Shown piece after piece: positions 1 through 64,000 of a stretch of 64,000 bases of DNA. Every line of letters begins with the position of its first letter. Position 1 is the first letter of the stretch. The notes below the pieces were generated by a model. The model had not been told where the DNA came from. It was given only the letters and a program-made list of their open reading frames with translations, and did no database searches. Source of the DNA: Clytia hemisphaerica. Its lineage: Eukaryota > Cnidaria > Hydrozoa > Leptothecata > Clytiidae. Location: contig CACVBU010000913.1 of assembly GCA_902728285.1 (NCBI GenBank), forward strand, positions 602,441 to 666,440, given 5' to 3'. A program made the position numbers and the translations under genes.

Positions 1-251
1 AAAAACCTTTACTTTTCGTATGGTTAGAAAACAAAGACAATAGGCCAGACATAGACGCTCTAATCAATTTGGATATTTCCAAAGACTGTATTTACCCAAA
101 CTCGTGTCCAGCCCCCTAGTGTACATTTGACACCTATGGTTATGACAGTGTTTATGAAAAGTGTACCTCGTCCATCTGTAAAATTAAAAAATGTTTCAAG
201 TGTCTTTGAGGTAGGGTAAGAACTTTCACTTTTAACTTTTAACTTTTTTAG

Positions 252-3200
252 GTTATGATGGTCAATACAGCTGCACATTCGATGAAAGTTATAATCAAAA
301 TCAAGATGGATTTTGCCAAAGTAACAATTTCGATGGATGGGCTTCTTATGGATTCATGGTACACTCAGGAAACACACCAAGTGCTGATACAGGCCCATCA
401 AATGACCATACTTTCAAAAAAAGTTAGTTTTAATCATGATTAAATCCTTGAACCTAGCTTAATCATTGATTTTTGTAACAGATCTAGTTGTATTCTATCC
501 GCAGACACGCGTTTCGTCCATCCTAGGACTCGTCAGTGAAGCTCAGACCAGAGTGCTCTAAATACTAAGTGTTGCATGATCGCTTTCGGTGAGCAGAGTA
601 GCAAAGCTTAATCCGGACAAGCAGCAGTTGACCCCCTGGACAACCCAAATTACCCCCGGACAGAGCAAATTTACCCCCCGAAAAAGGCAAACTTTGATGA
701 TTTTTCGCTACCCCCCCCCCAACAATATATCCTCCATCCTCCTCATTTTCTGGAAGAGCAAATTGCTTATGGTCATGACAATAATATTCTCTATTTGAAT
801 AATCGTTAAATTTCGATGCTCGGGGCGATAAAATTTTTCATTTTAAACTTTAAATATTATTCCAGGTTGTGGTAGTTACATTTATTACGAATCCTCCCAA
901 CAATCGTACGGTGTTTTGGCCTCCGGTACCTTCATGAGTACCTCGGGACAGATGTGTCTATCCTTTGCATTATCAATGTACAGCAAGATCAAAACAGACA
1001 TGGGAGTTTTAAATATTGCCTTACTAAAAGAAGACCTTAGCTTTGTCAAAACATTGTGGACTCAAGATGGGGCGGTTTCGGACACGCCTGAAGATTGGCG
1101 AATGTTATCCGTTCCCGTTGATGGATTAACACAAAACATGAAATACCGAGTAAGTAGAGAAATAGTATCCCATTTTCGTAGATGTCATTATCAAGGGCTT
1201 ACCATATTAATAATAATAGGGTAATATGGTGATAATTAGAGCGTTGAATATCGAAACGCGAAGTGTCATTCGCATCCCCTGTGGCACAATACATATAGAT
1301 ACAATGGCGCTGTTCCTGAATGTACTCTCATTGGACTGGATAGCTCAGTCGGCAGAGCAATTGAAATAGTAATACTAAGTTCGAATCTCACTTCGGCCCT
1401 CAGTTTAGAAATTCGCTAAAAAACTGAGGTCAATGCGCAGATGTATTGGCAAAATACCTCAAAATCAATTTATTTATTAGGCTTTGCAATAAAGAGACTT
1501 TAAAGTCTAACTCTAGAAAACGTTCCAATTTATAAAAAAACTCTGGGTTTGACAATCTACTATTGTATCATTGTCATGAAATTATATTGAATAGTGCTCG
1601 ATGATAAACAAACAAGATACCAGAGCCAAGCAAAATTTAAAAGTTTTCTTTCAATAAAAGTACATAACTTAAAGTTTCGTGCTTCTGCACTTGTTCAAAT
1701 GTACAAGAGATGTGGTTGTGAAAAAAATCTGCGTGTAAAAGTCAAAAAATGTTTAGAAAAATGAGATAATTGGATAATTAAAAACTGTTTAGACAAGGGG
1801 TTACAATCTATTATTGTAAAATATTTTGCTGTTTCTCATTTAACTACTATTGGCGTTGAAAAAAATATATAGATACCACTTTAATTATTCTATGGATGGA
1901 TTTAAAAAATTAATCAAACTAGGATTATTATCTATATCTTCAATTACATGTGACTCCCTCTCTCTAATTCGATTTTTAAGGAGACATAGGATTCGAATAG
2001 CAGAGAGTGGCATCGTTGACGTTTGGACTATATAGATGAACCGTATTAGTAAACAGAGAAGGATTAAAGGCCGGTCTCCACTTGCACGCACTGCAATCGC
2101 ACTTTTTCGAACAAAGCTTCCACGCTATTGGTCAAAAGAAAAATGAAGCAACTCCATTGGCGCGATCTGACGTAACGGTTGAAAAAAGTTGAAATGTGTT
2201 CAACTTCTTTTTCAAGCGCGCTACATTTTTATGACGTAATCTTTTTTCCAAGCAAAAAGGATTGAAGCCAAAAGGTGCAATCGCAACGTGCGCAAGTGGA
2301 GACCGGCCTTTAGTAAACAGAGAAGAACTAAAAACCACCTTACCTTTAGATTGCTTTTGTTGCAACTCGAATGAACGAAAACAGTGATATTGCAATCGAT
2401 GACTTCAAACTGATGGAAGGAAATTGCACTCAAGAAGGTACGAGTTTCCAGCTGAAAAAAATATTGAAAATAAATAAGTACCGTAATTGTCCCCATTAAA
2501 TACCCTGGGCCTTTTTTTCTCAAAGTAGGGCGTTTATTATAGAGGAGGCGTTTATACGAAGCAATACATATGGTATTTGAATAAACAAAAGTAAATTTTA
2601 TGCTCACTAAATGGTAACAGTATTACTACAATCATGGTCAAAATCTATTGAGAATTTACCTTTTTCCTCGTTTTTCGAAATTAGGAGTTCGTGCGAGAAA
2701 GTCGATTTTTTCTGAGCCTTATTGGACCATTTTTGAGCTTTTGGATCCTCAGATATATACTACAAAGTCTTATATATCTAGCATTAAAACTCTACCCTAA
2801 CTTAGAGCACTTCCAAATCGTTTGTGGTTTTAAAGATTCGTGGGGATTTCCCTTTTTTCTATAATATTACGAACATGATTGTAGTGGGGATACATATTTC
2901 GAAGTGCAACGCAGGGACCTCCATGATTAACTCAGCTAGAGGAGGAATAATGTTAGTATAAGGTGGTAATGAGTGCTACAATTTAATTAACGCAAAAGGC
3001 AGGATTTTCGAAAATAACTTTAGCTCATAGTTTGTTAAAAGATTGTAATTAACGTGAGGATAACCGATTCGCGTTAATAACTTAAATTAGTCAATTGCAT
3101 TCTTTTACATTGTATTTCAGTGGATGGACAATGGGCATCATGGGGCCAATGGGGCCAGTGTGATAAAGAATGTGGTGAATCAGTTCGAACAAGAATGAGA

Positions 3201-4115
3201 TTCTGTACAGAGCCAGCACCCTCCGCCAATGGTAAACAATGTCCAAATCAACTGACTGATTGGTATCAAAATGAAGACTGTCATCTGCCTGCTTGTAAAG
3301 GTTAGTCAATTCCTGATATATGCACCACTGCAATGACTTCACGAAATTATGCAGGTTTTCTGTTTTTATTCCACCCAATGCGTCACTTTTTCTATTGTTT
3401 AAGTGACGTAAGTGGAAAATTTCAAAAGTTCTCAGAAGACCCTCCAGTGGCGTGCATATCATGAATACACTGCACTGGTTTCGAGATACAGTCTCCTTAA
3501 CTCGAACCTCTATAACTCGAATGTTTCCTTTACTTGAACAAGCTTTCTATTCCTTCGGTAGAATGCCTTTTATGAACCTTACTCAATAACTCGAAATGTC
3601 CTTAATTTGAATAATTTTGTGTTCTCCATGCGTGCTGAGTTATGGAGGCTCCCCTGCAAATTTTTTTTGATTCCATGATGATAGCATGAAAGAAGAAATT
3701 AAGTAAACGAGCTCCCTGTTTGGATAGTATGACAAAATGTACAATTTTCAACCAACTAGATTTTATTTATTCAAAATTTTTGTTTACCATAGCATACATC
3801 ATAATCATAAAAATTAGCTGCCCATTTTCATTAAAAACGATTTCTGAACAATATTGATGATCATGTTATGGTCATAAGAAAATTTCCAACACAAATCAAC
3901 TTTTGCTTTTAGTTCATGGCGCTTGGACAAACTGGTTCGATTGGGGAGAGTGCGACAAAAAGTGTGGTAACGGAACACGTATTCGTGTCCGTGAATGTGC
4001 AAATCCTGCACCAGTCAATGGTGGTGATCAATGTTTGGATCTCAGTGATAATGTACGAAAATTGAGTGATACTGAAGATGAGCCATGTAATACACACCCA
4101 TGCAAAAAGTGTTAA
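252..4115 (+). CDS. MAM domain plus two thrombospondin type-1 repeats, secreted or cell-surface protein (3' part of gene)
   Basis: Five spliced exons read as one protein: 252-422, 866-1149, 2350-2437, 3121-3300 and 3913-4115 (stop TAA 4113-4115). All junctions are GT-AG and the phases fit (1, 0, 1, 1). Exons 1-3 form one MAM domain of about 180 aa: an early CTFDE segment, TGPSNDHT, the GSYIYYESS strand, CLSFALSMY, then SDIAIDDFKLMEGNC at the end. Exons 4 and 5 each encode a TSP1 repeat with the tryptophan ladder (WASWGQWGQC and WTNWFDWGEC), CxxxCG and RxRxC cores, and six cysteines. The protein ends on the second repeat with no membrane anchor, so secretion is likely. Such proteins act in extracellular matrix and adhesion. 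The exon at 252 begins in mid-codon, so a signal peptide and further exons must lie upstream of the window. The intron positions inside the MAM domain are inferred from reading frame and conservation. Confidence 0.85.
612..762 (-). repeat. G-rich element, copy related to 26317-26558
   Basis: The reverse complement matches the element at 26317-26558: the outer CTTCCAGAAAAT, the GGAGGATATATTG end, then spaced runs of G separated by TAATTTGGGTTGTC-like text. It lies in the intron between MAM exons 1 and 2. The copy is shorter and more degraded than its partner. Confidence 0.6.
1334..1400 (+). repeat. tRNA-like sequence (SINE head or tRNA pseudogene)
   Basis: It has a good A box (TAGCTCAGTCGG, 1341-1352) and B box (GTTCGAATCTC, 1379-1389) at tRNA spacing. 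Six of seven acceptor-stem positions can pair, counting G-U pairs, but the T stem is broken in two positions. This is a decayed Pol III promoter unit rather than a working tRNA. It lies in the intron before the third MAM exon. Confidence 0.6.
2062..2309. mobile_element. palindromic MITE (AAAGGCCGGTCTCC ends) flanked by 16-bp direct repeats
   Basis: Terminal inverted repeats of about 25 bp (AAAGGCCGGTCTCCACTTGC and its complement) bound the element. The 16-mer TTAGTAAACAGAGAAG occurs exactly at 2046-2061 and again at 2310-2325, directly flanking it. The right end is about 40 nt upstream of the MAM exon at 2350, so the right-hand repeat lies in the splice acceptor region. No coding capacity is seen. 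Confidence 0.75.
3313..3466. mobile_element. MITE, GATATGCACCACTGCAATG family, copy 1
   Basis: The inverted ends read TGATATATGCACCACTGCAA on the left and CCAGTGGCGTGCATATCA on the right. The interior shares CCACCCAATGCGTCAC and TTCTCAGAAGAC with the copy at 24448-24606. It starts 12 nt after the donor site of the first TSP1 exon. Confidence 0.75.
3470..3655. repeat. Tigger/pogo-like repeat with AACTCGAA motifs
   Basis: Repeated TAACTCGAA / ACTTGAA words and a CAGTCTCC end resemble the terminal regions of pogo/Tigger-type elements. Similar tracts occur at 16890-17085, 22325-22425, 25530-25685 and 27055-27395. The assignment to Tigger is an inference from the motif. Confidence 0.45.
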
Positions 4116-4311
4116 GATTTTGAATTGAAATACTGTACACTTTTTTATACATAATAAGTCTACTTTGTCAACTATGCTATTTTTTCCTATTTTAAAACAT
4201 TGAATTACAACTGACATTATTCTCCTTTTAAAAACCTTTACTTATTTTTATAAATATTGTTTGTAAAATCGTTGAGACGTAGAGATGCGTACTCTCCCGA
4301 TTCTTTTTAAT

Positions 4312-4317
4312 AATAAA
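4312..4317 (+). terminator. poly(A) signal of the MAM-TSP1 gene
   Basis: AATAAA lies about 200 nt after the stop codon at 4113-4115, with a second AATAAA-like run about 20 nt further on. It is the likely 3' processing signal. Confidence 0.5.
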
Positions 4318-4383
4318 CCTTTTAACTTGCAATAAATAAAATACATATATTAAAAGTTAGCAAATCTTTTCCAAATAATGATG

Positions 4384-4657
4384 GTACACGTCTTTTTTTT
4401 TTAAAGAAACTAGTTTTACCAAGCAGCCTCAATGTTTCTTAAGAAATCGGCCTTTTGAGCCTTAAATGTTTCTTACATGTTTCTAAACTTTTTGACATAA
4501 TTAGCCTTGATTGGAAGGTTCTTATAAAAAACCGAATTAAAAAATGTTATTTTCTCATTCTCAGCCTCAGCATGTTTCTTAGATGTTTCTTAGTTTTTAG
4601 GCATTCTGAGCCTCATGTTTCTTAAAAGTGTGTTTCTTAAAAAAAAAAGACGTGTAC
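4384..4657. mobile_element. MITE with GTACACGTCTTTTT ends
   Basis: Perfect inverted ends (GTACACGTCTTTTTTTTTT on the left; AAAAGACGTGTAC on the right) enclose several ATGTTTCTTA words. It is related to 13578-13946, which has ACACGTTTTTTTT ends. It lies just downstream of the MAM-TSP1 gene. No ORF was found. Confidence 0.75.
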
Positions 4658-5303
4658 TCTAAATTTCCCTTTCAATAAATTAAAATTTGCTAAAAAAGAT
4701 GAACAAAACACAAAAAAACAACACTTATAACAAAAAAGCTGCTAATGCTGTTGATATAGAAAAATTTGCAATATCTAAAGGTTGACCTGTTGCTATTCTT
4801 ATCTAAACTACGATTCCTAAAACCCATGTCAATAAGATCATGTCAATTAGAATTTATATACCTTATTACGTTTGACAAGAAGGGTTGGAAGTGTACTACT
4901 GTCAATTAAGATTTAGGGTGTTCAGCATAATATAGAAACAAAATGTGAAAGAAAGAGTTACAAAGAGTGAGCTGAAATAATAATATTTAAAAGCATATAT
5001 ACAACATCAAAGTGTTACAATGAAATAGTAGGGATTGATATGATAATTGATTGAATTGAATTGATGAAATGAATGTAAACCATTAGATCTGGCTTTAAAT
5101 GTACGAATATCACATTCAAAATATGAATATCAAAAATTCTGATTATTCTCCCTTTATCTCAGAAGATTTCAATGGTCAGATTCATGTTCTTTGGGAGTCT
5201 TTAAAAAAGAAGAATAAAGCCTGAAATGTTCTGCTTTAAATTTTTTTGATCATCATCTTTCAGACATATGTTAAACAACAAAAAACAAATTAAAATGATG
5301 TTA
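4658..5303. other. AT-rich intergenic stretch, nothing recognised
   Basis: Read on both strands: no ORF with protein-like composition, no tRNA-like boxes and no inverted repeat of note. Confidence 0.6.
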
Positions 5304-5311
5304 GCTACTCC

Positions 5312-5599
5312 CCTGGGTGTACTTAGGCAAATGGAGGGAGGTTACGGTATGTGCCACCCTTAAGGGTACCTTTTTTGGATTTCCAAAGTCCCACTAAGGG
5401 TCAGAAAAATAGGAAAATTTAAACTTTTTACATCCAGAAATATTGAAATTTGGTCAAAATTGGTCAAATTTGTCCCAATGAATAAGGGTCGTAAAATTCA
5501 CAAAATTTTCCTTTGTTTTCTCCTTTTTAGTCCCTGTAAGGGTCCAAGGGTCGTAAGTCGGGCGGCACCCCGTCAGCTCGCAACCCTAGTACCACCGGG
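5312..5599. mobile_element. poly-G-family MITE (CCTGGG...ACCGGG ends) with 8-bp TSD
   Basis: The 8-mer GCTACTCC flanks the element at 5304-5311 and 5600-5607. The ends are short imperfect inverted repeats (CCTGGGTGTACTTAGG on the left; CCCTAGTACCACCGGG on the right). Internally GTCCC/AAGGGTC words repeat. The right end matches, in reverse complement, the solo end at 32271-32320. An 8-bp TSD fits hAT-type transposition; no coding sequence. Confidence 0.75.
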
Positions 5600-6194
5600 G
5601 CTACTCCTTTGTTTCGATGTTGAGTAAACTCTATGAAATTTCACAATGCTAAGTTTCTTATGCAATGCTTCTCTCTTTTGATTGTTAAAGCTCTCGCACT
5701 GACCTTACTTACAGTGGCATCAGATGAGACCAATAATGCTTTTTCAACACAGCCACATATGTTTTTTGGCTTAATAACTATTAGAGCATATTCCCAAGAT
5801 TATATGTGCCACCATTGAGGCCAAAAAGTTTAAAATAAAAATAAATTTCAAAATGACCCAGAAGTAGCGTCTGTTATTAAAGCTATTACTCAAGATGTAT
5901 GGAAGGATTGATTTATTTAATAGCAATATACAGATATATGGGCTTTTAAAGTTTCTGATATGGATGGCTACTTCCATAAGCTAAATGTTCCTTCCATTTT
6001 CAACTTTCCCACACTTGCCCTCATTGAGAAAATGACGACCCTGCCAATACACCAGTCTGTTGCCAAAAAGTGTTACATTTATTATACGGTGCATCGACAG
6101 GGTTGGTAAAATGACGGGGAAGAAGCAGAAGAAATTGGTGACACTTGTAGTTGAATTTTGGATTTTGAGATAGCATTTCGTCAGATTGTTATGT

Positions 6195-6502
6195 CCTGGG
6201 GGGGTACTACCCTTGTCGACCGAAGGGGGTGCTCCGCTGAGGTTAGAAAAATGGACCCTACATGGGACTCGAAATTTGCAAAACAAGTGACCCTGAATGG
6301 GACTGAAATTCCAAAATTTTCTCTAATTTTCTAATTTTTCCCCAAATTTTCCAAAAATAGGCACCCTACGAGGGACTGATTTTTCTATTTTGGTGTTTTT
6401 GCGACCCTACCTGGGACTCGACTCGTGGAGGTTAAAAAAGGTACCCCTGTCCAGCGGAGGATCTCCGTGTAACCAATCTTGCCCTAGTACCCCCCCCCCG
6501 GG
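6195..6502. mobile_element. poly-G-family MITE (CCTGGGGGGGTACTA ends) with 8-bp TSD
   Basis: The 8-mer TGTTATGT is duplicated at 6187-6194 and 6503-6510. The left end CCTGGGGGGGTACTA mirrors the right end TAGTACCCCCCCCCCGGG. Inside, ACCCTAC..GGGACTCG-type words repeat in both orientations. About 1 kb from the copy at 5312-5599. Non-coding. Confidence 0.85.
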
Positions 6503-6510
6503 TGTTATGT

Positions 6511-7499
6511 TTTCACCAATCCCTTAAGAGCTTCAAGCTGGTGGGCAGAAAACAATAACAATCACAAAAACAATCTCAGGTTAAATTTTTTGAACTTTTA
6601 GAAATAATAATAATTTTCACCACAACACCCACAGAAATTTGGATTTTCATTTTCCTGAATTTTACTCAATTTTTTAGACTAATAGTCAAAAGAACACCCT
6701 TTGATGTTTATTTCCAAGATAAAATGATACTTACAAAAGTCCAAGGTATAATTTCTGGAGGAGACTGCTTCTTGGATTGGGAGCTTCTTTTCTTCCTCTT
6801 CTTCTAATTATCCGAAAAATTTATTTTTGGTAAATTTTGCCGCGTGTTTTTAGACCTTGTTGTGGAGCAATAACAAACTGGAAACTAGTCAATGCACGGG
6901 TCTTCGGTCCGGTGCCACGGTTTTCGGTCCTGAAATCACAAGAGCAATTATAAAAAAACAAAGTTTTGATTTAACGGGTAATAATCCTCTTAAAAGAGTT
7001 CCACCATAAAGGTTTTCTCTTATGAAATTTATCTTCAATCTTTTTCTTCTCTTTTTGTTTTGAAAAACCGGTCATTCCAAAAAAAGCAAAAGGTGAACTG
7101 TCAAGTCAAACAGAGTCAACCAGGATTATTACCTGTCAACTTCAACATCAGTTTCAAATCAAAGTTGTACATCCATGGAAAAATCTACCAGGACACTCGT
7201 TAATTATATATATTGTGTTTGTATTTTTTTTGTATCGTCGAAATAGGACAAAATTTTAGTTAGGACTTTTGAGTTATTTTTGCTACTGTGATCTATTTTT
7301 TTCCTCCTCGTCCGGAGGAAAGCACTCTGTCATTTTTATAACTATGCTATGACCCTGCTGATGCGGAGAGGGTTACAACGGGTAAGGTACCTGAAATATA
7401 TAGTATAATATTTAGCTGGAATCAGCATTCCTAGCTCTTCTTCTCTGCTTTGATAAAGACGGGGGCAGCATCATGATATAGATATAGCCCTCCTATTTA
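6511..7499. other. intergenic stretch, no gene seen
   Basis: No supported exon or RNA gene. It contains AT-rich sequence and some purine/pyrimidine runs around 6780-6830 and 7300-7320. Confidence 0.55.
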
Positions 7500-7645
7500 T
7501 GCCTATAAACTCTCTTCATATAAAATTTGCAGGCAACGGCATATTTGGACTTTGTACCCAATGCTGCACTCGAGCTAAAGTCCCGCAGTAGTAATTTTTT
7601 GAAGTTTGCAAAAAATGCCACATAGAAGACCAAATTCAGTTACCG
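7500..7645 (+). repeat. dispersed repeat, 'TTTGGACTTTGTACCC' family, copy 1
   Basis: It shares CATATTTGGACTTTGTACCC-ATGCTGCACTC with 45894-45975 and, in reverse complement, with 62440-62560. With the last copy it also shares TTGAAGTTTGCAAAAAA and GCCACATAGAAGA. It may be the body of a SINE, because the copy at 45.9 kb adjoins a tRNA-like unit. Confidence 0.65.
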
Positions 7646-7710
7646 TGAGTAGTCCTAAATCCTACAGCCCTGCCTAAATCCGATGGGGTCTTTCAAAGAT
7701 ACAAACTAAC

Positions 7711-8120
7711 AGTTCCATCAATATGCCAAAAACATTTTGTTCAACCACCTTCACTTCAAGATAGGCCACCATAGAATGAACTTCCTTTTATAGGATGAAC
7801 CATATTCATCTGGCTTTCAGCCTTGCACTCCATCATCGCAGAGGCTAATCAATTTTAATGACTTTTTTGACAAATGACCAAGTTAAAATTTTTTAATTTT
7901 TTTATATTTGAGTATTAAAAAGGCATGCATTCAAATATTAAAGGTTTAAAATTTTCCTCTGGGCTAGTTAGTAAAATATCTCAAATAGGCTCTGTGATGG
8001 AGTGCAAGGCTGAAAGCCACATGGATATGGTTCATCCTATAAAAGGAAGTTCATTCTATGGTGGCATATCTTGAAGTGAAGGTCGTTGAACAAAATGTTT
8101 TTGGCATATTGATGGAACTG
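7711..8120. mobile_element. long fold-back element, about 130-bp arms
   Basis: The left arm 7711-7845 and right arm 7991-8120 are near-perfect reverse complements; for example GATGGAGTGCAAGGCTGAAAG on the right mirrors CTTTCAGCCTTGCACTCCATC on the left. The loop of about 145 bp is AT-rich. Non-coding; probably a MITE or fold-back transposon able to form a long hairpin RNA if transcribed. Confidence 0.8.
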
Positions 8121-9334
8121 ACTAAAATAAAAACAAACCTTTTGCTGTGACGCAATGAAGATACCAAAGTGTCAATTAAACTGAGAGATTTGTTACACTG
8201 AACCAATTGAACCAAATAACAATAAGTTCTTCTTATACAAAACAGAATTTTTCATTACAAAATTGTTAATGTTTTAAACACAAGCAACAGATTTAGAATA
8301 ACAGAGGTAATTATTTTTACAACTCACGCTTTTTTATCACATTAATTGACATCTTGCTTGACATTTTAGTCACCTTGTTATGTGTTTTGTTTCAAAAGTT
8401 CTTGCAATAGTTTATTCAGTTAGGAACATTTGGCGAGTTCCTGTACGCGGACGCAATAAAAAAAAATCATAACATCACTCATTAAAAAATGGCGTTTCTG
8501 TCTTTTCGCACTTTTTTTAGCCTAGACGATGTAGCAAACATAGTAGTAAGTATAAGCACACTGCGCTTTTAATTGGCTGAAATTTTTTTTGCGTCGGAAA
8601 AACTTTTTCAAACTTTCAGCGATGATTGACAGTGAGGCTGGAGCTCCGATTTTTGAGGATTACGATTTTACCAGTTTTTTAGCGATTTTTGCCTAACCCA
8701 AATCTCGCAACCTATTTACCTTAAGGAAGATCGAAATTAGAGTTTTTCAGCATTCTGAAAAAAACGCATAGCAGAAATTTTTTCATCTTCACAGGATCGA
8801 TTCTCAGCAACAAAATACATCTTTTGGTCTTTGGGTTTGTTTCTGACGTTTTTCCTTCAATAAAGATGAGGTGGCAATCTTGCACTGAGGGTGCTACTTA
8901 GTTTCCGCCCTATTTTGCGCCCATGATAGTATGGTCCAAAGACGGGGGTACTCTAAATGATAAACTATGTCGTTTTGTAAGTGTTTATTTTCTGAGAGAT
9001 AAGAATACTGTAGTATATTAAATATTATTAGCTTGTTTATTTAAGTATTTTTGAGCGCAAATTTAAATATATGGTTAAATAAAATACAAATGATAACAGT
9101 TCTGTTTATTTCTCAAACTCTTGGGAAAAGTCTTTTTGCCGACTTAGCTATTTTACAAATCTTGGAAAAGAACCCCCATAGGAATTCCGATACCTAACCC
9201 GATTGGTTAATTTCGGAACGGCTCATATTGGGCGTTTTGCTTTGGTGTTACCACCCTCAAAGCAGCGGGCACCTTTGTCTTTCCGCAACTCTTTCCACCA
9301 TTTTAGATGGCCTTAACAATAGATCAATAGAGAA
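8121..9334. other. intergenic stretch, no gene seen
   Basis: No exon-like ORF or RNA gene is supported on either strand. Confidence 0.55.
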
Positions 9335-9793
9335 ATGGAGATTTCAAAAACTTTTATTTACTTTTTCTCCTCCGACCTTCAAAAAAGAAGAAAGAAATAA
9401 AAAAACCTTTACTTAAACAGGAAAACAAAAGAAAAAAAGAGAAAGAAAGAGGTGGTTAAATAATCTAACACAGCTGTGCCCTATGCTGCCAATGTAAAGA
9501 TACTTTGATCCTTCCCTTAATGTCAGGGAACTTCCCAATGGAATTTCCCTATCCACAAAAACTACAAGAGTACGTTTTTCCTGCATATGTGCTAAGAAGA
9601 AGAGTTGTTGAAGAGAGACTGATTTAGATACTTAGCAAATTTCATAAAATTTTATTTTATTATTTCCTCCGATTTCTGATTTTAAAAAAGAAAATAAAAA
9701 AAATTTAAAACATCAATTTTATTTTTATTTTTTTTCCATCCTCCTGTCCAAAACTTTTCCTTAAACCAGAAAATAAAAAAGTAATTGCCTAAA
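9335..9793 (+). mobile_element. non-autonomous DNA element, TTAAGGCAA family, 5'-truncated copy
   Basis: Homologous along its length to 57700-58169: CTTTTTCTCCTCCGACCTTC, CTAACACAGCTGTGCCC, CCACAAAAACTAC and GAAGAGTTGTTGAAGAGAGA. It keeps the right end (AAAAAAGTAATTGCCT) but lacks the left terminal repeat that is present at 57623. Confidence 0.75.
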
Positions 9794-9869
9794 GGTGAAA
9801 AAATAAAATAAAATAAAAATTAAAGCGAATGCTAAAAAAAAAAAACCAGAAAGGACAAAGAAAAAATTA

Positions 9870-10331
9870 CTAGCTAAATAAGATATAGATGATGAATCGT
9901 GTTTCAATGTTCGTATTAGAAAAGCTGATTGAAATGTCCTCATTAATATCTAGGTCTTGCTGACCAAAAACAGTTCTACTTCCTCTAAGACAGATGCCTA
10001 CTGCTCTGCAGAGTCCGATCATAATCTTTCTCCTCATCCATGTAACAACTTCTCCGTAGGGCTTCCCCTGTTTGTTAGCCATCATCATATCCACCAAGCG
10101 TGTAATGGTCCATTCTCTCCACATGCCACTGGTGGCCGAGAAAACTAGTGGGGTAAAAGAACCATGTTCAATTTCAAGCACCCGTTGATTGTAAGCTCTC
10201 TTCTTTTCACGTTCATTTGCCTCAAAACATTTCCTGAGGTCCTGGCTAACATGTCGTTTTGCTAATAATGGGTTAAACACCCTTAAAGAACGCAATTTGA
10301 CCAGTTTGCCAGACGTAAAGCTAGAATTGCG
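9870..10331 (-). pseudogene. 3' fragment of a retrotransposon polyprotein
   Basis: A 154-codon open frame on the minus strand has no clear start. It contains, in order, LRVFNPLLAK, EREKKRAYNQRVLEIEHGSF, TPLVFSATSGM, a WMRRKI segment and CLRGSRTV. I recognise this arrangement (RVFNP, then HGSFTPLVFS, then a WLR..L segment and IRGSR) as the C-terminal piece of an invertebrate, especially cnidarian, retroelement polyprotein, but cannot name the clade from sequence alone. No reverse transcriptase motifs lie upstream: the frame stops at 10332-10334. It is therefore a truncated remnant. The flank at 10340-10545 recurs inverted at 62020-62250. Confidence 0.6.
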
Positions 10332-10339
10332 CTAGACCA

Positions 10340-10545
10340 AAATTGTGGGCGTTCTGCGAGTGTTCTCAGCTCAATCCTCAAACCGCGCACAAAATGGTAG
10401 ACTTAGCTGTGACACATTATTTTGATGGAAGTTGTTAGGATGCTCACAAGGCTCTTGACAGAAAATCCTTTGTTTTATTGTCAATAATATGACAGTGCCG
10501 TTATTAATTTTGTTAGATCTGACATATATAGATATTTGTAAGTGC
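10340..10545 (+). repeat. dispersed repeat shared with 62020-62250
   Basis: It matches the reverse complement of 62020-62250: TGGAAGTTGTTxGxATG, AGGCTCTTGACAGAA, GACAGTGCCGTTAT and TTTTGTTAGATCTGACA. It may be the border of the retroelement to which 9870-10331 belongs. Confidence 0.65.
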
Positions 10546-11518
10546 ACTTTATATCGTCAACTGCTCTAACTATGGACTATCTGACAAATTTTGAGATCGC
10601 AATTCGGTCACCATTTCACCGAACCTCCAAAGTCATTCATTTTGAGTCAATGCGAATGGCAGATTATAAAATACATGAATTCGGTAGGCTTTTAAATCGA
10701 AATATGAAAAAATCTGGTAGTAGTGGACCACACTATGAAGAAGAACAAATGAGTGGCAAAACGATGGACCTTTTGACGTCACTCGTGCGGCAAGTTACAC
10801 ACTCGTTATTTGTTAATCTTATCAGGCGATAGGCGGCTAAGCGGCGGGGGTTCTCTAATTCTCCAATCGGCATCCAGTCATCCGGACAAAAAATCTGAGT
10901 TTCAAGCTAATGGACTTGGTCCACTCTTAGCAAAACTGGATTTTGAAAAAATTCACTAATCAAGCTAAACTTAATTTTGTAGAAATGACAACCATGTCAA
11001 AAAAGAAAAATGGTATTCAAAATGACATCAGCTTATATTATAGAATACTAAACTGCGTTTCCTTAGGGGAAGTTGTTTTTTTAATTTTCTTACAAGTTCT
11101 ATTGAACAGAATTTTATAGTATATTCTTGCTATTCCAGTTATTATATTCCTGTTTATACCACCCTTAAAAAATTTTCACATACAAATATGTGTATCAAAA
11201 GATATGAGCTGAAAACCAAAACTGTACCTACCCCTGAAACATGGACGGTGTATTGAATCGACAACACTTTTGCAACATTTGATATTTTCCATTGTGGGAG
11301 TAAAAAAGTCATAACTAGTGACAAACAAAAGCTTGTAATTGGAGGAAATAATATGAATGAGAATGATAAAAACATGAAATTTGGCACAGATGACCTTAAA
11401 AGGGTCCAAAATTTAAATCAAACAGAAACACCTGTGTCTAGACTTAATTTAAGGCTAGCCTAGTTACGTCATTTGGCCACCTGCAATTTTTGATTTTTAG
11501 TTTTATTGTATTTGCTTT
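10546..11518. other. intergenic stretch, one unassigned ORF
   Basis: An open frame on the + strand to 10832 contains YEEEQMSGKTMDLLTSLV but matches no family I know. The rest is AT-rich with nothing recognised. Confidence 0.4.
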
Positions 11519-11817
11519 CTTAAGGCAAATACTTTTTTATTTATTGGTTTACGGATCCGCCAACGTTATTTTTGCCTAAATAAAAAAATAAAAAAAAGAG
11601 ATTCGAAAACTTTTATTTACTTTTTCTCCTCCGACCTTCAAAAAAGAAGAAGGAAATAAAAAACCTATACTTAAACAGGAAAACAAAAGAAGAGAATAAG
11701 ATTAAAGGTTAAATGATCTAACACAGCTGTGCCCCATTCTGCCAATGTTAAGATACTTTGATCCTTGCCTTAATGTCAGGGAACTTCCCCATGAAATTTT
11801 CCTATCCACAAAAAAAC
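11519..11817 (+). mobile_element. TTAAGGCAA-family element, 3'-truncated copy
   Basis: The left end TTAAGGCAAATACTTTTTTA and the following GGTTTACGGATCCGCC match 57623 onward. Homology continues through CTCCTCCGACCTTC to CTATCCACAAAAA, then stops. The right terminal repeat is missing. Confidence 0.75.
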
Positions 11818-12152
11818 GCCGGAAAATGCCGGAAATCGCCGTTTTTGCAGATTTTCATTGGATTTTTTCCTTATATTTCTATGTTTTTCACACAAAAACA
11901 TTATTGATAACAATGCTCACCATCAAGTATGATTCAATTGTCAATAAAACTGATTTTTGTGACCAGAACTTCACTTTATTTTTTCCCTACAACCCTTCCC
12001 TCTCTAATCAATGATGAATTTATTACGTTCTGCATTTTCTGACTGATTTTTTTTCACTTTTCTCCTCGCATTGCTATCTAACTTTCATCATCAAGTAGTT
12101 GCATTCAGCCTCTAGCTTGTTATATTTGCCTTCAGTACAAAGAAAATATAAA

Positions 12153-12758
12153 ATGGTTTTAGTAGGTGTGGTTGGTGGTACTGGTGGATGTGGAGTGCCA
12201 CTCATTAATTATCTTCTTGAAAAAGGATACAGTGTCCGAATGCTTGCAAGGACACCAGAGAAAGTCACTCAAATAGACAACAAAGAAGTTACTGTCATTA
12301 AAGGTGATGCTTTGAATGAAGAAGACATTGCTGAAGTTTGTCAAGATGTTGACCTTGTCATCTCATGTGCTGGTGGAGGGCCTGGTGCACAAATCATGGA
12401 AAAACTGGCATCCAATATTGTAAAAGCTAAACCAAAACGTTGTTATTTCATAACCTCATTAGGGATGGGAGGAAGCTCGATGACTATCAATTTGTTACTT
12501 GGTTTTTTCCTTGGACGTCAAAAGATTCTTGATTATGAAAAAGCTGATGCGCTGATGCTGAAGAATAATTACACAGTGGTTCGACCCTGTCATTTAAAAG
12601 GAGAACCAGTCGGTGATTATTGTGCTACTTCAGACACAGGGATGTCTTCCAAAGCCATCTCTAAAACTGATGTTGCTTTATTTTTGTTAAATTGTGTCGA
12701 AAATCAAGAATGGGATGGAATGCCTGTGCAATTGTATAATGCAGCCTGCAAAAAATGA
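12153..12758 (+). CDS. NAD(P)-binding Rossmann-fold protein (NmrA/atypical SDR-like), 201 aa
   Basis: A single coding exon runs from ATG 12153 to TGA 12756-12758. The N-terminus VGVVGGTGGCG carries the GxxGxxG dinucleotide loop (residues 8-14) after a first beta strand. It is followed by RMLARTPEK, where the arginines would suit NADP(H), then VTVIKGDALNEED, the strand-4 motif DVDLVISCAGGGPGA, and YFITSLGMGGS. This is the layout of the NAD(P)H-binding/biliverdin-reductase-B-like family, usually about 200 aa. I see no classical YxxxK active site, as expected for atypical members. The substrate is unknown; a flavin or quinone reductase role is a guess. An acceptor-like CCTTCAG ends at 12135, leaving a 17-nt leader before the ATG: either a 5'UTR intron or a trans-splice site. 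Confidence 0.85.
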   Translation: MVLVGVVGGTGGCGVPLINYLLEKGYSVRMLARTPEKVTQIDNKEVTVIKGDALNEEDIAEVCQDVDLVISCAGGGPGAQIMEKLASNIVKAKPKRCYFITSLGMGGSSMTINLLLGFFLGRQKILDYEKADALMLKNNYTVVRPCHLKGEPVGDYCATSDTGMSSKAISKTDVALFLLNCVENQEWDGMPVQLYNAACKK

Positions 12759-13019
12759 AAAATATTTTCTGCATGGGCTTTTACTGAATTTTTTACTATA
12801 CATAGTATAATTTAACCCTTTTAATCCCAAATGAATCATTATATGCCTAGTTTAGCTTCTTTGTAATTTTTTTTTATTCCCTAGATAGATATACTTTCAG
12901 CCAAATTATTATATATAACATCCATTTTCTACACTTATATTCAACTTTTTAATGTTCACCTTAACTATTGATTTAATATAAGACATAATATGTTCACAGA
13001 CATTCTGGGAAACACGTGA

Positions 13020-13025
13020 AATAAA
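13020..13025 (+). terminator. possible poly(A) signal of the reductase-like gene
   Basis: AATAAA lies about 260 nt after the stop at 12758. Other candidates occur near 13305-13315. Confidence 0.35.
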
Positions 13026-13470
13026 ACAGTATTGATCGTTCCCAAAAATCCATATAAACAGTCAGTCTCGAGCAATCCTTTTTATAGAATGGTTATAATC
13101 AAATCGATTTGAATATTCAGGAACATTTTAGAGTGCTCGGGAAGACGTTCTAAAATGTTTTTAAGATGTTTTTAATTGGTAAATGAAGTGAATAATCAGG
13201 GACGTTCTCTAGCCAGCCTCCCTGAATGCTCCTTAATGTTCGGTATCGTCTTTTTTACTGGAACGTTTCATTTCATTTGTTTTTCTAGTATGTGCATTTT
13301 TATAATAAAAATAAAGTTTTACTCTTTTGGCAAATAAGTCCTCAGAACACACATTGTGATTCCCCTCATAAAGTTTGTGTGTGCAGATTTCATACATAGC
13401 TTATACAATTGAATGATGTTAAAGTAGTGTCTTAAAAATTGGGTCATACAGGTTCATAATTTTTCAAGCT

Positions 13471-14658
13471 TAAAGGGGAATTAACGTTTGGAATTAACCC
13501 TGAGATATTTTTTCGAAACATTTAAAGAGGAAGAAAAATGTGATCGAACAAAAAAAGAACCACTTCATAATGTCTTTTACACGTTTTTTTTTATTAGAAC
13601 CTAGTTTATAAGAACATATAGGCTGAAATTCGTCGAAAAATTAAGAACATCTTTAGAACATGCCCAGCCTCAGTTTGGAAAAAAATGACAAGAAACTACA
13701 ATTTTTTCCTCTTTTTAAGCAGTTTTAACCGAATTTAGGGATAGATCTTCAAAAGTCGAGAGTCAAATATTGTCCAAATTTTGCCAAATTTAAGTGCTCT
13801 TTATTTTGTATCATACTGTCGATTTAGAGTAGTCTGAAAAATTAAGAACGCATTTAAGAACATTTTAGGCTGAAAATTGCAAAAAAAAATAAGCACATCC
13901 AGGCTCAGCCAAATTTTAGGTGTTCTAATAAAAAAAAAACGTGTATTCATTAAGTTATTCAATCTTTAATTTCTCACAATTTTGCATTAAAGTATTGGAA
14001 TTCCATGATTTTTTTAGGTTACAGTAACAGAATTCCACGGTTTTGATAGGTATTTTGTAAATTTGTTACAGAAATTCAGGAATTTCTTGAAAGCAATTTG
14101 CTACGGAAATTTCATGTCGTCCATTGGGGGGTATAAACGAATAAAAACTGGAATGGCCCAACAGTCGGGTGTTTAAGATAAAAACTGCAATTATTGCTCT
14201 TTTCGGAAATTATTGCTCCCCCTCTGTTGATTTCGTGACGTCACATGCACTTCAACTATTCTTACTGTTACACTCTATTTGGTTGTAAAAGAGATAAAAA
14301 CCATAAGAAATTAATCTTTTTTAGAGTGGTTATAGCAAAACGTTGAAGAAATGATACTAGGAGAGTCTAGTTAGTATTCCAAAGGTGCAGTGAACTTTTA
14401 AACGGTACAAAGAAACTCAAAAACTGCATTTTAAATCATCATTCACCACTCTTCCCTTATAAAAAAGAGAAACACAGGGCGTGTGCTACGTCACATTTTT
14501 CGTATCCATAGCAACGCAAGGGAATTTTCAAACAACTCTTATTCCGGATGTAGAAGAGTAAAGCCCTATAAACCATATATATTTGAAATTGTCTCAATGA
14601 GCTCTATTTGAATCTGTAATATATTTGTTGACAATTTTGAAACGTTAATTCCCCTTTA
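13471..14658. mobile_element. 1.2-kb TIR element (TAAAGGGGAATTAACGTTT ends), host of a nested MITE
   Basis: A perfect 19-bp inverted repeat, TAAAGGGGAATTAACGTTT at 13471-13489 and its complement at 14640-14658, bounds the block. The outer TA on each side may be the target duplication, as in Tc1/mariner-like elements. Another MITE (13578-13946) lies inside. No transposase ORF was found. Confidence 0.7.
13578..13946. mobile_element. MITE with ACACGTTTTTTTT ends, nested
   Basis: The left end TACACGTTTTTTTTTATTAGAAC mirrors the right end GTTCTAATAAAAAAAAAACGTGTA. The interior repeats TTAAGAACAT and AGGCTGAAA words. It is related to 4384-4657 and is inserted within 13471-14658. Confidence 0.75.
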
Positions 14659-15079
14659 CCAATGTCTTCTATGATTTCTTATGATTCGTGCTTTAATAAT
14701 TGGATTAGATTTTGTAAAACTTTGGCTTTTTTTGGGAAAACGAATGAATTTAACTACCTTAGCCCTTTTTTACTGTTTCAGTCCTTATTGGCATCATTTT
14801 TGGACCTGTTGACCTTAAGGACTTGTGTTAAATAGGCCTTTGAAAAATAGGCCACAAAATTGTATTTATCACAGCAATTTTGACTGCTTCTACTCAATTT
14901 TAAAAATTTAATAATTAATTCATCTTGATTGTCTAGAAGAGATAATTATTTATTCACTAAAAAAATCATTCAATTTTAATTACATCAATGTCTTTAACAC
15001 TTCATCTCTTTATTTTCAGAAATATTAAACATTTCTTAACACAAAAAAATTCAATATTTACAAACGAAAAATCGCTAAA

Positions 15080-15082
15080 CTG
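15080..15082 (+). promoter_or_regulatory. EIF4G2: probable non-AUG (CTG) start codon of DAP5
   Basis: The frame opens after a TAA at 15026-15028 and has no ATG until codon MHDVT in exon 2, just before the MIF4G domain. CTG at 15080 has A at -3 and G at +4 (AAACTGG) and is followed by codons for ESS, resembling the ESA after the start of human DAP5. Mammalian DAP5/NAT1 is known to start at GUG, so a non-AUG start fits the family. ATC at 15071 is a weaker alternative. Confidence 0.6.
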
Positions 15083-18000
15083 GAATCCTCTTACTCATTA
15101 CAATCTTTCCCAAGTGATGCACCCCGAAGACAGCATGGACTGACCAACTCTAATTTTTCAAACGGTCTAAAGAAAAATAGGTTAGTATTTTTTTTGTTAT
15201 TTACTTACCATGATAAAAACAACAAATGTGTAAACCCCTCGTTTAAACTTTTCAACTTTCCTATTTTCAATTGTTATTATAGTTTTGATGCTAGTTCTTC
15301 ACCCAGGCATACATCGGAAAATGGAATAAAAAGATTTTCAAATCGAGTGAACAATCAAACTGGTTTTGAACCAAAGAAAAGAGATTCAACTCAGAAACCA
15401 AAGAGATGGGTTCCTTCTCAATTGATGCACGATGTTACAGATCGCAATGAATTGATTTTCCGCAGGGTCAGAGGGTAAGTTTTTAACAAAATGTTATCAA
15501 CTTCAGTTGAGCTAGAATCTGACTATATCTGTATGTATGTATGTATGTATGTATGTATGTATGTATGTATGTATGTGCGTCTCTCTGTCTGAAAACTTGA
15601 GGGCAGTCTGCAGTCATAAAAAATCGTCCGTTTTGCCTGAAATTTGGCACACTTGTTCGCTCCTTGGGTGAATATTTTAGGGTGTTTTTTCATTTTTCAA
15701 AAATTTTGATTTTTGGGCTATGATGAGTTAAACGTGGCTAAACCTTGAGGGCCTTTTAGACTGATCAAACTTAGCTTATCAATTTTACAATTGGGCCTCC
15801 ACACAATGCAAATATTCCTGAATCTCGGTTGAGCTCTTTTTCCACTATCAACAGTTTTATTAAAACCATGACGTTTATAAAGGCATTCAGATGTTTTTTA
15901 TCTTTTCGAATTAATGGTCTTCTGTAAATGGTGGTTTATTGTTTATGGTTATTTATTATTAGCTGATGTCGTATTTCATGTTGTTTTTCAGCATATTGAA
16001 TAAGCTGACACCTGATAACTTTGACAAGTTAAGCTACAACCTTCTGAATATTGGAATTGACAAGACTGTTTTGAAAGGAATAATTATCTTAGTGAGTTTC
16101 CTTTGTATTTGATTTTCACTTAAAATTCTTGGGATAATCCATGTAATATGTACGCAGAACTTTTCCTTATATTTGACACCCTTGTACGCAAGAAATAACA
16201 CCATTTAAACAATAGATGTGCGCTTTTGCTAAACTCCCTCTTCCCCATTCATTGCTGATATTGCGTACGTACTATAAAGATAGCCCTTGACTTGGGTGGA
16301 CTCATATTTTAGCCTGTTTTGATTGGATAAAGTATGATAAAAACAATGATTTATGCTACGGTCAACATAAAGTAGTTTTTTAAACAGCAGTGGTTCATCA
16401 GAAATTTGATTTGAACGCTTCAATATAAAGAAGATTTTGTGAAAATTCAAAGGGCAATTGAATTTGGTTAGAAACCTATCAAGAAAAGTTTGATTTAATG
16501 CTACATTGATTTCATTTCAGATTTATGAAAAAGCTATAGACGAGTCCAAGTACTGTAACTTGTATGCTCAACTTTGTTTACGATTACGCCACGATGTACC
16601 CAATTTTGATGACCCTGTCACCAAAACAAACGTAAGCGTTGATTGCTAATTTATTTTGTGATTTTTGTTGGTGTGATACTTTTTAACTTAACTTTATTAA
16701 CTGATCTTTCTCAAGTTTAACATTAACATATCACTTTGTGTAAAGTCTCGTAGAATCGTTATCAACTTTACTATATTGATTAGCTAAGGTCTTAAAAATC
16801 AGTTGTCAAAGTTATCATATGCTTTATACTCGTTGATTTGAATTTGATGTTTACCATATTCCTGAGGCTAATCTTGTCCAATCTCATCTTGTCTCAAGAG
16901 TTGACTTTACCTAATTCGAATTTGAACGAGGAATTCTATTTGTTCGAGTTACTGAGAGATTCAAATTATAGAAAGTATTTTGAGAGGGTTACTTCTTGAT
17001 GGAGACTGGAAACAAGTTCGAATTAATATATTAAGGTTCAAATGATAGAAGTTCGAATAAGCGAGAGTTTACTGCAGTGTAGGATTTTAAATTAAAACCT
17101 TTTTGATTCTTGTCCAATTAATTTAATTTTCCTATCATAGACCTTTGTGCGGCTGCTGCTCAGCAAATGCCAAGAAGAATTCGAGACAAGATCTAAAGCC
17201 TCTTCTGCTTTCGACAAAAAGGACACGGACCTTTCTCCCGATGAGAAACAGGATAAAATGGTGGCAAAAAGAAAAATGTTGGGAAATATTAAGTTCATCG
17301 GTACGCTTTTTATAAGAATATGAGAGTCAATCTTGAGAGAAGCCAAAATTTTCGGGGACAATTGTTGCCTGGTGACATTAGCTGGCCAACGAAGAAATTT
17401 TCTCATATTTTGCACCTTCCAGGCACCATCAAACGCTATTTTTGATAATAAAAATAGGTTTCTGTTCTGTTCCAGTCTGTTCTATTAGTCTGCAAAAAAT
17501 GTCCCTGTTACAGGGTCCATGACATGTAGTGGTTTGTACGAAAATTTTGTTCTTTTAAATCGTAAACAAGTACTCTAAGGTCCCGAATAGTAGGGGGGGT
17601 CTGAATAAAAGGGGGGGTCCGAAATTTTTGCAAAATATAATAAACGGGGGGGTCTGAATAAACGGGGGGGGGTCTGAAAATATTTAGGTAAATAAAGGCT
17701 AAAATCAGGCTATTTAGAGCAAAATAAGGGTCCTTCTCTTTGACAGCTGAAAATATTCTTAAAAACAAAAAACGGGGGGGTCCTAATAAGAACGGGGGGG
17801 GTCCGAAATATTTTCGAAAATTAATAAGCGGGGGGGACGTCTATTCGGGAGTAAGTAAGAAGAAGACGCACAATATCAAAGTTAAATAGTCCTGCTGCTG
17901 AGGTCGATAAATGTTTCATTTCGTGACACACATCTTAGAAGTAACTTTTTTTGGTGGAAACTCGCGAATTAGTATATTTAGATTCCAAAATCAAAAAGTT

Positions 18001-21000
18001 AACGAATAATTGATTTTTGGGGGTCTTCAAATTAAAAAAAGACCTATATCACATGATAGAGCTCTTCAAACTGAGCAAAAGAGTGTATTACACCAAAGTC
18101 CCAACTTCTCTAGATCAAAAGTTATGGGCCTATTTGTGGTCAAGAACTGATGGAAAACAGGGAATTTCCCCATAATCGGCATTAATTTATGCAAAATTAA
18201 ACACCTTTTTGACCACAAAATAATAGGCCTGAATGAATTTCCAGGCCTTGCAATTTTGCCTGGAAACGCAAAAAATCGCCAATTACTCGTTACTTGCACG
18301 ATAATATCGTGGAAACTTTTTGATTTTGGAATCTACATATACTAATTCGTGAGTTTCCACCAAAAAAAGTTAGTTCTAAGATGTGTGTCACGAAAATTGT
18401 TTTTTAGCCACTTTTTTCGATCTCAGCAGCGGGACTTAAAGTCTAGAACTTTTAATAAGGCAATATACATTTTTTTTTGTTAATTTACAGGAGAACTTGG
18501 TAAGCTTGAACTGTTACAAGAAGCAATTCTACACAAATGTATTCAACAGGTGAGAAAAAAATTAGTGTTTTTTCTGGACGAGGTTTAAAAATCGTCCAAT
18601 AAATCTCAAATGTAGCAAAATTTAATTAGATAATCGGCCAATTTTATGCCGGCTCTTATTGCGCCAAAGCTCATTCTTTTTCAGTTTTTAGCCATGCCCT
18701 AATTTAATTCCGATCCCTTACGTCGGCTACGCCAGCAACGATAAAATAACACCAATAAGAACTGGCGTAGAAACAGCCAATATGGTAATCTGGATGATTA
18801 AATTAACCTCTTTGGTACATTTGACTCTCCGTCATAGATATAAATTCGAACATCGAATTGATCATGTAAAATCTTTATTATCTAATTATCAATGTACTTT
18901 CTTCCGAATCAAATAATGTACCATTGTTAGTCCTATAGTAGATCAAAGTAGTTTCTAAACTAAATAATACTTTTATACAATACTCTAGTTGCTGGCTAAG
19001 AAAAAGCGAACATCATTGTCTGAGATGGCAGAGGATATCGAATGTATGTGTCAAATAATGTCAACCATTGGTCGAAGATTGGACACGCCTAAAGCGTTAA
19101 ATATCATGAACCAATATTTTGACCGTATTGAAAAGCTCTCTACAAGCATGGAATTGCCCTCCAGAATCAGATTTATGTTGAGAGACGTATTGGAACTTAG
19201 ATATAACAAGGTATGTTTCCCTAGACTAGTTAGCTAAGCCCGTATTCACAAGGCACACGCGGCTTACGGCAATATAGCAAGGATATAGGATTTTGAAGTT
19301 TGTCTAAGAATACTTATCAGTTATTCGGTCAAATTTACCATCAGATCTATCCTATTGACTGAATCAAACTGGCTTAAATTTCTAGGCTAATGTCCCCTAC
19401 CTATTCTAATAGAAATTTTGTCGCAAGTTTAATTTTAGAATATTTTTAAGCTCAATGTTTTATTCTATTTTTATAAACAAAAAAAATTGTTTTGGATGTG
19501 AAATGGAACAAATTTGATGAAACGGATTTTTTTAGGAAAGAAGATATTTTAGTCAAAGCGCTTTTCTTATCCTGTTTGTACGTAAGGCACCAGTGGAAAT
19601 TTATTTTTAAGTAAAAAAAAACTTGTGGCATTTCAAAAATTCTAGAGAAACAACGCTACTGTTATGTTACTGAGTTAACAAATTCATTTTCTGTAACAAT
19701 TAGTTAATGAATGATTTTATCTATTTCTAAAACAAGGGAAGAAATATTTTAAGCAAGACGCTTTCCCTATACTGTAGTTCATGTAGTACTTAATGCATTT
19801 CAAAATATTCTAGAGTATCATGCTATTGTTAAATCACTGAGTTAACAAATCCATTTTCTGTATCAATTAGTTAATGAATGATTTAATCTTTCTTTTTTTA
19901 GTGGGTTCCTCGACTAAATCAAGAAGAGAATGGCCCACGATCTGTATCACAGATGAGATGGGAGGCTATGGGGGTAAATAAACCATGTTTAACCTCTTTC
20001 ACAAAGTTGAAAACACGCTACCACTGTTGGAAATTATTTTAAGATGACTTTCGGGGATTTTCAAGATTTCCTTTTGGAAAATTCTACATAATTTTACTGA
20101 GTCACACATTCTCCGTGATTTCGCAAAGACAATATTGTCATAGAATAAGGAATACAGCTGTTTTTTTGATAGTAGAAAAAAAGTTTATATGAATGTGCAG
20201 AAATAAGAATTACTGTCCAACTATATTCACTCAGGAGATTTGGGTGACAGAGCAAGAGGATGCATTTGTATATTGTGGATTGTCATTGATTTTCTTTCCC
20301 CTTTAGATGATGATGCCGCCTCCCTTTCCATTCTTCCACCCTGGAATGCCTTTACCGCCAGGAATGCAAATGCCGCCCAACATGCCGGCTGGCGGGATGC
20401 CGCCTTTCATGCCGAACGGTGACATGTCCACCATGCCATGGTTTAATGATCAAGTGTTAGCGTGCGGTGGCATGATTTCAAGTGACTCCAAACTACCAGC
20501 AGATTTTCATGACGAGACTAAAGATATTTTCGGTAAACCAGTCAACAAGACTCAATCTCTAGCTCCAAAACAACATACACCAATTTCCAAACCGATTATG
20601 AAACCTGATTTGTTTCAACCACAGTATGTGCTATTACTTTGTTTTTCTCTGCCTTCTCTTCTTTTGAGATTTTAACCGTGAAAGCCACACAAACTGTATG
20701 TTTTAATAAATCCATTCTTCTTGAGAATAGCTTGATATTACTATTAGATTTTCCTGCCTTCTCCTCGTTTGATATTTTTGACCTTCAAAGTGTGACACAC
20801 GCCGTATGTTTTAACAAATTCATTCTCCTTGAGAAAAGCTTGAATTTAAGATTGGAAAAGTAAAATTGGTTAGTGTGATATATATATATATAGGAAATCG
20901 AAAATACTTTATTGCTAGACTGTTTGCATCCTCTAACGAACACGATCGAATGCGTGCTTCTTTTAGAGAGAGGGTGCTAAGTAGGCCGGTAGTAAATCCT

Positions 21001-24000
21001 CTTTCCAGATATCGTTGTTCACATGACTAAAGGTTAAATCTCAAAATTAGTATCTCACAAAATTAGTACCTCAAAAAATTTAAAGTTTTACTGTGGTAGT
21101 CATCTTTGAGATTTAGATTGCCCTTTTTTCAAGTAGAGGAATAGTCTATGTTTTTATATGACAAAAAGGCAGAGCAGAATTGTAATATCTCCAATTTTCC
21201 AAGACACTGAACCTTTAGTCAAGTGGACAACGAATATGCCGCATTAGTTTCGTGGAGGTCTGCGATTTAGACTATTTGATCCCCAAATTATTTATCTCTT
21301 GGCTTCAAGAAACGAATTTTAATATTTCTTGTTATACTTCAGTTACATGAAATCAAAAGCCAACGGAAATGGACCGCCATCCAGAATTAACGGTAACTCA
21401 ACCGCCGCTAGTAGTAATACAGCACCATCATCTACTCAACTCAATGGTGCTCAAAGTAAAGAAAAAGATAAGAAACCAATCAATAAGAACAACCCTTGGA
21501 ACGTTGACCCGTTCATGCCGAATTTCTCGAAACCTTCGATTAGTTTGATCACACAAAAAGAAGAAGCTAGCAAACATGCACCACCGAATGCCAGAAATAA
21601 CTCAACTCCTCCTCAAAGAATCTCACCGCAAACAAGTAATACATCTCGTTAATTATATTGTTCTAAAGAATCACAAAACTGGAGTCGTTTAGAATCCGTC
21701 TAATAAAATAATATGGGTGTTATACGATAATAATATCATTGTTACGGGATAATACCAGTTTGTATAAACTACAATTTGTCCTTTCTATTATTTTTTGCTT
21801 ATTTTCTACTATGTCTGAATGAGTCGTCTCGCATGCTAAACTAAAAAAATAACTTTTTTATTAAAATTGAATAGAATCAGACATTTCACAAGCGCCGTCT
21901 AGCTATTTTCAAGACCTTAGAAGACGGGGGCGCTCTTTTGAAATTTTGGACTAGCCATTTCAGGCTGCTATAATTTTGTCTTTTGTGGCTTTTTATACTT
22001 AAAAGATGGTTTAATCTCTTCATCAGACTTTAAACTTAGGTCCGACGTTCTTTAATCGGTGGTAACGATTGAAGGGCGGCGCGAAGTAGAGAAAATATGG
22101 TAACATTTTGAATATCCTTTTTGGATTTTCTGTTTATATTTTAGTCCCTCGAAATTCTGCTGCCAACACATACCAAAAGCAACAGACACAGCAACAACAA
22201 CAAGCGTGGAAGAAAAACAACCAAGAAGTAAGACATTTAGTGTTACAGTATTTGACTTTTCTTTTCTAAGAGATGATATTATTCTTCTGAAACTTTCTTT
22301 ACATAAAGCTGTGAAGATGGTGCGAGTACAGCGGAGTCTCTTTAACTCGAAATTTCCTTAACTCGAACGAATTTGCATTCCCTGTCTCGTGCGTTTTCGA
22401 GTTATGGAGACTGTTTTTACCTTTTACCATACGGTGATTTAACCGCGACGCATTTCTTAGTTGGACACTGTCAACAAGAAGGTACAAATCATGCACCATG
22501 CCAAAAATGGCTTAAAATAAGGTTTTTGTAATAACTTGCCCAAGTTACATAAAAAATTAGGGAAAATCTCAGAAAACCTCTATATTAATATTAGAAAGGG
22601 TAAAAGATGGTTAAAATCAATCCAGGGGGTTAAATGGCCCAAATATGGCTAATTTGTTGTCCAGACAAAAAGATTGTCCTAAAAAGGGCCATTTAGGTTT
22701 AGTTTATACCAAACCTAGCTTAAACTAAAACTGAATGGTTGTTTTAACTCCTAATAGTAAAATGACCCACTTTTTACGTTCTTGGGTCCCAAAATAGGAC
22801 AATAAAGTTGTCCATAATTTTGACCTTGATATTATTTTTACAAAAAGGACAATTTATTGTCCTTTTTGGGACCGAATAACCAAAATTTTCTACCTGAAAA
22901 TTAATTCATACAGTTTTGTGCAAAATTTTAGCTTAAATAAGCTGATAGTTTTGGCAATATTTTCGAAAAGATAAAAATGGTTGAATCCCTAGTGTTAAAG
23001 CACAAAAAGTGGTTGATTGAAGCACAAAAAGTGGTTAATTAAAATACATTTGCCTTTAGGACAACAGATTGTCCACGAGAGGGGCCGTTCAACGATTTTA
23101 ATTTTAATTATCTTATGTTTGAGGTATTTCGAGCCTGATCTGTAAGGATCTTGAATGAGATTTTGTTTTAAAGTTGATTTTCATGACAATTTTAATTGCC
23201 CATATTTTACAACATTTAGAACAATTTATTGTCCATTTTTGAACCTTTTTACAAGATTTTAGAATTGGAATCTTGTTGTAGGATAGTGTTCTACATGTGT
23301 ACCAAATTTTGACTTGATCGGAGCACCCTATCAAGAGTTATTGATCTTGGATAACTCATTATCCTTTCAATTAGGACAATTCATTGTCCTTTTTAGGACT
23401 GCAGTTCAAAAGCTTATATCTCTTTAAGTATACCTTTTACAGTTACGGGACCAGCATGGGTCCGAAGACGGACCTTTTAACTTAACCATGGGTATCAATG
23501 TAGGGCCCAGTAGACATTTATGAGTCTGTAATTTTCAAAACCAGTCAGGGGTGTAAAGATGGTGCAAAAACAGCCATTTTTTGTACCTTCTTTTTGACAG
23601 TGTCTAGTTAGCAGAAACACCTGGTAAAATATCGCTTCAGTGTTCTTTCTCACTCCGATTGAAAGTTTTGCTTGACCACTTTTACATCCTCTTGTAGGGG
23701 GCAATGAAAGCCGTTTCTATAATCTATCACTACCGTTAAACGAGTTCCTGGGTTGTTAACGGAAGAAAATGAGAAAGTTAAACCGTTACAACAATTTACA
23801 ATTTTTAAGTTTCAAACTTTTCTTGATCATTTCTTTCAGGTCAGTTTGAGACCAGCTTCATCATTGACCAAGAAAGATGATGGAAAATCGAAAGCTGACG
23901 TAAGAATATTTTCTCTCATCAAACAATCGTTTGTCCTTCTCCTTCCAATTGAAAGGGATATTCCATATTCCAGATAATGTGGGTAAATAAACCTCCCATT

Positions 24001-27000
24001 TTGGGGAAATTAATTTTTGAAGATCAATCTCCCCTGGATTTTTAGCGAAGTTTTTAAGACACCCTTCTGGATTTTTGTCAATTTTTTTGTAGTACACCTT
24101 CTATGAACTTTGATTTGAGAGACATTTTCAAGAGCTTTAAAGGGACATAAAAGTATGAATTTGATTTTGATTGTTCCAATTTATTGTTTTACAAGTTTGT
24201 TTTGGACACGTGATTACAATTGTTCTCTTTAAGACACTTGGTTCGCGCAATGTTTACATTTTACTACTTTTATGTCCTTTTAACACAACGGTGGTTGTAG
24301 ATTATGCTCTGTTTTTATCATAATTCTTAGGAGCTATCTGGTAAGCAATTCACAAATCTCACCATTAACGATAAAACAAACAAACCAAAGAAAACTGGAC
24401 TTTCCAAATCTGATGTTGACAAGAAAATTGTAAGTGGATTTCTATTCATGTATGATATGCACCACTGCAATGACTTCACGAAATTATGCAACTTTTCTGT
24501 TTTTGTTCCACCCAATACGTCACTTTTTCAATTGTTTAAGTGACGTATTGAGCTGAAAATTTTAGAAGTTCTCAGAAGACTCTCCAGTGGTGCATATCTT
24601 GAATAACTTTATTCATGATATGCACGACTGTAATGTCTTCTGACATTACGGCATGGAACCAATAGCTCATTGGTTGGAAGTGACGTAAAAGCAGTCAATA
24701 CGTCACTTTCAACCAATCAGCTATTGGGTGGAACGAAAGACATTGCAATGGTGCATATCATGAATAAGAGATAAAATGCTTAACATCGATGAAAATACTG
24801 TTGTCCTGTTAATCGGGCTGTGCATTGAATTTCCAAGATTCTTAGAAAATGTGCAAATACCCCCTGGAAAATGGCAAGATTTGCAAAAGAACTCTTGGAA
24901 AAATTCTTTCCTTACCTTAGAAGTGAGGGTGGACGAGCTAAAATCAGTCTTTTACCCCCTGGAAATTCTTCTCCAATTACCAAATTGTTCTTTTATCCCA
25001 TGTATGGATATAAAATGAAATGGCTCATTTCGCTCGCTAAAAGATCATTACTGGAATAGACAGGGACCCGTATACTTACGATATTCTAAAGAGCTTCAAG
25101 ACTATAACGGAAGCAAAAAGGAATCGAAACAAAAAATATTGATATTTAAAATGCTTGGTTTTCAAATTTGAATTGTTTTTTCACAGGTGGAAGTTAATGA
25201 AAGCCATAAGAAAGATGAGGACACAACGAAAGCATGCAACGATCTCCAGTCACTTGCCACAAATTTGAAATATTCCAAAATGGTAGCCAAACAACTGCTT
25301 ATCTTTACATCATCACAAAATGAAGAGGAATGGGCACGACTTGTTCAATTGATCACGCAGTGTGTTGAGAAATCCATTTTCTCGGAAGATACGCTCGTCA
25401 ATGTATGAAAATTCGTTTTCATTGCATCTCTTTAGGAAAATTCTTTACATTATGTAATGTTCTTTCCAATATTATTACTAACAAGATGCTCCAACTGCGG
25501 CCTGAATCGTATTCTTCGAAACAACTACTTGAAGTGAATAGAGGACTAATTTGAACTTTATCTCTTTTATTCGAACTAAATCTCAGTCTCCATCAAGGTT
25601 TAAACCCTCATTATACTTTCTATTACAAACCATTTCCCTTTCGATTTCTTCGGATTAGCGAGAGACAAATGTAGTATCGAAAATGAAAGCTAATTGGGGG
25701 CTAATTTTTGCTGGCACTATAATCTGACTTTAATCGTGTTTTTTGCTATTTTTGGTAAAACTGAAAACTAAATACGAAATCAATCTTGTAACTAGAAATT
25801 TGTCAAAACCACAAAAATATAGTTCCCTCAGTTGAATTATATAGTTATTGTTTTTTTTTTGTCATAGGCGTACAATCTGCTGTTAGATGATATCAAGGTC
25901 ATCGAAAGTGGAAATGGAAAGAACTTCATGGCTCTCATCGCTTCCACAACGGTTGAAAAGGTAATTTCGAGAGTTTCTCTTTCCATGAAAATATACTTGC
26001 AACAAGAAACATTCGAATTTTGGTTTCAGTGTCTTCTTTCTACTGGTTATTTAGTTGACGCGCATCCTTGTTATGGCCGTACATGAATATTCAGTAGGAT
26101 ATGATTTGCGTGTTTTAAGCGGCTGAGCTTAGTAGCTCCTTTTCCGCTTAGGCTTGATTTATATTTCGAGTGAAAAGGAAAAGTGTCAACTCTCGAAGTG
26201 TAGTTTTTTACAAAAGAAATTCAAAATTAAAAATGGAAACATTCTGTTGGTCGTCATTAACCAATTAAGTACCTATAATAACCGTAGAGGTTTCCAGTTT
26301 GTTTAAATAAACTGGGTTCTTCCAGAAAATGTCAGTACATGGGTGGTGGAGGATATATTGCCTGGGGGTAGCGACAAATCATCAAAATTTGCCTTGTCCG
26401 GGGGGGGGGTAAATTTGCTCTGTCCGGGGGTAATTTGGGTTGTCTGGGGGATCAACTGATGCTTGTCCGGGGGGTAAAACCCGTTGTCTGGGGGGCCAAA
26501 AGTCACTTTGCCCGTTGGGTAAATCACTGAAAATCGTTGTATCCTCCACCCCCCATATTCAATTTTTTTGTGGAAAAGCCCATTACGTAACTAACACCAT
26601 TATGGAAGCAAACGTTGGATTTGCGTAAGGCATTGGATCGCGTCTACAAATTCGAACATTTGCTTCCAAAATGGCGGATTTCCCTTAAGTTATGTACGTA
26701 ACTTTAGTAAAACTTGTATTTATGATATTTACCATTGAAATCTCTTCCGATATTACATCACAGACAAACCCAACAGCTGACAGGTTTTAAGCGACGTAAA
26801 ATTAGTCAATACGTCACTTGCAGCCAATCAGCTATTGGGTCCGTGATGTAATGTCAGAAGACATTACAATAGTGCATATCATGACCAATACGGCAATTTT
26901 CTTGATAGGATTGGATCAAGCTATCGACAGTAATGGAAAGTTTTGAAGACGGTGCTCATTACCCTGCACCAATGAATTGTCTCTCTAACCTACACAAGTC

Positions 27001-29681
27001 GAAAGGAAAGGTAAGTGCTCTCCTATCGGGCGTCAATAATCTTTGAAAAGTCATTTTACAGTGGACTTTCCCTAATTCGAATTTCCATCACTCAAATCTT
27101 TCTATAACTAAACCTCAATTCGAAACCTTCGCCAGATACTCTCCATAATTCGAATCTCTCTGTAATTTTAGCAAATTAGACTTGCAGTTTGTAGTTTGAG
27201 TTCGAATTAGCGAGTGTTAACTGTTTTGTAAACGGTTTCCCTTTTTTGTATTTAATTGTTCGAGTTGTAGAAATTTCGAGTTATTAAGTAAGGTTTTATA
27301 ACGCATTGCTAACTGAAGGGACCATAAAGCTTATTCGAGTAAAGGCGACGTTCGAGTTATAGAGGTTCAAGTTAAAGAGAATCCACTGTCAAAACATATT
27401 GCTGATGTAAATAGCCGCCTTTAGAGTTTTACGTTCGAAATTGTATATTTTTCTAGGATTGGTTAATGTCAATGCTAAAAAAGCAGAAGATTGATTGCAA
27501 AAAAATCTTCCCAAAAGATGAGTGGAGTGATAATGCTATCATGCAAGTGGCTCAAAATATGGTACGTTTTTTTAAGTTTCACCTTCTAAGAAAATATTTT
27601 TTTTTCACATATTGAACGAGCATCTCTTATTTGAAATGTTCCAAAATTTGTGAAAATTCATTCCCACATTATTCTCATAGGAGATGACCTTCTTGTTTCC
27701 ACAATTATGTTTGAAAGAAGAACTGTTGAAAATGATGAAAGAAGGAGCCAACGAAGATGAACTTATTCAATGGATAAAGGTAACTTCCGATACTTCAAAT
27801 CATGAGTACGATTTGTTTCGCTCAAACGTTCACCCCTTCCTTTTTGAAAATCAAGAGAGCTTTTTCTTTTTAAAGGACATTGTTGAACGTATCTTTCACC
27901 ATTTGTTTACAGCGGCATTTTCAAAACAAAAAAAAAACAATACTCTCCTCTTACCGTGCCACGCGATTCTTTTGTTGATTCGCTTTGTCGGCATTGAAAT
28001 TAAAGTAGCGCGCCTCCTTTCTATATCGTTAAATTGAACATCTTTGAGAATTTATCCCGTTTCTTTGTGTGAATTTTCTGATTATTTGGAAAAGTTTTAG
28101 AAAAGGGGTTTAGCTTTTGAGTACTTATCTCAACTAAGTATCTCCGTTTATATCCACAGGATAACGAAAATGAATTAAATAAAAAGCAATTGGTTCATTT
28201 GGTAGTCACGTGTTCAGTCACCATAGCAACTCAAATAACATTCGAAAATGGTGGTGATCTTCAACAGAAGCCGGACAAAGAAACACAAGAGCTAGAGAAA
28301 GAGATTTTGGGGAGGTTGAACGGTTTCCTTCGACAAATGATTGGCCCTGAAATGTGTGATCAATTGGAAGCAGTTTATGCTTTGCAAGTCTTCTGTCACG
28401 ACAAAGATTTCCCTAAAGGTTTGATGACATCATTTTTTTACTTAGAATTTCGTGATATTCATGACGTAATGTTTCATACGGAAGCACCGAAATTGCCCGG
28501 GCTTTTGTCACTAGTTTTATTGCTTACCTCATAACAATCAAACGCGCCAAAATCGCAAATATTTGGATAAGTGCTTCGATGCTTCCCCTTTTTGTCATCT
28601 TGGCGCTAAGTTGGTTCAAGATATTTTCTATTTCATACTTAAAGGTGGCACTCGTGGGAAAAAATTCCCTGAACACGTTTTATCGTCCACACTCCCTATC
28701 TTTGGGTCAAGTTGAACATTTACAAGAATTTTTGTCATTGAATTGGTCGTTAACTATTCAAACAAAAACTTTTATTATATTTTTCTAAAGAACGCGTCAT
28801 CTCTATTGTTTTGAATAACCAATTACGTGAGCATCTTGTAAAAACTTCAACACAACTGCTATCTTTCGTTTTCTTTTCCAGAAATGTTGCTTCGAATGTT
28901 TTTGTGTTTCTACAACATGGAGATCATTGATGAGGACGTCTTCTTGAAATGGAAAGAAGATATCAATGATTCTTATCCTGGTAAAGGAAAATCTCTCTTC
29001 CAGGTAATTCAAGTTCATTCGTATAAAGAGTACAATCTTTGATGTTCGCATTTGAAAACCCCTAATAGTGTTACGCAGACATAGTAGCTGTGGTGAATTT
29101 CTCTAATCTTCAAGGGACAATCATTCAAATCGAAAGATAGATTCTAGGATGGTCGGGAAACAATCAAATGAATAGCCTAATTTATTCCAAGTGGAGTAAA
29201 GCATAGCTTTGACCCCCCTTTTTTAATTGGGGAATGCCTATTTTTTTTAGCTTTTGTAGGGGGAGGTACCAAGATTTGCCAAAAAAACTGGGGGATGGGA
29301 ATGTAGGGGGGGATATAAGAAAAGGGTTTGGAAATTTCGGTCAATTTGATCAATGCTAATGTTCAGACTGTTTTAATATTTACCACCAAAACACAAAAGT
29401 GTATCCATGCAGATAGATAACAACGCTATTATATTGTTATATATTGTTATATTTTTGGCTTGTTACTGTATGATTTTGTATATGTATATGATGATAAAAA
29501 CACGAAGCGAAGCATTTCATAACGAGCAGTTGCTTCAATTTTTTTTGTGTGTTAAGGTTGATTCTACAGTGCCATTATATTTTTTTTCTCTTTTTCACTC
29601 TAGGTGAACAATTGGTTGCAATGGTTAGAAACGGCCGATGAAGAAGAAGAGGAAGAAGAAAATGCTGATGATGCAGAATGA
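15080..29681 (+). CDS. EIF4G2: eIF4G2 / DAP5 / NAT1, eIF4G-like translation initiation factor, about 980 aa
   Basis: Twenty-one coding exons join in frame: 15080-15180, 15283-15474, 15992-16091, 16521-16631, 17141-17300, 18491-18549, 18989-19210, 19902-19973, 20307-20623, 21343-21635, 22145-22227, 23840-23899, 24331-24429, 25187-25402, 25868-25960, 26909-27010, 27457-27561, 27681-27779, 28160-28418, 28882-29003, 29604-29681. Residues about 90-315 form the MIF4G domain (RGILNKLTPDNFDKL, LGNIKFIGELGKLELL, EDIECMCQIM), which binds eIF4A/eIF3 in the family. A Met/Pro-rich linker is at about 340-375. An MA3-like region spans about 624-760 and the W2 domain about 800-975, ending in PGKGKSLFQVNNWLQWLETA and an acidic tail. 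No eIF4E-binding N-terminal extension is present, as in DAP5, which drives cap-independent translation in the cytoplasm. The human protein is about 907 aa. The donor of exon 19 (GGTTTGATG) is weak. The start is non-AUG (see 15080-15082). Confidence 0.93.
15531..15576. repeat. GTAT microsatellite
   Basis: About eleven tandem GTAT units lie in DAP5 intron 2, soon after the donor at 15475. Confidence 0.9.
16890..17085. repeat. Tigger/pogo-like repeat in DAP5 intron 4
   Basis: TAATTCGAA, TTCGAGTTA and AATAAGCGAGAGTTTACTGCA words match the repeat family at 3470-3655 and 27055-27395. Confidence 0.45.
17571..17853. mobile_element. G-run MITE, TACTC family, copy 1 (DAP5 intron 5)
   Basis: The ends TACTCTAAGGTCCCGAATAG and CTATTCGGGAGTA are inverted. 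Between them, six runs of 7-9 G recur, most preceded by AATAAACG, AATAAGCG or similar. Related to 36317, 51985 and 58299. Confidence 0.75.
17889..18435. mobile_element. fold-back element, about 110-bp arms (DAP5 intron 5)
   Basis: The left arm from GTCCTGCTGCTGAGGTCG to about 18000 and the right arm ending CGATCTCAGCAGCGGGAC are reverse complements, including TTCCAAAATCAAAAAGTT and its mirror. The loop is about 310 bp. Non-coding. Confidence 0.8.
19536..19890 (+). repeat. tandem duplication at the 3' end of DAP5 intron 7
   Basis: Two imperfect copies of about 180 bp share AAGAxATATTTTA, CTGAGTTAACAAATxCATTT and CAATTAGTTAATGAATGATT. The second copy ends in the polypyrimidine tract and acceptor used at 19901. 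Confidence 0.7.
20639..20870 (+). repeat. tandem duplication of about 115 bp just after DAP5 exon 9
   Basis: The two units share CTGCCTTCTC, GTATGTTTTAAxAAATxCATTC and TTGAGAAxAGCTTGA. The array begins about 15 nt after the donor at 20624. Confidence 0.7.
21009..21237. mobile_element. short inverted-repeat element (DAP5 intron 9)
   Basis: The ends ATATCGTTGTTCACATGACT and CAAGTGGACAACGAATAT, each joined to AAAGGTT/AACCTTT, are inverted. The interior repeats AAAATTAGTA. Non-coding MITE-like. Confidence 0.6.
21715..21850 (+). repeat. dispersed repeat shared with 36957-37125
   Basis: Shares ACCAGTTTGTATAAA-like text, TTGTCCxTTC, TTTTGCTTAT, GTCTGAATGAGTCGTCT and GCATGCTA with the later copy in WDR5 copy A. 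Confidence 0.6.
22650..23400. repeat. cluster of GGACAAT...ATTGTCC palindromes (DAP5 intron 11)
   Basis: Near-palindromic AGGACAATTTATTGTCCT-like words recur at about 22660, 22795, 22850, 23050, 23220 and 23372. Intervening text is AT-rich. No ORF. Confidence 0.6.
24137..24283. mobile_element. 147-bp MITE (TTAAAGGGACATAAAAGTA ends)
   Basis: TTAAAGGGACATAAAAGTA on the left mirrors TACTTTTATGTCCTTTTAA on the right. It lies in DAP5 intron 12; a TA target duplication is possible. Confidence 0.75.
24448..24606. mobile_element. MITE, GATATGCACCACTGCAATG family, copy 2
   Basis: It begins about 20 nt after the DAP5 exon 13 donor. The ends ATGATATGCACCACTGCAAT and CCAGTGGTGCATATC are inverted. The interior closely matches 3313-3466. 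Confidence 0.85.
24611..24766. mobile_element. MITE, GATATGCACCACTGCAATG family, copy 3
   Basis: The ends ATTCATGATATGCACGACTG and AATGGTGCATATCATGAAT are inverted, with internal AACCAATxAGCT and TGACGTA words. It sits end to end with copy 2, sharing a GAATAA-type junction. Confidence 0.85.
26317..26558. mobile_element. G-run MITE with GGTGGAGGATAT ends (DAP5 intron 15)
   Basis: The left ATGGGTGGTGGAGGATATAT mirrors the right TGTATCCTCCACCCCCCAT. Between them, seven G runs alternate with TTGTCCG/TTGTCTG words. Partner of 612-762. Confidence 0.7.
26719..26886. mobile_element. MITE, GATATGCACCACTGCAATG family, copy 4
   Basis: The right end ATTACAATAGTGCATATCATGA and interior CAATACGTCACTTGCAGCCA match copy 3. 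Its right border lies about 22 nt upstream of the DAP5 exon 16 start at 26909. Confidence 0.75.
27055..27395. repeat. Tigger/pogo-like repeat in DAP5 intron 16
   Basis: It opens with ACAGTGGACTTTCCCTAATTCG and closes with AAAGAGAATCCACTGT, an inverted pair, with many TTCGAATTA/TTCGAGTTAT words between. This is the best preserved copy of the family. Confidence 0.6.
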
Positions 29682-30174
29682 TGCCGAGTCAGCGAAAAAA
29701 TTTATTTCCTATATTATAAGTAATGAACTTTGAAGAAGACACAACTTTATTGTTAACGATTTATGGCAAGCTTGTTGCTCTTAATCGACATCTATGGTAA
29801 ATTAACAAACATAAGAATTTATCTCCTGCAGCTAGAGACATTATCGGAGATTTTTCTAAAAAAGCAATGCATTGTGGGATTGTTGCGAGTTTATTACAAT
29901 AGAAATCTCTTAGGAAATCCTCGAAAAATCAAAAACTCTGATAAGGTCTATTCTCTGCCATGCATGGATTGCACTGTGTCAACAAAAATACTTTAATAAC
30001 AATTGTTTGGGTAGAATACTATTTTCTTGTAAAAGCTTGTAGTGTACCAGTTTAATTTGTCATCTTTTACAATTTGTTTTTTGTTGCAATTGGGGAAAAC
30101 TGGAACGTGCATATCTTCACACAAACCTCTTTGTAAAATTTTTTTATTTCAAGTCTCGTTATTGCTCTTGTTGA

Positions 30175-30180
30175 AATAAA
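30175..30180 (+). terminator. EIF4G2: poly(A) signal candidate for DAP5
   Basis: AATAAA lies about 500 nt after the DAP5 stop. The 3'UTR between them shows nothing else of note. Confidence 0.4.
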
Positions 30181-30567
30181 AATATGGTGCTTGGTTAAAC
30201 ATTGACACAATTTGGAATCTCAATTTTGTTGTTACCTAACAGAGGATAGAATTGCGGGTGGTATTTGAGCTAATTCCGCGAACATAGGTTTAGTTAGCGA
30301 AAATCTGTGAAGTTCTATCCCCTTGACAATCCCGTGTGAATGACCGGTAGATAATACTTCTTAGGAAAGTACCCTGAGATTGAAAAATTTTATGGAAGCC
30401 CTACCATTCCCTTTTTCTTTCTTCTGGCTGCCATAATAAGAGGACCCAATTCAAAAAACGCTGAAAAAAAAGTTGGAAATACTTTCTTTTGAACCAAATT
30501 GTCACCTTTATGCTTTCCAAATGAATAAAGTTACAAAAAAATAACCATGTCAAATTTGAATTTCACC

Positions 30568-31029
30568 TAGGCTGCACACATCCCCTCTGATAAGTTTTGA
30601 TATAGGGGATGCGAATCAGGCTCACAAAACGCTTCCGAACTTAGCAAAAAATCTGCTAACCAAAAAAAGAGTTGAATGATAGAGAACTTTGATTGACAGC
30701 TTGTCGTCTTTTGTTAGCTTGAGAGTTTTGTTTGCTAATTCAATTAATTTCGATAAACGAAAAAAAAATAGAGGAGAAAGAGAGATTTCTAGCCATATGT
30801 TCTTTTTATTTGAATCTTTATTTGATTTCTATTTACGTCATCAAATAACTCAAACCATGAAGGTAAAAAATACACAAATACTCAAACAATACACATCGAG
30901 TGTTTTGAAAAATACAAGTCGCCAAAATTCTGCAAAATACATAGCTATTCGGTAATTTTCTCGGAAGCGATATCAGAGCCCGATTCGCATCCCCTATATC
31001 AAAACTAATTTGGGGATGCATGCAGCCTA
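30568..31029. mobile_element. TIR element with 9-bp TSD (Mutator-like)
   Basis: The 9-mer AATTTCACC is duplicated at 30559-30567 and 31030-31038. The ends TAGGCTGCA and TGCAGCCTA extend as an inverted repeat of about 55 bp that includes AGTTTTGATATAGGGGATGC. Length 462 bp, no transposase. A 9-bp TSD with long TIRs points to MULE-type elements. Confidence 0.8.
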
Positions 31030-31039
31030 AATTTCACCC

Positions 31040-32126
31040 TCCTTGCTTTACCGGCCGAGGAGCCTTAAGGAATCTGACCATAGTCAGAATATTGATTTTA
31101 GTATCTGAACATAAAAGTTATGTTTTAGATTCTTTAACACATTTAACAAAGAATTGCCTTTATAAATTGCTTTTTAATCAAACTCCTTTAAGAGTAATTA
31201 ATAACTTAATTGCAAAAATGACGTTATGAACTTTAAAAAGACGTTAATAATATGTTGCATCACCTTATTTTATACAAAGTGCTAAGTTTTAATGGGTAAT
31301 TAATCTTTTTGTTTCGAACTTTCTTCAAACTGTCCGCAAAGAATTGAACTATTTTAAATTTTGCGGAAAATTTTTCTGAAAAGATGTGTCAAAAGTTATG
31401 ACTGTTTTTTTAAGCAAAATCCAGATGAAAAATTGATGAAAACCACTATTTTGAAGATTTCGAGACAAAGAAGCATTTACAAAAATTTTCCGCAAAAGCT
31501 TTTATTGTTCGGTATAAGATACACCATCTACTGCGAAAAAATTTTCAAAATGTTTTTTCTTCGCCGAAACTAAGCTCTTCAAAGTTGAAATACTCTTCCT
31601 CGCAAAAGTCTTAATTTTCTTCTTCATAAAATTTTTTCAATTCAATTTTTGAATTTTCAGATTCAGGAATAGTTTGTCTAACAGAAAATGTATAACATGC
31701 CATAGTTTTGTTGGTTACATTAGTCAGAAAACACATTTTAAACACGGCAATTATGAAAAATTCACTATGGTCAGAGCCCTTAAATTCTCTCTCGTCCGCC
31801 GCCGACGGTCAAGACATTTTTTGTTTGTTTACAAATTCCGATTTTCCCGATCTTATTAACTCTCGGTATCGGGATATGAATTGTGTTCGATGCGCTAAAA
31901 TGCTAAAATATTGCATCAGCCACATTTTATCTCCCCTATAACGCGCCGCTTTTATCGAAAAAGAGTCTTTTGCTAAACTTACTTAACTTACTCAGCTTAC
32001 TAAACTTGCATAACTTGCACAACCTACATAATCTGCCATTTGTTTTAGGTTTTAGTTAATTTTGAAAGCATCAACCTAACATTCAACGAAAACTTAGCAA
32101 TTCAAAATACTAGCAAGCGTCCAAAA
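31040..32126. other. AT-rich region, small unassigned ORFs
   Basis: A frame at about 31674-31859 (+) begins SNRKCITCHSFVGYI and has a zinc-ribbon look, but I cannot place it. Around 31975-32035 is a short imperfect array of ACTTACT/ACTTGCA words. Nothing else is recognised. Confidence 0.35.
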
Positions 32127-32270
32127 ATGCCAGCGTATCAAGTTTCAAAGGCTGTTTTAGGTTCATTTAACCAAGCAAATGAGGAATTGTTTGGCAATAT
32201 GGCTGGAACACAATGTAGCTTAAATTGTCTGTATGCACTTTTTTGGTCAAATTTACGACATGTTTCTAAC
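32127..32270 (+). pseudogene. fragment of a C76-type (tegument-like) peptidase ORF of a large mobile element
   Basis: From ATG 32127 the frame reads VLGSFNQANEELFGNMAG, then TQCSLNCLYALFWSN. The pattern GSFxQ...F...G.QC..N.L.AL resembles the catalytic start, with the Cys nucleophile in QC, of peptidase-C76-like domains that occur in animal genomes within large transposons and endogenous viral copies. Only about 48 codons remain before a poly-G element begins at 32271 and the frame ends. The assignment rests on this short motif alone. The histidine and aspartate partners are not seen. Confidence 0.4.
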
Positions 32271-32320
32271 CCGGCGGGGGGGGGGGGTACTAGGGTTGCG
32301 AGCTGACGAGCTGATTTTTT
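32271..32320. mobile_element. solo end of a poly-G-family MITE
   Basis: CCGGC followed by a long G run and TACTAGGGTTGCGAGCTGAC is the reverse complement of the right end of 5312-5599. The other end and TSD partner are not found. Confidence 0.7.
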
Positions 32321-33200
32321 GAATTTTTTGAATTTTACGAATGGTGAAGACCCAACCGAGAGTGTCGAAATTTTCTAAAAGGAAACTAAGCATCACAAAA
32401 CTTTCGAATCGTGGAAAAAAACTTTCACAAAATTTATTATCATTCAATTATAATTTTTCTTTAGCTACACTGAGCTACAATCAGGCACCTAAAAGAGGAT
32501 ACTCTAATCCATCCAACGGACTATAAACGAGCTTCTAACTCCTTCTAGATCCTGAGATAAAAGCCTTTAAAGTTTGAACTATAGGGATTTTCTTTTGAAA
32601 ACTTAAAAAAAATGACTGTGGCACTATTATATAAAGACAAGATTTTCCGCGCGTGTCTTTAGCAAACACCCTTCCTATCTCTAACGGTTATCCCCGGGAA
32701 AAATAGTGGAAAAGTCAGGAGTTACACAAAATATGTGTGAAAGTGCAGAAAGTGGAAACTTATGCAATAAACTTTGTTTGATATCTTTTGATTGAATGAA
32801 TATTTTTGAATTTTTTTTTGACAGTGATGATGATCTAAGATTGAAGAATCACTCCTGTGAGAATAGTAATTATACCACATTTCTAAAAGATATTGATTTT
32901 TTTCTTCTTCATTTTTCATTTTCATTTTCCTTTTTTTTCCCAACCGAACTAAATTATCCAAGATGTTTTCCTTCTCTGGGACGATAAACCTTGACGTAAA
33001 TGACGTCATAAAGCACCAATTTCGGTTGAAAATAAAGACGTAAAAAATATATTTTAATTTTTGGCTTAGGTTTAAAATTTTGGATAAAAGTTTAGGTCGG
33101 GTAAAAACAAAGGTGGAAAACTTTGTCGTCTGGGTGAAATTGTCAACAAATTTTTTTTGACTCGGAAAATTTCGTTACTCTTCGGCCCGATAAGATATTA
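32321..33200. other. AT-rich stretch, no gene seen
   Basis: No supported exon; small frames here lack family motifs. Confidence 0.5.
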
Positions 33201-33803
33201 GGCACTTTCCGCAGTCACAACGAGAACGGCAACGACAACGGCAAAACTTGTGAAATAACATATAGGTGTGAAAAAATAGAGAATTTGCCGTTGTGGCTCA
33301 TTTTTGATTCCGCAATTATTTTTCACAACGACAACCGTCTATCATTTTTTAAAAGTAACGAAAAACCAAAAATCCTGGAGAAAATCTCGAAGCTTTTCTT
33401 TTTCAATGCAAACTAAAAATACTGTAATGATCAGAATTATTTTGTAATGTTATTAGTAACGAGGTTAACAAACTGAACAAATTTAATATCAAGATTTCAA
33501 AAATTCAATACTTGAAACTTACACATCTAGCACAAGAAAAAAAGCTAAAAAATGATAAAAAGTTTAAAGATTCTGAAAAATAGTCTTCAAAATTGTCTTA
33601 CTTTTTGCTTGATGTTGATTTTTATGTTAGAAATCTCACGTTGTCTGACAACGCCAAAATGAGTGATTTGCCGTCGGGCACGAGAAGAGACAACGAGAAA
33701 TTGGGGTTTACTCAGAGTTTTGTCAAGTTTTGACAGCTCAAAGGTGTGAATTTGATGTTTTCACGTTCTCGTTGTCGTACTCGTTGTGATTGCGGAAAGT
33801 GCC
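33201..33803. mobile_element. 600-bp TIR element (GGCACTTTCCGCA ends), TA target
   Basis: GGCACTTTCCGCAGTCACAA on the left and TTGTGATTGCGGAAAGTGCC on the right are inverted, flanked by TA at 33199-33200 and 33804-33805. The ends continue with CGAGAACGGCAACGACAACG-type repeats and their mirrors. No ORF of transposase size. Confidence 0.8.
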
Positions 33804-33959
33804 TATAATACGACCCGGTGCGTCACTGTTCTATAGAAATTTAAAGCACCCTTGAGGTCTGAATCGCTGCTGCAAAAACGCTGAGCTGCATAAAGATTGC
33901 AGTTATTCAACCAATCATCAAAACAAAAGATAGCGACTGACGTAAATTAATTGTTTGAT

Positions 33960-34542
33960 CAGGGGGGAGGGTCGGTAGTAAAATCTCAGACATAATGTCA
34001 ATGACGTTTAGGGTTTACAACGGTGGTGGTGTGACAAAAAATAGAAAAAAAATTACTACCAAGGTTAGTTAAATACTAAAATGGGTGATATCTATGTGTT
34101 AAATTTTGAAAAAAACTTTACTACCTGGGTCTGCCTGGGTAGTTAAAACTGGTAAAATTAGCAAATCTTAGCTATTTTTGTAATTATTTTTATTTTTTGG
34201 ATGACTTTTCTGAAAAAATCTGAAAATTTTCTGTTGGAAAGTTGTTTGATGCAAAAAAAAAATTCTCGAATTTTTAATGTAAAAAAGATTTCAATTCTAA
34301 GGGCAAAACATTAATTTTTGCTCTAAGTGAAAAATGTGTCACAGAAATAATCATTTTTTAGCTTTTTTTGTAAAATCAATCCCGAAAAGCAACCAAAAAA
34401 TAGGTGGTCTCCATGACAAATTGTCCAAAAACTTTTACTACCAGGGTAGTAAAATACCTCTTCCAAGAGTCTGGGTGATGGTATGTAAAAATTCGTATAA
34501 ATCCTTTTACTACTATATGTCTGAGAATTTACTACCCCCCTG
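33960..34542. mobile_element. CAGGGGGG-ended element, copy 1, with 7-bp TSD
   Basis: GTTTGAT is repeated at 33953-33959 and 34543-34549. The left TCGGTAGTAAAATCTCAGAC and right GTCTGAGAATTTACTACCCC are inverted. The interior has repeated 'TACTACCxGGGTxGTAAAA' text. A second copy lies at 59939-60482. Confidence 0.8.
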
Positions 34543-34559
34543 GTTTGATTCGACACTGA

Positions 34560-35488
34560 CTAGATAGTTTACAATGTTTTGACTTCAAAGTGCGTTGAAT
34601 AAGAATTGGAATGAATTGTCGTTTAATGGAGATGTGGAATGTTTTTGCAGAATAAGCAAACAGGTTAGTTTGACTCAATATGAAAATATCTTTAAAGCTA
34701 CCGAAAATGCCCAAGGCAAAATATTTCTTAGCCTTATGAATACGGACTTAGTTAACTAGGCTAACATTATTCAAGAGAATATACCTCAATTGAAACTGAT
34801 TGAAAAGCTGAATACCAATTTAATTTTGGAAAATTATTTGTTTTTTCGTTTAAAAGTCAAAAACAATAATAATATAATAAAGAGAAAAAAAACAACATTT
34901 ATTTACAAAATAGATATATTACCTAGCACCAAAAATCAAAACAAATTTTCATTCCTGCAACAGTTATATATATGCTTTAAGTCGTAGGGGAAAGACTTTC
35001 ACGCTCGGAGCAAAGGATAAGATTTGGTTAACTCGTAATTTAATCTCAAAAATAAACAATTTTTACATAAAATGTCATTAAATGGTTCCATAAATATCAT
35101 TCTTTTTGGTACAAGGGACCTTTAGGTGACAAAAGTAATCAGTGTATTAAAAAATTGTTCAGGTATAGATTATTTTCACATTTCTTTTCATTTCTACAAT
35201 TCCTAGTCCAGAAACAATGAATAATGGAGTAACACAAATGGCAAAAAAGACTTAAGAGAGGGTTTCGGAGTAAGCCTTATTAGAATAAAACAAAAACTTG
35301 AAGAGGAAAATTTTTCAACTTACGTCTCTGCAATGCGGGCGTTGATAACTCTTATAGAATTTTGTCGACGTTCAAATATTCAAAAGAATGAGTTGAGAAG
35401 GTAAATGATAAAAATTTACAAGATGTACATATGTATATAGAAAAAAAGTCTAATTTAAAGCTGGATTTCCAAGTCCACTAGTTGACTG
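34560..35488. other. region 3' of WDR5 copy A, no gene seen
   Basis: AT-rich, with several small open frames lacking recognisable motifs. It should contain the 3'UTR of the minus-strand WDR5 copy A. Confidence 0.5.
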
Positions 35489-41860
<6,372 letters not shown>

Positions 41861-42639
41861 TTTTAGATTTATCTTTGACTTTGTATATTTAATAAAACGA
41901 ATTCGAAAAAAATATATGTAAAACAAAACATATACCAGATACTGTATTGCTTCGAATAAAAACCCCCCTTCTTTTAAACGCCCCCCTCGAATAAATGCCC
42001 CTCCTAAAAGAAAAATTATTTAATAAATGTCAAAAAATGTTGCGTGGGGACAGCATCAAAATATAAAAAACAGCGTGGTGGAAAGGTTAAATACTATTTT
42101 TTGAAAGTCAAAAGACAATTTACAAAGGTAAATTTTTAAGATAATTGGGTGGATATTGGGCAGACAGGCGTTTTGCACGTTCCAAGATCAAATATTGAAA
42201 AAATTGTATTTCGCGGGTTTTAATATTCTCGGTTTTAATATTCTCGGTTTTTTCATTCTGGAACTTTTGCGGGTTTTTCCCTTTTTTGGACAAATTTCTT
42301 TCATTTTCCTAGGGATTTTTCCAATTTTTCGATTAATTGGGAAAAATTGTGTTTTGCGTAAATTTATTTTTGCGGTTTTTAACTCTCAAAATTTTTCACA
42401 GGTTCAAATTTTCGAGATTTTGACGAAAAACCGCGAAAAACTCTAAAATTAATTCCCGCGAAAATTAGTTCCAATAAGGGTATGTAATATTAATTAATTC
42501 ATCATTAAAATTCATCATTTTGTTACTTTAAATAAACTTTGCCAATGCTAAGTGAATTTTAGTATTTTTGAATTAAGGAAATTGATTGCCAATGCCAAAA
42601 GATATGTCTTTACTTAAAGAATAATCTGTTGTTGCTTCG

Positions 42640-43971
42640 ACACTTACCCCCAGATTGTTTTAGTAGGCACTTCAGTCGCAAGCCAAGAGACAGGCGGATT
42701 TTTATAGTAAAAAGAAAAAAACTGAGAAAAAGATTTCAAAATCTTAAAACTACAGAAAATCTTGTTGAAATTGAAGTGCTACTTCAAAAATCCTTTGCTC
42801 AAGAGAGGGAACAGAAAGAAGCTCAAGCAACCTCTAAAATCAAATCCAACCCAAAATTCTTTTACTTGTATGCTTCTCGAAATCTAAACAAAAAGTTGGC
42901 CCCCTAATCGATCCAGACACTAACAAATTGACTAATGATCCCCTTTTGATGGCTAATATCCTACAAAACCAATACAAGTCTGTCTTCACCCAACCTCTTC
43001 AAAACTACGACCTTCATCAGCTTGAGTCACAAATACCAACACTTGAAGATATCAATCTGACTATTGAGGAATTACCAACAAGTGGAAATATCATGAAGTA
43101 TGATATTTCAACAATTTTGGAAGTATAGAAAAGTCATATTTTCATATTTACAAAAGTATATGGAAATATCCTGAAATATCACATTTTCAAGAGATTTCCA
43201 CTTATTTTGCCCAGTGTTGCTGAAAACTATAGATCTGTTGCCCTCACATCCCACATTTCAAAGGTCTTTGAAAAGATTTTACGAGCCAACAGAATCATCT
43301 AGAAGAAAACAATCTGTATAACAATAATCAACATGGCTTTAGGAAAGGCTGCTCATGTCTTAGTCAATTGCTTCAATACACCAAAAGACTGATCTATAGA
43401 ATGGAGACAACATTGACGTTATCTATTTAGACTTCAGTAAAGCTTTTGATAGAGTACACCACACCATTTTGTTACACAAGCTCCAAAAAAATGGCATAAA
43501 TGGTAAACTCCAGATCTTTTTTGACTCATCGAACACAGAGTTTCATAAGTGGATGGATATACCGCACATTCAAATCAAGAAAAATTGAAACCATGTTAAC
43601 TTTATGGAAAGCACTAGCAATCCCTCATTTGGACTACTGTTCTCAACTCTGATCTCCCTGGAAGCGTGGTCTTATCCAGCAACTGGAAGAAGTTCAGAAA
43701 TCATTTTACATGGAATTCCATCCCTCAGACATCTTAATTTAATTATTGAAAAAAACTCAAATCAGTAAAACTATATAGCCTTGAAAGACGGAGAGAGCGG
43801 TGTCAAATAATTTATACCTGGAACATCATTGAATGCAACATCCCGAATTTTGATAATGACAAAAGTAAAGGAGGCATTTCCTGCCATATAAATCAGAGAT
43901 TGGGGAGAATTTGCAACCTAAAAGCTGTCAATATTAAACACAAAAATATCTGGAGGGGAAGTCTTTCCCAA
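42640..43971 (+). pseudogene. decayed LINE (jockey/CR1/L2-type) reverse transcriptase, upstream part
   Basis: Broken frames keep order along the + strand. First comes a KSNPKFFYLYASRNLN / DPLLMANILQNQYKSVFTQP segment (42830-43010), typical of the region before the RT. Then ENYRSVALTSHISKVFEKIL at about 43225-43285, a NNQHGFRKGCS motif at about 43320, and the catalytic-region text YLDFSKAFDRVHHTIL at about 43420-43470. After a deletion come ALAIPHLDYCSQL (about 43610) and a C-terminal ERRRERCQIIYTWNI block. Frameshifts, stops and an internal gap show it is dead. It is interrupted at 43972 by a Penelope-like insertion and resumes at 44859. Confidence 0.8.
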
Positions 43972-44858
43972 TCAATAAATTGAATCCAGAATATTTGAAA
44001 TTCACAATCAAACACGAAACTGAAAACTGTTTACCATTTCTTGACATGAAGATAATCTGATCTGAATGTAAGTTATCTTCAACTTGGTACTCAAAACCAA
44101 CCGATACAGGACTGACCATGAGTTATCATGCCTTAGCACCAATTAGATATAATAGAGCGCTGTCATATCGAATCTAGTACATCGAATTTTCAATGCCTGC
44201 AGTTCATGGATGAATATCCACAACAGCCTAGCTAAAGCGAGAAAGATACTTGAACGAAACCAATATCCAGCCAAATTCTACGACAAAATCATCAAAGAAA
44301 CGATAACAAAGATCCTTGAGAAAGAGAAAGGGACACTATCAAGAGAAGAAGAAAAGGAGGAAGAAGGGGTAAAACCAACACTATTCTTTGTTCAATATCG
44401 AGGTAATGTTACAGATAAATTCGACAAGTCGTTGAGAAAGATTAATGCTCCATGCAAAATAGTCAAAAAACTGAAAAAGACTAAACACGTTCTTCCTTCA
44501 CTAAAAGCAAAAGTTGAAAAGGAGCTCAAGAGCAATTGCGAAATTTTGATGGAAAATGTAATGATTATAGATCACACAATTAAATCTGTTTCACCGAACC
44601 TCCAAACTCATATTAAAAAATACACGATTTCTCTTTCAATTTTACAGTAAGTGAAAAAACAGACCAGACCCATGTTGCATACACTTGTACAAAGTTGGAG
44701 CAGTTGACGGTATGTATGTAGATGTTATGGAAAAATGATTTTACTAAATGGTTTTAGCTGTTTTTACTATTTTATTTTAGAACCTGAAGATGAATCCAAG
44801 GATTCGAAATATATATATTGTGAAATAAAATAAAATTGCTGGTCCAATTTCATTGATA
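43972..44858 (+). mobile_element. Penelope-like element fragment inserted in the LINE
   Basis: The 887-bp insert is bounded by TTTCCCAA at 43964-43971 and 44859-44866. Its broken frames read LPFLDMKI, STWYSKPTDTGLTMSYHALA and then, from 44210, LAKARKILERNQYPAKFYDK, FVQYRGNVTDKFDK and a Lys-rich segment ending before the GIY-YIG part. These are the C-terminal RT and linker features of Penelope-like elements (PLEs). The 3' end has a hammerhead-like core and AAATAAAATAAAAT. The 5' part of the RT is missing, as expected for 5'-truncated insertion. Confidence 0.75.
44784..44809 (+). ncRNA. hammerhead-ribozyme-like motif in the PLE 3' end
   Basis: CTGAAGA (44784-44790) is followed by a six-pair stem GAATCC/GGATTC with an AA loop and then GAAA (44806-44809). 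This matches the CUGANGA-stem II-GAAA core except for one extra U before the stem. PLEs are known to carry minimal hammerheads. Stems I and III are not clearly resolved, so activity is doubtful. Confidence 0.4.
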
Positions 44859-45120
44859 TTTCCCAAGAAGGCCCTCGATTATTCAACACCCTTCCCAGAC
44901 CAAAAAGAGATTTGAAAAACTACCCCAAAAAAGTATTCAAACAACACTTAGACATCTTCCTCAACTGTTCCAGATGAACCTCAGCTTGCCCACTATTTCA
45001 ACCTTAGGCAAGCTGACTCCAACAGCCTCAAGAAAATGTCGAAGCATCACTCTCAACGAGTTGGATGAGCTGTTCAAGCAGAAGCCAAAAAGAGGTACAA
45101 AAGAGGTACAGTCACCTGAC
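44859..45120 (+). pseudogene. LINE remnant, C-terminal part after the PLE insertion
   Basis: The frame resumes with EGPRLFNTLPRPKRDLKNYP and KQHLDIFLNC, the conserved C-terminal GPxLFNxLP...HLDxFL tail of jockey/CR1-type LINE proteins. It is in register with the part ending at 43971 once one copy of the 8-bp duplication is discounted. Stops follow. Confidence 0.75.
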
Positions 45121-45703
45121 TAAAAACCGCGTATATACATGTTGAACCTGACTGACCATAAGAGTATACATAAATTATTTGTATTTGTGAAAGTGAATGC
45201 TTGAAACGAATGTTTGGGAAATCAAAAAGACCACTTTTGTAAGGATGTTGAGTTTTGTGTATATCCCAGATTGTGATGCACTGATGATTGAAATAGTCAA
45301 AAGTTATTGAACACTTAGTTTTCGATTAGTTTCAATGAATTAAATTTAAAAAATTGAATCTTAACTCAATTATACCTTTCATTGGTTACGCCTGGATAAT
45401 AAAAGCTTGTCACGTCTAAAGATGAGAAAAAGCGCAACTCTGAAGAACAAGGTAAAACCCCTAATGGCAAGCTGTAAATATGCGCACTTGATTAAATTAG
45501 ATTTAATTTTGCGGATGGATAGCTAACAGCTAAAAATATTTTTTAACTTGTTTGGTATGGTACGCTAGGTTGTGGCTTCTTCACAAAGAGGAAAGACAGA
45601 TCTGGACTTATTTCGTACTTTCCAGTCTCTTGTTCGTAGTTTCTTTGACTTTCTGGTTCTTTCTGAGTTATTTTCTATGTTTTCTGAATGACTTACCGAC
45701 AGA
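45121..45703. other. intergenic stretch, no gene seen
   Basis: A + frame from 45552 contains hydrophobic FFLSYFLCFLND, but nothing supports a real gene. Confidence 0.5.
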
Positions 45704-45785
45704 TCGCCACCGGTGGGATTCGAACCCACTAAATGCAAAGTTACGATGTTTTGAAACCTATTGCCTTATCCACTGCGATACGGAT
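45704..45785 (-). repeat. tRNA-like SINE head
   Basis: On the minus strand an A-box-like TATCGCAGTGG and a perfect T arm (GTGGG-TTCGAAT-CCCAC) are spaced about as in a tRNA with a long variable region. The acceptor stem pairs only in part. It is a tRNA-derived repeat, not a functional tRNA. Confidence 0.6.
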
Positions 45786-45893
45786 TCATGCCAGGATGGC
45801 GCTTCTGACGGCTATTTATATTGTACAAACTGCAGACCAGTCTGTATTAAGAGAAAATCACAAAAGAGTGCTTGTTTCGAGCTCCAACCCTAA

Positions 45894-45975
45894 CAGTATA
45901 GACCTAACTCATCATACAAATATTACGGGAAACGCATGTTTGGACTTTGTACCCTATGCTGCACTCAAGCACTTA
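45894..45975 (+). repeat. dispersed repeat, 'TTTGGACTTTGTACCC' family, copy 2
   Basis: AGACCTAACTC, ATTACGGGAAACGCAT and TTTGGACTTTGTACCCTATG match 62440-62560 in reverse complement and 7500-7645 in part. It lies about 110 nt from the tRNA-like unit at 45704-45785. Confidence 0.7.
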
Positions 45976-46009
45976 AGAGCCACTGTCTGTAAGAATCAGA
46001 CAATATAAG

Positions 46010-46895
46010 CAAACTGAGGAAGTGAATTTTTTAAAAATGGCTCATTTTGATATATTTTGTTCTAACTAATGGACTGAGCATCCTGTGAAAATTTTAGGGT
46101 CTAACTCAAAGCGGTTCAGATTTTATGGCCGGTTAAAATTTCAAATTTGAGCGGTCTCCGCTAACAAAAAATCTCAAATTTGGCTAAATAGGGATTTTGA
46201 CCTCAAATTGTGCTTGAATGATAACAGAAACAATATTTTCAATTTGATAATCTGAAAATATGTACAACTTTTAACAGAAAAATGTAAAAATCATAACATA
46301 CAGAATAACCCGTTGTGTTGTCTAAAAAACATGGCTCAAAACCAGGTTTTTGAACCGCGCGACAAAGTTTGAGCCATTTTCTAGGGCAAAAATCTCAAAA
46401 TGGAGAAAATTATAGCTGGAAAGCTTTTTATTTCCCAAAAGTATTCTCAGTGTACTGCTGGAAAACAAAAAATGGGAACAATCAACCTCTCTGATTTTTC
46501 AAAATGGCAGCCCGGGGTTGGACTTTTGGAGTTTTTTGCCGTAAATGTTGCATTTTTGCCGCCATTTTAAAAAAAGACGCAAAAATTTCAGGGGGTCAAT
46601 CTTATACTTTTTGGTACATTTCTGGGAGTACTTTCAGGAACTGAACTCAGAAAAAAGGGGTTTTTTGATATTTTTGAGAATTTTAATCTCAAAAATTTTT
46701 TAAACTTTGTCGCTTTTTTAGTCTTTTTCAGCACCGTAGGCCACTACTGGGTCATATTATACTCTGAAAAATCCTTGGTTAAGATAGCTTAAATACCTTC
46801 TTTTGTTTTTTTCCTCATTTGGTGTTAAAATAACCACTAGAAAATGATTTAAGAGCTTAATTTTCCAATTTTGAACCCCAAAAAAGGCGCAAAAA
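46010..46895. other. AT-rich region, no gene seen
   Basis: Repeated AATCTCAAAxTTT and 'AAAAAxGCGCAAAAAxTxCAGG' words occur, but no exon or RNA gene is supported before the orphan exon near 46896. Confidence 0.5.
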
Positions 46896-47559
46896 CTCCA
46901 GGATGTCGCATATGGAGTTACTACAGTAACCTATGAAAATGGTCTGAAAGAGAAGGTCGCACATGCAGTACTAACAGCTAAATACAGTCACACCATCGCA
47001 TTGTATCAGAAATTTTGTAGTGATTGTGAATATCAGCCTTTGTCAGAGAGTTCTTTATGGCGAATATTGAGAGAGATAAAACCATCAAAGCGAAAGTGTT
47101 TGGGTAAAGTATCAGTATCATTTATTTTTCTATTAGTAACTTCTAAAAAAGTTTGCTCAAATTCTTGTATCTATCATTTGATTAGCTTTGAAAAGGATAA
47201 ATGATTTATAAATCAAAGTGCCAGTGACTTCTAATCTTTAATCAAAATTCTACTCAATAATAACTTTACTTTGTTTGGAATAACGTATTCATGTTTTGTT
47301 TTCAGTAATCTGGAAAAAGTCTATGCTCTAACTTTAATTTTCTAATATTTTTAATGCATTCGTTTTGTTTCTGTTAAATTCAGCTGGCCTTGATGATCTA
47401 ACTGCAGCAGGTTTGAATGGGTTTGCTGATCTTCAAAGAATTGCTGAAAGGTTTGGGGACAAGGATCTTGTTTCTTCTTTGGAGAAAGGCAAACGGTACC
47501 TCAAGACGACGTTTTATGGCTACTTACCAGCACAAAAAGACAAGCAACACAACCATTGA
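46896..47559 (+). CDS. orphan two-exon fragment of a cnidarian-type uncharacterised family
   Basis: Exon 1 (about 46896/46902-47103) reads LQDVAYGVTTVTYENGLK, AVLTAKYSHTIALYQKFC and SLWRILREIKPSKRKCL. A GT-AG intron leads to exon 2 (47384-47559), which reads AGLDDLTAAGLNGFADLQRI, then KGKRYLKTTFYGYL and stop. Phases fit (1). I recognise the order DVAYG / Y..FC / S.RK.L.GLD / KRYLK as that of an uncharacterised, often multicopy protein family seen in cnidarian and sponge gene sets. It may belong to a mobile element. Its function is unknown. The N-terminal exons are not found, so it could be a pseudogene. CTCCAG before 46902 is a plausible acceptor. Confidence 0.5.
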
Positions 47560-48277
47560 TTGAAATGAGACAGTAAGAAGAACATAACAGAAGAGATGTG
47601 ACCAGTCAGTGGCAGGGACCAGCAAACGTAACTTTGAAGGCAGCTGAGAACTACTTTCTGGTGGAGTGGCGTCGCTAGAGTTGAGAAACGGTCGGCGATC
47701 TAAAGCAAAATACAGTCCTTGCCGTCACTCGATCGAGACGTTTTGTGAAAGTACAGCGTATCTCTGATAACGAATAGTGCTAAACTAATAAAAACATGAT
47801 CATATTTTATCGGGGATAAACAAATGTGAATTTCAATAAAGCCGGGAAAGATTATCCGATTCGGGATTACTTGCTTAACGTCCAAAAAAGAAGATATTCC
47901 GATGGCGGATTGGCGGCCGCCCACGCTAAAGCTCTAAAGGGAGCGGGCCAATTGAAAATTTTCCCGACCATCAGAGCTTTAGCGTGTCGGATGAAAATTT
48001 CACCATCTGGGTGCCAGATAAGGTGGTATATTTCGTCGACACGATGCTGACTTTTAAAGGTTTTATTTCTACATAAGTGTTTCCGTCTCATATCAGACAC
48101 GTATTTCATATCAGGACAGTGTCTTGGCTATTGTTATATTATCCTGATATAAGCAAAAAAACATTTTCTTTCCCTCTTTCTGACCAATCTTGCTCCACAT
48201 CCGTGTGTCAATCCAATGTGAAAAAGCTTGCGAATTAAAATTTACGAGTATAAGCAAACGATATCACTCTTATATAA
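47560..48277. other. intergenic stretch with one 14-bp hairpin
   Basis: CACGCTAAAGCTCT at 47922-47935 and AGAGCTTTAGCGTG at 47973-47986 are perfect inverted repeats around a 37-nt loop. Otherwise nothing is recognised. Confidence 0.55.
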
Positions 48278-49045
48278 AAACAAAAACTATTTATAGTCAA
48301 TAAACTATCCTTAAACGTCAAAAAGACTAAATACATACTTTTTTGTAAACATAATAAAATTGATGACTTACCTCTAAAACTACCGACATTGACCATTAAC
48401 AACACTGAAATAAAACGAGTTTACGATACAAGCTTTCTTGGGGTTATTATTGACGAATCTTTAAACTGGAATAAACATATAGCAAACGTCGAAAATAAAA
48501 TTGCTAAAAATCTAGGAATATTTTATAAAGCTAAGCAAGTGTTGGAACTTGACTCACTTAAAAAACTTTATTTTGCATTTATACATAGCTATCTAAATTA
48601 TTGTAATATAATATGGGGTAGTACTTTTAAAACCGCCCTTAAAAAGCTTTTCAGTAAACAGAAGCATGCACTACGTATCATGTTTGGTGTAAACAAATTT
48701 AGTTCGGTTACCTGTCGCTTTAAAGAGATAGGTGCGCTTAATGTTTATCAGCTAAATATTTACCAAACAATTGCATTTATGCAAAGCGTCAAAACTAAAA
48801 CTTGTCCAGGTTTATTTACAGATAAATTTCCTGAAATCAATCACAAGTATCGAACGCGGTATTCAAGAAATGCATTTAAAATACAAGATGCTAGATTGAA
48901 GGCCAAGAGATTCGCTATTAACTATAGAGGGCCTTTTATGTGGAATAATATTTTAAACAATGACTTAAAGGAAACATGTACAAAAAAGTCAAAGCTTTGT
49001 TTCTTAAAATCTGTCAAAAACTACATTTATCAATCTAGACATTGA
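48278..49045 (+). pseudogene. LINE reverse transcriptase C-terminal part (jockey/CR1/L2-type), intact frame, 5'-truncated
   Basis: An uninterrupted frame of 255 codons has no start of its own. It begins NKLSLNVKKTKYILF, the block after the RT active site, then SFLGVIIDESLNWNKHI, FAFIHSYLNYCNIIWG, QKHALRIMFG, and closes with RGPFMWNNI and a basic tail before TGA. This is the typical C-terminal third of a non-LTR retrotransposon ORF2. The absence of stops suggests a younger insertion than 42640-45120. The 5' truncation fits target-primed reverse transcription. The two LINEs differ enough to be separate families. Confidence 0.8.
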
Positions 49046-49750
49046 AAAATATTATTAAAAGTTTAAATACTGTAAATAATTTTGTGGAAAACTCATTTCA
49101 CTTTTATTTTTTTTTCCGTAAATTTAAATGTACATAAATAAACATCGCTGAAAAAGGGGATGGGTGAAAAGACAGTGATGTCTTCTTTTATCTCCTGCGA
49201 ATGTTTTTAGCTCTTAGGACTTTTTTATTTTAAATCGCTATCATTAATATTTTCATCGTGTATACTTTTTAGGCAAATTTATTATCGCAAAGACTTATAT
49301 ATATATATAAAGAATCGGTGTTTTTTTGGAGCTATTGTGGTATGAGACAGGATGTACCATTATTCTTCACTATTCTTGATATTAAAGGAAGGTTTAAAAT
49401 CCATTGCCGTCGACTTATTTGTCCATTATCTACGGCTAATTTCAAAATTCATTGCCGTAGCGATAAAGTGAGATACACTCTAGTACAGTATCGACTTATA
49501 CGCTAAGATATAAATAGATACATCTCTCCTAGACTATGCTATAGTCTAAGACGAGTTTCATCTAAGAGGAACAAACGTGAAGACGGGAATTTTTTTCGGG
49601 GGTAGCTGTTATATCATAATAATACATTATACGGACGATAGCATCGTCTACATCTCTCCTCTCTATCTAAGATATTATTATTCGACCATATCATTGGACT
49701 GATGCAATCATGAGCGATATCAGAATCATAAAGCAACCTAAGGGTGCGAG
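49046..49750. other. LINE 3' end and flank, no gene seen
   Basis: It holds the LINE 3'UTR, a short TA run at about 49299-49310, and two AAAATxCATTGCCGT words near 49400 and 49447. No exon is supported. Confidence 0.5.
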
Positions 49751-50420
49751 TTAGTTCTTACAAAGTAAACAAAGGATGGCAAAAAAGATGAGCATATTTA
49801 TTTTTATTATAAGCATCTCCTTTATAAGAATCAAATCAATTTCTCTTGATTGAAGGCAATATGCCTTTCGGTAATTAGTTCTTACAAAGTAAACAAAGGA
49901 TGGCAAAAAAGATGAGCATATTTATTTTTATTATAAGCATCTACTTTATAAGAATCAAATCAATAACTCTTGATTGTAGGCAATATGCCTTTCGGTAATT
50001 AGTTTTTACAAAGTAAACAAAGGATGGCAAAAAAAGATGAGCATATTTATTTTTATTATAAGCACCTGCTTTATAAGAATCAAATCAATAATTCTTGATT
50101 GAAGGCAATATATCTTTCGGTAAGTACTATTTATTTTTATTATAAGCATCTAATTTATAAGAATCAAATCAATAACTCTTGATTGTAGGCAATATGCCTT
50201 TCGGTAATTAGTTCTTACAAAGTAAACAAATGATGGCGAAAAAGATGAGCATATTTATTTTTATTATAAGCATCTACTTTATAAATAAGAATCAAATCAA
50301 TAACTCTTGATTGAAGGCAATATATATTTCGGTAATTAGTTATTAGAAAGTAAACGAGTAAGTAAAGGATGGCGAAAAAGATGAGCATGTTTATTTTAAG
50401 TGTCTGCTTTATAAGAATGA
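49751..50420 (+). repeat. minisatellite, about 125-bp unit, five to six copies
   Basis: The unit begins TTAGTTCTTACAAAGTAAAC, contains AAGATGAGCATATTTATTTT and ATAAGAATCAAATCAAT, and ends GGCAATATGCCTTTCGGTAA with a small AGGCAATATGCCT hairpin. Starts are at about 49751, 49877, 50000, 50205 and 50336, with one deleted unit at about 50125. Confidence 0.85.
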
Positions 50421-50697
50421 AATTAATTTCAGAATTTTTGGCGTTCCCACTGGTTGAAACCAAGCTTTCTTCCTCCGACTTAAATTTTATCGATAAAACG
50501 AATTTAAAATCTACATATGCGTTATTTTGCTTACTTAGGGATAATTTGAAAAGAAGCTCTGCGGGGAATTCTTAGCGACAGCTACTTATAGTTTAAGGAG
50601 CACGAATCTGTCAATTTCAGAGTTTGGGACTTTTGATGAGTGCACATTGGGAGCTAAAATTATATTTCTGCCTCAAAGTTTCAATTTATTCGTATAA

Positions 50698-51388
50698 CTA
50701 CTCAAGTGAGTTACGGCATGTCCAAAGAAAAAGTGAACCAGTTCCACTCACTTTCAAAATGCCAAACATAGCTGGAGAGATGCGCCTTGTGATGTAGATC
50801 AACGTGATAGGTGTTAGAAAAATTTAACTTGAAGCTAAATGAAGTTATAGCCCAAAAACCTGTGTTCTGACGTCATAAACGTTAGATAACATTACGTCAT
50901 AAAACTAAAAATTTGAATATCTCGTGAACTCATAGTCATATAAACGTCAAATTTTGACCACAAATAGATATTAATATAAGAAAATTTCTGACCTAAAAAT
51001 CTTTTGAAAAAAATGATGACGTCATTTTTTATTGCCAAAAATCGAAATTGGCTTAAAAATGCTGACGTCGTCATTTTTCAGGAGATTTTGGAAATTTTAC
51101 TTCTAGAGAATTACGATATATTTGTTCTGTCAAAATTTCATATTGATATCATTAATAGTTTATGAGTTATTTAAATTTTAAGTTTCGTGACGTAATGTTA
51201 CGTAATGTTTATGACGTCATAATACAGGTTTTTGGGCTATAACTTCTTATAGCCTCAAGTTAAATTTTTCTAACACCCATCACGTTGATCTACATCATAT
51301 GGCACTTCTTTCCAGCTATGTTTGACATTTTGAAAGTGAGTGGAACTGGTTCACTTTTACCTTGGACATGCCGTAACTCACTTGAGTA
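50698..51388. mobile_element. long fold-back element, about 200-bp arms, with TGACGTCA sites
   Basis: TACTCAAGTGAGTTACGGCA on the left mirrors TGCCGTAACTCACTTGAGTA on the right, and the match runs about 200 bp inward (GGAACTGGTTCACTTTT, ATCAACGTGAT, TATAGCCCAAAAACCTG). The loop and inner arms hold several TGACGTC(A) palindromes. Non-coding. Confidence 0.85.
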
Positions 51389-51619
51389 AAGAAGTTAGAA
51401 GTTTGTTATTGTTAACCAAATACAAAATGACTGGATTCTTATCAAATTCTGTGAATTTTATAAAAAAAAGCAAAAAAAAGGGAAAAATTAAAATATCATA
51501 GCCGCATTCTTTTTCACCGTCCAACATATAAAAAAAGCATGTATTTTTGTCAATTTTGATTATTTGAAGGTTTCCTGTAGTTACAGGGCACTGTAAGAGG
51601 ACCCTTATTATCCTACATG

Positions 51620-51855
51620 CAGTGCCGTAGGAAGCATTTTCATATTGGGGGGGGGCTGAAGTTTAGTGACACCGCGAGGGCCAACCATGGTTTGGCCCGA
51701 GGGGGGAATTTTGAAAATTTGAGCTCTAGATTGCTTAAAAATACACTCAAAACATGCACATAAAGACAATTATGACAAATTAAAAAATAAAAACTTTGCA
51801 TTTTGCAAAATATCCATTGGGGGGGGGCATAGCCCCCCCAGTTGCTACGGCACTT
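51620..51855. mobile_element. hAT-like MITE (CAGTGCCGTAG ends) with G runs
   Basis: CAGTGCCGTAG on the left mirrors CTACGGCACTT on the right. Flanks CCTACATG and CCTACGTG form an imperfect 8-bp duplication. G runs of 9-10 lie inside each end. The CAGnGnCG start plus 8 bp fits hAT. Confidence 0.65.
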
Positions 51856-51984
51856 GCCTACGTGCAATGCAAGAAATAAATATTTAGGATCATAAATTTG
51901 ATATAAACTTGTCTATTATATTATACCTTGAATTTTCAGAGAGAATTCAATCAAACTGAGACTTTTATGATCATTTACTGGATT

Positions 51985-52257
51985 TACTCTTAGGTGCCAA
52001 ATAAACGGACTCCCGCTTGTTAATTTTTTGAAAATTTTCCAACGCCCCCTGTTTATCAATTTTAAAGAATTTTTTCAGCTTTTAAAGAGAAGGTCCATTA
52101 TTCTACTCTAAATATCCTGCTTTAAGCTAAATTTACCTTATTTTGGGGTTTTCGTAATTACAATTTCCAGCCCCCCCCCCGGCAATTAGGTTCCCCCGTT
52201 TATTAAAACTTTGAAAATTTTCCAGCCCCGCCCCGTTTATTTGGCACCTAAGAGTGA
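51985..52257. mobile_element. G-run MITE, TACTC family, copy 3
   Basis: TACTCTTAGGTGCCAAATAA and TTATTTGGCACCTAAGAGTGA are inverted. The interior here is seen from the C-rich strand (CCCCCCCCCC runs). Closest to 58299-58568. Confidence 0.8.
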
Positions 52258-53241
52258 CGCTTTATAGAGGCCGAAATTTCTTATGAATATCTAAACTTTG
52301 AGACGTGCGATTTTTCTTCTACTTCTTTACTATCAAGGCAATGTATTATTAATTATGCCAATACATAAGTTTAGAAAAGGTTGTTACTAAAACGAGGAAC
52401 AAGAAGTAACAAGAAGTAACGAGTAGATAACGACTTTTAAATATTAACTTCAAAATATTCTTGAATTTTGTGAACCACTTTAGGCCATAAGATCCATATG
52501 TTTAGCAAATTTATATACACATTTCAGCCAAAGAATCCATATGGATGGATACCTATTCTTTAATGAGGCCAGCGGGTGTCAACTTACACCATTTTTTGCC
52601 AAAAATGGAGTTAATGAGCTGAAATAAAAGTAGCTTATGCATTATGGTCAAAATTTAGATTTTTTAGCTCAACGCTATTATATCCTATTTCAGCCTATAA
52701 AGGGTTAACAACAAGCAAGAATTTAAAATGTATTTGCCTTAATAGACACCCTGTAAGGATTTTAAGATATGATTTTTAAATTTATCTGAATTCAAAGTCT
52801 CTTTATCTTTATATTATATTGCATTCCGACAATTATTAGTACAACCCAAAACAATTTACAATAATGGGGTGTCATAAATTTAATAAGCTAGTTCACTATC
52901 ATTAAATTCTTCTTCGAAATTTTCATTTTCGATTTCGCTAAATCAGAGTCAAGAAAATAATTTTTAAAAATGTCAAACTCTGTTCTAAATTTTGAATCAA
53001 GCTCAAACGGATTCAAATCCTTTCTTCTGAGATCTGAAAATCTTCATTTATTGCAACTAAATCAACCTCTGAGAAAAATGAACCATTTCGGTGCAGCGAG
53101 TAGAAACAGTGCTATTTCGTTTTTTAAAAAAGTATTTATAATAAAATGGTATAAAGACACTAATAATAAAAAGGGTTTCTAAAAATTTACACGATCTACA
53201 TTATTTATATGAGTGAAAAATTCTATAAAAAATCTGAAATG
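52258..53241. other. AT-rich intergenic stretch 3' of WDR5 copy B
   Basis: An open frame at 52970-53182 (+) has no recognisable motif. Nothing else is supported. Confidence 0.5.
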
Positions 53242-56720
<3,479 letters not shown>

Positions 56721-56799
56721 TATTATATTTTCACTGAAAAGCAACAATGATACTTAAATAATAATAAATACTTAACCCTAAATACATTCATTACTCAGG

Positions 56800-57125
56800 C
56801 TATCAAGCCCCCCCCCTCTTTTAGCTCAACCCCCTTTTTTTCCAAGGTTTAAGTTTCAACCCAGTTCAACCCCCTCTTTTTCAACCTTTTACGCCCAAAC
56901 TCTTACAATCTCTAACTATAAATATAATAATTGTTGGGAAATTTAAAAATGAATGGAAAACACTCTTTTGCAAATTGCCCAATTTTCCAAGCCCCCCTTA
57001 AAAAATTACCCCCCCTCTTTTCTCCAAGCCACCCCTTTCATTTGAAATTTTCACAAGCCCCCTTTCTTTTAAATTCAGTAAAATTCTCAAACCCCCCCCT
57101 TTTTCAAGGGGGGGTGCCCACTATG
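56800..57125. repeat. C-run repeat block
   Basis: At least nine runs of 5-9 C alternate with CTCTTTTxxxTCAA text and end against a G run (CAAGGGGGGG). It looks like a further G-run element read from the other strand. Clear ends were not found. Confidence 0.5.
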
Positions 57126-57622
57126 GAGTTATTAGGGCAGGTGGTTCAAATGTATTTTACAGACCCATCTGCAAAGTACCAAGTACTCATGAGAACAAAT
57201 TTTAAATTTCAAGATGCTTCCTCTAGTAAAAGAGATTAGAGGATGCTCAAAGGGTTAAGACTTTGCAACCCTCCCTCGACGTTCTCAACTCAAGGGCCAA
57301 TAAAAATATACTTTTAAAGGGCCTGACCACAATTTCCTTTGCATTCTTTTGCTTAGGGAACCTTTGCCTTCCCTTTACATCAGTGCAAAAAGCAGAAAAA
57401 TCATTAAAAACCTTTTAATAATGACAAAACCTGTGATTCCAATCCACTTGGGCTAAATCTAAGGTCATTATTCTAAACAAAATGTTTTCATGTGCGAAGA
57501 AAGAAGTGTGCGATGTTAGCCAAAGAACATGGTGTTAAGGTAATTTTTGAGCAGCGTCTGATGGCAGGCAAACTCGAGGAAATCAATGAGGTGAAATTTG
57601 TGAATCTGTTGTTTTTTCTGTG

Positions 57623-58169
57623 TTTAGGCAAATACTTTTTTATTTATTGGTTTACGGATCCGCCGACGTTATTTTTGCCAAAATAAAAAAAAAATAAAAT
57701 GGAGATTACAAAAACTTTTATTTACTTTTTCTCCTCCGACCTTCAAAAAAGAAGAAATAAATAAAAAAACCTTTTACTTAAACAGGAAAACAAAAGAAAA
57801 GAAGAGAAAGAGAAAGGGGGTTAAATGATCTAACACAGCTGTGCCCTATGCTGCCAATGTAAAGATACTTTGATCCTTCCTTTAGTGTCAGGGAACTTCC
57901 CCATAGAATTTCCCTATCCACAAAAACTCCAAGAGTAATTTTTTCCTGCATATGTGCTAAGAAGAAGAGTTGTTGAAGAGAGACTTATTTAGATACTTAG
58001 CAAATTTCATAAAATTTTATTTTATTATTTCCTCCGATTTCTGATTTTAAAAAAGAAAAGAAAAACAATTTAAAACATCAATTTTATTTTTATTTTTTTT
58101 CCATCCTCCTGTCCAAAACTTTTCCTCATAATGTCCGTAAACCAGAAAATAAAAAAGTAATTGCCTTAA
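57623..58169. mobile_element. TTAAGGCAA-family DNA element, most complete copy
   Basis: The left TTAGGCAAATACTTTTTTAT...GGTTTACGGATCCG and right GTCCGTAAACCAGAAAATAAAAAAGTAATTGCCTTAA are inverted over about 38 bp. Partial copies are at 9335-9793 and 11519-11817. No transposase. It is inserted next to exon-like sequence at 57510-57605. Confidence 0.8.
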
Positions 58170-58298
58170 GTCTAAACAGAGCTTTACGTCAAAAATACAT
58201 TCAAATTTTCAAATGTAAACAGTGCTTTGAAAATTGTTTTTAAGTATTCACACAAGCGCACAATTTTTTGGAATGTTTTAACAATTTATTTTAGTAAG

Positions 58299-58568
58299 TA
58301 CTCTTAGGTGCCAAATAAACGGGGGGTTTGAATAAACAGGTTGGAAAGGGGACCTTAAAAAACCCTAAAAAGGGTCAAAATAGACTAGATTGAGGCTTTT
58401 TAGAGTAAAACAAGGAACTTTCCTTTTGGTAGCTGGAAATTTTTTCAAAAATTAATAAACGGGGGGGGGGGGGGTCCTAAAAAGGTCCGGGGGGGTTGGT
58501 AAAAAATCGAAAAATTAACAAGCGGGGGGGGGGGGGGGGTGGGGGCGTTTATTTGGCACCTAAGTGTA
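58299..58568. mobile_element. G-run MITE, TACTC family, copy 4
   Basis: TACTCTTAGGTGCCAAATAA on the left mirrors TTATTTGGCACCTAAGTGTA on the right. G runs up to 17 nt lie at the right end, preceded by TTAATAAACGG and TTAACAAGCGG. Confidence 0.8.
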
Positions 58569-58827
58569 CGTTCAATCTGGACAGTTTGGAGAATGTTTTT
58601 TGTCTCTTGATCTTTTGAAAATCATTGAAATCTTTTTTCTTAGAGGGGAAATACTCTGATATTTTCTTTTTCTAAATGTTGTATTATCTTTGTTGTTTAC
58701 AATTCTTTCTTTAATTCTCCAAAAAGCTCTAGATTTTTTTTGGTGTTGTCAATGATGATGTTAGTACAATTTTAAAAAAAACGAAGAAGATGGGAAGAAG
58801 AAAATCCTAATTTTCTTCAGTTTTGAG

Positions 58828-59061
58828 ATGATTTTTTATTTTGATATGCGTGCTGGAGCAACTGCAATAAACCAAAGGTTAGTTAACTTTTATCAATTGT
58901 GGATTCTTGATATTATTCATGTCGCAAATGACAAGAGCACGAGAATTCTCTCACTGTCAACTGAAGAAGGAGTTGTGAAACTTCTACCACCTCAAAATTG
59001 GTCGAAATTCATGGAAAATCCAATCCGACTCAGCTCCTTGTCATTTGCTGGCAAATCCTAA
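58828..59061 (+). CDS. unrecognised ORF, possible exon or gene fragment
   Basis: A 77-codon frame reads FDMRAGATAINQRLVNFYQL, then ILSLSTEEGVVKLLPPQNWS and a short end. Codon use looks protein-like and no family is recognised. Nearby candidate exons are about 57510-57600 (CAMLAKEHGVKVIFEQRLMA) and about 59264-59325 (MTQTLSHVLSDSPKLEQLK followed by GTAAGT). They could be parts of one interrupted gene, but I cannot join them with confidence. Confidence 0.25.
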   Translation: MIFYFDMRAGATAINQRLVNFYQLWILDIIHVANDKSTRILSLSTEEGVVKLLPPQNWSKFMENPIRLSSLSFAGKS

Positions 59062-59938
59062 GCTCACTCACCTCAATTTAGATACTTAATTTCCTTACAG
59101 ATGAGCTAAAAGGGTCTTTCATTTTTTAATATCCCTGTTCTGGCAGAAAGTAGATTATTAAAATGCTATGTTATGTTATGATCTATAAAGAGAATGGAAG
59201 TAAAAGATGGGTTTATGCTAACCATCCCTGTCTCACTGAAAGTATCTTCTTTATCTCTAAGGAATGATGACACAAACCTTGTCCCATGTTTTGTCAGATA
59301 GTCCCAAGTTAGAGCAGTTGAAGGTAAGTATTTCCTATGCAATGTTTATAATAAAATCTGCTCGAAAATGAAAGTGGTCTCTTCTTTTCAGTGGCTTCCT
59401 TTTTTAAATTTCAAACAATGAGATTGCTGATTATGATGAACGTTAAAATCTGGCTCTAGTTTTTTGCACTTATGGCTGTTCAACGCCATGGATGCATGAC
59501 GAGCATTCATTTAGTTCATTTGTTTCAATCGTTGATTCTAAGGAAGGAATTTTTTATTTCCTTTAGTTCTCAAACAAAAACAGGAATTCGATGCAAGGAT
59601 ATCCAAGTCTTTATATATATGTTGATTTCTTGCATTCATGATGACTGGCGCGTTATTTCTTGAAATGGTACACACGGTTTTTCCCAAACTGTCGGAGCAA
59701 GAAGAAATTGGCTTTCTGATGCGATTTTCAAAAACCCAGAATTCTTTCTTGCCTGTCCGCCCGCCCATAAATTTTTGGGAGGTCGTCAGTATTCCAACAC
59801 TTTCTAGTCCGACAGGAAAAAAGAAAAAAGATTCGCCGCAAAACTTCTAAAGGGATTTATGAAAAAATAACCCGGCGCTTTTTAATGTAATTAATATTTT
59901 CAAAAACTATGTGAAATTGCCTAAAATTTGACCTATAG

Positions 59939-60482
59939 CAGGGGGGGGTCGGTACTAAAATCTCAGACATCATGTCATTTAGTGACGTGGTGGTACTGCA
60001 AAAAAGCTCAAAAATAATTTTAGTACCATGTGTACTAAAATACCAAGAAATTTTTGAAAAATCTTAGTATTTTGCTCTAAAATCAGCCAAAATTGAGCAT
60101 TTTTTTAACAATTTTGGAAAAAAATTGATTTTTTTTTTCAGGAATTTTCAAAAAAATCTTCAGAAATCTTTCAGAATTTTTCCAATTTTTCAAAAATATT
60201 TTTATGTACAGTTCAGCACAGTTTAGTAATAAAATTATATTATTTTGCAGATTGATGCACTAAATTCGACTAGGTTTGTAACAATGACCCCATTTTGGTA
60301 AATTTAAAGCCGCAAAAGGGCAAAAAATGGGTGGTATCTATGTTAAATTGCTCAAAATAATTTTAGTACATGTGTACTAAAATAGCATTTTCGAAAAATA
60401 GGTGGGGGTATGTCAAAAATTAGCGAAAATCCTTTTAGTACTCATGTATATATGTCTTACATTTTACTATTGACCCCCACTG
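59939..60482. mobile_element. CAGGGGGG-ended element, copy 2
   Basis: The left GGTCGGTACTAAAATCTCAG and right TATGTCTTACATTTTACTAT...CCCCCACTGG are inverted. Flanks share CTATAG. The internal 'TTTTAGTACxATGTGTACTAAAAT' text corresponds to the 'TACTACC..GGTAGTA' text of copy 1 at 33960-34542. Confidence 0.75.
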
Positions 60483-61107
60483 GCTATAGATGAAAAAATT
60501 TGAGCCAAGCCAACCTTGAAAACTAATTTGAAGATCAACTTCCCCAGAAAAAGATCTACGGGGGAAACGGAACCCACCTAGGTCCGCGCACCGCCGGATA
60601 GGCTACTTCCCGAAAATTTTGCCGGACCTCAAACACTGAACCATTTACATGTGCGGAATTTATTTTACTTTAGTGTATAAACAAGGCCTTAAAAATCGAA
60701 GCGCTGTCTCGGGAATTGAATGACAAAATTTGGTTGGTTGATATTCATTTTAAGTTTTCAAGTTTTAATTAATTGTCTTGGGAACTTGAACTCGATTCAG
60801 ATAACTCTCATCCTTGTTGTTTCAAATACATCCTGTAGATGACTGATGTTGTTTTTTCTGAAAGCTTGATTTCCTAGCGTGACTAACTGCCTTTATTTCT
60901 AATTATGTCAAAATGCCGCCAAAATGAACTTTTATTAAAATATTATCTTAGTGAAAAAGGAAAGATCTAGTTTCAATCACCAATTCCGCCCTTCTCCTCC
61001 TTTTCTCTATTTCCTATCTCTAACTCTATTTAATTACTGATTTCTGGACTAAGTTTTTCTGAATTAGACTATTTGAAGCTATTTTGCTAATTCTGAAACT
61101 ATACTCC

Positions 61108-61192
61108 CACACCTTGGTACGAACCACCAAATGCAAGCAACCTTGGTTTCCAAACCCGACGCCTTACCACTTATGCACTATCGTCGCACAGC
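61108..61192 (-). repeat. tRNA-like SINE head, third copy type
   Basis: On the minus strand GATAGTGCATAAGTGG resembles an A box, and TTGGT-GGTTCGT-ACCAA forms a T arm. A long middle part makes it pseudo-tRNA. It lies in an otherwise gene-free region (60483-62020). Confidence 0.5.
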
Positions 61193-62019
61193 AAATTCAC
61201 GCAATTCATAACATATTATAGCGAACTGGCAATTGACGGGGGTAATGTTATTATAATATGGGTAAAAGTACCCCTTTTTAAACCTAACTGAAATTCGAGC
61301 TGTTAGGCCGATGGAATTTAATGTTATGTTTACCGTAAGCCGCCCGCGTGTTCAAAAACCTGCTGCATCAAGTTGTCATTATTTGCCATTTTCTCAAAAA
61401 GTTGTCATTATTTTTCCTCCCACTTGAGCAGAGAGCAAAAATTTTCGAAGTTGATATCAAAACAAACGGCCCGTGGCTTTTTTAGATTGTTAACAACCCG
61501 AACGCCCCTCTAGTAGTCTTTACCGTGTGAATTTTATTATGTCATATTGTGGAGATAACATTATATAATTCTCTAGCGGGAAGAAAAAGATTTATCTCTT
61601 TAAGCTCGTTCAAACGGGAACCAAAAGAATCAATAAAAACACGAGAGTTCTGGAGACACAAGAGAAGATTGTGTATCTATAAGGAAAAACGAAAAATCTG
61701 GTAAAAAAAAATGTTTATGGGAAAATAATGAAAAATTGGCCGCATCGAATTCTGAAAATCGTCATTACGGTAAACATATCATTAATTTCCATCAGCCTTA
61801 CTGACAACCCTGCGGGGCCCAAGGCGCCGAGTATGCACCCGGCACAGTGACAAGCCGTTACTAGCAACCCTGACCCTGACTAACTGACAATAATAGAATC
61901 CTAACCCCCGGAAAATTACCACGGACTAGACAGTGTAGCTCTAAAGCTCTAAAACAGCATCTAATAACATGAAAACCAGAATATGATTCTTCAATGGGAA
62001 TCAAAACTAGAAAGTGCAC

Positions 62020-62250
62020 TTACAATCATCAATTTGTCAGATCTAACAAAATTTATAACGGCACTGTCATCATTGACAATAAAACAAACAATATTCTGTC
62101 AAGAGCCTTGTAAACATTCCAACAACTTCCATCGAAATGATCTATCACAGCTCAGTCTACCATTTTAGCGCGGTCCGAGGATTGAGCCAAGAACTCTCGC
62201 AGAGCGCCCGAGCTCCCGCGCGGCGCGCACAGCGGGGATGAAAAACTTCA
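62020..62250 (-). repeat. dispersed repeat shared with 10340-10545
   Basis: The reverse complement matches the flank of the retroelement ORF at 9870-10331. It continues into a GC-rich segment (62205-62235) unlike its surroundings. Confidence 0.65.
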
Positions 62251-62439
62251 ATCTGTCAATCATTTTCTCAAGCGAAGAGTACGCGAAGCGATTCTAGCTT
62301 TACGATAGTGCCGCGGATCATCAATGGATAGTATTCAATCATCATTATCCCTTTATTTTCATTACTAGAACTTTCGCAAAAAAAAGGAAAAATAGAAAAG
62401 TTGTATTTTTTACTGCTCTATGCACATACAGAATTTGAA

Positions 62440-62560
62440 AGATCTTCTATGTGGCGTTTTTTTGCAAACTTCAAATAACGTGGTTGAGTGCAGCATAGGG
62501 CACAAAGTCCAAATATGCGTTTCCCGTAATTTTTGTATGAAGAGTTAGGTCTACACTGCT
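62440..62560 (-). repeat. dispersed repeat, 'TTTGGACTTTGTACCC' family, copy 3
   Basis: The reverse complement contains AGACCTAACTCTTCATAC, ATTACGGGAAACGCAT, TTTGGACTTTGTGCCC and GCCACATAGAAGA, tying together the copies at 45894 and 7500. Confidence 0.7.
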
Positions 62561-62649
62561 AGAAAGAACGAAAAAAATTGAAGGGGCAGAATTGCTGATT
62601 GAAACTAGTTTTCACCAGTGAAAAACCCTTACTCCAGACGTAATTAATC

Positions 62650-63370
62650 GAACCAATTGAACGGTATTTTTAATCTTCAACTTTGTTGAACTTAATCGAA
62701 CCTTGTTGGCCGATTAATGTTCGACTAAGTTCGGTTGTCGAACTTCAATCGTATACTCACAAATTTCTCAAAATACAAAGTTCGATTAAGTTCGATTACT
62801 GAAATCGAAAGTTCTTCGGCGTACCAATGAAACGTTTTTGGCGCATTGGCGTAAGGGTACTTACAAAGATTGTTTGATTTTCAGTTGGCGTATAGTAATA
62901 ATTCCAGCTCGGCGTGAATGAGTCCATAATCCATCGATTTTTAGCTTCCATTTGGCTAAATTTGCTTTCGCTCGCTTACGCTCACATCAATTTATTAATT
63001 ATGTTGGCGCATGCGCCTCTTTTCCCATCCTGCACCCTTATTGAAAAATTGAATGTTGGTACAAAAGAAATTTTGCTTGGCGTGAGACTTGCTGCACGGA
63101 AAAATATCTTCGGCGCAAGATTTCGTGGAATCCATACTGGCCCAAAGGAGGTCATTTTTTGTTGTCGAACTTTTTTGAATGGAGTTTTTTGTCGAATTTG
63201 TCGAACCTTTCTTGTTGTCGAACTTCATCGAACTGAGTTTTTTGTCGAATTTGTCGAACATTTCTCGTTGTCGAACTTTGTCGAACTTAATATGTTTTGT
63301 CGAACTTAATGCTTAATCGAATACTCACAATTTTAGCGACTTTTAAAAAGTTCGATTAAAGAAATTAATT
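62650..63370. repeat. TCGAACTT/TTCGATTAA-rich repeat block
   Basis: Words TTGTCGAACTT, AGTTCGATTAA and ATCGxATACTCACAA recur. The two best blocks (62660-62810 and 63165-63365) are direct repeats around about 350 bp of other sequence. Possibly two long-terminal or tandem units of one element. Confidence 0.5.
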
Positions 63371-63911
63371 GCGAAGCGAATATACATGAGCGAAGCAGTT
63401 TTGCTATCGTGTGCATGTACCTTTAAATTCTATATACCAGGGGAGCGCCAAGGAAAAATTGATGTGCGTTTTCTACGGTACCGAAAACATCATTTCGATC
63501 CATCAGGCGGCACTTTCTCATACATTTCTATCCGTCGCTTCCGTAAATTTGGAACAATTGGTTTTTAGTGTAGAGGATGTATACCAGATCTAAAATGTTG
63601 CGGAGATAATCTTGCCTTGAGTTTCTGTTTCGATTATCTCCCTAATGTTTAAATTAGGAAATTTAAAAAAGAGATTGGAAATTCAGCGCGGGCTGGAAGC
63701 ATTCAAACGCTCGTTTTTCAAGAAGTCGTTGCATTGACTCGGGAAAAGATTTTCGAACTTTTCCAAATTCGAATGTTGACTCTGAATTCGAATGTTGACT
63801 CTGTCTTTGAAAAATAAAATCATTGTTGTTTTGAAAAGAGACGTTGGTGCTTTGAAAAGAAACGGTGCTTGATGAAAAGAAACGAAGAAAGCAGCTGGAG
63901 AAAGAAAGAAG

Positions 63912-64000
63912 ATGGAATTTTTATTGTTTCGTCAACAGGACAGCAGCCTCAACGGAGTTGTTGCTTCGTTGCAAAAAGAGGTTCAGGCTGAAAATAAACT
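63912..64000 (+). CDS. start of an ORF running off the window
   Basis: ATG 63912 opens MEFLLFRQQDSSLNGVVASL-QKEVQAENK and is still open at 64000. The sequence looks like the start of a coiled-coil or gag-like protein. Upstream are short direct repeats (AATTCGAATGTTGACTCTG twice at about 63767-63804; TGAAAAGAAACG words at 63830-63890). Family unknown. Confidence 0.35.
   Translation, partial: MEFLLFRQQDSSLNGVVASLQKEVQAENK

Follow-up and report, generated by a model that had tools for sequence, protein, structure and literature searches.

The gene for DAP5/NAT1/eIF4G2 of the hydrozoan cnidarian Clytia hemisphaerica is complete within the analyzed stretch of 64,000 nucleotides (the window), and its translation very likely begins at a non-AUG codon. 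The start is probably a near-cognate, with the CTG at position 15080 the foremost candidate, which would give a protein of 980 amino acids. The initial annotation had proposed that this gene begins at a CTG and not at an AUG, and sequence and comparison with other animals both lend strong support to a non-AUG start, with CTG 15080 as the best candidate.

Gene identity and structure

In order to assign the gene, the predicted protein was compared with public proteins and domain models. The best match was a C. hemisphaerica protein of 899 amino acids (P0001; 99% identity over 92% of the query, which was approximate at the end of exon 10), and residues 82-980 of the gene model are identical to it, letter for letter across the last 899 codons. 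The Pfam domains MIF4G, MA3, and W2 occur in the order found in DAP5; MIF4G (162.3 bits) and W2 (74.0 bits) score above their cut-offs, while MA3 falls slightly below (23.0 bits against 23.2). The MIF4G domain is nearer to human eIF4G2 (4iul, 298.6 bits) than to eIF4G1 (174.8) or eIF4GII (171.2). Furthermore, as in DAP5, no eIF4E-binding motif (Y-x4-L-hydrophobic) was found in the first 95 residues, upstream of MIF4G. All 20 introns of the gene have GT-AG boundaries, and the frame is continuous from exon 1 into exon 2. The features of the gene that bear on its start are as follows.

15018 to 15019, + strand: strong splice acceptor AG (TTTATTTTCAG) that probably marks where the leader exon starts, belonging either to a cis 5'-UTR intron or to a spliced-leader site
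15020 to 15079, + strand: leader ahead of the CTG, with no ATG in any frame, no AG, and an in-frame TAA at 15026-15028
15080 to 29681, + strand: whole predicted DAP5 coding region, 21 exons and 980 amino acids counted from the CTG, stop TGA at 29679-29681
15080 to 15082, + strand: CTG, proposed start, in the context GCT AAA CTG GAA
15080 to 15180, + strand: predicted coding part of exon 1, LESSYSLQSFPSDAPRRQHGLTNSNFSNGLKKN plus a split codon
15101 to 15112, + strand: QSFP, the first residues conserved with the hydrozoan protein P0006, from codon 8 counted from the CTG
15117 to 15143, + strand: out-of-frame ORF of 8 codons (MHPEDSMD), opened by the first ATG that the mRNA contains past 15020
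15181 to 15282, + strand: intron 1, 102 nt, GT-AG
15283 to 15474, + strand: exon 2, containing RWVP at 15404-15415 and the first in-frame ATG
15425 to 15427, + strand: first in-frame ATG, start of the public 899-amino-acid protein, with T at -3 and C at +4

Further downstream, the exon-10 donor of the public P0001 model lies at 21635/21636 (compared with window positions 21343-21647), and an alternative GT donor 12 nt downstream preserves the frame. Intron 2 holds a TATG microsatellite at 15530-15575, and intron 5 carries repeated G-runs with TCTGAATAAA-like spacers at 17586-17836, a 24-nt unit present in five copies (at least 67%). Elsewhere in the window, an exon-like stretch at 36470-36916 on the - strand matches the WDR5 beta-propeller (51 bits, E 1.6e-13; whole-domain cut-off 250), and a 255-codon open frame at 48278-49045 on the + strand gives the impression of the end of a retrotransposon reverse transcriptase, with no Pfam match. 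An Rfam search returned 0 matches and a tRNA scan found 0.

Reading frame and leader exon

From 15020 through exon 2, TAA 15026-15028 is the sole stop in the DAP5 frame. Downstream of it, the first in-frame ATG is 15425 (MHDVT), 12 residues ahead of the Pfam MIF4G match. The initial annotation had described the frame as closed by this TAA and as free of ATG before MHDVT at the MIF4G edge in exon 2, and the sequence agrees on both counts. Given a leader that starts at 15020, no in-frame AUG lies upstream of the conserved N-terminus. Five ATGs precede 15425 in the spliced stretch, all out of frame (15117, 15135, 15288, 15321, and 15406), and three of these (15135, 15321, and 15406) combine a -3 purine with a +4 G. 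The ATG-free leader was rejected as evidence in itself, since 32% of shuffles of 97 nt also contained no ATG. RNA structure that would aid the start was likewise rejected, as 15020-15180 folds like its shuffles (z 0.13).

The 5' edge of the leader exon was evaluated with an acceptor profile built from the 20 acceptors of DAP5 itself, whose leave-one-out scores run from 0.9 to 12.0. On this profile the AG at 15018-15019 reaches 9.99, and 18 of the 3328 + strand AGs in the window are as good or better, itself and the training sites counted. No AG occurs between 15020 and 15112; therefore no normal acceptor can bring in an upstream ATG while keeping QSFP. TAA 15026 remains in the mRNA whether the 15019 acceptor is used in cis or in trans, and an AUG supplied by a spliced leader was rejected because translation from it in the DAP5 frame would end at this stop. 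Hydrozoans add spliced leaders to their mRNAs (passages of PMC11067881), as described for Hydra (passages of PMC3273482); a Clytia spliced-leader sequence was looked for and none was found. The single-exon NAD(P)H-binding gene at 12135-12758 on the + strand (Pfam NAD_binding_10) has a layout like that at DAP5, with an acceptor-like CCTTCAG (score 6.3), a possible trans-splice site, ending 17 nt before its ATG at 12153.

Exon 1 read as conserved protein

To establish whether exon 1 resembles protein, the 73 residues from the CTG to just ahead of KRWVPS were aligned with other N-termini and tested against shuffles. Alignment with the hydrozoan-type P0006 (QSFP..PR..GLTN..FS) scored 63 against a shuffle mean of 30.8, with 1 of 5000 shuffles as good, and alignment with P0005 scored 51 (3/5000). 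The other two frames of the exon 1 DNA scored 17 and 21, values reached by 1617 and 636 of 2000 shuffles, respectively. It is very likely, judging from this frame-specific likeness, that exon 1 is translated. The P0006 alignment begins at codon 8 (15101) and not at the CTG itself; initiation should therefore fall between TAA 15026 and 15101.

Alignment of the Clytia N-terminus was not significant with those of scyphozoans (P0017, 390/5000 shuffles as good; P0019, 1256/5000), the coral-type P0073 (547/5000), P0014 (373/5000), P0016 (2873/5000), human (1571/5000), mollusc (4691/5000), or arachnid type (3338/5000). It was unconvincing for P0002, P0003, P0004, P0007, and P0008 (1312, 1915, 96, 154, and 171 of 2000 shuffles as good), most of which start later in the database. 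The database sequences of P0005-P0007 begin with M, from which the underlying codon is not readable. The N-terminal protein searches yielded 7 proteins (E up to 1) and 8 proteins, with Hydra, Hydractinia, and sponges outside the comparison, and one scan of viral contigs contained no hydrozoan relatives. The alignment of the DAP5 5' end across relatives that the initial annotation had suggested as a check succeeded for the hydrozoan P0006 and for P0005 and gave no significant result for scyphozoans and corals; the sponges it had named lay beyond the proteins compared.

Candidate start codons

Three in-frame near-cognates lie ahead of QSFP, namely ATT 15056, ATC 15071, and CTG 15080. The CTG has A at -3, G at +4, and A at +5, and is followed by GAA TCC TCT (E S S), as the initial annotation had read it; it is thus a near-cognate with a purine at -3 and G at +4, and its codon is not the GUG of vertebrates but would serve the same role. 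The accompanying claim that ESS resembles the human N-terminus did not hold as an alignment, and the resemblance to human 'ESA' as such was rejected as not significant. The informative similarity lies in what surrounds the start, K-[start]-E. Passages of PMC9082881 give (C/A)(A/G)(C/A)(A/C/G)CUGGAU as the context predicted to be best for non-AUG starts; the Clytia T-AAA-CTG-GAA comes close to it, with differences at -4 and +6.

Chance occurrence was estimated from 20,000 shuffles of 15020-15180, in which the 24-codon in-frame stretch was tested. An in-frame CTG with A at -3 and G at +4 arose in 0.6% of shuffles and any of CTG, GTG, TTG, or ACG with a purine at -3 and G at +4 in 3.2%, while any of nine near-cognates in good context arose in 17% and so is not rare by chance. 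Codon context alone is suggestive, not decisive, and the argument for the predicted start depends chiefly on N-terminal conservation and on the lack of an acceptor.

The start position in other animals

The comparison set comprised 122 proteins among the matches listed (best 120 per list), 73 of which carry GG[AVPI]S or GSAS ahead of MIF4G. Seven with fewer than 12 residues before the motif were left out (P0019, P0049, P0059, P0066, P0099, P0103, and P0113), and the remaining 66 were anchored on the GG motif alone, giving 31 distinct 9-mers. A [KIT][LVT][DE] pattern, described after the rows had been viewed, occupies the start position in 27/31 distinct peptides and 60/66 proteins among these listed matches. 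The residue seven before GG is V in 32 proteins, L in 21, and T in 7, with I, K, or T on its N-terminal side and D or E on the other; M stands at this position in none of the 66. Among the rows with a species name, vertebrates and two echinoderms have V; molluscs, a brachiopod, and a scyphozoan have L; and a scorpion has T, as do rows resembling it. Every codon for I, K, or T has A as its first base, and every codon for D or E starts with GA, so the pattern places A at -3 and GA at +4/+5. L, V, and T are what would be expected of CUG/UUG, GUG, and ACG, respectively, codons deduced here from residues, the Clytia codon alone being read as DNA. The initial annotation had regarded non-AUG initiation as an ancient property of the gene with the codon free to change, and the V, L, and T residues bear this out at the protein level.

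Six proteins do not fit the pattern (P0017, P0026, P0028, P0029, P0055, and P0118). P0017, of scyphozoan type, has L-DQR and is three residues shorter ahead of the motif; P0026, P0028, and P0029 belong to Mytilus coruscus, and the first exon differs in their models; P0118 has an earlier chance match of the motif, and its N-terminus also contains AAKVESAIAEGGAS. Clytia does not have the GG[AVPI]S anchor, and because its N-terminus is unaligned outside Hydrozoa, its match at the start position rests on context more than alignment.

Four of the left-out rows (P0066, P0099, P0103, and P0113; MESAIAEGGAS) have M where other vertebrate rows show V, indicating that their source writes M for GTG. The coral-type rows P0041, P0073, P0076, P0090, P0119, P0121, and P0122, from this same source, read M-DGR, and P0073 aligns with the scyphozoan-type L-DQRGG (0/2000 shuffles as good). 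The coral DAP5 start may be ATG, in a source where ATG and GTG are indistinguishable.

Alternative explanations

Instead of chiefly using CTG 15080, initiation could fall mainly on the near-cognates ATC 15071 or ATT 15056, with or without the CTG. Both lie in frame between TAA 15026 and QSFP, ATC 15071 has A at -3 and G at +4, and human EIF4G2 has a minor upstream AUU start (figure legend of PMC9082881). However, CUG and GUG are the commonest and most efficiently used near-cognates according to passages of PMC10325891, ATT 15056 has T at +4, and the K-L-E context like that of other animals occurs only at the CTG, which makes this reading unlikely. An AUG start would be obtained if an upstream ATG exon were spliced to an acceptor inside exon 1 (an AG ending at 15114 or later). 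This is the case, an acceptor between 15029 and 15180, that the initial annotation had named as contrary to a CTG start. Exon 1 does contain AGs beginning at 15113, 15128, 15132, 15171, and 15179, none earlier, and a pyrimidine-rich stretch precedes the one at 15113. Yet the three that were scored (15113, 15128, and 15132, at -0.4, -7.0, and -9.9) fall below every real DAP5 acceptor, such splicing would drop QSFP, which is contiguous with the rest of the protein in P0006, and the public model offers neither an upstream in-frame ATG nor an N-terminus from an upstream ATG exon. An AUG reached in this way is quite improbable.

In the public record, the protein starts at AUG 15425, which would leave exon 1 untranslated; this is the first in-frame ATG, and a start there would keep the Pfam MIF4G match whole. 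Nevertheless, it is the sixth ATG of the spliced leader, in a poor context (T at -3, C at +4); of the five ATGs ahead of it, three combine a -3 purine with a +4 G. The frame upstream of 15425 is conserved as protein in a hydrozoan. A start at 15425 would also lose RWVP, encoded just upstream. Among the 122 proteins listed, 102 have at least 30 residues before the RGILNK motif and are long enough to judge; [RKE]W[VITEAN][PA] is found in 100 of these, P0109 has RWLPS, and P0104 has no W, so that W-x-[PLA] is present in 101/102. True initiation at AUG 15425 is accordingly given a very low probability. Least probable by far is an assembly error concealing an ATG or a frameshift: one wrong base could make CTG from ATG, but other animals likewise show a residue other than M at the corresponding position, and exons 1 and 2 are in frame. 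Should the CTG be the start, the public Clytia protein is truncated, missing 81 N-terminal residues and with them the W-x-P motif.

Proposed mechanism and comparison with known systems

The leader exon would begin after the acceptor at 15019, through a spliced leader or a 5'-UTR intron, placing the presumed 5' end of the mRNA. A 43S complex scanning from the leader start would meet no AUG up to 15117. Met-tRNAi would then pair with the CUG in AAA-CUG-GAA and part of the complexes would initiate, both the use of Met-tRNAi and the efficiency being presumed, while the remaining complexes would continue to the out-of-frame AUGs.

A tentative and rather doubtful proposal is that the non-AUG start predates the cnidarian-bilaterian split and has persisted for its role as a sensor, through negative feedback of DAP5 on its own near-cognate start. 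DAP5 would tighten start-codon selection, so more DAP5 would mean less initiation at its own near-cognate; selection would hold the near-cognate and its good context (A at -3, GA at +4/+5), and the codon would drift among CUG, GUG, and ACG. The direction of this feedback fits, because human cells depleted of eIF4G2 by knockdown make more use of near-cognates (passages of PMC10325891). EIF1, BZW1/2, and eIF5 control themselves through weak starts (passages of PMC5823381 and PMC9082881), and by analogy we infer that a near-cognate start would give DAP5 similar negative feedback, with the exact codon free. The term 'autoregulat' is absent from the available text of PMC10325891, and DAP5 autoregulation is not claimed in the passages of PMC10325891, PMC5823381, and PMC9082881.

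Taken from sequence comparison, these results suggest that the odd start of human DAP5 is older than the jellyfish-human split. If true, the non-AUG start dates to the common ancestor of cnidarians and bilaterians, suggesting that a weak start, rather than GUG itself, is the conserved property. Other invertebrate DAP5 models merit the same N-terminus check, and the Clytia case would open the feedback idea to tests in a jellyfish.

According to passages of the review PMC9977666, citing Takahashi 2005, eIF4G2 starts at GUG in mammals and other vertebrates, and passages of the same paper report non-AUG codons for the orthologues of Halocynthia (an ascidian) and Drosophila. GUG initiation of EIF4G2 reaches ~30% of the AUG version, and exclusive non-AUG initiation is called rare and its preference over AUG unexplained (passages of PMC9789052). 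The orthologous vertebrate gene (NAT1/p97/DAP5, EIF4G2) is like that of Clytia in having no in-frame AUG ahead of the MIF4G region, a K-[NUG]-E start context with A at -3 and GA at +4/+5, and, past the start, a short ORF opened by an out-of-frame AUG, which in human EIF4G2 lies downstream of the GUG (figure legend of PMC9082881). Clytia differs in its CTG in place of GTG, in an N-terminus otherwise without significant alignment, and in an in-frame stop 54 nt upstream of the CTG. NAT1 of Halocynthia and Drosophila shares with Clytia a non-AUG start in the same gene outside vertebrates; both, however, are bilaterians, and their codons are not given in the passages of PMC9977666. EIF1, BZW1/2, and eIF5 resemble DAP5 as factors affecting stringency that have deeply conserved weak start signals on their own mRNA (passages of PMC5823381 and PMC9082881), but EIF1 and BZW use a poor-context AUG and eIF5 poor-context uORFs, unlike the good-context non-AUG codon of DAP5. 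Searches of the open-licence literature turned up no paper on a cnidarian DAP5 start. This kind of start is already known in bilaterians, and Clytia is a non-bilaterian member with CTG, new here.
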